This document shows, one piece after another, positions 1-64,000 of a DNA stretch of 64,000 nucleotides. Position 1 is the first letter of the stretch. Each line of letters starts with the position of its first letter. The stretch is from NCBI GenBank assembly GCA_902826565.1, contig CADEFF010000012.1, positions 1-64,000 of the forward strand, read 5' to 3'. Under the pieces are notes generated by a model, which was not told where the DNA came from, searched no databases, and worked only from the letters and a program-made list of their open reading frames with translations. The translations under genes were made by a program, and so were the position numbers. Source of the DNA: an uncultured Rhodospirillaceae bacterium. GTDB taxonomy: Bacteria > Pseudomonadota > Alphaproteobacteria > Dongiales > Dongiaceae.

Positions 1-117
1 CGGCCTGTCGCTCTCGCGGCTTCGTCCGTGGAAGCGACCCGGGAGAGCGACGCCTCCGCACGCTCGCGTCTCGCCGAGCTGCTGATCCTCTGCGCGCGCA
101 TCGGCTTCAATCCGTAA
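1..117 (+). CDS. C-terminal end of an unidentified protein (partial)
   Basis: Reading frame 1 is open from the window edge to a TAA at 115-117 and would encode the last 38 residues of a protein that starts outside the window. The tail ends in an amphipathic, Leu-rich stretch (SRLAELLILCARIGFNP). I do not recognise a family. In DNA this rich in G+C a short open frame can arise by chance, so the call rests only on the absence of stops, the plausible composition and the position upstream of a same-strand gene. Confidence 0.4.
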   Translation, partial: RPVALAASSVEATRESDASARSRLAELLILCARIGFNP

Positions 118-211
118 GTCCGGTTCCGCCCGTTCCGCCGCGTCGGCCCTTGCCGCCGCGGACAGCCTCATATGCGCGAACCCGCTTTACCGCCGATCCG
201 AGGAGCCACCC

Positions 212-1603
212 ATGGCACAAGCCGTCCGCCGCAACAGCAGCGCCCATTGGAAAGCGACCGATCTCAGCCACCATATCCATCCCTTCACCGATCAGCATGC
301 GCTGCCGGGACAAGGCGTGCGCGTCATCGTGCGCGCCGAGGGGACCTATCTCTTCGATTCCGACGACAACAAGCTGCTCGACGCCTTCGCCGGGCTCTGG
401 TGCGTGAACGTCGGCTATGGCCGCAAGGAGATCGCCCAGGTCGCCTACGACCAGATGGTGCAGCTCCCCTACTACAACACCTTCTTCAAGACCACGACGC
501 CGCCCACGGCCGAGCTCGGTAAGGTCCTCGCCGACCTCGCGCCGAAGCAGCTCAACCATGTGTTCTACGGGCTCTCCGGGTCGGACGCGAACGACACGAT
601 CTGCCGCATGGTCCGGCACTACTGGAACGTGCTCGGCAAGAAGACCAAGAAGACGATCATCAGCCGGCAGAACGGCTATCACGGCTCGACCATGGCCTCG
701 GCCAGCCTCGGCGGCATGAAGGCAATGCACGAGGTCGGCGACCTGCCGCTGCCGGGCTTCGTCCATATCATGCAGCCTTACTGGTTCGGACAGGGCGGCG
801 ACATGCCGCCGGACGAGTTCGGCCTCAAGGCCGCACGCGCGCTCGAGGAGAAGATCCTGGAGCTCGGCGCGGACAACTGCGCCGCCTTCATCGGCGAGCC
901 GATCCAGGGCGCCGGCGGCGTCATCATCCCGCCCGCGAGCTACTGGCCCGAGATCCAGCGCATCTGCAAGAAATACGACCTGCTGCTGATCGCCGACGAG
1001 GTGATCTGCGGGTTCGGCCGGACCGGCCACTGGTTCGCCTCGGAATATTTCAAGATCGAGGCGGACTTCATGACCATGGCGAAGGGCCTGACCTCGGGCT
1101 ATCTGCCGCTCTCGGGCCTGATGGTCAGCGACCGCGTCTTCGCGGTGATCGGCGGCGACAAGGCCGGCGAGCTCACGCATGGCTATACCTATTCGGGCCA
1201 TCCGGCGTGCTGCGCGGTCGCGATCGAGAACATCCGGATCATCAGGGACGAAGGCCTCGTCGAGAAGGTCCGCGACGTGACCGGCCCCTATCTCGCGAAG
1301 CGGCTCAAGGAGCTGCATGACCATCCGCTCGTCGGCGAGACCCGCAACCTCGGGCTCATCGGCGCGATCGAGCTGGTCAAGGACAAGGCGACGCGCAAGA
1401 CCTTCGAGCCGCTGGGCGATGTGGGTCTGATCTGCCGCGAGCACTGCTTCAAGAGCGGGCTCGTGATGCGGGCCACGCGCGACACCATGCTGATCTCGCC
1501 GCCGCTCACCTGGACCAAGGCGAACGTCGACGAATTCATGACCCTGACCCGCAAGGCGCTCGATCTGACGCTGGCGGACGTCAGGAAGAAGGGCCTGCTC
1601 TAG
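212..1603 (+). CDS. Class III omega-aminotransferase (putrescine/beta-alanine--pyruvate type)
   Basis: PLP-dependent fold type I aminotransferase of 463 residues, the usual size for the family. The sequence shows the glycine-rich cofactor region (GLSGSDAND), the YHGST motif, the phosphate/ring-binding Asp in IADEVICGFGRTG (D262) and the Schiff-base lysine in MAKGLTSGYLPLSG (K291). A GAGGAG ribosome site lies 7 bases before the ATG. Overall it resembles the SpuC/omega-amino acid:pyruvate group, which moves terminal amino groups from putrescine, beta-alanine or related amines to pyruvate. The exact substrate cannot be read from sequence. A paralogue follows directly, suggesting a two-enzyme amine route or duplication. 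Confidence 0.9.
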   Translation: MAQAVRRNSSAHWKATDLSHHIHPFTDQHALPGQGVRVIVRAEGTYLFDSDDNKLLDAFAGLWCVNVGYGRKEIAQVAYDQMVQLPYYNTFFKTTTPPTAELGKVLADLAPKQLNHVFYGLSGSDANDTICRMVRHYWNVLGKKTKKTIISRQNGYHGSTMASASLGGMKAMHEVGDLPLPGFVHIMQPYWFGQGGDMPPDEFGLKAARALEEKILELGADNCAAFIGEPIQGAGGVIIPPASYWPEIQRICKKYDLLLIADEVICGFGRTGHWFASEYFKIEADFMTMAKGLTSGYLPLSGLMVSDRVFAVIGGDKAGELTHGYTYSGHPACCAVAIENIRIIRDEGLVEKVRDVTGPYLAKRLKELHDHPLVGETRNLGLIGAIELVKDKATRKTFEPLGDVGLICREHCFKSGLVMRATRDTMLISPPLTWTKANVDEFMTLTRKALDLTLADVRKKGLL

Positions 1604-1722
1604 GCCCTGGCGCGGGAGGTCGCGGCGGGACGCATCGTCCCGCTTCGGCCTTGCCGGCGGCGGAAGCGCCGCGAGCGGCCGATGAACGACATTGCGTGGA
1701 CCAACCGACGAGGACGCGTCCG

Positions 1723-3123
1723 ATGCGCAACCTGAAATACGATACCAAAGAGCTCTGGCGGCAGGACCGCGACCACTACGTCCATCCCTGGACGGACTTC
1801 TCGACCTTCAAGAAGGACGGGTCGGAGATCATCGCGGAGTCCGAGGGCATCTACGTCTATGACAGCGACGGCCAGCGCTACATCGACGGCATCGGCGGCC
1901 TCTGGTGCGTGAACATCGGCTATGGCCGGGACGAGATGGCGCAGGCGATCGCCGAGCAGGCGAAGCGGATGTGCTACTACTCGACCTTCACCCACATCAC
2001 GACGCCGCCGGCGGCCGCGCTCGCGGCGAAACTCGCCGAGCTCGCGCCGGGTCCGCTCAACCACGTCTTCTACACGACCGGTGGATCGGAATCGAACGAC
2101 GTCGCCGTCCGCACGGTGCATTTCTATTTCAACCGCCTCGGCAAGAAATCGAAGAAGAAGATCATCTCGCGGATCGACGGCTATCACGGCTCGACCCTGC
2201 TGACGGCGACCATCACCGGTGTGATGTTCGACCGGATCGGCTTCGACACGATCGACGACCTCGTCCATCACATCCCTTGCCCAAACCCCTACCGCCGGCC
2301 GGATGGCATGACGCTGGAAGAGTTCGGCGACCAGTGCATCGCCGATCTCGAGAACAAGATCCTCGAGCTCGGGCCGGAGAACGTCGCGATGTTCTTCGCC
2401 GAGCCGATCATGGGCGCCGGCGGCGTGATCGTGCCCCCGCCCGGCTATCATCGACGGGCGCAGGAGGTCTGCGCGAAGTACGATGTGTTCTACCTGTCGG
2501 ACGAGGTGGTGACGGCCTTCGGCCGGCTCGGCCATTTCTTCGCCTCGAAGGACAAGTTCGACCTCCAGCCCGACATCATCTCGACGGCGAAGGGCATCAC
2601 CTCTGGCTATCAGCCGCTCGGCGCCATGATCTTCTCCGACAAGATCTACGAGGTGATCAGCGTGCCGCAGGCCGAGGGCGCCATGTTCACCAACGGCTTC
2701 ACCTATTCGGGCCATGCGGTGACCTGCGCCGCCGGCCTCAAGAACATCGAGATCATGGAGCGCGAGGCCATCTGCGGCCATGTCCGCAAGGTCGGCCCCT
2801 ATTTCGAGAAGAAGCTCCACGAAGCGATGCACGACCTGCCGATCGTGGGCGATATCCGGGGCAGCCATTTCATGCTCTGCGCGGAATATGTCGCCGACCG
2901 CAAGACCAAGGCGCTGCTGCCGCCCGAGGCGGATATCGGCGGCCGTATCGCGCGGATCGCCAAGGCGAGCGGCGCGATCGTCCGTCCGCTCGGCCATCTG
3001 AACGTGCTGTCGCCGCCGCTCATCATGACCGAGCCGCAAATCGACGAACTCGTCGCCATCCTGCGCGCCTCGACCCTGACGGCGATGGACGAGCTGAAGC
3101 GCGAGAAACTCTGGAACGGGTGA
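1723..3123 (+). CDS. Second class III omega-aminotransferase, paralogue of the preceding gene
   Basis: 466-residue PLP aminotransferase, similar to its neighbour throughout (shared GLWCVN.GYGR, ISR.(N/D)GYHGST, AEPI.GAGGVI and FTYSGHA/P segments) but clearly diverged. The PLP lysine is K290 in STAKGITSGYQPLG and the cofactor Asp is in LSDEVVTAFGRLG. I chose the ATG at 1723 because a GAGG lies 9 bases upstream and the protein then starts level with its paralogue. An upstream in-frame start at 1651 would add an unconserved leader. The next gene begins 10 bases after the stop, so the pair may be cotranscribed with the glycosyltransferases. Substrate unknown. Confidence 0.88.
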   Translation: MRNLKYDTKELWRQDRDHYVHPWTDFSTFKKDGSEIIAESEGIYVYDSDGQRYIDGIGGLWCVNIGYGRDEMAQAIAEQAKRMCYYSTFTHITTPPAAALAAKLAELAPGPLNHVFYTTGGSESNDVAVRTVHFYFNRLGKKSKKKIISRIDGYHGSTLLTATITGVMFDRIGFDTIDDLVHHIPCPNPYRRPDGMTLEEFGDQCIADLENKILELGPENVAMFFAEPIMGAGGVIVPPPGYHRRAQEVCAKYDVFYLSDEVVTAFGRLGHFFASKDKFDLQPDIISTAKGITSGYQPLGAMIFSDKIYEVISVPQAEGAMFTNGFTYSGHAVTCAAGLKNIEIMEREAICGHVRKVGPYFEKKLHEAMHDLPIVGDIRGSHFMLCAEYVADRKTKALLPPEADIGGRIARIAKASGAIVRPLGHLNVLSPPLIMTEPQIDELVAILRASTLTAMDELKREKLWNG

Positions 3124-3133
3124 TCCGCCGCCG

Positions 3134-5251
3134 GTGAGCAGACCCGCCCTCGCCGCCGCCGTTGCCGCCTTTCAGAACCGCCGGCTTTCGGAGGCGGTGA
3201 CGCTTTGCGAGGCGATTCTCGCGGAACGGCCCGAGGACGCCGAGGCGCTGCACCTGCTGGGGGTGGTGCTGCAGACGGCGGGACGCGGGAACGACGCCGC
3301 GACGCTGCTGGCGCGCGCCGCCGGCCTCGCCCCTGACAATGCCGATATCCAGCGCAATCTGGGCGCCGTGCTGGCCTCGCTCGGAAGGCTGAGCGAGGCG
3401 ATTCCGGCCCTCGAGAAAGCGCATTCCCTCCGGCCCGACGATCCCGCCGCGCTCGAGAACCTCGCCACGGCCCTCCAGCAATCGCGGCAGGAAGCGCATG
3501 CCGTCGCACTGCTGGAGCCCTGGCTGCAGCGCCATCCCGGCGTAGCGCGGTTCTGGCACCGGCTCGGCACCCTGCTCCTCGCGCTCGATCGCCGTTCCGC
3601 GGCGATCGAGGCGCTGGAACGCTGCCTCGCCCTCCAGCCGCAACACGCCGAGGCCAACAAGGCGCTGGGGCGGCTCCGGGCGGGACGGCGCGAACTCGCC
3701 GCCGCGGCCGATTGCTTCCGCCGCGCCATCGCGGCCGATCCGGCGGATGCCGAGGCGCATCGCTATCTCGCCGACATCCTGTCGATCCAATGCCGCATCG
3801 CCGAGAGCATTCCGCTCTATCGCCGCGCCCAAGCGCTGAAGCCCGATCCCGGCATCGATTTCGTGCTCGCCGCCAACTTTCCCGCGATCCTGCCGAGCAC
3901 GGCCGCAATCGACGAGATCCGCGAACGCTACGACAAGGCGCTGGATCGTCTCATCGAGGTTCCACCGAAGCTCGAGGATCCGAGCGTCGAGATCGGCGAG
4001 ACGCGGCAATTCTATCTGGCTTATCACGGGCGGAACGACCGTGCGCCGCAGCAGAAGCTTGCGGCGGCCTATCTCGCCGCCTGCCCCTCGCTCGCCTGGC
4101 GCGCGCCCTATCTCGATGGCTGGCGGCCGCGGGACCGGCTCCGCATCGGCGTGGTTTCCACCTATCTGCGGCATCACACCGTTGGGCTGGTGACACAAGG
4201 GTTGCTCGACCGGTTCGACCGGGAGCGCTTCGAGATTCTCCTGTTCCGGCCGCGAAGCGCCGGGGATGCCACGTCGCAGGCGATTGCCGGCACGGCCGAC
4301 GCGGTCATCGATATCCCCGACCGCCTCGCCGAAGCGCGGTTGCGGATCGCGGCGGCCGAGCTCGATCTCCTCTATTTTCCCGATATCGGCATGGCGTCGC
4401 TGACTTACTTCCTCGCCTTCGCGCGGCTGGCGCCGGTGCAATGCATCGGTTGGGGACACCCCGATACGACCGGCATCCCGAATGCCGACTACTGGCTCTC
4501 GGCCGCCGATTGGGAGCCGCCGGACGGCGACGAGCATTACAGCGAGCAGCTGATCCGCCTGCGCCATCCGCCGGTCTATTACCCCCGCCCGCTCGCCGTG
4601 CCGCCGAAACGCAGCCGGGCCGATCTCGGCCTGCCCGCGCAAGGCCGGCTCTATCTGTCGCCGATGAGCCTCTTCAAGTTCCATCCCGAATTCGACAGGA
4701 CCGTCGGCCGCATCCTCGAACAGGATCCGGAGGCGCATCTGGCGCTGGCGTCGGGCGATGCGAGCGAATGGAACGAGCTGCTGCGCGCCCGCATCGCGCA
4801 GGTCAGCGCAAGCGCCGCCCGTCGGCTGATCTTCCTGCCGCGCAGGAGCTTCGCAGATTTCCAGGCGCTGGGCCGGCTCGGCGATGCATTCCTCGATCCC
4901 CTTCATTTCGGCGGCGGGCGCACCAGCCTCGACCTGCTCGGCCTCGGCGTGCCGATCGTCAATCGACCGGGGCGCTTCATGCGCAGCCGCATCACCTACG
5001 GCTTCTATCGCCAGATGGGCATGACGGACCTCGTCGCGGCGGACGAGGAGAGCTATGTCGCGACCGCGCTGCGGCTGGCGCGCGACGCGGACTGGCGCCA
5101 GGCGATGCGCGACAGGACCGCCGAGAGGAGCGCCGTTCTCTACGAGAACGAGGCGGCCCCCCGCGAGGTCCAGGAATTCTTCGCCGCGGCCGTGGCGGCG
5201 GCCGCCGCCGGTTCGTCGATCGACCGCTGGCCGCCGTTAAGCGGCGGTTGA
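3134..5251 (+). CDS. TPR-containing SPINDLY/OGT-family (GT41) glycosyltransferase, copy 1
   Basis: 705-residue protein. Residues about 1-240 are tetratricopeptide repeats (for example ALHLLGVVLQTAGRGNDA, NLGAVLASLGRLSEAI). The rest is the split catalytic region of the O-GlcNAc transferase/SPINDLY family: LRIGVVSTYLRHHTVG opens the first Rossmann half, LLYFPDIGM and GHPDTTGIPNADYWLS are typical, and GGGRTSLDLLGLGVPIV belongs to the nucleotide-sugar half. Such enzymes put GlcNAc, fucose or another sugar on proteins in the cytoplasm. Bacterial targets are mostly unknown. It starts with GTG and has no strong ribosome site, so translation is probably coupled to the gene before it. A homologue follows 5 bases later. 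Confidence 0.85.
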   Translation: MSRPALAAAVAAFQNRRLSEAVTLCEAILAERPEDAEALHLLGVVLQTAGRGNDAATLLARAAGLAPDNADIQRNLGAVLASLGRLSEAIPALEKAHSLRPDDPAALENLATALQQSRQEAHAVALLEPWLQRHPGVARFWHRLGTLLLALDRRSAAIEALERCLALQPQHAEANKALGRLRAGRRELAAAADCFRRAIAADPADAEAHRYLADILSIQCRIAESIPLYRRAQALKPDPGIDFVLAANFPAILPSTAAIDEIRERYDKALDRLIEVPPKLEDPSVEIGETRQFYLAYHGRNDRAPQQKLAAAYLAACPSLAWRAPYLDGWRPRDRLRIGVVSTYLRHHTVGLVTQGLLDRFDRERFEILLFRPRSAGDATSQAIAGTADAVIDIPDRLAEARLRIAAAELDLLYFPDIGMASLTYFLAFARLAPVQCIGWGHPDTTGIPNADYWLSAADWEPPDGDEHYSEQLIRLRHPPVYYPRPLAVPPKRSRADLGLPAQGRLYLSPMSLFKFHPEFDRTVGRILEQDPEAHLALASGDASEWNELLRARIAQVSASAARRLIFLPRRSFADFQALGRLGDAFLDPLHFGGGRTSLDLLGLGVPIVNRPGRFMRSRITYGFYRQMGMTDLVAADEESYVATALRLARDADWRQAMRDRTAERSAVLYENEAAPREVQEFFAAAVAAAAAGSSIDRWPPLSGG

Positions 5252-5256
5252 GCAGA

Positions 5257-7488
5257 ATGAGCCAGGATCGGCCGATGCCCGACCCGCAGATCGACCTCGC
5301 CACCGCCGTCCGGGCGCTCGCCGACGGCAAGCCGAAGGTGACGGCCGTGCTCTGCGGCGAGCTTCTGGTGCGGCAGCCCGATTCCGTCGAGGCCATGCAT
5401 CTGCAGGGCGTCGCCTTCCAGATGCTGGGGGATCTGCCGGCGGCACTCGAGATACTGCAGCGCGCCGCCACGCTCGCGCCCGGCCATGCCGAGATCCAGG
5501 CCCAGCTTGCCGTGACCCTGTCGCGGCTCGGCCGGTTCGACCCCGCCATCGCCGCTTTTCAGCGCAGCCTTTCTCTGGCGCCTGCGTCCGATGCGACCCG
5601 CGGCAACTATTGCATCGCGCTCGGCCAGGCCGGTCGCCATGCCGAATGGCTCCAGGAAGCGAAGAACTGGGCGACGGCCTCGCCGCGGAATGCCGACGCG
5701 GCGCTGCAGTTGGCGCGCGCCCTGATCGCCCGCGGCGACGTCAAGGCGGCGCTCACGGCGGCGGACCGCGCGGCGGCGCGCGCACCCGATCGCGTCGAGC
5801 CCGCGCTCGCGCAGGCCGAGGCGTTGGGAAAGCTTGGCCGTTCCCGGGACCGGCTGGCGCCCCTGCGGCGCGCGTGGACGCTTGCGCCGAAACGGCTCGA
5901 TATCGCGCTGCGTCTCGCGCTGCTGGAACGCGATCTCAACCGGTTCGACGCCGCCATCGCGACGCTGCGGGGCATTCTCGCCGTCGATCCCCATCATCTG
6001 GAGGCCCTGCTCCGCCTCGCAGAATGTGAGCGGATGCTCTGCCGCATGGAGGATGCCGACGCGACCTATGCGCGCGCGATCGTGCTCAAGCCGGGCTCCG
6101 GCATCGAGGTGATGCATGCGACCGCGGTCTGTCCGATCGAGCTCAGCGAGGCGGACATCCGCGAACGGCGGCGCGTCTATCGCGACCGCCTCCGCGCGCT
6201 TCGCGAGCGCCGCATCGAGATCGCCGACCCCTACCGGGAGGCCGGCCATCCGGACTGGTATTTCCTCGCCTATCACGGGCTCGACGACCGGGCGCTGCAG
6301 GAGGAGCTGGCGGCCCTCTTCCTCGAAGCCTGCCCCTCGCTCGGCGAGGTGGCGCCCCATATCGGCCGCCGCTCGCCGAGGAAGCGCCTGCGGATCGGCG
6401 TGGTTTCGAGCTTCCTCAAGGACCACACGATCGGCACGCTCAATCGGGGCCTCGTGGCCGAGCTCGACAAGGAACGGTTCGAGCTGATCCTGTTCCGCCC
6501 GGGGGGCGCTGACGACCCGATGGCCCACGCGATGGACCAGGCCGCGTCCGCGAGCGTCCGCCTCGAATTCGACCTCGCCAGGGCGCGCCGCGCGATCGCG
6601 GAGGCAGAGCTCGACCTTCTCTATTTTCCCGATATCGGGATGGATTCCTTCACCTACTTCCTCGCCTTCGCGCGGCTGGCGCCGGTCCAGGTGGTGAGCT
6701 GGGGCCATCCCGACACGACCGGCATTCCGAACCTCGACTACTTCCTGTCGGTCGCCGGCTTCGAGACGCCCGAGGCGGACGCGCATTACAGCGAAACGCT
6801 CATCCGACTCTCGCGCATTTCCAGCTATTTCTATCGCCCGGCCATGGCAGCTCCGCCGAAGACGCGGGCCGATTTCGGCCTGCCGGAAACCGGCAACCTC
6901 TATATCTCGCTCGCGAGCCTGCCGAAATACCATCCGAGCTTCGATGCGATCCTCGACGATCTCTTGACGCGCGATCGGAGCGCACACGTCATCCTCAACA
7001 CCGGCCATTGCCGCGAATGGGACCGGCGGCTGCATGGCCGCATCGCCGGACGCAACCCGGAAGCGGCGCGGCGCGTGCGGTTCATCGACAAGGTGCAGCA
7101 CCCGGATTTCTTCTCGCTGGCGCGGCTTGGCGACGCCTTCCTCGACACCACCGTCTTCTGCGGCGGCCGCACCTGCCTCGAGCTCTGGGCCTATGGCGTC
7201 CCCATCGTGACCCTGCCGTCGCCCTTCCTCCGGGGCCGCATCGCCTATGGCGGCTACCGCCAGATGGGCATGACCGACCTCGTCGCGCGGAACGAGCGGC
7301 ACTATGTCGATCTCTGCCTCGCGCTCGCGGGCGACAAGGGAAAGCGCGCCGCTGCGAGCGCGCGCATTTCGGAAGCGTCCGGCGCGCTCTACGAGGACAA
7401 GCGGGCGGTGCGGGAGATCGAGGATTTCTTCGTTGCCGCGATCGCCGCCGCCGCGAAAGGCGAAAAACTGACAGGGTGGCCGCTATGA
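5257..7488 (+). CDS. TPR-containing SPINDLY/OGT-family (GT41) glycosyltransferase, copy 2
   Basis: 743-residue paralogue of the preceding protein with the same architecture: TPR repeats over about residues 1-290, then the GT41 catalytic part with LRIGVVSSFLKDHTIG, LLYFPDIGMDSFTYFLAFA, GHPDTTGIPNLDYFLS and CGGRTCLELWAYGVPIVTLP. I chose the ATG at 5257, 5 bases after the upstream stop. A second ATG at 5275 is possible, while extension further upstream only re-reads the previous gene in another frame. Tandem duplication with divergence suggests two acceptor proteins, two donor sugars or a hetero-oligomer. No candidate acceptor is obvious nearby. Confidence 0.85.
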   Translation: MSQDRPMPDPQIDLATAVRALADGKPKVTAVLCGELLVRQPDSVEAMHLQGVAFQMLGDLPAALEILQRAATLAPGHAEIQAQLAVTLSRLGRFDPAIAAFQRSLSLAPASDATRGNYCIALGQAGRHAEWLQEAKNWATASPRNADAALQLARALIARGDVKAALTAADRAAARAPDRVEPALAQAEALGKLGRSRDRLAPLRRAWTLAPKRLDIALRLALLERDLNRFDAAIATLRGILAVDPHHLEALLRLAECERMLCRMEDADATYARAIVLKPGSGIEVMHATAVCPIELSEADIRERRRVYRDRLRALRERRIEIADPYREAGHPDWYFLAYHGLDDRALQEELAALFLEACPSLGEVAPHIGRRSPRKRLRIGVVSSFLKDHTIGTLNRGLVAELDKERFELILFRPGGADDPMAHAMDQAASASVRLEFDLARARRAIAEAELDLLYFPDIGMDSFTYFLAFARLAPVQVVSWGHPDTTGIPNLDYFLSVAGFETPEADAHYSETLIRLSRISSYFYRPAMAAPPKTRADFGLPETGNLYISLASLPKYHPSFDAILDDLLTRDRSAHVILNTGHCREWDRRLHGRIAGRNPEAARRVRFIDKVQHPDFFSLARLGDAFLDTTVFCGGRTCLELWAYGVPIVTLPSPFLRGRIAYGGYRQMGMTDLVARNERHYVDLCLALAGDKGKRAAASARISEASGALYEDKRAVREIEDFFVAAIAAAAKGEKLTGWPL

Positions 7489-7549
7489 TCGGCGTTCCCC
7501 ATCGGATCGCGCTCGCCGGGTGCCGCGCGAACGAGCAAGGAGGCCGGCC

Positions 7550-8182
7550 GTGCCGACATTAGAGACGCTGCTGCTCTTCACGGCGGCCGCCTTCGCGATG
7601 AACGCGATGCCCGGCCCCTCGAACCTCTATGTGCTGTCGCGCAGCATCGCGCAGGGTGCGGGCGCCGGTCTCGTCGCCGCGGCCGGGCTCGCGAGCGGCG
7701 CTCTCATCCATGCCGCCATGACGGCGGCGGGGCTCGCCGCGATCTTCGCCTATTCGCCGGCGCTCTACGGGCTGCTGAAGCTCGTCGGCGGCGCCTATCT
7801 CGTCTGGCTCGGAATCCAGTATCTCCGGACCAGGGGCAGCGACACGCCCCTCGCCGCCGCGCCGAAATCGCTCCGGCGCATCTATGGCGAAAGCATCGCG
7901 GTCGAGCTGCTCAATCCAAAGACCGCGCTCTTCTTTCTCGCCTTCCTGCCGCAATTCGTGGACCCGGCTGCAGGGCCGGTCGGCCCGCAGCTCCTGCTGC
8001 TCGGCGCGATCGTCGCCGCCACCGCCGTCCCCTGCGACATGGCCGTGGCGCTCGGCGCCGGCGCGGTCGCACGCTTCATCCGGCGCAACCCCACGGTCCT
8101 GCGCTGGCAGAACCGCCTCTCGGGCTCGATCCTGATCGGCCTCGGCGCTTGGGTCGCGCTCGCGCGACGAAGCGGAAGCTGA
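7550..8182 (+). CDS. LysE/RhtB-family amino acid exporter
   Basis: 210-residue polytopic membrane protein of the LysE/RhtB superfamily, normal length. The N terminus carries the family signature around NAMPGPSNLYVLSRSIAQG, followed by about six hydrophobic segments, and the middle contains the typical AVELLNPKTALFFLAFLPQF. Members export amino acids, homoserine lactones or similar small molecules across the inner membrane. The GTG start at 7550 is well supported: AAGGAGG lies at 7537-7543, 6 bases upstream. An ATG at 7520 is in frame but poorly placed. Substrate not determinable. Confidence 0.9.
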   Translation: MPTLETLLLFTAAAFAMNAMPGPSNLYVLSRSIAQGAGAGLVAAAGLASGALIHAAMTAAGLAAIFAYSPALYGLLKLVGGAYLVWLGIQYLRTRGSDTPLAAAPKSLRRIYGESIAVELLNPKTALFFLAFLPQFVDPAAGPVGPQLLLLGAIVAATAVPCDMAVALGAGAVARFIRRNPTVLRWQNRLSGSILIGLGAWVALARRSGS

Positions 8183-8216
8183 CGCCCGCGCACTCGCTGC
8201 GCGACGCGCCGGCGCC

Positions 8217-10460
8217 CTACTCGAACTTGTTGGTCTTCGGGAAACCCTGCGGCGGCAGGCGGCCGGCCTGGGCGCGCTTGCCGATCCAGTCGCGCAGATC
8301 GGTCTCGGTTCGGACCCGGTCGCCGCTGCGCCAGGTGAGGCCTTCCTTGCGAATGAAGGTCTTCACGTCCGAGAGCCCGCCATCCTTGTAGCGCTGCAGG
8401 GTCACGCCCCGGCCGCGGCTCATTTCCGGCAGCTCGTCCAGCTTGAAGAGGATGAGCTTGCGGTTCTCGCCCACCACGGCGATATGGTCCGCCCTGTCCT
8501 CGACCGGGCGGCAGGCGGCGGCTTCCCCGCCCTCGCCGAGATTGAGCACCTGCTTGCCGGTGCGCGTCTGGGCGATCACGTCCTCTTCCTTGACGACGAA
8601 GCCGCGCCCGTCGGAGGAGGCCACCACCAGCTTGCGACCCGGCTTATGCACGAAGAGCGTCACGATCTCCTGCTCGTTGCCGAGCTCGATCATGAGCCGC
8701 ACCGGCTCGCCATGGCCACGACCGCCCGGCAGCTTGTCGGCGCCGAGCGTATAGAATCGGCCATTGGTGCCGAAGAGCACCAGCTTGTCCGTGGTCTCGG
8801 CATGGAAATGGAAGCGCGGCCGGTCGCCTTCCTTGAACTTGATCTCGTTGTCCGCCGCCACATGGCCCTTAAGGGCGCGAATCCACCCCTTGGCCGAGCA
8901 GACGATGGTCACCGGCTCGCGCTCCACCATGGCCTCGACGGGAATCTCGATCTCGGCCGGCGCGTCGCCGAGCACGGTGCGCCGGCGGCCGAGCTCTGTC
9001 TTCGGGCCGAAGCGCTTCTTGAGGTCGCCGACCTGGCCGGCGATATGGGCCCACTGCTTGTCCTCGTCCTTGAGGAGAGCCTTCAGGATCTTACGCTCGC
9101 CCGTGAGCTCCGCATGCTCCTTGCGGATCTCCATCTCCTCGAGCTTGCGCAGCGCCTTGAGGCGCATGTTGAGGATGGCGTCAGCCTGGATCTCCGAGAG
9201 ATCCCACTTCTTCATCATCTTCGCCTTGGGATCGTCCTCCCGGCGGATGATGCGGATCACCTCGTCGAGATTGAGATAGGCGATGATGAGACCGTCCAGG
9301 ATCTCCAGCCGGTGCTCGATCTGGCCGAGCCGGTATTTGCTCCGCCGCAGCAGCACGTCCCGCCGGTGGTCGAGGAAAGCCCGCAGCACCTCGGCCAGCG
9401 ACATGACCCGCGGCGTCTGCCCGGCGTCGAGCAGGTTCATGTTGAGGCCGAAGCGGATCTCGAGATCGGTCTGGCGGAAGAGCGATTCCATCAGCATCGC
9501 GGGATCGACGTTGCGGCTCTTCGGCTCCAGCACCAGCCGCACATCGGTCGTCGATTCGTCGTGGATGTCGCCGAGCAGCGAGAGCTTCTTCTGCTGCAGC
9601 AGATCGGCGATGCGCTCGATCAGCCGCGATTTCTGCACCTGATAGGGAATCTCGGTGACGACGATCTGCCAGACGCCCTTGAGCTTCTCCACCTCCCAGC
9701 GTGCGCGCAGCCGGAACGAGCCGCGGCCCGTCTTGTAGGCTTCCGCGATCGCCGCGCGGCTCTCGACCAGCACGCCGCCGGTCGGGAAATCCGGCCCCGG
9801 CATGAGCTCGACCAGCTTGCCGGCCGTCGCCTTGGGGAACTTGATGAGATGCAGCGCCGCGTCGCAGATCTCCGCGATGTTGTGCGGCGGGATCGAGGTC
9901 GCCATGCCGACGGCGATGCCTTGCGATCCGTTGCCGAGCAGGTTCGGGAAGGCGCCCGGCAGCACGATCGGCTCGCTGCCCTCGCCGTCATAGGTGGGCC
10001 GGAAATCGACCGCGTCCTCGTCGATCCCTTCCAGCATCAATGCTGCGACTTCGGTCAGCCGCGCTTCGGTGTATCGCATGGCGGCGGCGTTATCGCCGTC
10101 GATATTGCCGAAATTCCCCTGGCCGTCGATCAGCGGGTAGCGCTGCGCGAAATCCTGCGCGAGCCGGACCAGCGCGTCATAGATCGAGGAATCGCCATGC
10201 GGGTGGAATTTGCCGATCACGTCGCCGACGACGCGCGCCGATTTCTTGTAACCCGAATTCGGATCGAGATGGAGCTGCCGCATCGCATAGAGCAGCCGGC
10301 GATGCACAGGCTTCAGCCCGTCCCGCACGTCGGGCAGCGAGCGCGACATGATGGTCGAGAGCGCATAGGAGAGGTAGCGCTCGGCGAGCGCCTCGGAGAG
10401 GTCGATGACCTTGACCTCGCCGGACGGCGGCGTCGGTTTCGTCCTGGTGGCTTTCGCCAT
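8217..10460 (-). CDS. parC: DNA topoisomerase IV subunit A
   Basis: 747-residue type IIA topoisomerase A subunit that, with ParE, decatenates daughter chromosomes. The winged-helix and tower regions are evident ([41 protein letters not shown]), with the catalytic tyrosine at Y130. ParC is preferred over GyrA because no GyrA box (QRRGGKG-like) is present in the C-terminal beta-pinwheel, which is also short. It is the last gene of the leftward housekeeping cluster, downstream of recO and a flavoprotein gene. The rightward lysE gene converges on it with a 34-base gap. Confidence 0.95.
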
Positions 10461-10570
10461 CGCTTACTGCCTGTTCACGGGCGGCGGAGGGCGCTACCGA
10501 AACCGGCGAGCCGGCAGCGCGAATCCGCAAGATATAGCAGATCGACGACCGAGGCCGTCAACCGGTTGGG

Positions 10571-11824
10571 TCACCAGCGCCGGTCGACGCGATAGGGCGC
10601 CATGTCGAGTCCGGTCTCGCGCCCGGCGACGAGATCGGCGATCAGCCGCCCGGTGATGGCGCCGTAGGTGAGGCCGAGATGGCCATGGCCATAGGCGAAG
10701 AAGCAGTTCGGATGACGCCCGCCACTGATGACCGGCACGGAGTCCGGCACCGATGGCCGATGGCCCATCCAGTTGGTTCGCCCGCCGTCGCGCAGGCCCG
10801 GAAAGACGGTGCGGCCGCGCGTCAGCAGGATGTCGGCGCGGGCATAGTTCGGCGGCGCCTTGACGCCGCCCAACTCGACCGTGCCGGCGAGACGAAGCCC
10901 ATGCTCCAGCGGCGTCGCCACGAAGCCATAATCGGCGATATGCACCGGCAGGCGCGGCATCACGCCGGGATCGGGCAGCATCACGTGATAGCCGCGCTCG
11001 GTATCGAGCGGCACGCTATGGCCGAGCATCCGGGTGAGGGGCTTCGACCAGGCGCCGCCCGCGACGACAACGCCGTCGATCGCATGCTCGCCGTCGCGTG
11101 TGCGGATATGGGTGGGGCCCTGCGGACCCATCGCGAAGCCGGTCACCTCCGCCTGGAGGATGCGCCCGCCGCGCTGGACGAAGAAGCGCGCCAGCTCCTG
11201 CACCAGGCGGAAATTGTTCACCACCTGCGCGTTCTCCGGGAAGAGCACGCCATATTCGAAATCGGGCGCGAGAGTCGGCTCGAACTGCCGCAGCTCGTGC
11301 CGCTTCAGGATCTCCATCTTCACGCCGCGACGGCGCTGCAGCGCGAGCTCGTCGTCGGCGCTCCGGAAGCTCTTCTCGGTGCGGTAGATGCTGAGCCAGC
11401 CGAGCTCGCGCAGCATGTCGGAAAGGCCGGCTTCCTTGAGCAGCGTCTTGTAGCTCGAGAGCGATTGCAGCGAGAGCGCGCGGAGCGCGATGGAGAGCTT
11501 CTCCACCCGGTCGGGCCGGCTCGCCGCCACGAACTTGAGGAGCCAGGGCGCGATCTGCGGCAGGTACTGCCAGCGTATGGCGAGCGGGCCGAGCGGATCC
11601 ATCAGCATGCCCGGCACCTTCTTGAGGATGCCCGGCAGAGCCACCGGCTCGCAGGCCGCCGCGGCGATGATCGCGGCATTGCCCTTCGAGGTCCCCTCGC
11701 CCGGCGGCAGACGGTCGACGATGGTGACGCGGTGGCCGTCGCGCTGCAGGGCGAGCGCCGTGCAGACGCCGATCACGCCGGCGCCGATGACGCCGATATG
11801 ACGCGGCGCATTGTTGGTGACCAT
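10571..11824 (-). CDS. FAD-dependent D-amino acid dehydrogenase-like oxidoreductase (DadA family)
   Basis: 417-residue flavoprotein of the DAO fold. It opens with the dinucleotide-binding GVIGAGVIGVCTALALQRDG, has a STKGNAAIIAAAA segment near the flavin, and ends with the DadA-type FAYGHGHLGLTYGAITGRLI. DadA enzymes oxidise D-amino acids (or 4-hydroxyproline-type substrates) and pass electrons to the respiratory chain. The ATG at 11824 places GxGxxG near the N terminus. An extension to 12244 would only overlap recO and is rejected. The gene sits between recO and parC, which usually lack such a neighbour, so it looks like a lineage-specific insertion. Substrate unknown. Confidence 0.85.
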   Translation of the reverse strand: MVTNNAPRHIGVIGAGVIGVCTALALQRDGHRVTIVDRLPPGEGTSKGNAAIIAAAACEPVALPGILKKVPGMLMDPLGPLAIRWQYLPQIAPWLLKFVAASRPDRVEKLSIALRALSLQSLSSYKTLLKEAGLSDMLRELGWLSIYRTEKSFRSADDELALQRRRGVKMEILKRHELRQFEPTLAPDFEYGVLFPENAQVVNNFRLVQELARFFVQRGGRILQAEVTGFAMGPQGPTHIRTRDGEHAIDGVVVAGGAWSKPLTRMLGHSVPLDTERGYHVMLPDPGVMPRLPVHIADYGFVATPLEHGLRLAGTVELGGVKAPPNYARADILLTRGRTVFPGLRDGGRTNWMGHRPSVPDSVPVISGGRHPNCFFAYGHGHLGLTYGAITGRLIADLVAGRETGLDMAPYRVDRRW

Positions 11825-11879
11825 GAAGGGGCTCCCGGGGGAATGATGGTCTATCGGGTAGAGGAAGGCGGCCGGCGAA

Positions 11880-12620
11880 TCAAGCCCGCCGGCGGGAGAG
11901 ACGCTGAAGCAGGCGCCCGCGGGCGGCGGGCGCGCCGGGGCGGCCGGTACGGATCGAGAAGACATGCCGCTCCAGGAAGAAGCCCGTGAGGGCGAGCGCG
12001 TCCGCGACCTCGCCGGGATCGGGGGTCGCGGCCTCGGGCTCGAGCAGGAAACCCGGCAAAGGCAGCAGCCTTTCCCGCCAGAGTCCGGCGGCTTCCGCCG
12101 AGACCGCGCGGCCGGTCCTGGGCGAGACGAAGGCGAGCCCGTCCCGCTCGCCGGTGACGGCGCAATTGCCGAGATCGAGCCCGTAGCCGAGCTCGGCCAG
12201 CAGCGCCAGCTCCCAGCGCGCATAATGCGCGAGCCAGGCGGCATCGCCCGCGACGAGCCGGCGAATCAACGCTTCCAGCCCGTCATGCGCCGCCGGATGC
12301 GCCTCGCGCTCCGGCAGGGCGGTTTCGGTCACGGCCAGCGCCGCGGTCAGGCCGGCGAGCCGCAGCGCATCGTCGAGCAGGCTCGCCATCGGGCACTCGA
12401 CCAGCTCGCAGGTGAACTGACCGAGCTGCTCGGAGAGCCGGCCGCGCCAGGTGACCTGAAGGCGGTTCCCGGGCTGGTAGCGCCCGCCCGCGCTCCGGCT
12501 CGTGGCGCCCTTGGCGAGGCCGTGATGCCGGCCATGCTCCCGCGTCATCAGCGACAGCACGGCCGCGCCCTCGCCATGCGGGCGAACCGACAGCAGGATC
12601 GCGTCTTCGGACCATTCCAT
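11880..12620 (-). CDS. recO: DNA repair protein RecO
   Basis: 246-residue RecO, which with RecR (and RecF) loads RecA on SSB-coated single-stranded DNA. The N-terminal OB fold is visible in MEWSEDAILLSVRPHGEGAAVLSLMTREHG, followed by the helical domain with LAHYARWELALLAELGYGLDL, a strong RecO signature, and CAVTGERDGLAFVSPRTGRAVS. Length is typical. It lies 56 bases downstream of era on the same strand, the standard alphaproteobacterial order rnc-era-recO. Confidence 0.95.
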   Translation of the reverse strand: MEWSEDAILLSVRPHGEGAAVLSLMTREHGRHHGLAKGATSRSAGGRYQPGNRLQVTWRGRLSEQLGQFTCELVECPMASLLDDALRLAGLTAALAVTETALPEREAHPAAHDGLEALIRRLVAGDAAWLAHYARWELALLAELGYGLDLGNCAVTGERDGLAFVSPRTGRAVSAEAAGLWRERLLPLPGFLLEPEAATPDPGEVADALALTGFFLERHVFSIRTGRPGAPAARGRLLQRLSRRRA

Positions 12621-12676
12621 CGGCGCGGATTATAGAGCGCCCCGGCCGCCTCCGCCGCAGCCAATGACGCGCCGCC

Positions 12677-13594
12677 TCACACGTCGTAATCGAGCCCGAG
12701 ATCGCGGAACCGGCCGCGGTCCTCGGCCCAGTTCTCCCGCACCTTGACCTGGAGAAAGAGATGCACGCGCCGCTCGAGCATCGCCTCGAGCTCGCGCTGG
12801 GCGGCTTCCCGCACGGCCTTGATGCGGGTGCCGGCCTTGCCGACCACGATCGCCTTCTGGCTCTCCCGCTCGACGAAGATCGTCTGGTCGATCTTCGCGC
12901 TGCCGTCCTTGAACTCCTCCCAGGCCTCGCTCTCGACGATGAGCGAATAGGGCACTTCCTGATGGAGCTGCCGGAAAAGCTGCTCGCGCGTGACCTCGGC
13001 CGCGAGCAGCCGCTGCGGCATGTCGGTGAGCTGGTCCTCGGGGAAGAGCCAGGGCCCCATCGGGAGTTTCGGCGCGAGGGCCTTCGGCAGGTCGGCGACG
13101 CCATCGCCGGTCTCGGCCGAGACCATGAACACCTCGGTGAAAAGGCCCGTGCCGTGCAGCGTCGGGCTCAGAGCCAGCAGCGCTTCGCGCTTCACCAGGT
13201 CGATGTTGTTGAGCACGAGGATCGCCTTGCGACGGGATTTCTCGAGCCCGGCGAGAATGCGCTCGGTGTCCTCGTCGAGCTTGCGGCGGCTCGTATCGAC
13301 CAGCAGCAGCACGAGATCGGCATCGGCTGCACCCTGCCAGGCGGCCGCGACCATGGCGCGCTCGAAGCGCCGGCGCGGGGTGAAGAAGATGCCGGGCGTA
13401 TCGAGATAGACGATCTGCGCGGCGCCTTCGATCGCGATGCCGAGGATGCGGGTTCGCGTCGTCTGCACCTTCGGAGAGACGATCGAAACCTTGCTGCCGA
13501 CCAGCCGGTTCAGCAGCGTCGATTTCCCGACATTGGGGGCGCCGAGGATCGCCACATAGCCGCAGCGCGTCGGTTCCGCGGCGGCCTCAGCCAT
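12677..13594 (-). CDS. era: GTPase Era
   Basis: 305-residue GTPase needed for 30S subunit maturation and 16S rRNA 3' end processing. The G1 motif GAPNVGKSTLLN, G3 in YLDTPGIF and G4 NNID are clear. The C-terminal KH RNA-binding domain contains VVGKAGTRIKAVREAAQREL. The start overlaps the last 8 bases of rnc, which indicates translational coupling. Confidence 0.97.
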   Translation of the reverse strand: MAEAAAEPTRCGYVAILGAPNVGKSTLLNRLVGSKVSIVSPKVQTTRTRILGIAIEGAAQIVYLDTPGIFFTPRRRFERAMVAAAWQGAADADLVLLLVDTSRRKLDEDTERILAGLEKSRRKAILVLNNIDLVKREALLALSPTLHGTGLFTEVFMVSAETGDGVADLPKALAPKLPMGPWLFPEDQLTDMPQRLLAAEVTREQLFRQLHQEVPYSLIVESEAWEEFKDGSAKIDQTIFVERESQKAIVVGKAGTRIKAVREAAQRELEAMLERRVHLFLQVKVRENWAEDRGRFRDLGLDYDV

Positions 13595-14306
13595 GTCCGG
13601 CCTGAAGACGCTGCAGCAGCTCGAGGGCGGCGGCCTGCTCGGCGGCGCGCTTGGAGCGCCCGGTGCCCGACGCCGATCCCTTGTCCTGCACCTGGACCTC
13701 GACGGTGAAGAGCGGCTCGTGCGGCCGGCCTTCCAGCGCGATCAGCTTGTAGGCCGGCAGCGGCAGGCCCCGCCCCTGCGCCCATTCCTGGAGCGCGGTC
13801 TTCGGGTCCTGCGGCGGTCGGAGGTCCTCGGCGATGAGCCGCTGCCAATGCGGCTCGATGAAGCCGCGCGCCGCGTCCAGCCCGCCGTCGAGATAGATCG
13901 CGCCGATGACCGCCTCGCAGGCGTCAGCCAGCAGCGCCGCCTGGCCGCGGCCGCCGCTGTCGCGCTCGCCCTGCGAGACGCGGATATGGCGCCCGAGATC
14001 GATCGCCGTCGCCACCCGTGCGAGCCCGTCGCGGCTTACCACGGCCGCGAAGCGACGGGCGAGCGCCCCCTCGTCCTCCTTCGGAAACGACTTGTACAGC
14101 ATCTCCGCCACGATTAGCCCCAGCACGCGGTCGCCGAGGAATTCGAGCCGCTCGTAGCCGACAGTGCCGCGCTCGCTCCGGCGTTGCAGCAGGCTCGCAT
14201 GGGTGAGCGCCTGCTGCAGCAACTCTTCGTCGCGGAAGCGATGGCCGAGCAGCCGCTCGAGGGCGGGAAGATCGAGGGCAGCGCGATGGCTGGCGGCGCC
14301 GGTCAA
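13587..14306 (-). CDS. rnc: Ribonuclease III
   Basis: Double-strand-specific endoribonuclease for rRNA and mRNA processing. The RNase III signature ERLEFLGDRVLGLIVAEML and the second acidic cluster DACEAVIGAIYLDGG are intact, and the dsRNA-binding domain follows (DPKTALQEWAQGRGLPLPAYK to GTGRSKRAAEQAAALELL). I place the start at a TTG (14306) that overlaps the lepB stop in a TTGA arrangement, giving 239 residues, the usual size. An ATG at 14351 would add 15 unconserved residues inside lepB. The start codon is therefore the uncertain part; the gene itself is not. Confidence 0.93.
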   Translation of the reverse strand: MTGAASHRAALDLPALERLLGHRFRDEELLQQALTHASLLQRRSERGTVGYERLEFLGDRVLGLIVAEMLYKSFPKEDEGALARRFAAVVSRDGLARVATAIDLGRHIRVSQGERDSGGRGQAALLADACEAVIGAIYLDGGLDAARGFIEPHWQRLIAEDLRPPQDPKTALQEWAQGRGLPLPAYKLIALEGRPHEPLFTVEVQVQDKGSASGTGRSKRAAEQAAALELLQRLQAGHG

Positions 14307-15034
14307 TTGACCGCGTTGAAGAGACGGTCGTAGCGGATGGCGCCGAACCACTTCCAGGGCTCGAGCCAGCCGGCCGTGCCGTCGGTGGAGAAGAACAGGA
14401 ACTCCGCGCGTCCGACCAGATTCTCGGCCGGGATATAGCCGACATCCTCGAGCACGCGGCTGTCTTTCGAATTGTCCCGATTGTCGCCCATCGCGAAATA
14501 ATGGCCTGCGGGGACGACATAGACCTCGGTGTTGTCGAGACCGCCCTGATCGCCCTGCTGCTCGAGGATGCGATGCTCCACGCCGTTCGGCAGGGTCTCG
14601 ACATATTGCGGGATCGGGAAGCCGGAGCTGCCCATATAGTCCTCGATCCGGCGACGCTGCACCGGCTCGCCGTTGATGTGGAGGATGCCGCCGACGACCT
14701 GGATGCGGTCGCCGGGCAGCCCGATAATGCGCTTGATGTAGTCGGTCGAGTTGTCGGCCGGCAGCTTGAACACCGCCACGTCGCCGCGCTCCGGCACGCC
14801 CTCGAGCACCCGCCCGGTGAAAAGCGGCGGGCTGAAGGGGAGCGAGTATCGGCTGTAGCCGTAGGAGAATTTCGAAACGAACAGATAGTCGCCGACGAGC
14901 AGAGTCGGGATCATCGAGCCCGATGGAATGTTGAAGGGCTCGTACGCGAAGGTGCGGATGACCACCGCGATGAGCACCGCATAGACGACGGTCCTGATCG
15001 TCTCGCCGACACCGCCCGAGGTCTTTCGCGCCAT
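14303..15034 (-). CDS. lepB: Signal peptidase I
   Basis: 243-residue inner-membrane serine protease (S26) that removes signal peptides from exported proteins. One N-terminal membrane segment (about residues 13-30, TVVYAVLIAVVIRTFAYEPF) is followed by the catalytic box IPSGSMIPTLLVGDYLFV with nucleophile S40, the general base lysine K101 in DYIKRIIGLPGD, and the late box FAMGDNRDNSKDSR. The ATG at 15034 gives the normal alphaproteobacterial length. It overlaps rnc by 4 bases. Confidence 0.96.
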   Translation of the reverse strand: MARKTSGGVGETIRTVVYAVLIAVVIRTFAYEPFNIPSGSMIPTLLVGDYLFVSKFSYGYSRYSLPFSPPLFTGRVLEGVPERGDVAVFKLPADNSTDYIKRIIGLPGDRIQVVGGILHINGEPVQRRRIEDYMGSSGFPIPQYVETLPNGVEHRILEQQGDQGGLDNTEVYVVPAGHYFAMGDNRDNSKDSRVLEDVGYIPAENLVGRAEFLFFSTDGTAGWLEPWKWFGAIRYDRLFNAVN

Positions 15035-15165
15035 GAATCGCCGGATCTGGGAAAGGGAATCACACGGCCAGCAACGCCGCGCCGGATGAAGCCAGCATAA
15101 GCTTGGCCTGTCAAGCACTTGGCGGTCGCAGGCAAGGGAAAAACAAGGCGAGCCCGGGCTTTGTC

Positions 15166-15576
15166 TCACGCCCCGCCGGTTGTCGGTAGTGCCGAGATGA
15201 TGACCAGCGCCTGCGCCTGCGGATGGTCGTCGGTAAGGGTGAGGTCGATCTGCGCCACCATGCCGCTGGGCACGATCTGGGCCAGCCGCGCCGCGGCGCC
15301 GCCGGTGAGCCGCATGGTCGGCTTGCCCGACGGCAAATTGACCACGCCGAGGTCGCGCCAGAACACGCCGCGGCTGAAGCCGGTGCCGAGCGCCTTCGCG
15401 CAGGCCTCCTTGGCGGCGAAGCGCTTGGCGTAGCTCGCCGCCCGGTTGGCGCGTCGATCGGACTTTTTCCGTTCCACCTCGGTGAAGCATCGCTCGACGA
15501 AGCGCTCGCCATAGCGATCGAGCGTTCGCTCGATCCGGCGGATGTCGATGATGTCGCTGCCGATGCCGAGGATCAT
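15166..15576 (-). CDS. acpS: Holo-[acyl-carrier-protein] synthase
   Basis: 136-residue phosphopantetheinyl transferase that activates ACP from CoA for fatty acid synthesis. The N-terminal [19 protein letters not shown] contains the metal-binding Asp, and the second signature is [21 protein letters not shown]. The ATG at 15576 starts exactly at the family N terminus. Upstream in-frame starts overlap pdxJ and are rejected. It lies between pdxJ and lepB on the same strand, as expected. Confidence 0.96.
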
Positions 15577-15595
15577 CGCGGATGGCCGGGCGTCT

Positions 15596-16351
15596 TCAAG
15601 CGCTCCGCTCGCCGCCGGCCTCTGCGCGCGCATTGTCCATCAGCGCCCGCATGCGGCGGATCGCACTCTCGAGCCCGCCGAAGATCGCCTCGCCGACCAG
15701 GAAATGACCGATATTGAGCTCCATCAGGGTCGGGATCGCGGCAACCGGTGCGACGGTGTCGAAGGTAAGCCCGTGGCCGGCATGGCATTCGAGGCCGATC
15801 CGCTCGGCATGGACCGCGGCGGCGGCGATGCGATCGAGCTCGCGCTGCCGCTCGGCGCCTTCGGCATGGCAATAGGCGCCGGTATGAAGCTCCACGATAT
15901 CGGCACCGATCGCCTTCGAGGCATCGAGCTGCGCCGCGGTCGCCTCGACGAACATCGAGACGCGGATGCCGGTCGCCTTCAACGCGCGCACGAACCGTGC
16001 GAGATGGTCCCGCCCCCTCGCCACGTCGAGCCCGCCCTCGGTGGTGCGCTCCTCGCGCCGCTCGGGCACGAGGCAGGCGGCATGCGGTCTGTGGCGGAGC
16101 GCGATCGCCAGCATCTCGTCGGTCGCCGCCATCTCGAAATTGAGCGGCCGGTCGATCTCGCGGATCAGCCGGTCGATGTCGCCGTCGGAGATATGACGCC
16201 GATCCTCGCGGAGATGAGCGGTGATGCCGTCGGCGCCGGCCTGCACGGCGAGGCGCGCGGCGCGCACGGGGTCCGGGTGACGCCCGCCGCGGGCGTTCCG
16301 GATCGTCGCCACATGGTCGATGTTCACGCCGAGACGCAGATGGTTCCGCAT
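15596..16351 (-). CDS. pdxJ: Pyridoxine 5'-phosphate synthase
   Basis: 251-residue TIM-barrel enzyme that condenses 1-deoxyxylulose 5-phosphate with 3-amino-1-hydroxyacetone phosphate in de novo vitamin B6 synthesis. Signatures include [17 protein letters not shown] at the N terminus, [15 protein letters not shown], and VELHTGAYC with the phosphate-binding GHGLTFDTV. First gene of the pdxJ-acpS-lepB-rnc-era-recO run. It lies 157 bases from rsh, a gap that holds a promoter-like sequence, so the run may have its own start of transcription. Confidence 0.96.
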
Positions 16352-16380
16352 GACCGTAGGTCCCTTATCGCGAGGCGTTC

Positions 16381-16409
16381 ATCATAGCGATTTTCCCGCG
16401 GCCCGAGAA
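16381..16409 (-). promoter_or_regulatory. Candidate sigma-70-type promoter for pdxJ
   Basis: On the minus strand TTCTCG, a 17-base spacer and TATGAT (5 of 6 bases of the -10 consensus) lie about 30 bases before the pdxJ ATG. The -35 match is weak, so this is only a candidate. It would start transcription of the pdxJ-acpS-lepB-rnc-era-recO run separately from rsh. Confidence 0.35.
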
Positions 16410-16508
16410 TCCACGCCGATGCAAGGCAGGCCCGCGAGCCGGCGGCGGCATTGTAGGGAGACAAGATGAAGCGTCGGCTACCGCTCGCATGACCCCGGCT
16501 GCGCTTGC

Positions 16509-18659
16509 CTAGCCCCTCGCCCGCTCGACGGAGTTGACCGAGGGCGTCGCGCGCAGGGCGGCGATGATGTTGGTGAGATGACGGACGTCCTTCACCTCGA
16601 CGTCGATCGTCATCTCGAAGAAGTCGAGCGAGCGGCGGGTGATCTTGAGGTTCGAGATGTTGCCCTCGGTCTTGCCGATCACCGAGGAAAGGCTGCCGAG
16701 GCTGCCGGGCGAGTTGGTCAGCACCACATGCAGGCGCCCGACATGGCCTTCCCGGTCCTCGCCGGCCGAATCCCAGGCGACATCGAGCCATCGCTCCGGC
16801 GCGTCGGCGTAGGACTCGAGGCTCTCGCAATCGATCGTGTGAATCGTGACGCCCTTGCCGGTCATCACGATGCCGACGATGCGGTCGCCCGGCAGCGGGT
16901 GGCAGCAACCGGCGAAATGCACCGCCATGCCCGGAATGAGGCCGACGATCGGGATGGCGTTGCTCGTGCCCTTGCCTTTCTTCTTTGCGCGCTGCGTCGC
17001 GATCGGCACGATATTGGCGGCGCGCGGTGCCGCTTTGGTGCCGGGCATGACGGCATGCAACACCTCGCGACCGCTTTGCAGCCCGGCGCCGACCTGGGCC
17101 ATGAGGTCGCCCGCGTCGTCGCACTTGAATTTCTTCAGCACCGCGTCGAGCGACTTCGGCGCGAACTCGAAGCCCTCCTGGCGGAATTCCTTGTCGAGAA
17201 TCGCCTTGCCGAGCTCGATATATTGCTCGCGCTGCTGGGTACGGATGAATCGGCGGATGCGGGCCCGCGCGCGGCCCGTGACCACGAAGCGCTCCCAGGT
17301 CGGCGACGGCGTCTGGGCGCGCGAGGTGACGATCTCGACCTGGTCGCCGTTATGCAGCTCGCTCGAGAGCGGCATGATCCGGCCGTTGACCTTGGCGCCG
17401 ACGCAAGTGTCGCCGATCTGCGAATGGACCGCATAGGCGAAATCGACCGGCGTCGCACCGCGCGGGAGGGCGATCAGGTCGCCCTTCGGCGTGAAGCAGA
17501 AGACCTGGTCCTGGAACATCTCGAGCTTGGTGTGCTCGAGGAATTCCTCGGGGCCGGCCGCGTGGTCGAGGATGTCCAGCAGCTCGCGAAGCCAGCGATA
17601 TTGCTTGCCCTCCACCCGTTCGTCGCCCTGCTTGTAGCTCCAGTGGGCGGCGACGCCGAGCTCGGCGACCTCGTGCATCTCGCGGGTGCGGATCTGCACC
17701 TCGATGCGCTGGCGCTCCGGCCCGATGATCCCGGTATGGAGCGAGCGGTAGTTGTTCGGCTTCGGCGTCGAGATGTAGTCCTTGAACCGGCCGGGCACCA
17801 CGGCATAGCGGCTGTGCAGCACGCCCAGCGCCTGATAGCACTGGCCGACATCGTCGACCACGACGCGGAAGGCGATGATGTCCGAGAGCTGCTCGAAGCC
17901 GATGTTCTTGCGCTGCATCTTGCGCCAGATCGAATAGGGCGTCTTCTCGCGGCCGGAAATCTGCGCCGCGATGCCCTCGTCGGCGAGGTCGGCCTTGAGC
18001 TGGTCCATGACGCGGCGGACCATGTCGCTGCCCTGCTCGCGCAAATAAGCAAGACGCTGCTTCAGCGAATGGTAGGCTTCCGAATTGATCTCGCGGAAGG
18101 CGGCGTTCTCCAGCTCGTCCTTCATGTCCTGCATGCCGATGCGTTCGGCGAGCGGGGCATAGATCTCCAGCGTCTCGAGCGCGATGCGCTTGCGCTTCTC
18201 CGGATCGGCGATGAAATGCAGCGTCTGCATGTTGTGCAGCCGGTCGGCGAGCTTGACCAGCAGCACGCGAATGTCGTCCGACATGGCGAGCACCAGCTTG
18301 CGGAAATTCTCCGCATGCTTGGTGTTGTCGGACTGCAGCTCGATGCGCGAGAGCTTGGTGACGCCGTCCACCAGCCGTCCGACCTCCTTGCCGAACAGCT
18401 GCTCGATCTGGCCCAGCGTCGCGTCGGTGTCCTCGACGGTGTCGTGCAGCAGCCCCGTGACGATCGAGGCGCTGTCGAGCTTCATGCGCGTGAGAATCTC
18501 GGCGACGCCGAGCGGATGGGAAAAGTACGGATCGCCCGAGGCGCGCGACTGCGAGCCATGGGCCTTCATGGAGAAAACATAGGCGCGGTTGAGCATGTCC
18601 TCATCCGCGCCCGGATCGTAGCTCTTGACGAGTTCGACGAGTTGATACTGGCGGATCAT
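16509..18659 (-). CDS. rsh: Bifunctional (p)ppGpp synthetase/hydrolase (RelA/SpoT homologue)
   Basis: 716-residue RSH enzyme making and degrading the stringent-response alarmone. Domain order: HD hydrolase (about residues 30-200, intact HDTVEDTDATLGQIE), synthetase (RKMQRKNIGFEQLSDIIAFRV; TPKPNNYRSLHTGI), TGS (FCFTPKGDLIALPRGATPVDFAYAVH) and a C-terminal ACT domain. Because the HD motif is present, both activities are expected, as for the single Rsh of most Alphaproteobacteria. It lies 105 bases downstream of rpoZ. Confidence 0.96.
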   Translation of the reverse strand: MIRQYQLVELVKSYDPGADEDMLNRAYVFSMKAHGSQSRASGDPYFSHPLGVAEILTRMKLDSASIVTGLLHDTVEDTDATLGQIEQLFGKEVGRLVDGVTKLSRIELQSDNTKHAENFRKLVLAMSDDIRVLLVKLADRLHNMQTLHFIADPEKRKRIALETLEIYAPLAERIGMQDMKDELENAAFREINSEAYHSLKQRLAYLREQGSDMVRRVMDQLKADLADEGIAAQISGREKTPYSIWRKMQRKNIGFEQLSDIIAFRVVVDDVGQCYQALGVLHSRYAVVPGRFKDYISTPKPNNYRSLHTGIIGPERQRIEVQIRTREMHEVAELGVAAHWSYKQGDERVEGKQYRWLRELLDILDHAAGPEEFLEHTKLEMFQDQVFCFTPKGDLIALPRGATPVDFAYAVHSQIGDTCVGAKVNGRIMPLSSELHNGDQVEIVTSRAQTPSPTWERFVVTGRARARIRRFIRTQQREQYIELGKAILDKEFRQEGFEFAPKSLDAVLKKFKCDDAGDLMAQVGAGLQSGREVLHAVMPGTKAAPRAANIVPIATQRAKKKGKGTSNAIPIVGLIPGMAVHFAGCCHPLPGDRIVGIVMTGKGVTIHTIDCESLESYADAPERWLDVAWDSAGEDREGHVGRLHVVLTNSPGSLGSLSSVIGKTEGNISNLKITRRSLDFFEMTIDVEVKDVRHLTNIIAALRATPSVNSVERARG

Positions 18660-18764
18660 GGCTGCCTGCCGATCGCCGGATGCCGATCGCGGATGAACGC
18701 CGTCCCGCCGGCGCCTCGGGTCCGAACGGCCGAGGGCAGCGCGAAGCTACTGCATCGACGTCGC

Positions 18765-19226
18765 CTACGCCTCGTTCTCGCTCTCCGTTGGACCATCGCC
18801 TTCGTTCCCAGCACCGCCATCGGCGCCGGGTCCCTCGCCTTCGGGCTCCTCGCCCTCGGCATCGCCCTCGACCTCGATATCGACGTCCTCGTCGCTCTCG
18901 CGATCTGTGACGCCTGCCGCCTCGCTCGGCATGAGGTCGCTCAACAGTTCCGTCTTGCCGGCGCCGAAGCCGCCGTCATCCTCTTCCGGCTCGTCCATCT
19001 CGACGACCTTCTGGAGACCTTTGATCACGGCCTGGCCGAGCGCATCGGTATCGACCGTCCCGTCGGCGATCTCGCGCAGCGCCACGACCGGGTTCTTGTC
19101 GTTGTCGCGCTCGAGCGTGAGCTGCGCGCCCGCCGAGACGTCGCGCGCCCGCTGCGCGGCGACCATCACGAGATCGAAGCGGTTCGGCACTCTCAGGACG
19201 CAATCTTCTACGGTAACGCGAGCCAT
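18765..19226 (-). CDS. rpoZ: RNA polymerase omega subunit with a long acidic C-terminal tail
   Basis: 153-residue omega subunit, which helps beta' folding and RNA polymerase assembly and contributes to the ppGpp site in some bacteria. The conserved core is residues 1-75: [20 protein letters not shown], the AQRAR motif and [19 protein letters not shown] ribosome site precedes the ATG. Unusual is the extension after residue 76: 29 of the last 77 residues are Asp or Glu, with runs rich in Gly, Pro and Glu, predicted to be disordered. It precedes rsh, the classic rpoZ-spoT order. Confidence 0.94.
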
Positions 19227-19292
19227 GCGTCGCCCTCCAAGGCAAAGACAATGGATTGATTGATTTCAATATATGGCCCAAAGCCCCGAGAA

Positions 19293-19856
19293 TCAAGGAT
19301 TCCCCGGCGGTTTCACCGCGATCGGACGCGAATTCCCCCAGGGTTTGCCGAGCGGCCGACAGATTTGCCCCGCCGGCAGCCGGGCGATCAATTGACGCAC
19401 CCCGGCCCCGGTCTCGGGATGCCGCCATTCCGGGCGAATTTCCGCGAGCGGGAACAAAACGAAGGCCCGCTCCGCCGCTCGGGGATGCGGCAGGATCGGC
19501 GGCTCGGGTCCGCGCCGGACGACCGCCCCGTAAGCGATGAGGTCGAGATCGAGCACGCGCGCTTCATTGCGCACCCCTCGCCGGCGCCCGAAGCCGGCTT
19601 CGATCTCATGCAGCCGCGCGAGCAGGGCCACGGGATCGAGGGCCGTCCGGATCGCCACGACGCCGTTGACGTACCAGGGCTGGTCCGACGCCGGCACCGG
19701 CGCGCTCTCCCACCAGCCGGAGCGCGCGAGGAGGTCGATATCGCGACGCTCGAGCTCTTCGAGCGCCGCTTCCAGCGTCGCCACCGGCGCGGCGTCGGCC
19801 GCACCCGGCAGATTGGCCCCGAGCGCGATCAGAATATCGGGATCGGCAACGGTCAT
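19293..19856 (-). CDS. folK: 2-amino-4-hydroxy-6-hydroxymethyldihydropteridine pyrophosphokinase (HPPK)
   Basis: 187-residue enzyme transferring pyrophosphate from ATP to the pterin in folate synthesis. LIALGANLPG at the N terminus, YVNGVVAI, the RNEARVLDLDLIAYG metal/pterin motif and LPHPRAAERAFVLFPLAEI are diagnostic. I prefer the ATG at 19856 over that at 19868 because GAGGGG lies just before it. It is upstream of rpoZ on the same strand and divergent from the NYN-domain gene. Confidence 0.93.
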   Translation of the reverse strand: MTVADPDILIALGANLPGAADAAPVATLEAALEELERRDIDLLARSGWWESAPVPASDQPWYVNGVVAIRTALDPVALLARLHEIEAGFGRRRGVRNEARVLDLDLIAYGAVVRRGPEPPILPHPRAAERAFVLFPLAEIRPEWRHPETGAGVRQLIARLPAGQICRPLGKPWGNSRPIAVKPPGNP

Positions 19857-19979
19857 TCCGCCCCTCATATTGACATCGACCGGCCTTAAATATGCCCTTG
19901 GCTCGGTGCCTCCGGGCGCGCGATGCTCAAATCCGTCCGCTCGGCTATGCCATTTTCAACGAACCATACAGGCGGAGAT

Positions 19980-20567
19980 ATGATCGACAAGCTATTCCAC
20001 CCGCAGGAGCGGGTCGCTCTTTTCATCGACGGCGCCAATCTTTATGCAGCCGCCAAGACCCTGGGTTTCGATATCGACTATCGGCGCCTGCTCGAGCTCT
20101 TCCAGGGCAATTGCCGGCTGATCCGCGCCTACTACTACACCGCCCTCATCGAGAACGAGGAATATTCGCCGATCCGGCCGCTGGTCGATTGGCTGGACTA
20201 TAACGGCTACACGATGGTCACCAAGCCGACCAAGGAGTTCGTGGACGCCATGGGACGCCGCAAGATCAAGGGCAATATGGACATCGAGCTCGCCATCGAC
20301 ATGCTGGAGCTCGCCGACCATATCGATCATGTGGTGCTGTTCTCGGGCGACGGCGATTTCCGGCGCCTGGTGGAAGCGGTGCAGCGCAAGGGCCTGCGCG
20401 CGAGCGTGGTGAGCACGATCCGCAGCCAGCCGCCGATGATCGCCGACGAGCTGCGGCGGCAGGCGGACCGCTTTCTCGAGCTCAGCGACCTCGCGGAACG
20501 GATCCAGCGGGTCCACGCCGCCCGCGGCCCCGGCGACGACGCGCCCCGCTTCGCGCAGACCGGTTGA
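19980..20567 (+). CDS. NYN-domain (LabA/DUF88-like) putative ribonuclease
   Basis: 195-residue protein of the NYN/PIN-like nuclease superfamily. The acidic active-site candidates are in VALFIDGANLYAAAKTLG (Asp), the KGNMDIELAIDML segment and FSGDGDFRRLVEAVQ. The family is thought to cleave or process RNA in the cytoplasm, but the substrate of the alphaproteobacterial member is not known. I place the start at 19980, where a GGAG lies 2 bases upstream. An ATG at 19923 would add 19 residues without a good ribosome site. Divergent from folK and 15 bases upstream of a uracil-DNA glycosylase gene. Confidence 0.87.
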   Translation: MIDKLFHPQERVALFIDGANLYAAAKTLGFDIDYRRLLELFQGNCRLIRAYYYTALIENEEYSPIRPLVDWLDYNGYTMVTKPTKEFVDAMGRRKIKGNMDIELAIDMLELADHIDHVVLFSGDGDFRRLVEAVQRKGLRASVVSTIRSQPPMIADELRRQADRFLELSDLAERIQRVHAARGPGDDAPRFAQTG

Positions 20568-20582
20568 GCGTCGGCGCCCCCC

Positions 20583-21263
20583 TTGTCGCCGACACCGGCG
20601 AGCGCGGCTCCCGAGGGATCGCGCATCGAGGAGCCGTCCCGCGACTGCCCGCTCTGCCCGCGGCTGGTCGCCTTCCGCGAGAAGAACCGGGCCGCGGCGC
20701 CGGACTGGCATAACGCGCCGGTTCCCGCCTTCGGCGGCCTCGACGCGCGGCTGCTGGTGGTGGGGCTGGCGCCCGGCCGCATGGGGGCCAACCGCACCGG
20801 GCGGCCCTTCACCGGCGATTATGCGGGCGATCTGCTCTATGGCAGCCTGAAGCGCGCGGGGCTCGCGGCCGGCGATTACGGCCGTCGCGCGGATGACGGC
20901 TTCCATCTGAAGGGGGTGCGGGTCACCAACGCCGTGCGCTGCGTGCCGCCGGAGAACCGCCCGACTCCCGCCGAGACGGCGAGCTGCAACGGCTTCCTCA
21001 AGGCGGAAATCGCCGCCATGCCGTCGCTCGTGGCGCTGCTGGCGCTCGGCGGCATTGCGCACAACGCCGTGCTGACCGCGCTCGGCGAGCGCAAGAGCCG
21101 ATGGCCGTTCGCGCATGGCGCGGAGCATGCGCTGCCGGGTGGCCTGCTGCTCGCCGACAGCTATCACTGCTCCCGGCTCAACACCAATACGGGCAGGCTT
21201 ACCGAAGCGATGTTCGACGCGGTGGTGATGCGGCTCGCGGCGCGGCTCGCGGCGGCGCACTGA
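20583..21263 (+). CDS. Uracil-DNA glycosylase, family 5 (UDGb) type
   Basis: 226-residue base-excision repair enzyme. Cysteines in DCPLCPRL and a later cysteine in NAVRCVPPENRP suggest the iron-sulfur cluster of family 4/5 enzymes. Motif A is GLAPGRMGANRTGRPFTGD and motif B is SYHCSRLNTNTGRLT, which match UDGb rather than family 4. UDGb enzymes remove uracil, hypoxanthine and other deaminated bases. The TTG start at 20583 is the only nearby candidate and has no clear ribosome site, so the N terminus is uncertain and translation may be coupled to the upstream gene. Confidence 0.88.
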   Translation: MSPTPASAAPEGSRIEEPSRDCPLCPRLVAFREKNRAAAPDWHNAPVPAFGGLDARLLVVGLAPGRMGANRTGRPFTGDYAGDLLYGSLKRAGLAAGDYGRRADDGFHLKGVRVTNAVRCVPPENRPTPAETASCNGFLKAEIAAMPSLVALLALGGIAHNAVLTALGERKSRWPFAHGAEHALPGGLLLADSYHCSRLNTNTGRLTEAMFDAVVMRLAARLAAAH

Positions 21264-21271
21264 GAACCTCG

Positions 21272-21299
21272 CCGCGGGTCCCGTTCAGGGCCGCGGCGG
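21272..21299. terminator. Inverted repeat between convergent genes, possible bidirectional terminator
   Basis: CCGCGG...CCC and GGG...CCGCGG form a G+C-rich stem with a small bulge and a 5-base loop in the 37 bases between the glycosylase and smpB stops. There is no T tract on either strand, so intrinsic termination is not assured. Confidence 0.3.
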
Positions 21300-21300
21300 C

Positions 21301-21780
21301 CTAGCCGTCGCGGTTCCGCGAGCGCAGGATGCGGGCCTGGCTGCGCTGCCAGTCGCGTTCCTTCAGCGTGTCGCGCTTGTCCACCTTGCGCTTGCCCTTG
21401 GCGAGGCCGAGCTGGCATTTGGCGATGCCGCGCTCGTTGAAATAGATCGACAGCGGCACCAGCGTCATGCCCTCGCGCGTGACGGCGCCCATCAGCTTCG
21501 CCATCTCGCGGCCGCGCAGCAGGAGCTTTCGCGGCCGGCGCGGCTCGTGGTTGAAGCGCGTCGCCGCGGCATATTCCGGGATGAAGGCGTTGAAAAGGAA
21601 CAGCTCGCCGCCCTTCTCGCTCGCGAAGGCCTCGCCGATGCTGGCCTTGCCCGAGCGCAGCGACTTCACCTCGGTGCCGACCAGCATCATGCCGGCCTCG
21701 ATGGTGTCCTCGATGAAGTAGTTGTGGCGCGCCTTGCGGTTCTGCGCGGCGAAGCGCTGCGTCCCTGGATCGCGTGCCAT
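21301..21780 (-). CDS. smpB: SsrA-binding protein
   Basis: 159-residue partner of tmRNA in trans-translation, rescuing stalled ribosomes. Recognised from [20 protein letters not shown], the [18 protein letters not shown] motif, and the basic C-terminal [19 protein letters not shown] tail that enters the decoding centre. It lies 13 bases downstream of dapA on the same strand, a conserved alphaproteobacterial arrangement. Confidence 0.97.
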
Positions 21781-21793
21781 GGCCGCCGGCTGC

Positions 21794-22669
21794 CTAGTTC
21801 AGCAGCCCGGCCGCAACCATCGCGCCCCGCACCTGCTGCTTCGAATTCTCGGAAATCTCGCAGATCGGCAGCCTTGCGTCCGCGCTGACGCGCCCGAGCA
21901 GGCTCGCGCCGTATTTCACGGGGCCGGGGCTGGTCTCGCAGAACATCGCCTTGGAAACCGGGAACAGCCGGCGATTGAGCCGATCGACCTCCGCCAGATC
22001 CTTTTTCTGCCAGGCATTGTGCAGCTCGGCGCAGAGCCGCGGCGCGACGTTCGCCGTCACCGAGATGCAGCCTTCGCCGCCCTGCGCGAGGAACGGAACG
22101 ATCGTCGCATCCTCGCCCGACAGCATGCAGAACTTGTCGCCGCAGGCGAGCCGCGTCGCGAGCGGACGGGCGAGATCGGCGGTCGCATCCTTCACGCCGA
22201 TCACGTTCTTCAGCTTCGAAAGCCGCGCCATGGTGTCGACGGTCATGTCGACCGCGCTGCGCGACGGCACGTTGTAGATGACGATCGGAATGTCGACCGC
22301 GTCGTGGATCGCCTTGAAGTGGCGATACTGCCCTTCCGGCGTCGGCCTGTTGTAATAGGGCAGCACCACGAGCGCCGCGTCGGCGCCGGCCTTCTTCGCA
22401 TGGGCCGTGAGCTGGATCGCCTCGTCCGTCGAGTTCGAGCCCGTGCCGGCGATGACCGGAACGCGGCCCTTCGCGGCCTCGATACAAAGCTCCACGACGC
22501 GCATATGCTCTTCGTGGGTCAGCGTCGGCGATTCCCCGGTGGTGCCGACCGGCACCAGACCGTGACTTCCTTCCGCGATCTGCCACTCCACGAAGTCCTG
22601 ATAGCCGCGCTCGTCCACCGTGCCGTCCTTGAACGGGGTGATGAGCGCCGTGATCGAACCCTTGAACAT
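21794..22669 (-). CDS. dapA: 4-hydroxy-tetrahydrodipicolinate synthase
   Basis: 291-residue TIM-barrel aldolase condensing pyruvate with aspartate semialdehyde in lysine and diaminopimelate synthesis. The start [20 protein letters not shown] is the family N terminus, with [17 protein letters not shown], the YYNRPTPEG segment containing the proton-relay Tyr, and the Schiff-base lysine in [12 protein letters not shown]. The ATG at 22669 is preceded by GAGGAGCGGAG. A longer frame to 22738 has no support. Cotranscribed with smpB and divergent from the lytic transglycosylase. Confidence 0.96.
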
Positions 22670-22882
22670 GACTCCGCTCCTCGGCCGGGCGCTGGCACCG
22701 GCGCGCCGGACCATAACGGCTGCTCCGGCAGCCCGCAAGCCGCAGGCTCCGGCCTTTTCGGCCCGACGAGATTTTATTAATGGTGTGAGTCGAGAATCGG
22801 CCTAGTTTGGCGGGAACGGGTGCTCGCCCGGTCCCTTTCGAGGCGATCTCGGGGCGAAGCGAAGAAACCTAAGGTGCGGACG

Positions 22883-24862
22883 ATGGGCGTGATGACGAAG
22901 CTGGGCCTCGCGGCTCTGGCGGTGGCGGTGCTTTCCGTCGCCGGCACAAAAGCGGATGCGAAGCTGCTTTCCGCCGGAGACCGGCAGATCTATCAGCAGA
23001 CCTTCGACCTGATCGACAAGGAAAGCTGGTCGAAGGCGCGCGAGCTGGCGGCCCGCGCCAAGGATCCGCTGCCGGAGAAATTCGTGCAGTGGCTCGACCT
23101 GACGCGTCCCGGCCCCGGTCGTTCGTTCGACGAAATTACCGCCTTCATGCGCGAGAATCCGGACTGGCCCGGCCAGTCGCAGCTCCAGGCTCAGGGCGAG
23201 CGGGCGATGACCGACGGCTATGGCCCCGATGCGGTGGTCGCCTGGTTCGCGAAGCGCGAGCCGCGCACCGCGGAAGGCGCCATGCGCCTGGGTTTCGCCC
23301 TGCTCCGCAACGGCAAGACCCAGGCCGGCATCGACGTGCTGCGCAAGGGCTGGGCCGCGTTCTCCATGCCGCGCCCCGTCGAGGACCAGTATCTCGCGAG
23401 CTTCGGCGCCAATCTGCGGCCGGAGGATCACGTCGCACGGCTCGATCGCCTGCTGTGGGAGCGCGAGCTCGATGCCGCACGCCGTCAGATGGAGCGCGTC
23501 GACCCGGCGCATCGCAAGCTTGCCGACGCACGGCTGAAGCTCATCGAAAGCGCGCCGGGGGTCGATGCGGCGGTGAAGCGTGTCCCGTCCGAGCTGCAGA
23601 ACGATCCGGGCCTGCTCTATGACCGCGCCCGCTGGCGCCGGCAGCGCGACGACAATGTCGGCGCCGCGGCCCTGCTCGATCCGCCGCCGGCGACGACGCC
23701 CTTCCCCGACAAGATGTGGCGCGAATACGAGTATCAGGCTCGCCGCGCGCTGGAGCGCGGCGATCCCGCCCTCGCCTACCGCCTCGCCGAAGCGCATGGC
23801 GCGGTGGACGGGACCGTGTTCGCGGACGGCGAATGGCTCGCCGGCTGGATCGCGCTCCGCTTCCTCAACGATCCGCAGCGCGCCTTCGCCCATTTCACGC
23901 GCATGTATGCCGGGGTGGGCTCGCCGATCAGCCTCGGGCGCGGCGCCTACTGGGCCGGCCGGGCCGCGGAAGCGATGGGGCAGCAGGCGCTGGCGACCGA
24001 ATGGTACGGCAAGGCGGCCGCCAACCTCGCGAGCTATTACGGCCAGCTCGGGGCGCAGCGCCTCGGCGCCGACGCCGGGCTCCGTCTCGATCCGCTGCCG
24101 ACGATCGACGAAGCGACCAAGGCCTCCTTCGCCAAGAACGAGCTCGTGCGCCTCGTGCGCATGATGGCGGAGATCGGCGAAACCGACCGCATGCGCTCCT
24201 TCATCGTGCGGATCGCCGAGACGCTGCACAGCCCGGCGGAATTCCGCATGCTGGCGGAGCTCGGCAAGGAGATCGGGCGCGAGGATTACGCGGTGGCGGT
24301 GGCCAAGGTGGCCCGCACCCGGGGCATCGAGCTCGTCGAGTATCTCTTCCCGACGACGAAGGTCCCCGATGGCGGGCAGCCGGAGCATGCCCTGGTACTG
24401 GCGGTGATCCGGCAGGAAAGCGCCTTCGACCAGAAGGCGGTGAGCTCGGCCGGCGCGCTCGGGCTGATGCAGCTCATGCCGCGCACGGCGAAGCATGTCG
24501 CGGGCGCGCTCGGCCTCGCCTTCAACGAGAAGAAGCTCACCGGCGACCCGCAATACAACATTCGGCTCGGCCGCGCCTATCTGGAGGAGCTGATCGGCAA
24601 ATACGGCGGTTCCTACGTGCTCGCCATCGCCTCCTACAATGCCGGCCCGTCGCGGGCACGCGAATGGATGACGACCTATGGCGATCCGCGCTCCCCGACC
24701 GTGGATGCCATCGACTGGGTCGAAAGCATTCCCTTCTCCGAGACCCGCAACTATGTGCAGCGCGTGCTGGAGAACCTGCAGGTCTATCGCAACCGCCTCG
24801 GCAGCTCCGACGGGATGGTGATCGCGCTCGAATCCGACCTGAGCCGCCCCGGAGCGCCGTGA
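22883..24862 (+). CDS. Soluble lytic murein transglycosylase (SLT70-like)
   Basis: 659-residue periplasmic enzyme cleaving the MurNAc-GlcNAc bond of peptidoglycan to form 1,6-anhydroMurNAc ends. An N-terminal signal peptide is visible (LGLAALAVAVLSVAGTKADA), followed by a long alpha-helical superhelix, then the C-terminal SLT domain. The catalytic glutamate is E512 in AVIRQESAFDQ, with SSAGALGLMQLMP and ASYNAGPSRAREWM, all diagnostic. I chose the ATG at 22883 because it puts the signal peptide at the N terminus and has AAGGTG 6 bases upstream. An ATG at 22892 is equally possible. Its stop overlaps the next gene's GTG. Confidence 0.93.
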   Translation: MGVMTKLGLAALAVAVLSVAGTKADAKLLSAGDRQIYQQTFDLIDKESWSKARELAARAKDPLPEKFVQWLDLTRPGPGRSFDEITAFMRENPDWPGQSQLQAQGERAMTDGYGPDAVVAWFAKREPRTAEGAMRLGFALLRNGKTQAGIDVLRKGWAAFSMPRPVEDQYLASFGANLRPEDHVARLDRLLWERELDAARRQMERVDPAHRKLADARLKLIESAPGVDAAVKRVPSELQNDPGLLYDRARWRRQRDDNVGAAALLDPPPATTPFPDKMWREYEYQARRALERGDPALAYRLAEAHGAVDGTVFADGEWLAGWIALRFLNDPQRAFAHFTRMYAGVGSPISLGRGAYWAGRAAEAMGQQALATEWYGKAAANLASYYGQLGAQRLGADAGLRLDPLPTIDEATKASFAKNELVRLVRMMAEIGETDRMRSFIVRIAETLHSPAEFRMLAELGKEIGREDYAVAVAKVARTRGIELVEYLFPTTKVPDGGQPEHALVLAVIRQESAFDQKAVSSAGALGLMQLMPRTAKHVAGALGLAFNEKKLTGDPQYNIRLGRAYLEELIGKYGGSYVLAIASYNAGPSRAREWMTTYGDPRSPTVDAIDWVESIPFSETRNYVQRVLENLQVYRNRLGSSDGMVIALESDLSRPGAP

Positions 24863-25554
24863 CACCGCCGGCGCGACCATCGGCGGAGGCGGTCGGCGCC
24901 GTCGTCTTCGACGCCTATGGCACGCTCTTCGACGTGAACGCGGCCGCGGCGACCCTTGCGCCGGAGATCGGGCCCGAGGCCGCGGCGCTCGCCGAGCTCT
25001 GGCGGCGCAAGCAGCTCGAATATAGCTGGCTGCGCACCCTCATGGGTCGGCACAGCGATTTCTGGCAGGTGACCGCCGATGCGCTCGACTTCGCCATGGA
25101 GAAGCTTCGGCTGCCGATCGGTGTCCGGCCAAGGCTGCTCGAGCTTTATTTCCGCCTGCCGCCCTTTGCCGATGCGCGGCCGCTGCTCGAGCGGTGCCGC
25201 CGGCAGGGCCTGAAGCTTGCGATCCTCTCGAACGGCGCGCCGGAAATGCTCAACGCCGCGATTACCCATGCCGGGCTTACCGAGTTCTTCGATGCCGTGC
25301 TCTCCGTCGAGGCGGTCGGGCTCTTCAAGCCGCGGCCCGAGGTCTATCGTCTCGCGGTCGAGCATCTGGGCGTGCCCGCCAGCCGCACGGTCTTCGTCAG
25401 CGCGAACGGCTGGGACGTGGCCGGCGCCGCCGCCTTCGGCTTCGCGGCGGTCTGGATCAACAGGGCCGGCGAGCCGCTCGAGCGGCTCCCGGCCCTGCCG
25501 ATCGCGATCGTCGCCAGCCTCGCCGAGCTTCCGCAGGCGGTCGCCCTCGACTAG
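24859..25554 (+). CDS. HAD-superfamily type II haloacid dehalogenase-like hydrolase
   Basis: 231-residue HAD hydrolase. Motif I is VVFDAYGTLFDV with nucleophile D18, motif II is ILSNGAPEML, the lysine of motif III is in GLFKPRPEVYRLAVEHLG, and VSANGWDVAGAAAFGF replaces the usual acidic loop with the Asn-Gly-Trp-Asp pattern of L-2-haloacid dehalogenases. It hydrolyses 2-haloacids or an unrelated phosphoester; sequence alone does not separate these. The GTG start overlaps the transglycosylase stop (GTGA), indicating coupling. Confidence 0.87.
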   Translation: MTPPARPSAEAVGAVVFDAYGTLFDVNAAAATLAPEIGPEAAALAELWRRKQLEYSWLRTLMGRHSDFWQVTADALDFAMEKLRLPIGVRPRLLELYFRLPPFADARPLLERCRRQGLKLAILSNGAPEMLNAAITHAGLTEFFDAVLSVEAVGLFKPRPEVYRLAVEHLGVPASRTVFVSANGWDVAGAAAFGFAAVWINRAGEPLERLPALPIAIVASLAELPQAVALD

Positions 25555-25610
25555 CCTTTGCGCGGACCACCCCTATGATCGGGCGGTCGTTCTCCGGTCG
25601 GGAGTTCTCG

Positions 25611-26603
25611 ATGCGCGTGTCGCCTGAGCCTGCCTATGCCGACATCGAGGCGGCCGCGAAGCGGCTGGCGGACGAGGCCGTCGTCACGCCGCTGCTGCGC
25701 TCGCGGGCGCTCGACGAGACGTTGAATGCGCGGATTCTCATCAAGCCCGAAACGCTGCAGCGCACCGGCTCCTTCAAGTTCCGCGGCGCCTTCAACAAGA
25801 TCAGCCGTCTCGCCGAAGCGACGCCGCGCCCGCGCGCCATCGTCGCCTTTTCTTCCGGCAACCATGCCCAGGGCGTGGCGGCGGCGGCGGCGGCGCTCGG
25901 CTTTCCCGCCACCATCGTCATGCCGGCCGACGCACCCCCCATCAAGATCGCGAACACCCGCGGCTACGGCGCCGAGGTGGTGTTCTACGACCGCTACAAG
26001 GAAGATCGCGAGGCGGTCGCGGGCGGCATCGCGGCCGAGCGCGGGGCGGCGCTGGTGCGTCCCTATGACGATCCCGACATCATCGCGGGCCAGGGCACGG
26101 TCGGCCGCGAGATCGCCGAGCAGGCGAAATCGAGGGGGCTCGCGCCCGACATCGCCCTCGTGCCTTGCGGCGGCGGCGGGCTGGTGAGCGGCACCGCCCT
26201 CGCCCTCACGCAGCATTTTCCGGCGATCCGCATTCACGCCTGCGAGCCCGAGGGCTTCGACGACACCGCCCGATCGCTTGCGCGCCATCAACGGATCGCC
26301 AACGAACCCGGCGCGCGCTCGATCTGCGACGCGCTGCTCGGCGCGAGCCCCGGCGAGATCACCTTTCCCATCAACGACCGGCTGCTGGCGGGCGGGCTCG
26401 TGGTCAGCGACCGCGAGGTCGCGGCCGCGATGGCCTATGGCTTCCGCGTACTGAAACTGGTGGTGGAGCCGGGCGGCGCGGTCGGGCTCGCGGCGTTGCT
26501 CGCGCGCAAGATCGACGTCGCGGGGCGCACAGTCGTACTCGTGCTCTCCGGCGGCAATATCGACGCGGAGGGCTTCGCGAAAATCGCCGCATCCGCACGC
26601 TGA
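25611..26603 (+). CDS. Threonine dehydratase/serine racemase-like PLP enzyme
   Basis: 330-residue fold type II PLP enzyme. The Schiff-base lysine is K56 in RTGSFKFRGAFNKI, SSGNHAQGVA is the substrate loop, and CGGGGLVSG is the phosphate-binding glycine loop. The short form without an ACT regulatory domain is typical of catabolic threonine deaminase, serine racemase or hydroxyaspartate dehydratase. The usual product is 2-oxobutyrate or pyruvate plus ammonia. I prefer the ATG at 25611 because GGGAG precedes it by 6 bases. An ATG at 25575 lacks a site. Convergent with the bactofilin gene. Confidence 0.88.
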   Translation: MRVSPEPAYADIEAAAKRLADEAVVTPLLRSRALDETLNARILIKPETLQRTGSFKFRGAFNKISRLAEATPRPRAIVAFSSGNHAQGVAAAAAALGFPATIVMPADAPPIKIANTRGYGAEVVFYDRYKEDREAVAGGIAAERGAALVRPYDDPDIIAGQGTVGREIAEQAKSRGLAPDIALVPCGGGGLVSGTALALTQHFPAIRIHACEPEGFDDTARSLARHQRIANEPGARSICDALLGASPGEITFPINDRLLAGGLVVSDREVAAAMAYGFRVLKLVVEPGGAVGLAALLARKIDVAGRTVVLVLSGGNIDAEGFAKIAASAR

Positions 26604-26694
26604 GGCGCACGGATGCGGCGATCGCCAAACGGCACGATTGCCTTGCCGGCGCCGAGGAGCCGGCGTGCGGATCAGGCCAGGACGCGGGCGCCGG

Positions 26695-27177
26695 TCAGGA
26701 GTTGACGGCGGCGACCGTCGGACTGCCGAGATCGCTCGGGCGATCCTTCTCCTTCATCGGCGAGACGTTGGCGGCCGACACCTTGCTCGCGGTATCGAGG
26801 CGCCGGCAGTGGCCTTCGAGAAAGGCACCGGGCTCGATGGCGAGACTCGTATGCATGATGTCGCCCGTGACCCTGGCGGTCTTGTCGAGCACCACGGTCG
26901 TCGCCTTGATCTGACCGCTGACCGATCCGCAGACGCGGACCGTCTCGGCGGAGAGCGACCCCTTCACCTGGGCCCCTTCGCCCACGGTCAGGGTGCGGCT
27001 CTGGATATCGCCCTCGACCTCGCCGTCGATCTGGAGGTCGCCGGCGCTGGCGAGGTCCCCGACGATGCGAAGGTCGGCGCTGATGATCGACGGCGATGCG
27101 CCCCGCGCCGGCGTGCGTGCCGGTTCGGTGGTGCTCGGCGTGTAGGCGTCGGTCGGCTTGCTACCCTTTGAAAACAT
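26695..27177 (-). CDS. Bactofilin, polymer-forming cytoskeletal protein
   Basis: 160-residue bactofilin (DUF583). The central right-handed beta-helix runs from ISADLRIVGDLASAGDLQID to TGDIMHTSLAIEPGAFLEGHC with regularly spaced Gly and Val/Ile. Both ends are polar and probably disordered. Bactofilins form membrane-associated filaments that localise cell-wall enzymes and shape stalks or cell curvature. Its start lies inside the last 17 bases of the upstream M23 peptidase gene, a pairing kept in many bacteria, which suggests the filament positions that hydrolase. Confidence 0.93.
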   Translation of the reverse strand: MFSKGSKPTDAYTPSTTEPARTPARGASPSIISADLRIVGDLASAGDLQIDGEVEGDIQSRTLTVGEGAQVKGSLSAETVRVCGSVSGQIKATTVVLDKTARVTGDIMHTSLAIEPGAFLEGHCRRLDTASKVSAANVSPMKEKDRPSDLGSPTVAAVNS

Positions 27178-28627
27178 AACGGCCTGCCTCCAGGAACTTC
27201 ATGGGATCCACGGCCTTTCCATCCACACGCACTTCGTAATGGACATGCGGACCGGTGCTCCGGCCCGAACTGCCCAGTTTGCCGATCACCTGGCGATAGT
27301 CAACCAGGGCCCCCAGCTCGACATCGATCGCCTTAAGATGCGCGTAACGCGTATGTATTCCGAGCCCATGGTCGATCTCGACCATGCGGCCATAGTCGCC
27401 GTCCCAGCCGGCGAACACCACCTTGCCGGGCGCCGTCGCCATGACTTCCGACCCGGTCTGGCTCCGGAAATCCAGCCCCTCATGCAGGGCGAGGCGATTG
27501 TTGATGGGATCCCGGCGTGTGCCGAACCCGCTCGAGAGCAGATAGTGATCCATCGGCGCGCTGAGGGGCAGCACCTGCATCACATATTGCAGCCGCTCCC
27601 AGCGCTCGACCTCGCTGTCGAGGCTCGATGCCCCGAGCATCGCGGTTTCGGCGGCGACGAGATCGGGCACGGTCGACAGATCGACGAAGGGGCCGCCCTG
27701 TCCCTGCATGACGTGCGACGCGCGATCGAGCAGGCTGTTCACGTCGAGCCCGGTCATGGCGACCGTCTTCTCCACCTGATCGACGCCGGTCTTGGTGCGC
27801 TCCGCCAGATCCTTCGCCACGGAACGCTGCGAGCTTTGCAGCGCCATGAAGCGGTTCTGCAGATCGACGAGCTTTCCCGAAAGGTCGACGCGAGCGCCCT
27901 CGATCTCGTCGCGCTCATGCGTCAGCTTCGAAACCATGCCCTGCAGCAGGGCGATGCGCTGATCCCGCTCGTCCCGTTCCGCCATGAGGGCGGCGGCCTG
28001 CGCATCCGAATTCTGCAGCGCGAGCACGACCTCTGTCTTCTCCTGGCCGAGGCGGCGGCGCATTTCCTCGTCATTCGCGATCTTGTCGCCGAGCGTGGCG
28101 ATGATATCGTTCAGCCGCTGATGCTCGATCGCAATGTTCTTGAGGTCGGTCTCGAAAATGGCGAGCTTCTGGCGGACAAGCTCGCTGGCCTCCGTCAGGC
28201 TTTCGCGGGCGGCCGCGGGCGGCCGGAGGCGATCGGTGATCCCAGACAGCTCGGCGGCACGCCCGGCATCCTCCTGGAAGAGGCCGAGGAGATAGGTCTC
28301 ATTGTCCTCGAGGCTGCTCGCGACGGTCGCGAACTGATCGTAGGCGCTGGAGATCTCGCTCATCAGGTCGGCATAGGCGCCGCGGGCGGCCTCGACCTCG
28401 TCATTCTTCTGCGCGATCTCGCGTTCGCTCACCATCACGCCGATCGAGCTGTAGACGACCCAGCCGCCCAGCAGCAGCAGGCTGCCGAAGGCAAGCTTCT
28501 GAAGCCGGGGCGAAATCCTGAAGTAGGTGACTTTCCCGTCGGCGCGTATGAGGATTTCGCGCGCCAGGAAAACATGTTGAGAGATGATATTGATCCGGAA
28601 ACGCAGTCGCCGGAACCAGTCTGGCAT
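27161..28627 (-). CDS. Membrane-anchored M23 peptidoglycan endopeptidase
   Basis: 488-residue protein with a short basic cytoplasmic N terminus, one membrane segment (about residues 47-68, KLAFGSLLLLGGWVVYSSIG), a long coiled-coil region (about residues 75-260) and a C-terminal M23/LytM domain. Zinc-site motifs are present: HEGLDFRS, and GPHVHYEVRVDG for the HxH. It should cleave peptide cross-links in the periplasm. A GGGGGACGGGAA sequence precedes the ATG. It overlaps bactofilin by 17 bases and resembles the LmdC/Csd1-type hydrolases encoded beside bactofilins. Confidence 0.92.
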   Translation of the reverse strand: MPDWFRRLRFRINIISQHVFLAREILIRADGKVTYFRISPRLQKLAFGSLLLLGGWVVYSSIGVMVSEREIAQKNDEVEAARGAYADLMSEISSAYDQFATVASSLEDNETYLLGLFQEDAGRAAELSGITDRLRPPAAARESLTEASELVRQKLAIFETDLKNIAIEHQRLNDIIATLGDKIANDEEMRRRLGQEKTEVVLALQNSDAQAAALMAERDERDQRIALLQGMVSKLTHERDEIEGARVDLSGKLVDLQNRFMALQSSQRSVAKDLAERTKTGVDQVEKTVAMTGLDVNSLLDRASHVMQGQGGPFVDLSTVPDLVAAETAMLGASSLDSEVERWERLQYVMQVLPLSAPMDHYLLSSGFGTRRDPINNRLALHEGLDFRSQTGSEVMATAPGKVVFAGWDGDYGRMVEIDHGLGIHTRYAHLKAIDVELGALVDYRQVIGKLGSSGRSTGPHVHYEVRVDGKAVDPMKFLEAGRYVFKG

Positions 28628-28904
28628 TTCCCGTCCCCCAGCTATGCATCCAACACTCGGGATTTAACTTCTGCCATTACAATGGCTTCGCGGTCGCTCC
28701 TCCTTAGCGATCTTCGCAGTTGTTCTTAAGTGTGAACCCTCACCGGTCCCCTAACCGATGGAGCTTCGGGACATGAGCGAGAGCCGTTAACCACGGCACT
28801 TCGTTGGTTTTCGGAACGTAACGGCAGCGGCTTTGGCGATCAAGAAAAAATCTCGGACAAAAGCTTCGAACGACCGGCACGAACCGCCGCAATCGCGACG
28901 TCGC
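28628..28904. other. Intergenic region between cysNC and the M23 peptidase gene
   Basis: 277 bases without a gene, less G+C-rich than the surroundings. It contains a 7-base inverted repeat, GCCGTTA at 28783-28789 and TAACGGC at 28819-28825, and a run of six A residues near 28850 that would be a T tract for transcripts leaving cysNC. No convincing hairpin directly precedes that tract. The promoter of the M23-bactofilin pair must lie here, but I cannot place it. Confidence 0.5.
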
Positions 28905-30806
28905 TCACCGGACCTGTGAAGCGATCGCTATATGCCGCTCAACATAGTCGAGAATCCTCTTGATGCTCTTCTCGACATCGAGGTCGCGCGTGTCCACGGT
29001 GAGCTCGGCCGCGTCCGGCGCCTCATAAGGTGCGGTGAGGCCGGTGAACTCGGCGATCTCGCCGCGACGCGCCTTCTTGTAGAGACCTTTCGGATCGCGT
29101 TGCTCGCAGGTCTCGATATCGGCTTCGACATAGATCTCGTGGAACGCGCCTTTCGCCGCCTCGCGCGCGCGCTGACGGTCCGAGCGATAGGGCGAGATGA
29201 AGGCGGTGATGGCGATCATGCCGGCATCCGCGAAAAGCGCGGCGACCTCGCCGATGCGCCGGATGTTCTCGGCGCGATCGTCCGGCGAGAATCCGAGATT
29301 GGCGTTGAGCCCGTGCCGGACGTTGTCGCCGTCCAGCACATAGACGTGATAGCCGCGCGCGAAGAGCTCCTGCTCGACCGCCATCGCAAGCGTGGATTTG
29401 CCGGCGCCCGAAAGGCCGGTGAACCAGAGCACGCCGCCGCGATGGCCGTTGCGCGCGCTGCGGGCCGCTTCGGGCACGCGATGCTCGACGCGACGCAAAT
29501 TCTGGCTTTTCACGGTCAGCGCATCGCGCTGGTCGGGATAGCCCTCCATGCTGACCACGCCGCCGGCGAGGATGTTGTGGCCGTCGCTGAGGGCGAAGCG
29601 GCCCGACCGCGCGAGGGTGCGCCCCTCGTCCAGCGCGAGCATGGCATGGCTGCGCAGGATCACGTCGGCCACGCCGTGGCGCGGCACCTCCACGCCGGGC
29701 CGGTCGGTCAGGCTGTCGGCATCGAAGACGCGCTCGATCTTCTGCACCGTGACCGGGCTCGAGCGCGTCAACAGCTTCAGTTGGTACGTGTTGCCGACGC
29801 GGAGCGGCTCCTGCCCCAGCCAGAAGATGCGGCCGCGGAAGACGCTGGTCTCCCTGGGCGCATCCTGCACATGGCTCGCGATCTCGCCCCGTTCGATGAA
29901 GAGCTGCTCGTCGAGCGTGATGCCGACCGATTGCCCGGCCTGCGCCACGACCGCCTTGCCGGGACGGTGCCAGCTTTCGATCGAGGCGATCCGCGCGGTC
30001 TTGTTGCTGGGCGAAAAGAGCAACTGGTCGCCGACCGAGAACCGCCCGCTTTCGACCCGACCCACGATGATGCGGCGGTCGTCGAACTTGTAGACGTCCT
30101 GCACCGGCAGGCGCAGCGGCAGGTCGGTCGGGCGCAGGGTCGGATGGAAGCTGTCCAGCGCTTCGGTCACGGTCGGGCCGCTGTACCAGCCCATGCGGGT
30201 CGACCGGTTGACCAGGTTGTCGCCGTCGCGCGCCGAGAGCGGGACGAAATAGTCGGGACGGACGCCGAGCCCGTCGAGATAGCGGATATATTGCTCGCGG
30301 ATCTCGCCGAAACGGGAGGCGTCGAACCCGACGAGGTCCATCTTGTTGACCAGCACCGCCACCTGCTTGATGCCGAGCAGATTGAGCAGGAACCCGTGCA
30401 GCCGCGATTGCTGCTGAATGCCGTGGCCGGCGTCGATCAGGAGCAGCGCCGCATCGGCGCTGGAGGCGCCGGTGATCATGTTCTTGATGAATTCGCGATG
30501 GCCGGGCGCGTCGATGATCACGTAGTCGCGCTTCTTCGTCTTGAACCAGATCTGCGCCGTGTCGATGGTGATGCCCTGGTCGCGCTCGGACTGGAATGAG
30601 TCCATGAGGAACGCCCACTCGAACGGCATGCCGCGCCGCTCGCACATCGCCTTGATGGCCTCGAGCTTGCCTTCCGGCAATGAGCCGGTGTCGTGAAAGA
30701 GCCGGCCGACCAGCGTCGATTTGCCGTGATCGACATGGCCGACGATGACGGTCCGGAGCTGCTCGCGCACCGCCTGCGCGTTCATGGAAGAACCGCGGCC
30801 GGCCAT
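28905..30806 (-). CDS. cysNC: Sulfate adenylyltransferase large subunit fused to APS kinase (CysN-CysC)
   Basis: 633-residue fusion. The N-terminal part is an EF-Tu-like GTPase (G1 GHVDHGKST, QGITIDTAQIWF, G3 DAPGHREF, G4 NKMD) that drives ATP sulfurylase. From about residue 450 follows APS kinase with P-loop GLSGAGKST and the FISPYRSDR and DPKGLYKKARRG motifs. Together with CysD it makes PAPS from sulfate. The GTPase is unusually EF-1alpha-like: DAPGHREFIKNMITGAS instead of the DTPGHEQYTRNMATGAS-type of E. coli CysN. The ATG at 30806 shares a base with the cysD stop (TGATG). A second ATG at 30785 is possible. Confidence 0.92.
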   Translation of the reverse strand: MAGRGSSMNAQAVREQLRTVIVGHVDHGKSTLVGRLFHDTGSLPEGKLEAIKAMCERRGMPFEWAFLMDSFQSERDQGITIDTAQIWFKTKKRDYVIIDAPGHREFIKNMITGASSADAALLLIDAGHGIQQQSRLHGFLLNLLGIKQVAVLVNKMDLVGFDASRFGEIREQYIRYLDGLGVRPDYFVPLSARDGDNLVNRSTRMGWYSGPTVTEALDSFHPTLRPTDLPLRLPVQDVYKFDDRRIIVGRVESGRFSVGDQLLFSPSNKTARIASIESWHRPGKAVVAQAGQSVGITLDEQLFIERGEIASHVQDAPRETSVFRGRIFWLGQEPLRVGNTYQLKLLTRSSPVTVQKIERVFDADSLTDRPGVEVPRHGVADVILRSHAMLALDEGRTLARSGRFALSDGHNILAGGVVSMEGYPDQRDALTVKSQNLRRVEHRVPEAARSARNGHRGGVLWFTGLSGAGKSTLAMAVEQELFARGYHVYVLDGDNVRHGLNANLGFSPDDRAENIRRIGEVAALFADAGMIAITAFISPYRSDRQRAREAAKGAFHEIYVEADIETCEQRDPKGLYKKARRGEIAEFTGLTAPYEAPDAAELTVDTRDLDVEKSIKRILDYVERHIAIASQVR

Positions 30807-31600
30807 CACATATACCCGTCGGCGCGCAACCGCTCGAAGGCATCCTCGGTTTCCCGGTCCATGGCGCGACCGGCGCGCTCGGGCGCGCGCGTCGCCTCGA
30901 GCTCGGCGATGATCTCCGCGATCGTCGTCGCGTTGCTCGCCATCGGGTTGGTGATGTCCTGGTCGCCGAGCGAGCGGTAGCGCTTGCCGTTCCTGGCGAA
31001 ATAGAGATCGACCACCGGGATCCGTTCGCGCTCGATGTAGCGCCAGATGTCGACCTCGGTCCAGTGCAGCAGCGGATGGATCCGCAGATGCGTGCCCGGC
31101 GGCAGGTCGGTGTTGAAATGGTCCCAGAATTCGGGCGGCTGGTCGCGGAAGTCCCACTGCCCCGCATCGCCGCGGGGACTGAAATAGCGTTCCTTCGCCC
31201 GCACCGCCTCTTCGTCGCGCCGGATGCCGGCGATCACGCCGGTGAAGCCGTGCTTGGCGATGGTGTTGCGGAGACCGAGCGTCTTGCGCGCGGCGGAGCG
31301 CGCCGCGCGCGGCAGAGTCGGGTCGGTCTCCTCCATCGGCGGGCAGTCTTCCTTGAGGAAGTTCAGATTCCATTCCTTCGCGTAGCGGTCGCGGAAGGCG
31401 TACATCTCGGGAAACTTGCGTCCGGTATCGATATGGCCGACCACGAAGGGCACATGGCCGAAGAAGGCCTTGCGCGCCAGCCACACCATGACGTTGCTGT
31501 CCTTGCCGAGCGACCAGAGCAACAGGACCTTGTCGATCCGGTTGAAGGCTTCGCGCAGGATATAGACGCTCTGGGATTCGAGCTGGTCGAGATGATCCAT
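30806..31600 (-). CDS. cysD: Sulfate adenylyltransferase small subunit (CysD), short divergent form
   Basis: 264-residue PAPS reductase-fold protein that adenylates sulfate. It has the PP-loop LLWSLGKDSNVMVWLARKAF and HIDTGRKFPEMYAFRDRYA, GIRRDEEAVRAKERYFSPRG, and the HWTEVDIWRYIERERIPVV region. It is shorter than E. coli CysD (about 300 residues). The usual RxRTLGCxPxTG segment is replaced by RYRSLGDQDITNPMASNATT, so it belongs to a separate CysD clade. Nearby reduction genes (cysH, cysI) are absent, so its role in assimilation versus sulfation of carbohydrates is open. Confidence 0.9.
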   Translation of the reverse strand: MDHLDQLESQSVYILREAFNRIDKVLLLWSLGKDSNVMVWLARKAFFGHVPFVVGHIDTGRKFPEMYAFRDRYAKEWNLNFLKEDCPPMEETDPTLPRAARSAARKTLGLRNTIAKHGFTGVIAGIRRDEEAVRAKERYFSPRGDAGQWDFRDQPPEFWDHFNTDLPPGTHLRIHPLLHWTEVDIWRYIERERIPVVDLYFARNGKRYRSLGDQDITNPMASNATTIAEIIAELEATRAPERAGRAMDRETEDAFERLRADGYM

Positions 31601-31670
31601 CGGGAAAGGGTCCGATTATCGGGTGCGGCAAGAGCGGATTAAGCGCCGGACGGGCGCGGCGCAAGGGCTG

Positions 31671-31699
31671 GCTTTAGCTCTTTGTACGGAAATCTTCAA
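31671..31699 (-). promoter_or_regulatory. Candidate promoter of cysD-cysNC
   Basis: On the minus strand TTGAAG, a 17-base spacer and TAAAGC lie about 71 bases before the cysD ATG. The next 40 bases upstream (31700-31739) are strikingly A+T-rich for this genome and contain two TTCAG copies in tandem and one CTGAA, a plausible site for a CysB-like activator. Neither promoter half is a strong match. Confidence 0.4.
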
Positions 31700-31735
31700 G
31701 GGAATATATTTCATTCTGCTGAACTGAAGTGTTAT

Positions 31736-32080
31736 TCAGCCCTGCCCGGCCGGCTTCCCCCATTCGAAAACCGCCAGCAGGCAGCCGGTCTCGGTCCAGG
31801 AGTTATGCCGCGTGCCGGGTTTGAAGCTGACGAAGGCGCCGGTGCCGAAACGCGCGCCGTCGCTGTCGATCAGCTCGCCCTCGAGCACCAGGAACTCCTC
31901 GTAGCCGTCATGGTCGTGGGCGATGGTGACCGCGCCGGGCTGCATCCGCATCAGGTAGCAGCCCTGACCCGTGGCCTTCTCGTAGCTGATCGGAAGATAG
32001 CTCATCTCCGTCTGCAGCGGGCCGTCGAGATCGTAGTCGAGGAAGGGTGTCCGCAGCGTGTCGATGACCTTCCGTTCCAT
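31736..32080 (-). CDS. Small cupin-domain protein
   Basis: 114-residue single-domain cupin. The metal-binding motifs are visible: a first motif around IAHDHDGYEEFLVLEGEL (His, His, Glu) and a second around FKPGTRHNSWTETGCLL (His). Small cupins of this kind bind Fe, Zn or Mn and act as dioxygenases, isomerases or simple sensors; function cannot be assigned. The ATG at 32080 removes an Arg/Pro-rich upstream extension that looks non-coding. Divergent from the LysR gene, with a repeat-bearing intergenic region between. Confidence 0.8.
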   Translation of the reverse strand: MERKVIDTLRTPFLDYDLDGPLQTEMSYLPISYEKATGQGCYLMRMQPGAVTIAHDHDGYEEFLVLEGELIDSDGARFGTGAFVSFKPGTRHNSWTETGCLLAVFEWGKPAGQG

Positions 32081-32203
32081 GGTTCCGTTTCCGCCTTCTG
32101 CCTGTTGCGCCTCTGGCCTGTCGCACCTCTGGATAGCACGAGGCGCTGGCCGCACGGAACGGCCCGGCGGCCGGCCGCTGGCGAGCCTGGCCGTGGCAAT
32201 GCT

Positions 32204-32279
32204 GTTCGGCCGGCACGCCGGCCCGTGCTAAATGTTCGCCCGGCACGCCGGCCCATGCCAGATGTTCGGCCGGCGCCGC
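32204..32279. repeat. 30-bp tandem direct repeat, about 2.5 copies, each with an internal palindrome
   Basis: Copies begin at 32204, 32234 and 32264 with GTTCGGCCGGC or a close variant. Copy 1 contains GGCCGGC-AC-GCCGGCC (32208-32223), a perfect 7-base inverted repeat. Copy 2 has one mismatch in it, and copy 3 breaks off at its centre. The array lies in the 239-base gap between the divergent cupin and LysR genes. It is too short and has no spacers for CRISPR. It may be an operator array, a small G+C-rich repeat element or a slippage product. Confidence 0.75.
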
Positions 32280-32319
32280 CCAAGGAGATTCGCCCGATGG
32301 CCCTTCGGCATCGCCGCGC

Positions 32320-33252
32320 ATGGTAATCCGGCAACTGCTCTATCTCGCGGCGCTTGCGCGCGAAAAGCATTTCGGGCGTGCAGCGGCGAGCTGCAATGTG
32401 ACGCAACCGACGCTCTCCGCCGCGATCCAGCAGCTCGAGGAGGAGCTCGGCGTGCCCATCGTGGAGCGCGGGCAACGCTTCAAGGGTCTCACGCCGGAAG
32501 GCCTCCGCGTGCTCGATTGGGCGCATCGCATCCTCGCCGATTGCGACGCGCTCACGCAGGAGCTGAGCGAGATGCGCCAGGGCCTCACCGGCCGGCTCCG
32601 GCTCGGCGCGATCCCGGCCGCGCTCCCCGCCGTGTCCCTGGTGACGACGCCCTTCTGCATCCAGCACCCGCGCGTCAACATCACGATCCTGTCGCAGAGC
32701 TCGATCGAGATTCAGCGTGCGCTCGACGCCTTCGAGATCGATATCGCGATCACCTATCTCGACAATGAGCCGCTTATCAATGTGCGCGCCCACCCGCTCT
32801 ATCGCGAGCGCTACATCTTCCTCACCTCGGATACCGGTCCCTTCGCCCGGCGCGAAACCCTGACCTGGGCGGAGGCGGCCGCGGTCCCGCTCTGCCTGCT
32901 GACGCCCGACATGCAGAACCGCCGCATCATCAACGGCATCTTTCGTTCGGTGAACCAGGCGCCGCAGCCGGCGATCGAGACGGACTCGATGGTGGCGCTC
33001 TGCTCCTATGTGAGTTCCGGCCATTGGTCCAGCGTCATGCCGCACACCGTTCTGCATTTGTTCGGCGTGCCGGTGGGGATGCGGGCGATCCGGCTGGTCG
33101 AGCCGGAGCCGACCCACGAAATCGGCCTCGTGGTTGCCAACCGGGCGCCGGAGCCGCCGCTGGCAAGGGCCCTGCTGGCCTCGACCATGGCCCAGGACTT
33201 CCAGTCCGCCCTCGATCTGTCGCTCAGCCGATACGCCGCCCTGTCGGTGTGA
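32320..33252 (+). CDS. LysR-type transcriptional regulator, probable regulator of formate dehydrogenase
   Basis: 310-residue LysR protein. The winged HTH occupies about residues 1-62 (LLYLAALAREKHFGRAAASC, QPTLSAAIQQLEEELG), followed by a two-lobed effector domain starting near LTGRLRLGAIPAALPAVS. It lies directly upstream of fdsG on the same strand. As I recall, LysR genes hold the same position in fds operons of other proteobacteria (fdsR), so it likely senses formate or a redox/C1 signal. An operator-like palindrome overlaps its stop codon. The ATG lacks a clear ribosome site. Confidence 0.88.
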   Translation: MVIRQLLYLAALAREKHFGRAAASCNVTQPTLSAAIQQLEEELGVPIVERGQRFKGLTPEGLRVLDWAHRILADCDALTQELSEMRQGLTGRLRLGAIPAALPAVSLVTTPFCIQHPRVNITILSQSSIEIQRALDAFEIDIAITYLDNEPLINVRAHPLYRERYIFLTSDTGPFARRETLTWAEAAAVPLCLLTPDMQNRRIINGIFRSVNQAPQPAIETDSMVALCSYVSSGHWSSVMPHTVLHLFGVPVGMRAIRLVEPEPTHEIGLVVANRAPEPPLARALLASTMAQDFQSALDLSLSRYAALSV

Positions 33253-33267
33253 TAGGATTTTCCTATC
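33251..33267. promoter_or_regulatory. Perfect palindrome, probable LysR binding site for the fds operon
   Basis: GATAGGA-TTT-TCCTATC is a perfect 7-base inverted repeat and satisfies the LysR consensus T-N11-A (T33253, A33265). It overlaps the stop codon of the LysR gene and is centred about 65 bases before the predicted fds transcription start, the usual recognition-site position for this family. Confidence 0.65.
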
Positions 33268-33287
33268 AACCGATCCATGTTTCCGAT

Positions 33288-33317
33288 TTGATCCTGATGC
33301 CTTGCAGGCCAGATACT
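33288..33317 (+). promoter_or_regulatory. Candidate fds operon promoter
   Basis: TTGATC (4 of 6) and GATACT (4 of 6) are separated by 18 bases and lie 26 bases before the fdsG ATG. The suboptimal elements fit an activator-dependent promoter served by the palindrome at 33251-33267. Confidence 0.45.
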
Positions 33318-33343
33318 TAGGAAACAACGAGTAAGGGCTAAGC

Positions 33344-33823
33344 ATGTCGTCGCCATCGCCCTGGAATGCCGAAACGGCCGCTGTACTCATCGCGGAACAC
33401 CGTGCTCTCCCGGGCGCGCTCCTGCCGATGCTGCACGCGCTCCAGGAAGAATTCGGATATATCGACCAGGCGGCAGTGCCGCTGCTCGCCGACGCGCTCA
33501 ATCTGAGCCGTGCCGAGATCCACGGCGTCATCACCTTCTATCACGATTTCCGCCGCGAGCCCCGCGGCCGGCATGTGGTGAAGCTGTGTCGCGCCGAATC
33601 GTGCCAGAGCATGGGCGCCGACCGCCTGGTCGCGCATGCCAAGGGCCGGCTCGGCGTCGATTTCCATCACACGACGAAGGACGGGCGCTTCACCCTCGAG
33701 CAGGTATTCTGCCTCGGCAACTGCGCCCTCAGCCCCGCGGTCATGATCGACGGCGAGCTGCATGGCCGCGTCGATGAAGCCGGTTTCGACCGGCTGCTGC
33801 AGGAAACGGGCAAGTCGAAATGA
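33344..33823 (+). CDS. fdsG: NAD-dependent formate dehydrogenase gamma subunit (NuoE-like)
   Basis: 159-residue thioredoxin-fold [2Fe-2S] protein. The cluster ligands are C82 and C87 in VKLCRAESCQSMG and C123 and C127 in VFCLGNCALSP. It pairs with FdsB to form the NADH-side module of the soluble cytoplasmic FdsABG complex, which oxidises formate to CO2 and reduces NAD+. The following fdsB, fdsA, fdhD and fdsD genes exclude a complex I origin, for which NuoE would stand among membrane subunits. First gene of the operon; the stop overlaps fdsB (ATGA). Confidence 0.93.
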   Translation: MSSPSPWNAETAAVLIAEHRALPGALLPMLHALQEEFGYIDQAAVPLLADALNLSRAEIHGVITFYHDFRREPRGRHVVKLCRAESCQSMGADRLVAHAKGRLGVDFHHTTKDGRFTLEQVFCLGNCALSPAVMIDGELHGRVDEAGFDRLLQETGKSK

Positions 33824-35379
33824 GCGTGTTCCGCATCTTCGTTCCCTGCGACGCCTCGGCGCTCTCCATGGGGGCGGAACGGGTAGCCGAGGCCGTGGCC
33901 GGGCTCGCCAAGGCGCGCAAGGCCGAGATTGCGCTCGTCCGCAACGGCTCGCGGGGTCTGTTCTGGCTCGAGCCGATGGTCGAGGTCGAGACGCCGGAAG
34001 GCCGCATCGCCTTCGGTCCGGTCACACCGCAAGCGGTCGGCGAGATCTTCGACGCGGCCATGGCGCCGAACCGCGCCCATCCGCTCTATCTCGGCCCGAC
34101 CGAGGAAATCCCCTATCTGAAGCGCCAGCAGCGTCTCACCTTCGCGCGCTGCGGCATCGTCGATCCGCTTTCCCTCGAGGATTACCGCGCCCATGGCGGC
34201 TATCGCGGGCTCGAGCGGGCGCTCGGCATGGACGGTGCGGCCATCGTCGAGGAAGTCACCCAGTCCGGCCTGCGCGGCCGCGGCGGCGCAGGCTTCCCGA
34301 CCGGCATCAAGTGGCAGACCGTCCTGAAGACGACGGCCGCGCAGAAATACATCGTCTGCAACGCCGACGAGGGCGACAGCGGCACCTTCGCCGACCGCAT
34401 GCTGATGGAAGGCGATCCCTTCGTCCTGATCGAAGGCATGACGATCGCCGGCATCGCCGTCGGAGCGACCGAGGGCTACGTCTATATCCGCTCCGAATAT
34501 CCGCACGCCTACCGGCAGATGCAACGCGCCGTCGGGATTGCGCGCGAGGCCGGTCATCTCGGGCCGAACCTGCTCGATAGCGGCAAGACCTTCGAGCTGC
34601 ATATCCGGCTCGGCGCCGGCGCCTATATCTGCGGCGAGGAAACCTCGCTGCTGGAGAGCCTCGAGGGCAAGCGCGGCATGATCCGCTACAAGCCGCCGCT
34701 CCCTGCGATCAGCGGCCTGTTCGGCAAGCCCACGGTCATCAACAACGTGGTCTCGCTCGCGAGCGTCCCGATCATCCTCGACAAGGGCGCGGCGCATTAC
34801 CGCGACTTCGGCATGGGCCGCTCGCGCGGCACCCTGCCGATCCAGCTCGCCGGCAACGTCAAGCGCGGCGGGCTGATCGAGACCGCCTTCGGCCTGACGC
34901 TCCGCCAGCTCATCGAGGATTTCGGCGGCGGCACCGCCACCGGCCGTCCGCTGCGCGCGGTACAGGTGGGCGGTCCGCTCGGCGCCTATTTCCCCGCAAG
35001 CCTGCTCGACCTGCCGCTCGATTACGAAGCCTTCGCCGCCGAGAAGGGCATGGTCGGCCATGGCGGCGTCGTGGTGTTCGACGACACGGTCGATCTCGCG
35101 CGGCAGGCGCGTTTCGCCATGGAATTCTGCGCCATCGAATCCTGCGGCAAATGCACCCCCTGCCGCATCGGCTCCATCCGCGGCGTCGAGGTCATCGACC
35201 GCATCATCGCGGACCAGGAGCGGGACAAGAACCTCCTGCTCCTCGACGATCTCTGCACCACCATGCTGGACGGCTCGCTCTGCGCGCTGGGCGGCCTTAC
35301 GCCCCTGCCGGTGCAGAGCGCCCTGAAGCATTTCCCCCAGGACTTCGACCGGCCGGCGGGCCGGATCGCCGCCGAATAA
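33820..35379 (+). CDS. fdsB: NAD-dependent formate dehydrogenase beta subunit (NuoF-like)
   Basis: 519-residue flavoprotein with FMN, the NAD(H) site and a [4Fe-4S] cluster. An N-terminal thioredoxin-like region (about residues 1-100) has lost the cluster cysteines. Then come the FMN/NADH motif GLRGRGGAGFPTGIKWQ, GAGAYICGEETSLLESLEG, and cluster ligands C442, C445 and C448 in ESCGKCTPCRIGS plus C488. It hands electrons from the FdsA chain to NAD+. Overlaps fdsG by 4 bases; 13 bases before fdsA. Confidence 0.94.
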   Translation: MSVFRIFVPCDASALSMGAERVAEAVAGLAKARKAEIALVRNGSRGLFWLEPMVEVETPEGRIAFGPVTPQAVGEIFDAAMAPNRAHPLYLGPTEEIPYLKRQQRLTFARCGIVDPLSLEDYRAHGGYRGLERALGMDGAAIVEEVTQSGLRGRGGAGFPTGIKWQTVLKTTAAQKYIVCNADEGDSGTFADRMLMEGDPFVLIEGMTIAGIAVGATEGYVYIRSEYPHAYRQMQRAVGIAREAGHLGPNLLDSGKTFELHIRLGAGAYICGEETSLLESLEGKRGMIRYKPPLPAISGLFGKPTVINNVVSLASVPIILDKGAAHYRDFGMGRSRGTLPIQLAGNVKRGGLIETAFGLTLRQLIEDFGGGTATGRPLRAVQVGGPLGAYFPASLLDLPLDYEAFAAEKGMVGHGGVVVFDDTVDLARQARFAMEFCAIESCGKCTPCRIGSIRGVEVIDRIIADQERDKNLLLLDDLCTTMLDGSLCALGGLTPLPVQSALKHFPQDFDRPAGRIAAE

Positions 35380-35392
35380 GGAAAGCAGCGCC

Positions 35393-38239
35393 ATGTCGCT
35401 CCTCGTCGAAACCGATTACGGCACGCCCAAGCGGACCGCGGAAGAATTCGTCACGCTGGAGATCGACGGCCAGCCCGTCGATGTGCCCGCCGGGACCTCC
35501 GTGATGCGCGCCGCCGCCGAGATCGGCTTCAGCATCCCGAAGCTCTGCGCCACGGACAATCTCGAAGCCTTCGGCTCCTGCCGTCTCTGCCTCGTCGAGA
35601 TCGAGGGCCGGCGCGGCACGCCGGCCTCCTGCACGACGCTGGTCGAGCCGGGGATGAAGGTGAAAACCCAGTCGCCGAAACTCGCCACGCTCCGCCGCAA
35701 CGTGATGGAGCTCTATATCTCCGATCACCCGCTGGACTGCCTCACCTGCTCGGCCAACGGCAATTGCGAGCTGCAGGACATGGCGGGCGTGGTGGGCTTG
35801 CGCGAAGTCCGCTACGGCTATGACGGCGCGAACCATCTGTCCGACGCGAAGGACGAGTCCAACCCCTATTTCACCTTCGATCCGACCAAATGCATCGTCT
35901 GCTCCCGCTGCGTGCGGGCCTGCGAGGAGGTGCAAGGCACCTTCGCGCTGACGGTCGACGGGCGCGGCTTCGCCTCGGTCATCGCGGCCGGCGCGGACGA
36001 GGGCTTCCTCGAATCCGAATGCGTCTCCTGCGGCGCCTGCGTGCAGGCCTGCCCGACTGCGACGCTGATGGAGAAATCGGTCATCGAGGCCGGTCAGGCC
36101 GAGCACAGCGTCGTCACCACCTGCGCCTATTGCGGCGTAGGCTGCGCCTTCAAGGCCGAGATGAAGGGCACCGAGGTGGTCCGCATGATGCCCTACAAGG
36201 ACGGCAAGGCGAACCATGGCCACTCTTGCGTCAAGGGCCGCTTCGCCTGGGGTTATGCCACGCACAAGGACCGCATCACCAAGCCGATGATCCGGGCGAA
36301 AATCTCCGATCCGTGGCGCGAGGTCACCTGGAAGGAAGCGATCGATCACGCCGCCAACGAGTTTCGCCGCATCCAGAAGACCTACGGCCGCGGCTCGATC
36401 GGCGGCATCACCTCGTCGCGCTGCACCAACGAGGAAACCTTCCTCGTGCAGAAGCTGGTACGCGCGGGCTTCGGCAACAACAACGTCGACACCTGCGCGC
36501 GCGTCTGCCATTCGCCGACCGGCTACGGGCTCAAGACCACGCTCGGCACCTCGGCCGGCACGCAGGATTTCGATTCCGTCGTCGAAGCCGATGTGATGCT
36601 GCTGATCGGCGCGAACCCGACCGACGCCCACCCCGTCTTCGCCTCCCGCATGAAGCGCCGCCTGCGCGAGGGCGCCAAGCTCATCGTCGCCGATCCGCGC
36701 CGGATCGATCTCGTGAAGACCCCGCATGTCGAGGCGGCCTACCACCTCCAGCTCCGCCCCGGCACCAATGTCGCGCTCATCAACGCGCTCGCCCATGTCG
36801 TCGTCACCGAAGGGCTGGTGAACGAGGCTTATGTGGCGGAACGTTGCGAGCCCGAGGCTTTCGCGGGCTGGCGCGCCTTCGTCGCCGAGCCGCGGAACTC
36901 GCCGGAAGCGATGGAACCGCTGATCGGGATCCCCGCCGCCATGCTGCGCGCGGCTGCCCGGCTCTACGCCACGGGCGGCAATTCGGCGATCTATTACGGC
37001 CTCGGCGTGACCGAGCACAGCCAGGGCTCGACCGCGGTGATGGGCATGGCGAACCTCGCCATGGCGACCGGCAATCTCGGTCGCGTCGGCGTCGGCATCA
37101 ATCCGCTGCGCGGCCAGAACAACGTGCAGGGCTCCTGCGACATGGGCTCCTTCCCGCACGAATATTCCGGCTACCGCCACGTCTCCGACGACGCCGTGCG
37201 CGAGATGTTCGAGAAGGACTGGGACGTCGGGCTCGACAAGGAGCCGGGTTTGCGGATCCCCAACATGTTCGACGCCGCGATCGACGGCAGCTTCAAGGGC
37301 CTCTACATCCAGGGCGAGGACATCGCGCAGTCGGATCCGAACATCCAGCATGTGGCGGCCGGCCTCGAGGCGATGGAATGCATCGTCATTCAGGACATCT
37401 TCCTGAACGAGACGGCGAAATACGCCCATGTGTTCCTGCCGGGCTCATCCTTCCTCGAGAAGGACGGCACCTTCACCAACGCCGAGCGCCGGATCAGCAT
37501 GGTACGCAAGGCCATGCCGCCGCTGGGCGGCCTCGCCGACTGGGAAGTCACGATGGCGCTCTCCAACGCGCTCGGCTACCCGATGAACTACACGCATCCC
37601 TCGGAGATCATGGACGAGATCGCGCGCCTGACGCCGACCTTCAAAGGCGTCAGCTTCAAGCGCATCGAGGAGCTCGGCTCCATCCAGTGGCCTTGCAACG
37701 ACGCAGCACCCGAGGGCACGCCCACCATGCATATCGACCGCTTCGTGCGCGGCAAGGGCAAGTTCATGATCACCGAGTTCGTGCCGACGGACGAGCGGAC
37801 CTCGGCGCGCTTCCCGCTGATCCTGACCACGGGCCGCATTCTCACGCAGTACAACGTCGGCGCCCAGACGCGGCGCACGGCCAATACGACCTGGCACGAC
37901 GAAGACCTGCTCGATATCCATCCGCACGATGCCGAGCAGCGCGGCATCCGGGATGGCGACATCGTGGCCCTCACCAGCCGCGCCGGCGAGACCAGCCTCC
38001 GCGCCCGCATCTCCGAACGGATGCAGCCGGGCGTGGTCTACACAACCTTCCATTATGCCGAAACCGGCGCGAATGTGGTGACGACCGAGTTCTCGGACTG
38101 GGCGACGAGCTGTCCCGAATACAAGGTCACCGCCGTGCAGGTGCGTCCCACCAACCGGCCCTCGGCCTGGCAGGAGAGCCACCGCGCAGAGCATCTGCTG
38201 CGAGAGCGCATCCTGCCGAACGGCGTGGCGGCGGAGTGA
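35393..38239 (+). CDS. fdsA: NAD-dependent formate dehydrogenase alpha (molybdenum catalytic) subunit
   Basis: 948-residue catalytic subunit with NuoG-like N-terminal clusters: a [2Fe-2S] site (CATDNLEAFGSCRLC), the His-ligated site HPLDCLTCSANGNC, and two ferredoxin-type sites CIVCSRCVRACEE and CVSCGACVQACPTAT. The CAYCGVGC motif then opens the bis-MGD molybdopterin domain. The metal ligand is cysteine, C372 in DTCARVCHSPTGYG, not selenocysteine. Length matches FdsA of Ralstonia/Cupriavidus. It oxidises formate and passes electrons to FdsB/FdsG. The stop overlaps the fdhD GTG. Confidence 0.96.
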   Translation: MSLLVETDYGTPKRTAEEFVTLEIDGQPVDVPAGTSVMRAAAEIGFSIPKLCATDNLEAFGSCRLCLVEIEGRRGTPASCTTLVEPGMKVKTQSPKLATLRRNVMELYISDHPLDCLTCSANGNCELQDMAGVVGLREVRYGYDGANHLSDAKDESNPYFTFDPTKCIVCSRCVRACEEVQGTFALTVDGRGFASVIAAGADEGFLESECVSCGACVQACPTATLMEKSVIEAGQAEHSVVTTCAYCGVGCAFKAEMKGTEVVRMMPYKDGKANHGHSCVKGRFAWGYATHKDRITKPMIRAKISDPWREVTWKEAIDHAANEFRRIQKTYGRGSIGGITSSRCTNEETFLVQKLVRAGFGNNNVDTCARVCHSPTGYGLKTTLGTSAGTQDFDSVVEADVMLLIGANPTDAHPVFASRMKRRLREGAKLIVADPRRIDLVKTPHVEAAYHLQLRPGTNVALINALAHVVVTEGLVNEAYVAERCEPEAFAGWRAFVAEPRNSPEAMEPLIGIPAAMLRAAARLYATGGNSAIYYGLGVTEHSQGSTAVMGMANLAMATGNLGRVGVGINPLRGQNNVQGSCDMGSFPHEYSGYRHVSDDAVREMFEKDWDVGLDKEPGLRIPNMFDAAIDGSFKGLYIQGEDIAQSDPNIQHVAAGLEAMECIVIQDIFLNETAKYAHVFLPGSSFLEKDGTFTNAERRISMVRKAMPPLGGLADWEVTMALSNALGYPMNYTHPSEIMDEIARLTPTFKGVSFKRIEELGSIQWPCNDAAPEGTPTMHIDRFVRGKGKFMITEFVPTDERTSARFPLILTTGRILTQYNVGAQTRRTANTTWHDEDLLDIHPHDAEQRGIRDGDIVALTSRAGETSLRARISERMQPGVVYTTFHYAETGANVVTTEFSDWATSCPEYKVTAVQVRPTNRPSAWQESHRAEHLLRERILPNGVAAE

Positions 38240-39090
38240 ACGCCGAAACCCGTCGCGCACGTTCCGTCGTCTCGGCGGCGCCCACAGCGCCCGTCGCAGC
38301 CGAGCGGATTGGCCGCGACGGGACGCGCACGCCGATCTCGGAGGCCGTCGCCGAGGAAGTGCCGGTCGCGCTCGTCTTCAACGGCGTGAGCCACGCCGTC
38401 ATGATGGCGACGCCGACCGATCTCGAGGATTTCGGGCTCGGCTTCGCTCTCACGGAAGGCATCATCGCGCGGCGCGAAGAGCTCTACGACGTCGAATCCG
38501 AATCGGTGTCCGGCGGCATCGAGGTCCGGCTTTCGATCAGCCAGGAGCGCTTCGCAGGCCTGCGGGAACGCCGCCGCAGCCTCACCGGACGCACCGGTTG
38601 CGGCATCTGCGGCGTGGACAGCCTGCAACACGCGATCAAGCCGGTGACCCCGGTCGGTTCCGGCAAGCGCTTCACGACCGACGCGCTGCATCGCGCGCTC
38701 GCCGAGCTTCCGGCGCAGCAGGAAATCAACCGCGTCACCCATTCCGTGCATGCCGCGGCCTGGTCGGATGAGGCCGGACGCATCCAGCTCATCCGCGAGG
38801 ATGTCGGGCGGCATAACGCGCTCGACAAGCTGATCGGCGCCATGGCCTGGCAGCGCGCCGACCCGAACGACGGTTTCGCCGTCATCACCAGCCGCTGCAG
38901 CGTGGAGATGGTGCAAAAGGCGGTGGCTGCCGGCATTTCGGTGCTGACGGCGATCTCCGCACCGACCGCGCTCGCCCAGCGCATCGCGACGGAAAGCGGC
39001 CTCACGCTTGTCGCGCTGGCGCGCGCCGACAGCCTGCTGCTGCTGACCCACCCGCAACGCATCTTGAGCACTCTCCGAGAAGGCGCATGA
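38236..39090 (+). CDS. fdhD: Formate dehydrogenase accessory sulfurtransferase FdhD/FdsC
   Basis: 284-residue maturation factor that delivers sulfur from a cysteine desulfurase to the Mo-bis-MGD cofactor of FdsA. The catalytic cysteine loop is TGRTGCGICGVDSL (C122, C125). Other signatures are THSVHAAAWSDEAG, IREDVGRHNALDKLIG and VITSRCSVEMVQKA. The GTG start overlaps the fdsA stop (GTGA), which ties maturation to synthesis of the catalytic subunit. The N-terminal 25 residues are Ala/Arg-rich and unconserved. Confidence 0.93.
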   Translation: MNAETRRARSVVSAAPTAPVAAERIGRDGTRTPISEAVAEEVPVALVFNGVSHAVMMATPTDLEDFGLGFALTEGIIARREELYDVESESVSGGIEVRLSISQERFAGLRERRRSLTGRTGCGICGVDSLQHAIKPVTPVGSGKRFTTDALHRALAELPAQQEINRVTHSVHAAAWSDEAGRIQLIREDVGRHNALDKLIGAMAWQRADPNDGFAVITSRCSVEMVQKAVAAGISVLTAISAPTALAQRIATESGLTLVALARADSLLLLTHPQRILSTLREGA

Positions 39091-39311
39091 AGTCCAAAGA
39101 TTTGATTCGCATGGCCAACCAGATCGGCAGCTTCTTCGCCGCCTATCCGCGGCAGGAGGCGATCGACAGCATCGCGGACCACATCCGGAAGTTCTGGGAC
39201 CCGCGCATGCGCAAGCAGATCTTCGAGCATGTCGCCGCCGGCGGCGAAGGCCTGCAGGAGCTCACCCTGGAAGCGATCCGCAAGGTCCAGAAGGAAACGC
39301 AGCCCGCCTGA
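39087..39311 (+). CDS. fdsD: Formate dehydrogenase delta subunit
   Basis: 74-residue small protein that fits the FdsD family by size, position and sequence (LIRMANQIGSFFAAYP, IADHIRKFWDPRMRKQIFEH). In characterised operons it closes fdsGBACD and supports assembly or cofactor sulfuration of the enzyme. It has no cofactor motif. The ATG overlaps the fdhD stop (ATGA). Last gene of the operon, followed by a terminator-like stem. Confidence 0.9.
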   Translation: MKSKDLIRMANQIGSFFAAYPRQEAIDSIADHIRKFWDPRMRKQIFEHVAAGGEGLQELTLEAIRKVQKETQPA

Positions 39312-39312
39312 C

Positions 39313-39347
39313 GGCCAGAGCCCCGCGCCGGCATTGCGCGCCTGGCC
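39313..39347 (+). terminator. Stem-loop just after fdsD, possible operon end
   Basis: GGCCAG (39313-39318) pairs with CTGGCC (39342-39347), with further GCGC pairing inside. It begins 2 bases after the fdsD stop. No T tract follows, so it may be an attenuating or mRNA-stabilising structure instead. Confidence 0.35.
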
Positions 39348-39498
39348 CCCGCTCTCCCGAGCTTTCCTGCCTCTCGCTGTGTCGCACCCTCACGCGGGGG
39401 TCACTTCGACGTGAAAATCCCGTGGGTTCCTTAAACAAGGGCGCCGCCTATGCTATCTCCTTGGCTGTTTCGGCGTTTCGATGCCCAGGAGAGACCTC

Positions 39499-39744
39499 AT
39501 GAAACCGTCCCTGATCGCCACGGCGTTCGCCGCCGCGCTTTCGGTCGGCGCCATCGCGACCGCGTCGGCAGCCGAGAACGAGAAGTGCTACGGCATTGCC
39601 GCGGCCGGCAAGAATGACTGCCAGACCTCGACCAGTTCCTGCGCCGGCACGGCCACAACGGACAACCAGCCCGACGCCTGGATTTACGTTCCGACGGGTA
39701 CTTGCGTGAAGATCGCCGGCGGCAGCCTGCAGCCGAAGGCCTGA
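39499..39744 (+). CDS. bufA: Bufferin precursor (DUF2282, BufA1-type periplasmic metallophore)
   Basis: 81-residue secreted small protein. A Sec signal peptide ([21 protein letters not shown], cleavage near A24) leaves a mature peptide of about 57 residues with four cysteines, C30, C41, C48 and C69, in the DUF2282 pattern [13 protein letters not shown]...SSCAG...PTGTC. Bufferins are RiPPs whose cysteines are modified by a BufB/BufC pair and which bind copper in the periplasm. AGGAGAG lies 5 bases before the ATG at 39499. An ATG at 39481 would spoil the signal peptide. First gene of bufABC-doxX. A TATGCT sequence at 39449 is a possible -10. Confidence 0.92.
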
Positions 39745-39812
39745 GCCCCGCGGACGGCCCCCTGTCCGGCGCCGCGCCCGATAGCCTCTTCGCTGCGCGT
39801 CCGATACCCGGA

Positions 39813-40646
39813 ATGACCGGGATCGGCCTGCGCTTCCCGCATCACGACGCCCTGCTCGCCGCGCCGGCGCCGGTCGGCTGGCTCGAGATCCATCCGGAGA
39901 ACTACTTCGGCGGCGGTCGACCGCGCCATTGCCTGGAGCGGCTCTCCGAGCGTTACCCGCTGAGCCTCCACGGCGTCGGGCTGTCGCTCGGCAGCGCGGA
40001 AGGCCCGGACAGCGCGCACCTCGAGAAGCTTCGCAAGCTGATCGACCGTTTCCGGCCGATCCTCGTTTCCGAACATGTCGCATGGACCGCGCAGGGCGGC
40101 ATTCATCTCAACGACCTGCTGCCTTTGCCTTACACGGCGGAAGCGCTCGAGACGCTCGTCGCCAATATCGACCGCACGCAGGACGTTCTCGGCCGCCATA
40201 TCCTCATCGAAAATCCGTCGAGCTATCTGAGCTTCACCCGCTCCGAGATGCCGGAATGGGATTTCATCGCGGCGGCCGTGGCGAGAAGCGGCTGCGGCCT
40301 GCTGCTCGATCTCAACAACCTCTATGTCAGCGCCCGCAATCTCGGGTTCGATCCCGATACCTATCTGGCGGCGATGCCGGGCGATGCCATCGGCGAGATT
40401 CATCTGGCGGGCCACGCCGTCCGGCACATCGAGGCCGTAGAGCTTCGCATCGACGATCACGGCTCGGCGGTCGACGAGGCCGTGTGGTCGCTTTACCGGC
40501 AGCTCGTCCGGCGCATCGGACCGCGCCCGACCCTGATCGAATGGGACAGCCGCATCCCGCCGCTCGCCACGCTGGTCGGGGAAGCCGCCAAGGCCGACGC
40601 GATCCTCGCCGAGCTCGCCGCGGAGGCGCGTCATGCGGCTCAATGA
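39813..40646 (+). CDS. bufB: BufB, DUF692 multinuclear non-haem iron oxidase (MNIO) for bufferin maturation
   Basis: 277-residue TIM-barrel DUF692/MNIO protein. Conserved metal-ligand segments can be followed through the barrel: WLEIHPENYF, SLHGVGLSLGS, LVSEHVAW, ILIENPSSYL, LLLDLNNLYV, GEIHLAGHA, IDDHGS and LIEWDS. MNIOs use an iron cluster and O2 to convert cysteines of precursor peptides into heterocycles, thiooxazoles in bufferins. The ATG at 39813 is the first standard start, but homologues often begin a little upstream of GIGL, so the N terminus may be longer through a TTG at 39702 inside bufA. Overlaps bufC by 14 bases. Confidence 0.92.
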   Translation: MTGIGLRFPHHDALLAAPAPVGWLEIHPENYFGGGRPRHCLERLSERYPLSLHGVGLSLGSAEGPDSAHLEKLRKLIDRFRPILVSEHVAWTAQGGIHLNDLLPLPYTAEALETLVANIDRTQDVLGRHILIENPSSYLSFTRSEMPEWDFIAAAVARSGCGLLLDLNNLYVSARNLGFDPDTYLAAMPGDAIGEIHLAGHAVRHIEAVELRIDDHGSAVDEAVWSLYRQLVRRIGPRPTLIEWDSRIPPLATLVGEAAKADAILAELAAEARHAAQ

Positions 40647-41409
40647 GCTGCAGGCGGCGATGCGCGCCGGCATCCTCGGCGAGCCGACCGAGGCGCTGCT
40701 CGCCGAAATCGACGGCTGCGGGCTTGCATCGGCGGCGCGGCTGCGGATCCATCGCAACAACACGCTGTTCGGCCTGACCGAGGCGCTGCGCACGAGCTTT
40801 CCCGCGGTTGCGCGGCTGGTGGGCGACCGCTTCTTCGATTTCGCGGCGGATCGCTTCATCCGCGGCGCCCCGCCCCGCGAACCTCGCCTCGCCAACTATG
40901 GCGCCGGATTCCCCGCCTTCCTCGCCGGTTTCGAGCCGGCCCGCACGCTTCCCTACCTGCCCGACATCGCCCGGCTCGAATGGGCCGTGAACCTCGCCTA
41001 CAACGCCCCCGATGAAGCGCCGCTGGCGCCCGCCGCGCTCGTCGATCTCGCGCCCGACGCTTACCCGCGGCTGCGCCTCGCGCTGCATTCGAGCTGCCGG
41101 CTGGTGCGATCCGGATTCCCGATCAAGCGCATCTGGCTCGCCAACCGGCCGGGTGCCGAAACGGAAGGTACGATCGACCTCGCCGAGGGCGGCGCGACGC
41201 TTCTGGTGATGCGCCGCGAGTTCGAGGTCGTCCTCATCGAGATCGAGCCCGCCGAGCATGATTTCCTTGCTTCGCTACGGGACGGCGGAACTATCGAGAC
41301 GGCCTGCACCTGCGCGCTGGCGACGGATGCGGCCTTCGATCTCGCCGGCCTCCTCGCACGGCAGTTCGCGCGAGGCAGTTTCGCGCGCGCGATTCTTCCG
41401 GCACCTTGA
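40633..41409 (+). CDS. bufC: BufC, DUF2063 partner protein of the MNIO
   Basis: 258-residue protein with the N-terminal DUF2063 helical domain (about residues 1-95, LRIHRNNTLFGLTEALRTSFPAVARLVG), once annotated as DNA-binding, and a C-terminal alpha/beta domain. In bufferin and methanobactin-like systems this family forms a complex with the MNIO and presents the precursor peptide to it. The start lies within the last 14 bases of bufB, so the two subunits are probably made in fixed ratio. Annotation as a transcription regulator would be misleading here. Confidence 0.9.
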   Translation: MRLNELQAAMRAGILGEPTEALLAEIDGCGLASAARLRIHRNNTLFGLTEALRTSFPAVARLVGDRFFDFAADRFIRGAPPREPRLANYGAGFPAFLAGFEPARTLPYLPDIARLEWAVNLAYNAPDEAPLAPAALVDLAPDAYPRLRLALHSSCRLVRSGFPIKRIWLANRPGAETEGTIDLAEGGATLLVMRREFEVVLIEIEPAEHDFLASLRDGGTIETACTCALATDAAFDLAGLLARQFARGSFARAILPAP

Positions 41410-41418
41410 GAACCGCTT

Positions 41419-41886
41419 ATGCCAAGGCTCGGCGAGAGCGCGTTTCGATTTGCGGCGTCGACCTTGGCGCGGCTCGACCGGCTGCCCCTTTGGCTTCCCG
41501 AGCTCCTGTTCCGCGTCGCGCTCGCCCTCGCCTTCTGGCGTTCCGCCCGGACGAAGCTCGCGAGCTGGGACATGACGCTCGCGCTTTTCGCCGACGAGTA
41601 TCGCGTGCCGCTTCTGCCGCCGGGGCTCGCCGCCTGTCTTGCCACCGGTGTCGAGATCGCGGCGCCCGCGGCCCTCCTCCTGGGGTTCGGAACGCGCATC
41701 GCCGCCCTTGCGCTGCTGATCATGACGCTCGTCATCCAGCTCTTCGTCTATCCCCAGAGCTATGCCGCCCATCTGCTCTGGGCGGGTCCGTTGCTCTATC
41801 TGATCCTGCGCGGACCGGGTCTGCTGTCGGCGGATCACCTGATCCGTCGCCGCTGCCGTCCGGCGCCGCCGGCGGCGCAGGGGTGA
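41419..41886 (+). CDS. DoxX-family membrane protein of the bufferin operon
   Basis: 155-residue DoxX-like protein with four predicted membrane segments (LLFRVALALAFWRSARTKLA, LAACLATGVEIAAPAALLLG, AALALLIMTLVIQLFVY, LLWAGPLLYLILRGPGLL). DoxX proteins are regular fourth members of bufferin operons, perhaps as quinone-linked oxidoreductase components or in export; the role is unproven. It starts 9 bases after bufC and closes the operon, 78 bases before the glycosyltransferase gene. Confidence 0.88.
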   Translation: MPRLGESAFRFAASTLARLDRLPLWLPELLFRVALALAFWRSARTKLASWDMTLALFADEYRVPLLPPGLAACLATGVEIAAPAALLLGFGTRIAALALLIMTLVIQLFVYPQSYAAHLLWAGPLLYLILRGPGLLSADHLIRRRCRPAPPAAQG

Positions 41887-41964
41887 CGCGGCCCGACGCC
41901 GCGGCTAGACTGCGGCCCTCGCCGACTCGCCGAACGTTCGGGCCGCGGCGCGATAGCGGAACTC

Positions 41965-42696
41965 ATGCGCTTTTCCATCGTCATCCCCGCCCATAACGAG
42001 GCCGAGAACCTTCCGGCGCTCGTCGCCGAGGCCATTGCCGCGACCGCGGGACAGCCGCCGGCGGCGATCATCCTCGTGGACGACGGCAGCGACGATGCGA
42101 CCGCACATTGCCTTGCCCCGCAGATCTCGGCTGGTGCGCCCATCCGCATCCTGCGCCATGACCGCCGGCGCGGCCTCAGCGCCGCGATCCTTACCGGCGT
42201 CCGCGGCGCCGACACGCCCTGGGTCGTCACCATGGATGGCGACGGCGAGAACGATCCGGCCGACATCCCGGCCCTGCTGCTGCGGCGCGACCGGGAAACG
42301 CCGCAACCGGCCCTCATTGGCGGGTTGCGCCGGCGCCGCCGCGCAAGCTGGTCGAAACGGGCGGCGTCGCGCTTCGCCAACCGCCTCCGCGGCTGGCTGC
42401 TGCGGGACGGCTGCCCCGATACCGGCTGCGGCCTCAAGCTCTTCCGCCGCGACGCCTTCCTCGCGCTCCCGAGCTTCGACGGCATGCACCGGTTCCTGCC
42501 GGCGCTGTTCCGCATGCACGGGCACAAGGTGGCGTATGTCGAGGTCAACGACCGGATGCGGCGGCACGGCCGATCGCATTTCGGTAATCTCGACCGCGGC
42601 TTGCGCGGCGCGGCCGATCTCATCGGCGTCATGTGGCTCACCCGGCGCCGGATGCCGCCGCCCGATACCGATTCAACAAGGGACGAGAGACCATGA
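41965..42696 (+). CDS. Family 2 glycosyltransferase (polyprenyl-phosphate sugar synthase-like)
   Basis: 243-residue GT2 enzyme. The GT-A core starts at the N terminus with FSIVIPAHNEAENLPALV, then VDDGSDDATAH, and the DxD region TMDGDGENDPADIP. CPDTGCGLKLFRRDAFLALP resembles dolichol-phosphate mannose/ArnC-type synthases. No C-terminal membrane segments are present. Expected product: an undecaprenyl-phosphate-linked sugar made on the cytoplasmic face for the GT39 enzyme two genes on. The stop overlaps the next ATG. Confidence 0.87.
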   Translation: MRFSIVIPAHNEAENLPALVAEAIAATAGQPPAAIILVDDGSDDATAHCLAPQISAGAPIRILRHDRRRGLSAAILTGVRGADTPWVVTMDGDGENDPADIPALLLRRDRETPQPALIGGLRRRRRASWSKRAASRFANRLRGWLLRDGCPDTGCGLKLFRRDAFLALPSFDGMHRFLPALFRMHGHKVAYVEVNDRMRRHGRSHFGNLDRGLRGAADLIGVMWLTRRRMPPPDTDSTRDERP

Positions 42697-42980
42697 TGGA
42701 TGCGGAACATGTCTGGATGGGGATCGGGTTTCTCGGTCAGGCCTTCTTCTCCGCGCGCTTTATCGTGCAGTGGCTCGCGAGCGAACGCGTCGGCCGAAGC
42801 ATCATTCCGGAGCTCTTCTGGTATTGCAGCATCGGCGGCGGCGTGACGCTGCTCTGCTATGCGATCTCGCGGGCGGACCCGGTCTTCATCGTCGGCCAGG
42901 CGGGCGGACTTTTCATCTATGGCCGCAACATCTACATGATCTGGCGCGAACGGCGTCGAAACACCGCCCTTCCGCAATGA
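42693..42980 (+). CDS. Small membrane protein with lipid-A-disaccharide synthase N-terminal (LAB_N) domain
   Basis: 95-residue integral membrane protein of the LAB_N family: WMGIGFLGQAFFSARFIVQW, IPELFWYCSIGGGVTLLCYA and DPVFIVGQAGGLFIYGRNIY make three membrane segments. LAB_N proteins are found fused to LpxB or free-standing next to lipid-linked sugar enzymes. The function is not established, although flipping or organising lipid-sugar donors is plausible. The ATG at 42693 overlaps the GT2 stop, and its own stop overlaps the GT39 ATG, so translation of three genes is chained. Confidence 0.88.
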   Translation: MMDAEHVWMGIGFLGQAFFSARFIVQWLASERVGRSIIPELFWYCSIGGGVTLLCYAISRADPVFIVGQAGGLFIYGRNIYMIWRERRRNTALPQ

Positions 42981-44668
42981 CGGCGACGGCCCTCGAGCGG
43001 CTGCCCCGGGGGCCGGCGCGCTTCCTCCTCGTGGCGCTGTTCGCCCTTGCGATCTGGCTGCCCGGCTTCGCGACGCTTCCGGCGATCGACCGCGACGAAT
43101 CCCGCTTCGCCCAGGCGACGAAGCAGATGCTGGAGACCGGCGACTTCATCGACATCCGGTTCCAGGCCGAGCCGCGCTACAAGAAGCCGATCGGCATCTA
43201 CTGGCTGCAGGCGGCCGCGGTGTCGCTCGCCGGCGAGACGGCGCGCGACGCGATCTGGCCCTATCGCCTCCCGTCGCTCCTCGGCGGGCTGGCCGCGCTC
43301 CTGGTGCTGGTGGCGCTCGGCGACCGGCTCTTCGGCGCGCCGGTCGGGCTCGTCGCCGGCCTGCTGATGGCGGCGGTGCCGCTGACCGGCATCGAGGTCC
43401 GCATGGCCACGACCGATGCGGTGCTCCTTGCCTGCTGCCTTGTCGCGCAATGGGCGCTCGCCGGCATCTATCTGCGCCGGGACGCCCTGCGCGGCGTCGG
43501 TCAGCCCTGGCGCCACCGCTGGGGCGAGCCGCTGCTGTTCTGGATCGCGATCGGCGCCGGCATCCTCATCAAGGGACCGATCGTCCTGCTCGTGGCCGGC
43601 GGCACGATCCTCGGCCTCGCGATCATGGAACGGCGCGGCGCCTGGCTGCTCGATCTGCGCCCCTTGACGGGGCTCGCGACCGTCCTCGCGCTGGTGCTCC
43701 CCTGGTTTCTCGCGATCATGCAGGCGAGCGACGGCGCCTTCGCCGACAAGGCGCTCGGCCACGATTTCCTCGGCAAGCTTACCGGCATCCAGGAATCCCA
43801 TTTCGGCCCGCCCGGCACCTACTTGCTGGCCTTTTGCCTCACCTTCTGGCCGGCGACCCTGGTTGTGGCCTTCGCGGCGCCCGCGCTATGGCGTGCCCGG
43901 GGAGACGATCCCGTGCGGTTCTGCCTCGCCTGGATCGTTCCGGCCTGGATCGCCTTCGAGCTCGCCCTCACCAAGCTGCCGCATTACGTGCTGCCGCTCT
44001 ATCCGGCGATCGCGGTCCTGACGGCGCAGGCGCTGAGCCGGCTCCCCCGGTTCGTCGCGGGGCCGCAGGAAACCCGCCATCGCGCCCTGCGCAACGCGGC
44101 CTTCGCCGGATGGTTCGGCATCGGGCTCGCCCTCGGCAGCCTCGGCCTGTTGCTTCCCTGGCTTCTCGGCGCCCCCCTTCCGGATCTGGCCTGGGCGATA
44201 CCGGTTCTGCTGGCGATCCCGCTCGGGTTCGCCCTGTTCGCCTTTCAGCGAGCGCAGCCCGCGGCCCTTCTCGCGAGCCTTCTTGTAGCGGCAGCCCTCG
44301 TCGCCGTCCCGCTCTATGGCTGGATGCTGCCGCAGCTCGACAGGGTCTGGCTCACCCGTGCCGTTGCCGCCGCCGTCGAGGCCCATCGTCCCTGCCCCGA
44401 CACGACCCTTCTCGCCGCGGGCTACCTTGAGCCGAGCCTCGTCTTCACCCTCGGCACCCAAACGGCGCTGGTCGCACCCTCGGAAGCCGCGACCCGGCTT
44501 TCGGGCGATCCCCGATGCGGCCTGGCGCTGATCGGCGCCGCGGAGGCCGGTCCCTTTCAGGCGCGCCTCGCCGAGCTCGGCCGGCGCGCCCATACCCTCG
44601 CCACCGTCGACGGATTCAACTATTCGAATGGGGATGCGGAGCATCTCACGCTTTTCCAGGCGGATTGA
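42977..44668 (+). CDS. Family 39 (ArnT/PMT-like) membrane glycosyltransferase
   Basis: 563-residue polytopic protein with about 11-12 membrane segments. The first periplasmic loop carries the acidic GT-C signature LPAIDRDESRFAQATKQMLE and the following PRYKKPIGIYWLQ, as in ArnT enzymes that add a sugar from undecaprenyl phosphate to lipid A or another envelope acceptor. The C-terminal part forms a small soluble domain. The ATG overlaps the LAB_N stop. The acceptor is unknown; the LAB_N neighbour favours a lipid A-related target. Confidence 0.88.
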   Translation: MTATALERLPRGPARFLLVALFALAIWLPGFATLPAIDRDESRFAQATKQMLETGDFIDIRFQAEPRYKKPIGIYWLQAAAVSLAGETARDAIWPYRLPSLLGGLAALLVLVALGDRLFGAPVGLVAGLLMAAVPLTGIEVRMATTDAVLLACCLVAQWALAGIYLRRDALRGVGQPWRHRWGEPLLFWIAIGAGILIKGPIVLLVAGGTILGLAIMERRGAWLLDLRPLTGLATVLALVLPWFLAIMQASDGAFADKALGHDFLGKLTGIQESHFGPPGTYLLAFCLTFWPATLVVAFAAPALWRARGDDPVRFCLAWIVPAWIAFELALTKLPHYVLPLYPAIAVLTAQALSRLPRFVAGPQETRHRALRNAAFAGWFGIGLALGSLGLLLPWLLGAPLPDLAWAIPVLLAIPLGFALFAFQRAQPAALLASLLVAAALVAVPLYGWMLPQLDRVWLTRAVAAAVEAHRPCPDTTLLAAGYLEPSLVFTLGTQTALVAPSEAATRLSGDPRCGLALIGAAEAGPFQARLAELGRRAHTLATVDGFNYSNGDAEHLTLFQAD

Positions 44669-45365
44669 CGCGCAGCGCCCGCCGCTGACCGACAGGACGA
44701 GCCTCGCCGCGCTCGCGCTGGCCGCGCTTTCGATCCCGCCGCTCTGGTATTTCGCGGATCCCTGGATCGCCGAGGCGATGACGCGGCTCGACCCGTCGGT
44801 GACCGGTTTCTTCCAGTCCATCACCTTTCTCGGCAAGTCGGCCGGCTATCTGGTCGGAAGCGCCCTGCTCGCGCTCGGCTTCCTTCTCTGGGCGCGCCGG
44901 CCCGGGATCGCCGTCCGCGACCGCTATCGCGCGATCTGGCGCGGCGAGGCCGCGCTCTACGTGCTGAGCGTGGTGGCGGCCGCCGGGATCGTCATCAACA
45001 TCATCAAGCCCCTGGTCGGGCGGATGCGGCCGGTGAAGCTGCTTTCCGAAGGGCAATATGGCATCGAGCCGGGAAGCCTCGACTATGCGCTGCGCAGCTT
45101 CCCCTCCGGCCATGCCACGACCGTCTTCGCGCTCGCCTTCGCGCTCGGCGCCCTCTGGCCGCGCTTTCGCTGGGCGTTCGCGTTGCTGGCGCTGCCCGTC
45201 GCGGCCAGCCGCGTCGCCATCACGGCGCACTTCATGTCGGATGTGGTGGCGGGGGCGGTGGTCGGTATCGTCACGGCGCTGGTGCTGCGCCGGATCTTCG
45301 CGCACTACCGGATCGCCTTCCGTGCCGAGGGCAAGGGATATCGCCTGCCGGCCTATGCCGACTGA
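44628..45365 (+). CDS. PAP2-family membrane phosphatase
   Basis: 245-residue membrane protein with the three-part PAP2 active site: KPLVGRMRP (about residues 127-135), FPSGH, and SRVAITAHFMSDVVAG. Such enzymes dephosphorylate undecaprenyl pyrophosphate, phosphatidylglycerol phosphate or lipid A. The start lies 41 bases inside the GT39 gene (an ATG at 44634 is an alternative), placing it in the same operon. Possible jobs: recycling the polyprenyl carrier or dephosphorylating the lipid acceptor. Confidence 0.88.
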   Translation: MGMRSISRFSRRIDAQRPPLTDRTSLAALALAALSIPPLWYFADPWIAEAMTRLDPSVTGFFQSITFLGKSAGYLVGSALLALGFLLWARRPGIAVRDRYRAIWRGEAALYVLSVVAAAGIVINIIKPLVGRMRPVKLLSEGQYGIEPGSLDYALRSFPSGHATTVFALAFALGALWPRFRWAFALLALPVAASRVAITAHFMSDVVAGAVVGIVTALVLRRIFAHYRIAFRAEGKGYRLPAYAD

Positions 45366-45375
45366 GCGAGCCGGC

Positions 45376-45558
45376 TCAGAAGTCCAGGATCGCGCTCGCG
45401 AAGAGCAGCAGGACCAGCAGGACCGCGAGAGCGCCGGAGACGCCCAGGGCGAGGAGCAGCCCGTGCTGCAGGCGGGAGCGCGGCACCGGGAGAGGCTGGG
45501 GCAGGAAGCCGCGTGCGGCATCGCAGCGGCGGGTAAGTTCGGCCATTTCCATGGTCAT
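45376..45558 (-). CDS. Small single-pass membrane protein, function unknown
   Basis: About 60 residues: a polar N-terminal half (MTMEMAELTRRCDAARGF) and one C-terminal membrane segment (GLLLALGVSGALAVLLVLLL). I do not recognise a family. The tail-anchored layout and regular codon use make it plausible, but no ribosome site decides between ATGs at 45558, 45552 and 45546. It converges on the PAP2 gene with a 10-base gap. Upstream (45559-45799) I see no further gene. Confidence 0.5.
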   Translation of the reverse strand: MTMEMAELTRRCDAARGFLPQPLPVPRSRLQHGLLLALGVSGALAVLLVLLLFASAILDF

Positions 45559-45799
45559 CGATCTTGCGGCAATCATGGTTCGCTCCCGCCTCGCCGCCAT
45601 GCATGAACGCACCGGTCGGGCCGGAGCGAGAATGCTACCCGGTCATGGTTTCAATTCGCTGAATAGAAGGTGGCTTCGCGGCGACGTCGAGGCTTTCCCG
45701 TGGCGGGTCCGGCGGCGGCGGAAACGACCGGCGCCAAGGCCGCGGCGGGAAACGGATTAACGGCTTCCTAAAGCCCCGATCGGCGTCCGCGAAGCGCTC

Positions 45800-46366
45800 T
45801 CAGCGGATACCGATCCCCTGGGCCGCGAGCGCGATGGCTTCCTCGAGGTCGGCCGCCTTCTCCGGGTTGCCCAGGAGCACGTAGTACCAGGTGCCGCCGT
45901 CGCTGCTGGCGCCGTAGATGATGGCGGCGTCGCGCTGCTCGCCGAGGATCGAGAGCCGCAGCCTGATCACCTTCGCGTCGGCCCCGCTGCCCACCTTTAC
46001 CGGGGTCGGGCTGGACTGCCCGAGGATCTGATAGTTCTGGCCCTGAAGCTGCTGGCCGTTGGTGGCGAAAAATTGGAGGGCGATCGGCATCTCGCCCTTC
46101 TTCACCCATTGCTCGGGCGAGGCGAAGCCCGGATCGGCCGCGGTCGCCACCACGATCATGTAAGCGACATGCTGCCTGTCGGTGACTTCGGAGATCAGGC
46201 CGCTCGCCGGATCGAAGTTCTGCGTCAGAACCTCCCACCGCTCCGGCAACGTCAAGGTGAAGCCGAGCCCCGCCGAAGCCGCGTCCACGGTCCCGGCGGC
46301 GGCGCCCCCGAGACTTCCCGCAAGAAGCATCGAAGCCGCCAGAACCGAGCGCAGAAACCTGTTCAT
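45800..46366 (-). CDS. Secreted protein of unknown function
   Basis: 188-residue protein with a clear signal peptide (FLRSVLAASMLLAGSLGGAAAG). The mature part is a mixed alpha/beta domain containing LGFTLTLPERWEVLTQNFDP and GGTWYYVLLGNPEKAADLEE, which resembles periplasmic proteins of the PsbP/Mog1-like kind, but I cannot assign a family with certainty. The ATG at 46366 has a GGAG upstream and starts directly with the signal peptide. It lies 40 bases downstream of the M24 hydrolase gene on the same strand. Confidence 0.7.
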   Translation of the reverse strand: MNRFLRSVLAASMLLAGSLGGAAAGTVDAASAGLGFTLTLPERWEVLTQNFDPASGLISEVTDRQHVAYMIVVATAADPGFASPEQWVKKGEMPIALQFFATNGQQLQGQNYQILGQSSPTPVKVGSGADAKVIRLRLSILGEQRDAAIIYGASSDGGTWYYVLLGNPEKAADLEEAIALAAQGIGIR

Positions 46367-46406
46367 GGTCCGACTCCGGCGGTTCGACATCAGCACGCCT
46401 CTGGCT

Positions 46407-47621
46407 CTAGAAGTCGAGGACCGGTATCTCGCGCGGGCAACGGCGGGTGAGCAGCTTGCCGCCCGTCTCCGTCACCACGATGTTCTCCTCATGCACCAGG
46501 ATCTTGCCGTCGCCATACATGGCGGAGGGCTCGATCGTGAGCACGGTCCCGACCTCGAGCAGGGTAGAATCGCCCGGCATGTTCGACGGCGGCTCGGTCA
46601 GCACCTTGCCGAGCCCGTGGCCGAAGCGCCCGACATTGCCGAGCACGATGCCGGCATCGGTCAGCACCTTGGCCTGGGCGTCGAACACGTCGGCCGCGTC
46701 GCTGCCGGGCCGCGCCGCCTTGATGCCGGCGTCGGTCGCCTTGTAGAGCAGCTCGTGGATGCGGCGGGCATCGTCCGACGGCTTCCGGGCAACGGCGTAG
46801 TTGCGGTCGAAATCGCAGAAATAGCCCGCATATCGCCCGCCGGTATCGATCAGGAAGATGTCGCCCTTGCGGAACTTCCGGTTGGTCGGGCCCATGATGA
46901 TGCTGTCATAGCCGCCCGCCCCCGAACCGATCGAGGTATAGGGCGTCTTGTCGGCGCCGCGCAGCAGCATGTCAGACTGGAACTTGCGGACCAGGTCGCG
47001 CTCGGTGTCGCCGGGCCGCAGCAGCGCGCCCATATTGTCGAAGCTGTCGCAGGCGATCTGGCACATGCGCCGGATCCGCTCGATCTCGGCCGGCGATTTC
47101 ACCAGACGAAGCGCGCGGGTGACGTGGAAGCAATCCACCAGCTCGAACGGCCTGATCATGTCGCGGAGCCGCAACATGTCCGCGACCGGCATGCCGAGCC
47201 GCGATTCCGGCCCGAGCTCGACGCCGAAGCGGCCGAACTTGCTCTTCACGCCGCCGATCACCTTCTGCAGGAGATCGAGCCCCTCATTCTCCGGCCGCGG
47301 CGAGGGCCATGTCAGCAGGTCCGGGACCCAGGAGGTCGCCTGCCAGTTGGTGATGCCGATCTCCGGGATCACGCCGAAGGGCTTGCCCTCGCGCGGCAGC
47401 ACGAAATACCAGGGTCGTGTCGGGGTATTCCAGGCGAACTGCGTCGTGAAGCCGGACAGATATTCGACATTGTGCTCGGTGGTGATCAGCATCCCGTCGA
47501 GCTTCGCCTCGGTCATCTTGGCCCGGGCGCGCTCGGCGCGCTTCTCGAACTCGGCGCGGTCGAATGGCGGCAGGTCGCGACGCGCCTTGATCGGCAGTGA
47601 TTTGGCTTTCGGCTTGGCCAT
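46407..47621 (-). CDS. M24-family metallohydrolase (Xaa-Pro peptidase/ectoine hydrolase-like)
   Basis: 404-residue pita-bread enzyme. An N-terminal creatinase-N domain (about residues 25-160) precedes the catalytic domain. The dinuclear metal ligands are all present: LIDTGG (Asp), FCDFDRN (Asp), RFGHGLG (His), TIEPS (Glu) and HEENIVV (Glu). It may be a proline dipeptidase or hydrolyse a cyclic or amide compound such as ectoine; I see no ectoine genes nearby to settle this. Cytoplasmic. An AGGGGGA lies 9 bases before the ATG. The downstream enoyl-CoA hydratase gene is 29 bases away on the same strand. Confidence 0.87.
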   Translation of the reverse strand: MAKPKAKSLPIKARRDLPPFDRAEFEKRAERARAKMTEAKLDGMLITTEHNVEYLSGFTTQFAWNTPTRPWYFVLPREGKPFGVIPEIGITNWQATSWVPDLLTWPSPRPENEGLDLLQKVIGGVKSKFGRFGVELGPESRLGMPVADMLRLRDMIRPFELVDCFHVTRALRLVKSPAEIERIRRMCQIACDSFDNMGALLRPGDTERDLVRKFQSDMLLRGADKTPYTSIGSGAGGYDSIIMGPTNRKFRKGDIFLIDTGGRYAGYFCDFDRNYAVARKPSDDARRIHELLYKATDAGIKAARPGSDAADVFDAQAKVLTDAGIVLGNVGRFGHGLGKVLTEPPSNMPGDSTLLEVGTVLTIEPSAMYGDGKILVHEENIVVTETGGKLLTRRCPREIPVLDF

Positions 47622-47650
47622 CGGCTTCAGTCCCCCTGGCAGTCTGTTGG

Positions 47651-48424
47651 TCAGCGGCCTTTCCAGACCGGCGAACGTTTCTCCGAGAAGGCGCGCGGGC
47701 CCTCCCAGGCATCCTCGGAATCCTTCACCCGGTTATATTCGGGCACGGTCCCCGCGCGGAGCGTTTTGTAGCCTTCCTCGACGGTAAGATCGTCGGTCGC
47801 CTGGATGACGGCCTTCGCCGCCATCACGGCGAGCGGCGCCGCGGCGGCCACCTGGCCCGCCAGCTCCCGCGCCTCCTCCATGAGCTGCGCCTTCGGCACC
47901 ACGCGGTTCACGATGCCGTGGCGATGCGCCTCGACCGGGCTCATGCGCCGTCCGGTCATGATGAGCTCGTTTGCAAGCGCGCGCGGCATCAGCTTCGGCG
48001 CGCGCAGCACGCCGCCGGCATCGGGAATGATGCCGATATTGACCTCGGGGAAGGCGAACTCCGCCTCCTCCGCCGCGACGATCATGTCGCAGGAAAGCGC
48101 GAGCTCGAACCCGCCACCGAAGGCGATCCCGTTCACCGCGGCGATCACCGGCTTCTTCAGGTTGAACATCTCGGTGAGGCCCGCGAAGCCCCCCTGGCCG
48201 TGATCCTCGTCCTCCGCCGCCGATTTCAGGTCCCAGCCCGCCGAGAAGAAGCGCCCCTCGCCGCCGGTCACGATCGCCACCCGCAGCGACGGATCGTCGC
48301 GGAAGCCGGCGAAGACCTCCCCCAGCCGCCGGCTGGTGGCAGGATCGATGGCATTGGCCTTGGGCCGGTCGAGGGTGATTTCGAGCAGGTGATCGCGGCG
48401 AACGGATTTCACGGGATCGGACAT
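47651..48424 (-). CDS. Enoyl-CoA hydratase/isomerase-family protein (carnitinyl-CoA dehydratase-like)
   Basis: 257-residue crotonase-fold protein. The oxyanion-hole segments are [10 protein letters not shown] and [20 protein letters not shown], and the catalytic region is [21 protein letters not shown]. It acts on a CoA thioester; similarity to CaiD-like proteins is only suggestive. The ATG at 48424 is well supported by AAGGAG 6 bases upstream. A second ATG at 48430 abuts that site. It precedes the M24 gene, so the two are probably cotranscribed. Confidence 0.88.
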
Positions 48425-48560
48425 CGGCATCTCCTTCTCGGGCCCCAAAACGCGGGCGAGCGTAACCGATCGGACGGGAGGGGGCCAGTCCGCCCGGACC
48501 CTTCATTCCGGCCCCGTCCGGGTGCTAAAATCGGGCGTCGGGAACGAGGAGCGGAGCATC

Positions 48561-49361
48561 ATGACGGCAACGGTGACGCAACAGCAGATCGAGGCCTTCG
48601 AGCGCGACGGCGCGACGCGGCTCACCGGCCTGTTCGGCGACTGGATGGAGGTGCTGCGCGCCGGCGTCGCGCGCAACCTCGCGGAACCCAGCGCCGACGT
48701 CCGCATCTATCAGGGCGCCGGCGGGCGCTTCGTCGGCGACTATTGCAACTGGGCGCGGATTCCCGAGTTCCGCGATTTCATCTTCAATTCCGATGCGGCC
48801 GAGATCGCGCGCCAGCTCATGCGCTCCCGCACCGTCCGCCTGTTCCACGAGCATGTGCTGGTGAAGGAGCCGGGCGCCGACGTGCCGACGCCCTGGCACC
48901 ACGACCAGCCCTACTACAACGTCGACGGCGCGCAGAACGTCTCGCTCTGGATCCCGCTCGACACGGTCCCGCGCGAGACCTGCCCCCAATATGTCGCGGG
49001 CTCGCATCGCTGGGGCCGCTGGTTCCGGCCGGAGCGTTTCAACCGCACCGCGCTCTATGAGGATGACGGGCTCGAGCCGGTGCCGGACATCGACGGCAAC
49101 CGGGATCAGTACAAGATCCTCGACTGGGATCTCGAGCCGGGCGACGCGATCGCCTTCCATTACCTGACGCTCCACGGCGCGCCCGGCAACAGCTCGGCGC
49201 AACGCGCGCGCCGCGCCTTCTCGCTGCGGCTCGTCGGCGACGACGCGACCTTCGCGCACCGCAAGGGCATGACCTCCCCGCCCTTCCGCGAGGTCAGGCT
49301 GCCGCATGGCGCGGCGCTGGAAGGCCCCGAATTTCCCCTGATTCTTCCGAAAGCTAGCTGA
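48561..49361 (+). CDS. Phytanoyl-CoA dioxygenase (PhyH)-family Fe(II)/2-oxoglutarate oxygenase
   Basis: 266-residue double-stranded beta-helix oxygenase. The iron ligands fit TPWHHDQPYYN (HxD) and the distal His in YLTLHGAPGNSS, with a downstream Arg in RRAFSLRLVGDD for 2-oxoglutarate. PhyH proteins hydroxylate or otherwise oxidise small molecules; the substrate here is unknown. GAGGAGCGGAG precedes the ATG at 48561. It heads a rightward group with an aminotransferase, a glutamine synthetase-like ligase and a second oxygenase. Confidence 0.88.
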   Translation: MTATVTQQQIEAFERDGATRLTGLFGDWMEVLRAGVARNLAEPSADVRIYQGAGGRFVGDYCNWARIPEFRDFIFNSDAAEIARQLMRSRTVRLFHEHVLVKEPGADVPTPWHHDQPYYNVDGAQNVSLWIPLDTVPRETCPQYVAGSHRWGRWFRPERFNRTALYEDDGLEPVPDIDGNRDQYKILDWDLEPGDAIAFHYLTLHGAPGNSSAQRARRAFSLRLVGDDATFAHRKGMTSPPFREVRLPHGAALEGPEFPLILPKAS

Positions 49362-49451
49362 GCCCGCGCCCGCCGGGGTTGTCTCGGCGGCGCGGCTCGC
49401 CTATGGCTCTTCCTCCGCGGCGGTTGCGGCCGACAGGGAGAACAAATCTCG

Positions 49452-50816
49452 ATGACGAGTTGGGCCGGTATCGCGGAAGCCAGGGCGCGCGCGATCTACG
49501 AACGCGAGCGCGGCCGTTTCGAGCAAAGCCATCCGAAATCGCACGGCCTCGCCGCCGCCGCGAAGCGGCATCTCCATAACGGCGTGCCGATGGGATGGAT
49601 GACCGACTGGGCGTCCCCCTATCCGATCTTCGCGGAATCGGCGAGCGGCGCCTCGATCCGCGACGTGGACGGCAACAGCTATGCCGATTTCTGCCTCGGC
49701 GACACGGGCTCCATGTTCGGCCATTCGCCCGAGCCGATCGTCCGCACCCTGAAGGAATATGCCGGTTGCGGCCTCACCTATATGCTGCCGACGGAGGATG
49801 CGGTGGTGGTGGGCGAGTTGCTCTCGCACCGTTTCGGCCTTCCGTTCTGGCAGGTCGCGACGACGGCGACGGACGCGAACCGCTTCGTGCTCCGCCTCGC
49901 CCGCGCCGTCACCGGGCGGCCGCGCATCCTCGTCTTCAACGGTTGCTATCACGGCACGGTGGACGACACCTATCTGCGCCTCGTCGGCGGCCGCCAGACG
50001 CCGCGCCCGGGCCTGCTCGGCCAGGCGCAGGACCTGACGGAAATCGCGAAGGTGGTCGAGTTCAACGATCTGCAGGGGCTCGAGGCGGCGCTCATCCAGG
50101 GCGACATCGCCGCCGTGATCTGCGAGCCCGCCATGACCAATATCGGCATGGTGCAGCCCGATCCCGAGTTCCATCACCATCTGCGCGCCCTCACCCGCCA
50201 GTACGGCACGCTGCTGGTGATCGACGAGACCCACACGATCTCGACCGGTCCCGGCGGCTATACCCATGCCCACCGGCTGGAGCCTGATTTCTTCACCCTC
50301 GGAAAGCCGATCGCCGGCGGCATCCCCTGCGCCGTCTACGGCTTCACGGCCGAGGTCGCCGAGCGCATCCGCGAGGCGACGCCCGCCGTCGATCATGGCC
50401 ATACCGGGATCGGCACCACGCTGTCGGCGAACGCACTCTCGCTCCGGCTGATGCGGGTCAATCTCGAGGAGGTCATGACGCCGGCCGCCTACGCCCATAT
50501 GGAGAAGCTTTCCGGCTCGCTGGCCGACGGGCTCGCCAAGATCGTCCGGCAGCACAGGTTGCCTTGGCATGTGACCCGGGTGGGCGCCCGCGCCGAATTC
50601 GTCTTCACGGCGAAGCCGCCGCGCAACGGCAGCGAGGCCGAGGCCGGCCTCATCGCGCCGCTCGAGCGGACCATCCATCTCTACCTCATCAATCGCGGCG
50701 TGATGATCGCGCCCTTCCACAACATGACGCTCTGCTGCCCGGCCACGAGCCCGGCCGACCTCGCGAAACTGCACGGCGCGTTCGCGGAATGCCTGGACGA
50801 ACTGACGAAGGGGTGA
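49452..50816 (+). CDS. Class III aminotransferase (glutamate-1-semialdehyde aminomutase-like)
   Basis: 454-residue PLP enzyme. Signatures: ATTATDANRFVLRLARAVTG for the cofactor cradle, CYHGTVDDTYLR, VIDETHTISTGPGG with the PLP Asp, and Schiff-base lysine K285 in TLGKPIAGGIPCAVYG. It is closer to the HemL-like branch than to the omega-transaminases at the window start, but lacks heme-pathway context, so it is probably a transaminase or aminomutase of a special pathway. It lies 90 bases after phyH and 7 bases before the ligase gene. Confidence 0.87.
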   Translation: MTSWAGIAEARARAIYERERGRFEQSHPKSHGLAAAAKRHLHNGVPMGWMTDWASPYPIFAESASGASIRDVDGNSYADFCLGDTGSMFGHSPEPIVRTLKEYAGCGLTYMLPTEDAVVVGELLSHRFGLPFWQVATTATDANRFVLRLARAVTGRPRILVFNGCYHGTVDDTYLRLVGGRQTPRPGLLGQAQDLTEIAKVVEFNDLQGLEAALIQGDIAAVICEPAMTNIGMVQPDPEFHHHLRALTRQYGTLLVIDETHTISTGPGGYTHAHRLEPDFFTLGKPIAGGIPCAVYGFTAEVAERIREATPAVDHGHTGIGTTLSANALSLRLMRVNLEEVMTPAAYAHMEKLSGSLADGLAKIVRQHRLPWHVTRVGARAEFVFTAKPPRNGSEAEAGLIAPLERTIHLYLINRGVMIAPFHNMTLCCPATSPADLAKLHGAFAECLDELTKG

Positions 50817-50823
50817 GACCGGC

Positions 50824-52230
50824 ATGAACAGCAGTGGCAAATCCGCGCCCGCCACCGCCAGCGGCGCCAAGGCCGAGGAAGTCGAGCGCTTCCTCGCCGA
50901 GAATCCGGACATCGAAGGCGTCGATGTGTTCCTGACCGACGCCTGCGGGGTCAATCGCGGCAAGAACATCCGCAAGGCCGAGCTGCTGCAGATCTACAAG
51001 ACCGGCCGCTACATGCCGGGATCGCTGCTCGGGCTCGACATCACGGGCGAGGATGTGGAGGAGACCGATCTCGTCTGGGCGCAGGGCGATGCCGACCGGA
51101 TCTGCTTCCCGATCCCCGGCCGGCTCCGCCGGGTGCCGTGGCGCGACGAGCCGACGGCCCAGACCCTTCTCACGATGTACAACCTGGACGGCACCCCGAA
51201 CCATGCCGATCCGCGCCACGCGCTCGTCTCGATCGTGAAGCGCTTCACCGATGTCGGCTACAACCCGGTCTGCGCGGTCGAGCTCGAATTCTACCTGCTC
51301 GATCGCGAGCCCGGCCCGGACGGAAGGCCGCAACCCGCCGCGGCGCCCGGCACCGGCCATCGGCCGCATCACATCCAGGTCTATGGCGTCGCCGAGCTCG
51401 GCGAGATGGCGCCGGTATTCGCCGACATCCATGCCGCGGCGAGGGTCCAGGGGTTGCCGGCGGAGACCGTCATCCACGAATACTCGCCCGGCCAGTTCGA
51501 GATCACGCTGCATCACCGGCCGGACGCGCTGCAGGCGGCGGACGAAGCGATCATGTTCAAGCGCCTCATCAAGGGCGTGGCGGAGCAGCACGGCATGATC
51601 GCCTGCTTCATGGCGAAGCCCTTCGCGGGGCGCGCCGGCTCCGGGATGCATGTTCATGTGAGCCTCGCCGACGAGAAGGGCCGCAATCTCTTCGCCGAGG
51701 GCGAGGCGCCGGAAGGCAGCGTGCTGCTGCGCCAGGCGATCGCCGGCATGGCCGCCACCATGGCGGACGGCATGGCGATCTATGCGCCCAACGCCAATTC
51801 CTATCGCCGCTTCCGCCGCACCTCCTACGCGCCGGTGGCGCCGACCTGGGGCATCAACAATCGCTCGGTCGGCATCCGGGTGCCGGCCGGACCCGGCTTC
51901 TCGCGCCATGTGGAGCACCGGCCCTGCGGCGCCGACGCCAACCCCTATCTCGCCGTCGCGGGCGCGCTCGCCAGCGCGCATTACGGCATCGCGCGGCAGC
52001 TTGACCCGGGTCCGGCGATCGCCGGCAACGGCTATGAGCAGGCGGACCCCCGCGCGCTCCCGACCAACTGGTACGAAGCGCTCGACCGCGCGGAGGTGTC
52101 CGAGTTCCTTGCCGAGTATTTCGGACGCGACTTCATGAAGGTCTATCTCGCGATCAAGCGGGCCGAGCTGGACAAGTTCATGGCCGAGCCGACCGAGCTC
52201 GATTATCAGTGGTATCTGCGTCCGGCCTGA
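50824..52230 (+). CDS. Glutamine synthetase-like gamma-glutamyl ligase (PuuA/GlnT type)
   Basis: 468-residue protein of the glutamine synthetase superfamily. The N-terminal beta-grasp contains VDVFLTDACGVNRGKNI. Catalytic segments are AVELEFYLLDRE, SPGQFEITLHHRPDALQAAD, GSGMHVHVSL and NRSVGIRVPAGP with HVEHRPCGADANPYL. No adenylylation-site tail typical of GlnA-I is present. Such ligases couple glutamate to amines (putrescine, ethanolamine, isopropylamine or others) using ATP. Its neighbours suggest an amine that is also transaminated and hydroxylated. Confidence 0.88.
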   Translation: MNSSGKSAPATASGAKAEEVERFLAENPDIEGVDVFLTDACGVNRGKNIRKAELLQIYKTGRYMPGSLLGLDITGEDVEETDLVWAQGDADRICFPIPGRLRRVPWRDEPTAQTLLTMYNLDGTPNHADPRHALVSIVKRFTDVGYNPVCAVELEFYLLDREPGPDGRPQPAAAPGTGHRPHHIQVYGVAELGEMAPVFADIHAAARVQGLPAETVIHEYSPGQFEITLHHRPDALQAADEAIMFKRLIKGVAEQHGMIACFMAKPFAGRAGSGMHVHVSLADEKGRNLFAEGEAPEGSVLLRQAIAGMAATMADGMAIYAPNANSYRRFRRTSYAPVAPTWGINNRSVGIRVPAGPGFSRHVEHRPCGADANPYLAVAGALASAHYGIARQLDPGPAIAGNGYEQADPRALPTNWYEALDRAEVSEFLAEYFGRDFMKVYLAIKRAELDKFMAEPTELDYQWYLRPA

Positions 52231-52258
52231 ACGGACGGAGGGGCCGGAACACCGCGGC

Positions 52259-52954
52259 ATGACCGCCGCCGTTCCGCCGGAGGAGCGACGCCGCGCCATG
52301 GAGAGCTGGCCCTCGGGACAGAAGCTGCAGAAGCGGGGCGACGACCGCACGATCCTGCTGACCCGCTTCGAGGATGTGGCGCGCTATCATCCGGCGCTGA
52401 CCGCGCGCGTGCTGGCGCTCGCCGAGGGCTCGCCTTTCACGCGGCAATATATCCGCGCCTTCGGCGGGGTGAAGGTCGAGACGCCGGCGCAATGGGGCTC
52501 GCCGGAAGCCGCGCTCGTGGAAGCGCGTGCGCGCGCCATGCTGCAGGAGGCGCTGGGACAGGGCGATGCGGAGATCTTCGAGAGCTGGGCCAACATCTAT
52601 CGCGCGGGCGATTATTCGATGCCGCACAGCCATCCGCGCGCCGCGGCGAGCGTGGTCTATGTGCTGGATGCGGGCGACCCCGATCCCGCCGATCCGCTGA
52701 GCGGCCAGTTCGCGGTGCTCGATCCGCGCTATCGCGACTGCTGCCGGGACCAGCCCAACTATCTCACCAATCCGATCATGCCGAAGCTGCCGGCGGGCTC
52801 GATGCTGCTCTTCCCGGGCTGGCTCGTCCACGGCGTCAATCCCTATACGGGCGCCCGGCCGCGCATCACCTTCACCTGGAATTTCCGCGCGAACCGGCCG
52901 GCGACCGACGCGCCGGACGGCCCCGCGGCCCGGGGCGTCATCGGCGAGGATTGA
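52259..52954 (+). CDS. Putative Fe(II)/2-oxoglutarate oxygenase of the 2OG-FeII_Oxy_5 type
   Basis: 231-residue protein. The beta-helix core shows ESWANIYRAGDYSMPHSHP with the iron-binding His and LPAGSMLLFPGWLVHGVNPY with the distal His, followed by RPRITFTWNFRAN bearing the co-substrate Arg. This matches the putative 2OG-Fe(II) oxygenase family of unknown substrate, distinct from PhyH. It follows the ligase by 28 bases and probably ends the operon. Its stop lies 6 bases from the end of the convergent dehydrogenase-like gene. Confidence 0.83.
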   Translation: MTAAVPPEERRRAMESWPSGQKLQKRGDDRTILLTRFEDVARYHPALTARVLALAEGSPFTRQYIRAFGGVKVETPAQWGSPEAALVEARARAMLQEALGQGDAEIFESWANIYRAGDYSMPHSHPRAAASVVYVLDAGDPDPADPLSGQFAVLDPRYRDCCRDQPNYLTNPIMPKLPAGSMLLFPGWLVHGVNPYTGARPRITFTWNFRANRPATDAPDGPAARGVIGED

Positions 52955-52960
52955 CCGGCT

Positions 52961-54091
52961 TTATCCGGTGACGACCTCGAGCGCCGTCTCCACGCCGGTG
53001 ACGAGGCCGAGCGTCGCGAAGAAGGCGTCCGGCTCGAAGGCGCGCTCCGGCGCCAGCACCCCCGGGCCGGCGGCATGGCCCGAGAGGAGCAGCACCAGAC
53101 CGGCAATCAGCGGGGCGGCCGCGGCGAGGCCGGCGCCGCTGGCGGGGAGCCTGGGCCGGGCCGCGGCGAAGCGGCTGCCGCCCTCGGCTTCGGCGATGGC
53201 GAAGACGGGCGGATAGCCGGGCCCGTCGGGCAGGTCCGTCGGATAGGAGCCGGGCGCATATTCCTGCGCCATCTTCCCCGCCGCCCCCTCGGCATCGAGC
53301 CGCCCCTCATCCACCAGCCCCGCGTAATAGCGCAGCGCCGCGGCGAGCGAACCCGGCAGGACCATGACGTTCACGCAATCCTTGAGGCTCGGAAATTCGC
53401 GCGGCAGCGTGATCGCTTCCGGATGCCCGACGGTGAGGCCGGCACGCCGCCCGATCCCGGGATAGTTCAGCATGCGCTCGGCGAGCGGCGGCTCGTCGCA
53501 GAAGGCGCCATCGGCGAAGAGGCGGATCCGCCCCGAGCTCTGATAGAGCCAATGCTCGCTCGCGGCCGTGCCCTCGCGCTCCAGCCGATCCGGCATGGTC
53601 CAGCCCGTCACGATCCGCTCGGGCGTACCGACCGCACGGGCCGCGGCGACTGCCGCGAGATTGGCGACGCCGGGGCTGGTGCCGATGCCGACGATTGCCG
53701 TGCGCCCCGCCGCTCGCCAGGCCGCATCCGAATTCAGCAACGACAGCGTCGGCTGCCAATCGTCATTGACGTCGAGATAGTCGGTGCCGGTGTCGAGCGC
53801 CGCATCGAACACGCGCTGCGCGTAGCGGAAATAGGGACCGACGCAATTCAGCACCACATCATGGTCTTCGAGGAGCGTCGCCAGGGCGACGTCGTCTTCC
53901 ACATCGAGCAGGATCGGCGTGGCGCGCGGCCCTGCGCCCGCCGCCGCGGCAGCGGCTGCCTGCGCATCCCGGTCCGCAACGGTGAGATGCGCAACGGCCG
54001 AGAGGCCGCCCGCAAGCGCCGCCGCCTCGCGCCCCACGGCGCCGGCACCCAGCAGAAGCACGCGCGATTTGCCGCTCCGGGGCACGGTCAT
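52961..54091 (-). CDS. Saccharopine dehydrogenase-like NAD(P)-binding protein
   Basis: 376-residue protein with an N-terminal Rossmann domain: RVLLLGAGAVGREAAALAGG (GxGxxG), VADRD at the end of beta-2 and DVVLNCVGPYFRYAQRVFDA, as in saccharopine dehydrogenase/reductase and related proteins. The central part contains TAIVGIGTSPGVANLAAVAA. Members act on amino acid adducts, carboxynorspermidine or homospermidine. The substrate is unknown, although a polyamine link would fit the neighbouring ligase. The C-terminal 70 residues are Ala/Gly-rich. Confidence 0.82.
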   Translation of the reverse strand: MTVPRSGKSRVLLLGAGAVGREAAALAGGLSAVAHLTVADRDAQAAAAAAAGAGPRATPILLDVEDDVALATLLEDHDVVLNCVGPYFRYAQRVFDAALDTGTDYLDVNDDWQPTLSLLNSDAAWRAAGRTAIVGIGTSPGVANLAAVAAARAVGTPERIVTGWTMPDRLEREGTAASEHWLYQSSGRIRLFADGAFCDEPPLAERMLNYPGIGRRAGLTVGHPEAITLPREFPSLKDCVNVMVLPGSLAAALRYYAGLVDEGRLDAEGAAGKMAQEYAPGSYPTDLPDGPGYPPVFAIAEAEGGSRFAAARPRLPASGAGLAAAAPLIAGLVLLLSGHAAGPGVLAPERAFEPDAFFATLGLVTGVETALEVVTG

Positions 54092-54472
54092 CGTCTTCTT
54101 GCGGACGCCGGAGGCGGATCGAATGGCGCGGACCTGGGCGCCGCGCAGGTGGTGCGCGCTGCCCGAGATGCACGACGGGAGATGGTGGCTATCACGCGTC
54201 GAGAGTGACAGCCGACGTTCGGAGGTGCAATCGCCGCTCGTCCCCTTCTGCGAGTCGAAAAGGCGGCGACTCGTGCCACGACTCGGGGATCATGCTTCGC
54301 CACCACCGGGCGCTCGGCCGGCGAGGACGCAGTGCGGCGCCCGTCCGGCGGGGCCGGACAGGCTCGGTAACCAGCCGGATACCGCTTCCTCCCGATCTTT
54401 CAAAGGGTTCGGAAAAGCCGCCGCACGGCGCTATGCTCGGCTCGAAACCCCATCCGTGCAGGAGCCCGTTTC
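54092..54472. other. Intergenic region between divergent genes; promoter-like sequence only
   Basis: 381 bases between divergent genes. I see no credible gene: open frames here are short and Arg-rich. GAGTCG (54251) and CGACTC (54267) form a short inverted repeat. Near the right end TTCGGA, 18 bases and TATGCT (about 54410-54439) could be the promoter of the MmgE/PrpD gene, whose ATG is about 34 bases further on. Confidence 0.45.
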
Positions 54473-55885
54473 ATGGCCGATGAGAGCCGCGCCCGCGCCG
54501 CCGCGAGCGAAAGCGACCGCATCGCCGCCTTCGCCGCCGCGTTGCGGCTGGAGCAAATCCCCTCCGTTGTGCGCGAGCAGGCGAAGCGGCTGATGCTGGA
54601 TGCCGCCGGCATTGCCTTCGCCTCCACCCGGCAGGATTACGGCCGCGTCGCCTGCGAGGCCGGCAAGGCGCTTTCCATGGGCACCGGCAACAGCGTCGTG
54701 ATCGGGACCGGCTTGCGGCTCACGCCGCGCGATGCGACGCTGGTCAACGGCATCCTCGTCCACGGGCTCGACTATGACGACACCCATGTGGCGGGCATCG
54801 TCCATGTGAGCGCCAGCCTGCTGCCGACCGTGCTCGCGGTCGGCGCCGAAACCGGCGCCTCCGGCGCGCGCATGCTGGCGGCCTTCGTCGCCGGCATCGA
54901 GGTCGCGGCCCGGATCGGCATGGTGGCGAAGGGCGGTTTCCATCAGGTGGGCTTCCACCCGACCAGCGTTGCGGGGGTGTTCGGCTGCACGATCGCGGCC
55001 GGGATGCTGATGGGGCTCGATCGCGCGACCCTCGTCCGGGCGCAGGGCATCGCCCTCAGCACCGCTTCCGGCAGCTTCGAGTTCCTGGCCGAGGGCGCCT
55101 GGACCAAGCGCTTTCATCCGGGCTGGGCCGCGGCTGCGGCGATCACCGCCGCAACCTTCGCCAAGGCGGGCTTCGTCGGCCCCTCGCTCGCCTATGAGGG
55201 GCGTTTTGGTCTCTATCGCAGCTATCTCGGCCCCGCCTTCGAGGAGCGCAACCTGCCGCTCCTCACCGACGGGCTCGGCGAGCGGTGGGAGACCTCGAAC
55301 GTCGCGATCAAGCCCTACCCCGCCTGCCATTTCCTCCACGCCTCGATCGACGCCGCGCTCGAAATTCAACGGACGCATAACCTGGCGCCCGACGACATCG
55401 CATCGGCGGAGGCGCTGGTGCCGGCCGAGGTGGTGACGACGGTCTGCGAGCCGATCGCCCGGAAACAGGCCGTCACCTCGGCTTATGAGGCCCAGTTCTC
55501 GATTCCCTATGCCGTCGCCTGCGGGCTCGTCCGGCGGCGCTTCGACCTCGGGTCGCTCGAACCCGCCGCGCTCGCCGATGCGGCGACGCAGGCGGTCGCG
55601 CGCCGCGTCTCCTACCGCGTCGATCCGGCCTCCGGCTTCCCCACCTACTATTCGGGCGAGGTCGTGGTCCGCACCCGGGACGGGCGCGAGCTGCGCAACC
55701 GGCAGCACATGAATCGCGGCTGCGCGGATCGTCCCCTGTCGGGGAGCGAGGTCAGTGCCAAGTTCCACGCCAATGCCGATCCGATCGCCGGCGCGGACCG
55801 CGCCAATGCCGTCGAACGGGCGGTTCTCGGCTTCGAGACGATCGAGAGCGGCCGGGACTTGGCCGAGGTTCTGGCGCTTGCCTGA
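54473..55885 (+). CDS. MmgE/PrpD-family protein
   Basis: 470-residue member of the PrpD (2-methylcitrate dehydratase)/itaconate decarboxylase family. Family segments include LMLDAAGIAFAS, NGILVHGLDYDDTHVAGIVH, GFHPTSVAGVFGCTIAAG, FHPGWAAAAAITAATFAK and KPYPACHFLHASIDAAL. It lacks the rest of a methylcitrate cycle nearby (no prpB or prpC), so a role other than propionate metabolism is likely. A GGAG lies before the ATG. Substrate unknown. Confidence 0.87.
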   Translation: MADESRARAAASESDRIAAFAAALRLEQIPSVVREQAKRLMLDAAGIAFASTRQDYGRVACEAGKALSMGTGNSVVIGTGLRLTPRDATLVNGILVHGLDYDDTHVAGIVHVSASLLPTVLAVGAETGASGARMLAAFVAGIEVAARIGMVAKGGFHQVGFHPTSVAGVFGCTIAAGMLMGLDRATLVRAQGIALSTASGSFEFLAEGAWTKRFHPGWAAAAAITAATFAKAGFVGPSLAYEGRFGLYRSYLGPAFEERNLPLLTDGLGERWETSNVAIKPYPACHFLHASIDAALEIQRTHNLAPDDIASAEALVPAEVVTTVCEPIARKQAVTSAYEAQFSIPYAVACGLVRRRFDLGSLEPAALADAATQAVARRVSYRVDPASGFPTYYSGEVVVRTRDGRELRNRQHMNRGCADRPLSGSEVSAKFHANADPIAGADRANAVERAVLGFETIESGRDLAEVLALA

Positions 55886-56063
55886 TGCGAGCTGTTCGCA
55901 GAATGGTCGCCCGCGACCGGGAGATCGCGTGTCTTCGAGGCGTAGCATCGGGGAATGGCGCGGAAATCCTGATGCCTGGGGCAGGTCTTAAGACGGAATT
56001 CACCATTGCCGCGTTCAATCACCCTGCGGACAGCTTCGTCTGCGGCTTGGAATGTGGACGGCG

Positions 56064-56546
56064 ATGGCTCTAAACGATTCGCAACGGGAATTGGCATCCT
56101 GTCGGGTGCTGCTGATCGACGATGCGCCCCCGACCCTGTCTCTCCTGCGCGGGATTCTGAGAAATCTGGGCGTGCTGGAGCTGCAGAGCTATGCGAAGGC
56201 CGAGCAAGCTCTCGCGGTGCTGGAGAGCGGCGAATACAAGGCCGACCTGGTGCTGATCGACGGCATCGCCGGTCCGCTGGATGGCTGCAGCTTCACCCAG
56301 ACCCTGCGCCAGGCGACCCGCCCCGACATGCGGATGCTACCGGTCGTGATCGTCACCGGCCGCACCACGGAGCAGGAAGTGCGCGCCGCCATCGAAGCCG
56401 GCGTCAGCGACTACATCGTGAAGCCAGTATCGCTCGATACGGTGCGGCGCAAGCTCGTGGGGGTGATGAAGGACCCGCGCTCGCTCCGCGAGCGCCGCGA
56501 CGCGGCGGCAGCGACGCCCAAGAGCGGCACCAGCCGGGGGCGCTGA
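56064..56546 (+). CDS. Stand-alone response regulator receiver domain
   Basis: 160-residue CheY-like protein. The acidic pocket is D19/D20 in VLLIDDAPPTL, the phospho-acceptor is D66 in ADLVLIDGIAGPLDG, the switch Thr is in VVIVTGRT and the conserved Lys in YIVKPVS. The C-terminal 25 residues are polar and basic with no output domain. No histidine kinase is encoded nearby, so the partner is unknown. Start at 56064 or 56052; neither has a strong ribosome site. The preceding 166 bases hold no recognisable gene. Confidence 0.85.
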   Translation: MALNDSQRELASCRVLLIDDAPPTLSLLRGILRNLGVLELQSYAKAEQALAVLESGEYKADLVLIDGIAGPLDGCSFTQTLRQATRPDMRMLPVVIVTGRTTEQEVRAAIEAGVSDYIVKPVSLDTVRRKLVGVMKDPRSLRERRDAAAATPKSGTSRGR

Positions 56547-56556
56547 GCGCCTCCCG

Positions 56557-57750
56557 TCAGGACCAGACTCCCGCCGGCCCCGCCGTCAGCAGCTCCACCC
56601 CCGAGGCGCTCACCAGCAGGTTCTGCTCGGCCGCGACCGTGCCGACGCCGTCGAGCGCCATGGCGCGCTCGATACCGAGATACATGCCCTCGGCGATCGT
56701 CATGGTCTCGTTCGCGACCATCCAGGGGCGCTCCCAGCCGAGGCCGAGCCCGTGTCCCCAATGAGCGGGATAGGCGGCCCGGATCTGCCCGGGCCGGGGC
56801 GGCACGCCCAGCGCCACATCGAGCGCGGCGAGCCCGCGATCGCCGGCTGCCACGATCTCCCGGGCGGTGCGGCCCGGGCGGATGGCGGCAATGGTGCGAT
56901 CGAGCGCCTCATGCAACGTGTCGAGGAGACGACGCTGCTCCCTGTCGGGCTCGCCCACCACGAAGGTCCGGCCGAAATCGGAGTAGTAGCCCGCCGCCAC
57001 GATGCCGAGATCGAGCCGCACGAAATCCCCCTCCCGCAAGGTCCGGCGCGAAAAGCCCGGCTGCGGGCTCGAGGCATAGGCCCAGCACATCTCGCCCGAC
57101 GACGCCGCGGCAAAATAGATGCCGGCGCCGCCGGCAGCCGCCACGGCTTGCGCCGCCGCCACCGCATCCGCTTCCGTCCGTCCGGGCGCGAGCGCTTCCG
57201 CGAAAGCCGTCACGGCGCGACGGTTGATGCCGACCGCCTCGCGGATGAGATCGAGCTCGGCCGGGCTCTTCAGGCGTCGGCGGCTCGCCAGCAGCTCGTC
57301 CGCATCCTCCCACTGGAGGTCGGGCAAGGCGGTCGCGAGACGGCGCCAGAGCCGCGCGGTCAGCACATCCGACCCGAGCAGGGCGATCCGCCCCCGAACC
57401 AGGCCGAGCGACCGCAGCGCCGCGATCGCCTCCTCGCCGAAATCCTTGCCCTGGCGGATGCGGTTCGCGGCGATGGTCGCGGGATCGAAATCGGGCGTCG
57501 AAACGAGGATGCAGTTCTCGCCGTCGGGCCGCATCGCGAACAAAGTATGGGCGCGACCGGACCAGTGCGGCGGGTTGTCCGGCAGATAGGCATAGGCCTG
57601 GTAATGGCCGGTGAGATAAAGCACGTCGCTCGCGCGATCGACCGTGAAGCCGCCGCGCGACACCACCACCGCGCCATCGAACCCGTTTCCACGTAAATCC
57701 TCGGCGAAACGTTGCTGCCGCGCGAGATATTCGGCGCGCTCTATGGGCAT
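56557..57750 (-). CDS. M24-family metallohydrolase (Xaa-Pro peptidase-like), second copy
   Basis: 397-residue pita-bread enzyme with an N-terminal creatinase-like domain and a catalytic domain that keeps the metal ligands: VRLDLGI (Asp), YYSDFGRTF (Asp), HWGHGLGLG (His), LGIERAM (Glu) and AAEQNLLV (Glu). It differs strongly from the M24 protein at 46.4-47.6 kb. It lies 40 bases downstream of the sarcosine/dimethylglycine dehydrogenase-like gene and is probably cotranscribed, suggesting it prepares or clears an N-methylated or imino-acid substrate. The start at 57750 has no good ribosome site. Confidence 0.85.
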   Translation of the reverse strand: MPIERAEYLARQQRFAEDLRGNGFDGAVVVSRGGFTVDRASDVLYLTGHYQAYAYLPDNPPHWSGRAHTLFAMRPDGENCILVSTPDFDPATIAANRIRQGKDFGEEAIAALRSLGLVRGRIALLGSDVLTARLWRRLATALPDLQWEDADELLASRRRLKSPAELDLIREAVGINRRAVTAFAEALAPGRTEADAVAAAQAVAAAGGAGIYFAAASSGEMCWAYASSPQPGFSRRTLREGDFVRLDLGIVAAGYYSDFGRTFVVGEPDREQRRLLDTLHEALDRTIAAIRPGRTAREIVAAGDRGLAALDVALGVPPRPGQIRAAYPAHWGHGLGLGWERPWMVANETMTIAEGMYLGIERAMALDGVGTVAAEQNLLVSASGVELLTAGPAGVWS

Positions 57751-57790
57751 GAAGGAAGGCCCCCGACGGCCAGCCGCTCCGGGCGGCCGC

Positions 57791-60181
57791 TCATGCCGGC
57801 GGCGCCACGATGCGCGCCGGATAGCGCTCGCCCAGGATCTCGATCTCGACGCCGCGTCCCGGCTCGGCGAAGCCATGATCGACCTCGGCGAAGGCGAAGC
57901 AGCGGCCGGCGCCATGGCCGAAGGCCGCCGAGGTGACCACCCCGACATCGCGGCCCTCCGCCAGCACCGGCTCGTCCCCCCAGGGATCGATCTGCCGGCG
58001 GGCCTCGTCCGGGGCGATCTCGAGCCGGACGAGATGCCGGCCCCTGCCCTGCTCGCGCGCGCGCAGCGCCGCCTCGCGCCCGACGAACTCGCCCTTGTTG
58101 AGGGCGACAAAGGCGCCCAGTCCGCTGCGCCAAGGATCGGAATGCCAGGCGATGTCGGCGCCCCAGAGCGGCCGCGCCGCTTCGAGCCGAAGCGAGTCGA
58201 GGGTGCGCATGCCGAAATCGACGATGCCAAAATGCGCGCCCGCCGCCATCACCGCGTCGTAGAGGGCGATCTGGCTCTGCATCGGATGATGGAGCTCCCA
58301 GACCGGCACCGCGCCCAGCCGATGGCGGATCACCCGCACCGGGACGGAGGCGATGCGAAGCTCGCGGATCGAGAAAGCCGGATGTCCTGCCGCCGTCCAG
58401 CCGAAACCGCCGAGCCGGGCCAGAAGCTGCTCCGCCTGCGGCCCCGCCAGAGTGAGCACGGCCGTGCGGTGGGTCACGTCGTCGATCCGTACATCCTGAC
58501 GCGCATTCCGCCCGAGCCAGTGCACGTCGCGCTGGGTCGAACCCGGCGCGCTCGTCACATAGAAGCGGTCCCCGGCGAGGCGGCCGATCATGGTGAGGGC
58601 GGCGATGCCGCCTTTCGCCGTCAGCATCGGACTGGGGGCGAGCTCGCCCACCGCGGGAAGCCGGTTGGCGGAGACGCGGTCGAGATGGGCTTCCGCGCCT
58701 TCGCCCGACACCTCGAACTTGCCGAGCGCGCTGTGGTCGAGCACGCCGACGCCGGCCGTAACCGCGCGATGCTCCGCGCCGACATGCGGGAACCAGTTGG
58801 TGCGGTCGTAGGAGAGCCTGTCCTCCGCCGGGACACCCTTCGGTGCGAACCAGTTCGCGACCTCCCAGCCGTTCTGCACGCCGAACACCGCCCCTTTCGC
58901 CTTGAGGCGGTCATAAAGCGACGTGGTCCAGGCGGGCCGCGCCTCTGGCGGCTCGAAATGCGGCGGGTAGGAGGCGGACGCGAAGGCGTGGCCCGAGGAA
59001 AGCCGCGCCACCGCATAGTGCTTGTCGCCATAGTCGCCGAAGCGGCGCACGTCGAAAGGCGCGAGATTGATGCTGGGTTCGCCCTCGACGATCCATTCCG
59101 CGAGATAGCGCGCCGTGGCGCTGAAGAGGAACCCGCCCGAGACCCCGCACATCACGAAGAAATCGTCGTAGCCATGGGCGGGGCCGACCAGCGGCCGCAT
59201 GTCCGGGCTGCGGGGGGTCGGGCCGTTCACCACGGTCCGGATGCCGACCTCGGCGAGCGGCGGGATCATGGCGAAGATCGCGGCCAGCTTCGATTCCGTG
59301 CGATCGAGGTCAGGCGGCAGCAGCTCCTGACCGAAATGCTTCGGCACGCCATCGACGCCGAAGAACTTCGGGTGGTCCTCGTAACAGGAGACGATCAGCC
59401 CCTTGCGGTCCGAGCGCGTATACATCGGCACGCTCATGTCCCACAGCATCGGCAGCTCGAAATCGAGGGCTGCGATCTCCGGGATCGTCTCGGTCACGAG
59501 ATACTCATGTTCGATCGACACCGCCGGCAACACGCCGCCGACGAGCGCCGAAATCTCCTTCGCCCACATGCCCCCGCAATTGACCACGATCTCGGCATCG
59601 ATCTCCCCGCCGGTCGTGCTCAGGCGCCAGCCGCCGCCGGGCTTGCGGCGGATCGCCTGCACCTCCGTCTGGCGGTGGATCTGCGCGCCCTTCTCGCGCG
59701 CCCCCTTGGCCAGCGCGTGGGCCGTCTGGGACGGGTCGGTGTAACCGTCATTGGGGAGCCACAGCGCGCCGGCGATGTCCTTGACCTCGAGCAGCGGATA
59801 GAGCGCGCGGAGGCGATCCAGGCCGACCATCTCGGCCTCCATCCCGACGCCGCGCGCGATACCGAGGAAGCGCCGGTTCTCGTCCATCTCGTCCGCCGTG
59901 TGGGCGAGGCGGATGCCGCCGCATTTGTGGAAGCCGACCGCGACCCCCGTCTCGGCCTCGAGCCGCGCATAGGTGTCGAGGCTCTCCTTCATGATGCGCG
60001 TGATGAGCCCGTTCTCGGAGAATCCGGCGACCATGCCGGCCGCATGCCAGGTCGAGCCCTGCGTCAGCTCGCCCCGTTCCAGCAGGACCAGGTCCTTCCA
60101 GCCGAGCCGCGCCAGCTCGTAGAGCGTGCGGCAGCCGATGATGCCGCCTCCGATGACGGCAACGCGTACATGGTCGGTCAT
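57791..60181 (-). CDS. Sarcosine/dimethylglycine dehydrogenase-like flavoprotein with GcvT domain
   Basis: 796-residue two-part enzyme. The N-terminal FAD domain (VRVAVIGGGIIGCRTLYEL) contains LTQGSTWHAAGMVAGF, where H46 corresponds to the covalent flavin histidine of DMGDH/SARDH. A FAO-M linker region follows, then a C-terminal GcvT-like tetrahydrofolate domain (from about residue 430; FEVSGEGAEAHLDRVSANRL, LDSLRLEAARPLWGAD). Such enzymes demethylate N-methyl amino acids and place the carbon on tetrahydrofolate. GGGGAGAG precedes the ATG. The precise substrate is unknown. Confidence 0.9.
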   Translation of the reverse strand: MTDHVRVAVIGGGIIGCRTLYELARLGWKDLVLLERGELTQGSTWHAAGMVAGFSENGLITRIMKESLDTYARLEAETGVAVGFHKCGGIRLAHTADEMDENRRFLGIARGVGMEAEMVGLDRLRALYPLLEVKDIAGALWLPNDGYTDPSQTAHALAKGAREKGAQIHRQTEVQAIRRKPGGGWRLSTTGGEIDAEIVVNCGGMWAKEISALVGGVLPAVSIEHEYLVTETIPEIAALDFELPMLWDMSVPMYTRSDRKGLIVSCYEDHPKFFGVDGVPKHFGQELLPPDLDRTESKLAAIFAMIPPLAEVGIRTVVNGPTPRSPDMRPLVGPAHGYDDFFVMCGVSGGFLFSATARYLAEWIVEGEPSINLAPFDVRRFGDYGDKHYAVARLSSGHAFASASYPPHFEPPEARPAWTTSLYDRLKAKGAVFGVQNGWEVANWFAPKGVPAEDRLSYDRTNWFPHVGAEHRAVTAGVGVLDHSALGKFEVSGEGAEAHLDRVSANRLPAVGELAPSPMLTAKGGIAALTMIGRLAGDRFYVTSAPGSTQRDVHWLGRNARQDVRIDDVTHRTAVLTLAGPQAEQLLARLGGFGWTAAGHPAFSIRELRIASVPVRVIRHRLGAVPVWELHHPMQSQIALYDAVMAAGAHFGIVDFGMRTLDSLRLEAARPLWGADIAWHSDPWRSGLGAFVALNKGEFVGREAALRAREQGRGRHLVRLEIAPDEARRQIDPWGDEPVLAEGRDVGVVTSAAFGHGAGRCFAFAEVDHGFAEPGRGVEIEILGERYPARIVAPPA

Positions 60182-60361
60182 AACTCTCCCCGGGCGATCG
60201 ATCGATAGGCCGGCGAATGCTAGCAGACCGGCCCGAGGCTCGTCCCCTGCCCGCTAGGGTCGCCGGGCAAGGCTCCGGCACGGCCGGGAAGCGGTTTCCG
60301 ATCGCGTCCGGCCATGCGATCTTGCGGCAGGCTGGCGATGAAGCCGACCGGGATAGGATCG

Positions 60362-60832
60362 ATGGACGATACCGCATTGATGCGACGGGCGCTCCTGCAG
60401 GCGGAGCGGGCAAAGCAGGCCGGCGAGCTGCCCTATGGCGCCGTGCTGGCGAGCCGCGACGGCAGGATCCTGGCCGAAACCCATGACGAGGTGGCATCGC
60501 AGCGCGATCCGACCGCCCATGCCGAACTGCTCGCTGTGCAGCGGGCGGCCGCAGCCGAGGGATCCGATCTTTCGGGCTGCCGGCTCGTCTCGACCGCGGA
60601 AGGCTGCGCCATGTGCATGATGGCCGCCTGGCTCGCCGGCGTCGCGGTCGTGCAGTACGGCGCGTCGATGGCCGAGATCAAGGCATTGCGGGCCGATGCG
60701 CTCGATGAGATCGGCGTGCCTGCCGCGGAGCTCGCGGCGCGCTTCGAGCGACGCATGGAGGTTCGCGCGGGGCTGCTTCGCGATGACTGTCTCGCGCTAT
60801 GGCGATCGCCGGATCGCGCGCCGTCCGCCTAG
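60362..60832 (+). CDS. Nucleoside/cytidine deaminase-superfamily protein with altered zinc motif
   Basis: 156-residue CDA-fold deaminase of the guanine deaminase/TadA-like type. The catalytic H53-A54-E55 is in RDPTAHAELLAVQ and the zinc cysteines are C82 and C85 in STAEGCAMCMMAAWLAG. The usual PCxxC is GCxxC here: the proline before the first cysteine is glycine (G81). Residues LPYGAVLASRDG resemble guanine deaminases. The ATG at 60362 follows an AGGATC sequence; 60338 and 60314 are alternatives. Its 3' end overlaps the convergent membrane protein gene by 4 bases. Confidence 0.82.
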   Translation: MDDTALMRRALLQAERAKQAGELPYGAVLASRDGRILAETHDEVASQRDPTAHAELLAVQRAAAAEGSDLSGCRLVSTAEGCAMCMMAAWLAGVAVVQYGASMAEIKALRADALDEIGVPAAELAARFERRMEVRAGLLRDDCLALWRSPDRAPSA

Positions 60833-61236
60833 CGCCGGCCGCGGGTCGCGAAGATGCCGGCGGCGAGCGCGGCCGCGACCAGCGGCCACTCCAGCCCCTT
60901 CACCATCTGCTTCAGCTCGTCCGCCGAAGGCAGCGCGGGCGCCGGGGGCGTCTCGATCCGCTCATGGCGCGCATGGGTCTGCAGCGTGACCAGCAGCACG
61001 ATTGCACTGGCCAGCAGGAACACCGCCCCGACGATGAGCCAGGCGCCGATCACGCCGACCTCGGGCACCAGCCACACCCAGAGGGCCGCCAGCCCGCATC
61101 CGGCGGCCGCGGTCGCGAGCACGCCCGCGAAGGCAAGCCCCGCGATATAGGTTGCGGTGCGTTTCGCCGTCCGCCCGGCCTGCGCGACGGCGCCGCCCGT
61201 CAGGGCCATCAGCCCCATTTTCAGTAGCTGGTCCAC
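60829..61236 (-). CDS. Phage holin-like (DUF1469-type) small membrane protein
   Basis: 135-residue protein with two central membrane segments (YIAGLAFAGVLATAAAGCGL, GVIGAWLIVGAVFLLASAIV) and a third hydrophobic stretch near the C terminus before a basic end (FATRGRR). This resembles the bacterial holin-superfamily (PF07332-like) proteins often found beside DUF883 proteins in stress operons; no phage genes are nearby. The GTG start is preceded by GGGGGGAAG. Last gene of the small-protein group that begins at 62146. Confidence 0.7.
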   Translation of the reverse strand: MDQLLKMGLMALTGGAVAQAGRTAKRTATYIAGLAFAGVLATAAAGCGLAALWVWLVPEVGVIGAWLIVGAVFLLASAIVLLVTLQTHARHERIETPPAPALPSADELKQMVKGLEWPLVAAALAAGIFATRGRR

Positions 61237-61263
61237 GCTTCCCCCCGTTCACGCAAGGCCAAG

Positions 61264-61290
61264 GGCCCGCCCCTCGTCGCCGGGCGGGCC
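61264..61290 (-). terminator. Strong stem-loop between DUF883 and holin-like genes
   Basis: GGCCCGCCC (61264-61272) pairs perfectly with GGGCGGGCC (61282-61290) around a 9-base loop. No T tract follows on the minus strand, so it may only partly terminate and set the ratio of upstream to downstream gene products. Confidence 0.4.
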
Positions 61291-61299
61291 GTCCCCATG

Positions 61300-61551
61300 C
61301 TAGCGCATCATCCGGCCGAGAAGGCAGCCCACCGCGAAGGCGATCGCCACGCTCGCCAGCGGCTGGTCCCGGACATAGGCGCTCGCCATCTCGGCAGTGC
61401 GCTCCCCGCGGTCATGCAGATCGTCGTAAATCTGACGGGTGCCCGCCGCCGTCGCGTCGCGCGTGTGGCGAAGCAGGTCGGATACCTGCTTCTTCAGCGC
61501 AGCGACGTCCTCGCGAACGGCTTCGTAATTGGCATTGTCTGCGGTGGCCAT
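61300..61551 (-). CDS. DUF883/ElaB-YqjD-family membrane-anchored protein
   Basis: 83-residue protein: an amphipathic helical N-terminal part (YEAVREDVAALKKQVSDLLR, typical for the family) and a C-terminal membrane anchor (PLASVAIAFAVGCLLGRMM) ending in Arg, as in ElaB/YqjD. E. coli relatives bind ribosomes at the membrane in stationary phase. An AGGAGCGAG lies before the ATG at 61551; longer starts are Arg-rich and unlikely. It belongs to the small-protein group controlled from the stress-type promoter at 62187-62211. Confidence 0.85.
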   Translation of the reverse strand: MATADNANYEAVREDVAALKKQVSDLLRHTRDATAAGTRQIYDDLHDRGERTAEMASAYVRDQPLASVAIAFAVGCLLGRMMR

Positions 61552-61633
61552 GGGTCTCGCTCCTCTCCTGTGTCGTGTCGTTGCGTTCGTATCGTAGCGT
61601 TCGAGCGGCGGCTCCGGACCGGTCCGGATTCCC

Positions 61634-61930
61634 TCAGGGCAGATCTCCGCCGCCGGCCTTGTTCGGCGCGCCGGCTTCTTCCTTCGACTCGACGCCAAGC
61701 TCGCCGAGGCACGCGCGGACGGCCTGCAATTTCGCGGCCGTGTCGCCCTGGCCCTCGCCGGCCATATTCTCCTCCGAGGCCACCAGAAGCTGCCGGAGGT
61801 CGAGTTCCCATTGCTGCAGCAGCTTGATCTTCTCGGCGCTCGCGAAGTCCCTGGCCTTCAGAATGTCGGTCGGCGCCTCGAAGAACTTGGTTACGTCCTT
61901 CAAGGCGTCGTCAAGCATGGTGTTTGCCAT
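61634..61930 (-). CDS. Conserved small soluble protein of unknown function
   Basis: 98 residues, mostly helical and acidic. The core ADK-like text is FFEAPTDILKARDFASAEKI, KLLQQWELDLRQLLVASEEN and LQAVRACLGELG. I recognise this as a type of short protein common in stress loci of Alphaproteobacteria but know no function. It has no signal or membrane segment. ATG at 61930, 60 bases after the DUF3309 gene and 82 before the DUF883 gene, same strand. Confidence 0.75.
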   Translation of the reverse strand: MANTMLDDALKDVTKFFEAPTDILKARDFASAEKIKLLQQWELDLRQLLVASEENMAGEGQGDTAAKLQAVRACLGELGVESKEEAGAPNKAGGGDLP

Positions 61931-61990
61931 TGCGTCCTCCCGCGAACCGGAGCGGCCCCGGCCTGCTGTCATCGATCTCGAGCGGCTTCG

Positions 61991-62146
61991 TCAGACACGG
62001 CCGACGAGCACCAGCACCAGGACGATGATCAGCAGCAGCGACAGCACGCCGCTCGGCGCATAGCCCCAGCTACCGCTATAGGGCCAGGTCGGCAGCGCAC
62101 CGATGAGCAGGAGAACGAGCAGCACCAACAGAATGGTTCCAAGCAT
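61991..62146 (-). CDS. DUF3309-family small membrane protein
   Basis: 51 residues: two membrane segments (TILLVLLVLLLIGALPTWPY and SGVLSLLLIIVLVLVLVGRV) joined by WPYSGSWGYAPSG, the DUF3309 signature. Function unknown; such proteins are often induced by general stress. An AGGAG lies shortly before the ATG. A sequence of the EcfG promoter type stands 41 bases upstream, and the next three leftward genes may share the transcript. Confidence 0.85.
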   Translation of the reverse strand: MLGTILLVLLVLLLIGALPTWPYSGSWGYAPSGVLSLLLIIVLVLVLVGRV

Positions 62147-62186
62147 GATTCAACTCCTCGTTCAGGGAATTGGCAACCGATGGAAA

Positions 62187-62211
62187 AACCCGAGCTTCGG
62201 CAAACGGTTCC
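62187..62211 (-). promoter_or_regulatory. EcfG-type stress promoter upstream of DUF3309
   Basis: On the minus strand GGAAC (62211-62207), a 16-base spacer and GGTT (62190-62187) match the general stress consensus GGAAC-N16/17-cGTT at all but one base. The ATG is 41 bases downstream. The EcfG sigma factor itself is encoded about 0.7 kb away. Confidence 0.6.
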
Positions 62212-62501
62212 TCGGCTTCGCGGGTGCGCGCGGGACGTAAATGCTTGAAAGGACAGCGCAGACGGGCGCAGGGGTCGCCGGCGGGCGGCGCTCGCGCTCA
62301 AGGCGCACGGGAGGCGTTGGACACCCCGAGGGCTGCCGCCATCCGCCGGTCGGTCACCGCGGCTCCAGCACGCCGGAAGCGACCGCTGTCGTTACCCGTT
62401 GTCGTTACGGACCTCGGGCGACAATCGATCGCCCTTCCGGCAGATGCTCGGGGTTCATGCATGCGGTCGTCCTGGCACGGCCGCCCGCTTTCCTGGCGCT
62501 C

Positions 62502-62534
62502 GCCGTTCCGCGGTGCTGGGTACCGCGGAACGGC
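62502..62534. repeat. Perfect 13-base inverted repeat with 7-base loop
   Basis: GCCGTTCCGCGGT (62502-62514) pairs exactly with ACCGCGGAACGGC (62522-62534) around GCTGGGT. There is no T tract on either side. It may end transcription through the neighbouring DUF1328 gene with Rho, bind a protein as DNA, or belong to a small RNA. Confidence 0.7.
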
Positions 62535-62597
62535 GGCGACGCGATCATGATACCGAATACAGTCTTCCTCGTGCCTGTCGAAAGAAGGCTGTGGCGC

Positions 62598-62777
62598 CTA
62601 GATCGGCGCCACGGCGCTTCCGTTCACCGCATAGAGGATCAGGGTCGCGATGAAGAGCACGATGAAGATCAGGAAAAGAATCTTGGCGATCCCTGCGGCC
62701 GCCGCGGAAATGCCGCCGAACCCGAAAAGGCCGGCGACGATCGCGACGATGAAGAACAATAGTGCCCAGTAGAGCAT
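62598..62777 (-). CDS. DUF1328-family small membrane protein (YtjA-like)
   Basis: 59 residues with two membrane segments: [20 protein letters not shown], then [14 protein letters not shown] leading into [15 protein letters not shown]. This is the DUF1328 pattern. Function unknown. AGGAG lies 8 bases before the ATG. It has its own EcfG-type promoter 46 bases upstream, in front of which stands ecfG, so it is probably a target of the neighbouring sigma factor. Confidence 0.87.
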
Positions 62778-62823
62778 CGGACGTCTCCTCTCGTTCGACC
62801 CGCGCGTGACGGATCAGGAAGAG

Positions 62824-62849
62824 AACCCTATGCCGGCGGCTGCGGTTCC
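62824..62849 (-). promoter_or_regulatory. EcfG-type stress promoter upstream of DUF1328
   Basis: On the minus strand GGAAC (62849-62845), a 17-base spacer and GGTT (62827-62824). It has the same two elements as the promoter at 62187-62211 and a similar distance to its gene (46 bases), which strengthens both. Confidence 0.6.
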
Positions 62850-62884
62850 GCGGGGCCGTCTCGCGCCGGGGCGGGAGCCGCCGG

Positions 62885-63529
62885 TCAGGCGCGCTTCGTC
62901 TTCGCCGGCGAACGCGCCTTGCGATGCTTCAGGAGGTCTATGGGATTCCGGCCCGCCACCGGTTCGACGGCCGTGCGATCGACCGGAAGGGGCGTGCCGG
63001 ACAGCAGCTCCTTCAGATCCTGCCGTGCCCGCGAGGCCCGGCTCTTGATGGTGCCGACGGCGCATCCGCAGACCTCGGCCGCCTCCTCGTAGCTGAGGCC
63101 GCTGGCCCCCACCAGCATCAGCACCTCGCGCTGGTCCGCGTTCAGATGCCAGAAAGCGCGCCGAAAATCGCAGAACTCGAGGGTCGCCTCCTGGGAGGCG
63201 GCGATCATCGGCTCGTTCACGCCGAGATCGTCGATCGAGGTGAATCGACCGTGCCGCTTGCGGCCTTCGTTGTAATAGAGGTTGCGGAGGATCGTGAAGA
63301 TCCACGCCTTGAAGTTGGTGCCGGGCGTGTACTGCCGCGCCGCAGCGAGCGCGCGCGCGATGGCGTCATGCACCAGATCGTCCGCGAGATCGCGATTGGA
63401 GGTCAGCGAGCGAGCGAAGGCGCGCAGATGCGGAATGCAGGTCACCACGCCAGTCTGCACTTCCTCGTGGACCGCATCGGCGGCAACGTCCCGCCTCGAA
63501 TCGCGCTGATCGTCGCGACGCTCCCGCAT
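62885..63529 (-). CDS. ecfG: ECF sigma factor of the general stress response (EcfG)
   Basis: 214-residue group ECF15 sigma factor. Region 2 spans LRAFARSLTSNRDLADDLVHDAIARA to NFKAWIFTILRNLYYNEGRK, and region 4 spans LNADQREVLMLVGASGLSYE to VGTIKSRASRARQDLKELL. Directed to GGAAC-type promoters and held inactive by NepR until phosphorylated PhyR sequesters NepR. The ATG at 63529 lies 74 bases after nepR on the same strand. The C terminus carries a Lys/Arg-rich tail of about 40 residues. phyR is not in the window and may lie just beyond its right edge. Confidence 0.92.
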   Translation of the reverse strand: MRERRDDQRDSRRDVAADAVHEEVQTGVVTCIPHLRAFARSLTSNRDLADDLVHDAIARALAAARQYTPGTNFKAWIFTILRNLYYNEGRKRHGRFTSIDDLGVNEPMIAASQEATLEFCDFRRAFWHLNADQREVLMLVGASGLSYEEAAEVCGCAVGTIKSRASRARQDLKELLSGTPLPVDRTAVEPVAGRNPIDLLKHRKARSPAKTKRA

Positions 63530-63603
63530 GGGGGGTACCCCTCGCTCGGTTGATGTCGGAGAATTCCCGGATAGATGGTGGCCGCCCCTCGGCCCTGCCT
63601 CTG

Positions 63604-63789
63604 TCATTTTCCGGGCATCTTCGTCTTCAGTTTCTCGACCAGACCGAGCAGGTCCGCCGGCAGCGGCTCGTTCACCACATCGTCGTAGAGCCGGTTCAAC
63701 TCCACGTCGAACCAACGATCCGCCCTTGCCGGTGCACGCTTGTTCGTCATGCCGCGCTTCTCTGATTTCGATTGCTTGCCGTTACTCAC
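63604..63789 (-). CDS. nepR: Anti-sigma factor NepR
   Basis: Small anti-sigma factor binding EcfG. The diagnostic core is RWFDVELNRLYDDVVNEPLP followed by ADLLGLVEKLKTKMPG, forming the two helices that occlude the sigma factor. I place the start at a GTG (63789), giving 61 residues as usual for the family. An ATG at 63750 gives 48 residues, and one at 63909 gives 101. Codon use upstream of the core is less G+C-rich. The remaining bases to the window edge (63910-64000) should hold the promoter; I could not find a GGAAC element there. Confidence 0.85.
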   Translation of the reverse strand: MSNGKQSKSEKRGMTNKRAPARADRWFDVELNRLYDDVVNEPLPADLLGLVEKLKTKMPGK

Positions 63790-64000
63790 GTTCTTCGAGC
63801 TCTTTCCATCTCTCACGTCCAGCACTCCGCTACGGGCAGCCGTGCCGAGATCCAGCTCTCCGATGGTAACCCCTTCGGCGAAGCTTCGATCCCCCGATCT
63901 TTCCGACACCCCATGTGTCGAAGCGCTTAGCCCCGATTTCTGCGCTTCTTCGCCACTTCATCGAGTCACGGATATATGCAACCATCGTCGCTGAGGAAAC

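Follow-up and report, generated by a model that had tools for sequence, protein, structure and literature searches.

A Buf1-type bufferin operon with a candidate CenR-type operator in an uncultured Rhodospirillaceae bacterium

Bufferin operons are known in thousands. The operon found in the 64,000-nucleotide stretch of DNA analysed here (the window), from an uncultured Rhodospirillaceae bacterium, raises the question of how such genes are switched on where the sigma-F/NrsF route appears to be missing. That route was the sole one that we found described for Buf1-type operons, and we found no description of CenR-type control of bufferins in the literature. CenKR is an envelope-stress two-component system of alphaproteobacteria with an essential regulon. 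As the best overall explanation we propose, with a probability of roughly 0.65, that the window holds a single-copy Buf1-type bufferin operon which is not read by sigma-F/NrsF and which a CenR-type regulator would activate through a palindrome at 39401-39414. The operon itself belongs to a known family; new here are a control site conserved over many families and a lineage-specific cassette of envelope-sugar genes.

The bufferin operon

The genes bufA, bufB, bufC, and doxX form an intact Buf1-type bufferin operon, in which neighbouring genes overlap or lie a few bases apart:

39499-39744, + strand: bufA, Buf1-type (DUF2282) bufferin precursor of 81 aa (PF10048, 7e-26; invariant cysteines)
39741-40646 (start uncertain), + strand: bufB, MNIO bufferin maturase (PF05114, 2e-103; NCBIfam MNIO_BufB)
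40633-41409, + strand: bufC, MNIO partner (PME type 1; DUF2063 and RRE-type domain; PF09836, 5e-20; AlphaFold2 fold)
41419-41886, + strand: doxX, DoxX-family membrane protein of the bufferin core (PF07681, 1e-15)

BufA is read from the ATG at 39499, which has AGGAG immediately 5' of it; the in-frame ATG at 39481 is an alternative start. The protein scores 90.4 bits against PF10048 (cut-off, 22.4), and each of its cysteines, at positions 30, 41, 48, and 69, is a cysteine in 155/155 collected homologues. As judged by inspection only, it has the features of a signal peptide, namely MK, a hydrophobic stretch, and an ASA cleavage motif. With its four cysteines, in contrast to the 6 or 12 of Buf2, it remains below the cut-off of the NCBIfam BufA2 model (27.7 bits; cut-off, 60). 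The genome contains a single MNIO gene and a single DUF2282 gene, so that buf is its sole MNIO/DUF2282 locus, and DUF2282 is present in 17/17 genomes of the host's family.

BufB lies above the gathering cut-off of the Pfam family MbnB_TglH_ChrH (PF05114) and, with 372.5 bits, above the cut-off of 310 of the NCBIfam MNIO_BufB equivalog model. Alignment with solved MNIOs revealed the motifs HG, SEH, EN, DLNN, HLAGH, DDH, and EWD to be intact. Its start may be a TTG at 39702 within bufA, a CTG at 39741 overlapping the bufA stop, or an ATG at 39813; the CTG fits best by length, because the homologue of G014, a relative from another genus of the family, begins ~26 residues ahead of the conserved GVGL motif.

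The bufC gene overlaps bufB by 14 nt and encodes a protein of 258 aa that lies above the gathering cut-off of PF09836. BufC has the composition that defines a PME-type-1 partner, a DUF2063 domain with an RRE-type domain in about 250-260 aa. TglI and NGO1945 are the two reference partner proteins. Because no PDB entry matched BufC by sequence, a fold search was undertaken with an AlphaFold2 model built from 48 homologues (pLDDT, 95), and the predicted fold was found to be nearest to those of TglI (8hci, 8hi7) and NGO1945 (3dee). The doxX gene follows after a gap of 9 nt. DoxX is above the gathering cut-off of PF07681 (58.6 bits) and below that of the NCBIfam HvfX model (52.5; cut-off, 80); a doxX gene is frequent in Buf1 clusters and not obligatory.

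The operon is almost certainly a bufferin operon, and it is an ordinary new member of this known family. An earlier note on this DNA had read it so, with a Sec signal peptide and four intact cysteines on BufA and complete MNIO ligand motifs in BufB. Its coordinates, gene order, strand, and tight packing match the sequence and its open reading frames, these details are all present, and every family feature accessible to sequence and predicted fold was found. The four-cysteine precursor, the MNIO, the DUF2063 partner, DoxX, and the gene order are shared with the Buf1 (DUF2282) bufferins of Caulobacter crescentus (CC3254-CC3257), from which the window operon differs in its single copy, in having neither a sigma-F promoter nor NrsF, and in the upstream palindrome of CenR type and the downstream envelope-sugar genes. 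Captophorins, EGKCG oxazolins, and Buf2 bufferins likewise combine an MNIO and a PME-type-1 partner with an exported cysteine peptide and, by homology, thiooxazole chemistry, whereas the precursor in the window is of the DUF2282 type.

According to earlier studies of bufferins, the two central cysteines become thiooxazoles through BufBC, the outer pair is joined by a disulphide, and Cu(I) is bound by the exported peptide (PMC12452194; PMC13097082). Nothing in the window departs from this scheme, and the chemistry proposed here is carried over from these other bufferins. By analogy, BufB, as a multi-iron MNIO, and BufC, holding the precursor, would convert C41 and C48 of BufA to thiooxazoles in the cytoplasm. 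BufA would then be exported by Sec, C30 and C69 would pair as a disulphide, and the mature peptide would bind excess Cu(I) in the periplasm, with DoxX as a putative accessory membrane protein.

Genes on either side of the operon

The genes for a formate dehydrogenase (fds) end at 39311, 187 nt before bufA and on the same strand. This neighbour, to which the earlier note had drawn attention, truly adjoins buf, but the arrangement is not conserved: as judged by the position of FdsD, fds lies apart from buf in 12/12 relatives that have it, and megabases apart in the complete genome G013, a second relative from the other genus. With fds elsewhere in all 12, formate dehydrogenase was rejected as a functional partner of buf, and the adjacency is incidental.

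No sigF or nrsF gene was found beside the operon, as had been noted before, and NrsF has no match anywhere in the genome (94.4% complete). The sigma-F motif GTAAC-N16-18-CGAA (GTAACC-N16-CGAA), taken from PMC3511200, precedes bufA in many relatives and at 28/111 class loci and is absent from the 160 nt upstream of bufA in the window. Sigma-F control of the window operon was rejected because NrsF and the promoter motif are both missing, and the earlier expectation that control differs from the Caulobacter case is borne out to this extent.

Downstream of doxX, and on the same strand as buf, are four genes that overlap one another, followed by a small open reading frame on the other strand:

41965-42696, + strand: GT2 glycosyltransferase (ArnC/DPM-like), first cassette gene and possible operon extension (PF00535, 4e-25)
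42693-42980, + strand: LAB_N small membrane protein of the cassette (PF07578, 1.5e-30)
42977-44668, + strand: PMT/ArnT-like integral membrane glycosyltransferase of the cassette (PF13231, 1.7e-14)
44628-45365, + strand: PAP2 phosphatase of the cassette (PF01569, 1.7e-25)
45376-45612, - strand: small antiparallel membrane open reading frame, the end of the block conserved with G013 and G014 (homology to G014)

The antiparallel frame has no Pfam match and is 39% identical to its G014 counterpart over 70 aa (E, 3e-12). The whole arrangement, GT2-LAB_N-PMT-PAP2 and the antiparallel frame, was also found behind bufABC, there without doxX, in G013 and G014. Protein identity is 45-66% (46-49% for PMT and 45% for PAP2), and the upstream flanks differ. 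LAB_N occurs in 3/17 genomes of the order, these three, each time directly behind buf. The linkage of buf and the cassette is real and lineage specific, and a joint function may underlie it.

In composition (GT2, small LAB_N, PMT-type transferase, PAP2) the cassette resembles the ArnC/ArnT-like and FlmF/FlmK-like systems of lipid A sugar modification. In contrast to the Arn system, its proteins score far below the NCBIfam cut-offs (85 bits of 529 for the ArnC model and 69 bits of 567 for ArnT) and are not ranked as ArnC and ArnT orthologues. Among 385 class genomes, in which LAB_N was found in 106 and DUF2282 in 135, comparison of the listed positions by eye revealed no linkage of the two outside the host family. 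In 106 class loci with bufB, no LAB_N, PMT, or PAP2 gene was located within about 5 kb, and the cassette was rejected for the class as a companion of bufferins in general. GT2-LAB_N often stands by itself as a module, at times together with PMT.

We regard it as possible, though doubtful, that buf and the cassette constitute one envelope-defence operon (39481-45365), which would be compatible with CenR-type activation. Equally tentative is the role that such an operon might have, the combination of periplasmic copper buffering with the capping of an envelope lipid (e.g., lipid A phosphate) with an undecaprenyl-phosphate-borne sugar. The constant position of LAB_N behind buf, at the identities given above and with differing upstream flanks, points in this direction, yet the three genomes belong to one clade, in which the arrangement may have been inherited from a single chance event; their BufB sequences likewise cluster, together with just one further sequence (98/95). 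The distances are short, with 78 nt between doxX and GT2 (41886-41965) and about 41 nt between buf and the cassette in G014, and no terminator-like site was found between buf and GT2; against this, a GC-rich hairpin spans these 78 nt (-40.5 kcal/mol; z, -1.5), only slightly stronger than that of shuffled sequence. A CenR box would fit an envelope operon, while the count of 0/106 in the class and the stand-alone GT2-LAB_N modules argue against such a unit.

A palindrome upstream of bufA

The earlier note had advised a search for a regulator site near 39420-39480. A candidate was found, but just upstream of that range:

39401-39414, no strand: TCACTTCGACGTGA, palindrome TCAC-N6-GTGA, candidate CenR-type operator (rarity, enrichment at bufA and srlA, match to the CenR box)
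39415-39480, + strand: presumed promoter region and leader, with a weak -10-like TATGCT at 39449-39454 and without a sigma-F motif (from the sequence)

A consensus scan upstream of bufA revealed no sigma-70-type promoter; the weak -10 at 39449, if used, would place the palindrome near -53. TCAC-N6-GTGA has a single copy in the 64-kb window and 19 sites in the 4.19-Mb genome, compared with 1 for the reversed control pattern.

About 120 class loci were compared, and 111 bufA upstream regions were scored for all 256 possible half-sites within 200 nt. The TCAC half-site precedes bufA in 15/111, and the next-best half-site in 4/111. Box-bearing bufA genes belong to 12/60 families, with a mean of 0.5 over all half-sites; because related loci are not independent, this family count weighs most among the box statistics. 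Only the spacing of 6 is enriched (26 loci, versus 0-2 for other spacings), the density of the box is 0.67 per kb upstream of bufA versus 0.022 in the remainder of the same loci, and the box precedes 11/1032 control genes (1%; Fisher P, 8e-10 versus bufA). It was also found upstream of bufA in five Bradyrhizobium genomes and in four genomes from a further genus within the host's family. The exact box is missing from most bufA upstream regions (about 86%), including those of G013 and G014, the closest relatives. Judged by this distribution, the palindrome at 39401-39414 very probably serves as a genuine operator of bufA.

Box-bearing bufA genes have no regulator gene as a constant neighbour, and a dedicated adjacent regulator of buf was rejected since none is conserved there. 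The palindrome was also rejected as a general copper operator, because 0/48 upstream regions of class DUF411 copper genes carry TCAC-N6-GTGA. In the host genome, the box lies about 110-123 nt upstream of the sole DUF411 gene (L258:4001-4014), an occurrence that is not conserved elsewhere and, given the 0/48 in the class, is probably an exception or due to chance. A different pattern, ATGA-N6-TCAT, was observed in 11/48 of the DUF411 upstream regions (L263-L312) and is possibly a CopR/CusR-like box. In Bradyrhizobium and two class loci (L041, L043, L045, L046, L048, L217, and L222), the box is followed 10-15 nt downstream by a sigma-F-type promoter, which suggests dual control at these loci.

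CenR as the candidate binder

A literature search for the palindrome motif led to the CenR box of srlA in Sinorhizobium meliloti, where AGTCAC-N6-GTGACT adjoins the -35 of srlA and is required for its activity, as found with a mutated repeat, and where purified CenR binds the srlA promoter in EMSA (PMC9561847). Sites of this form, e.g., TCACCTCCTCGTGAG, also occur among those of Rhodobacter sphaeroides CenR, which has rpoH1 among its targets and has been described with the direct repeat TGA-N8-TGA; CenK/CenR have been reported to be conserved in alphaproteobacteria (PMC9275681). In Brucella, a second regulator, EssR, has targets in common with CenR (PMC10746171).

The host genome encodes an srlA homologue (DUF1223, 7e-68; PDB 2axo, 1.8e-39), and one of the 19 boxes lies ~45-60 nt upstream of its likely start; one of the 19 is also located upstream of an rpoH-like sigma gene. 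DUF1223 genes served as a positive control: the exact box stands upstream of 14/30 in the class, where the next half-site reaches 6, and of 7/14 in the family. The bufA genes of G013 and G014 lack the box, and their srlA site shows it with a single mismatch. The published CenKR regulon (srlA in S. meliloti; rpoH1 and tolQRAB in R. sphaeroides) and the host's srlA and rpoH-like genes thus resemble bufA in the TCAC-N6-GTGA inverted repeat upstream, whereas no bufferin is among the published CenKR targets examined.

From the likeness of the sites, CenR is the most likely candidate to bind the bufA palindrome, a reading that we hold to be fairly probable. We infer the binder, the activation, and the signal alike: a CenR-type response regulator of a CenKR system would activate buf by binding at 39401-39414, directly ahead of the promoter. 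Such CenKR-type activation of bufA is predicted with a similar, somewhat better than even, expectation.

It is rather unlikely that this is a standard bufferin operon with its palindrome bound by a regulator other than CenR, such as a metal sensor or an EssR-like response regulator. Given the direct repeat described in R. sphaeroides and EssR in Brucella, where the two regulators have targets in common (PMC10746171), another OmpR-type protein could bind the box, and the enrichment at bufA holds whatever protein binds. In Bradyrhizobium and in two genomes of the class the box precedes the sigma-F -35, so that it may tune expression rather than switch it. What speaks for CenR is that srlA, a proven CenR target, is marked by the same box in the host genome, the family, and the class, that no regulator gene consistently adjoins box-bearing bufA, and that the DUF411 copper genes do not share the box. 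That the palindrome is a chance match, with the operon constitutive or transcribed from the upstream fds promoter, is improbable even though no consensus promoter was found and fds, with the same orientation, stops 187 nt short of bufA, since 19 sites in 4.19 Mb give a chance of only ~0.1% per given 200 bp, the site class recurs in other genomes, and fds and buf are unlinked elsewhere.

With CenR as the binder, a palindrome common to bufA and the proven target srlA over a dozen families would put copper-binding RiPPs inside the CenKR regulon, and the box suggests that bufferins may naturally be induced by damage to the envelope no less than by copper. More speculatively, bufferins might belong to the CenKR envelope-stress regulon across a broad range of alphaproteobacteria, in parallel to sigma-F/NrsF, and here, with the glycosylation cassette, copper buffering and envelope remodelling might be induced together.

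Other buf loci showed further arrangements. Tandem bufA copies (two, or three in L050) were found in two other genera of the family (L050, L053, L060, L063, and L064), and the second bufA copies of one genus have another conserved upstream stretch in common, GACACGGCATTTYAG. Isolated bufA-doxX pairs, for which no neighbouring MNIO was found, were observed in L052, L054, and L068; among them are pairs in G013 and G014, the genomes with bufABC lacking doxX. A contig labelled Stygiobacter (Ignavibacteriota; L031) contains a bufferin operon, probably through a binning error or transfer, and its BufB is 56% identical to that of the window.
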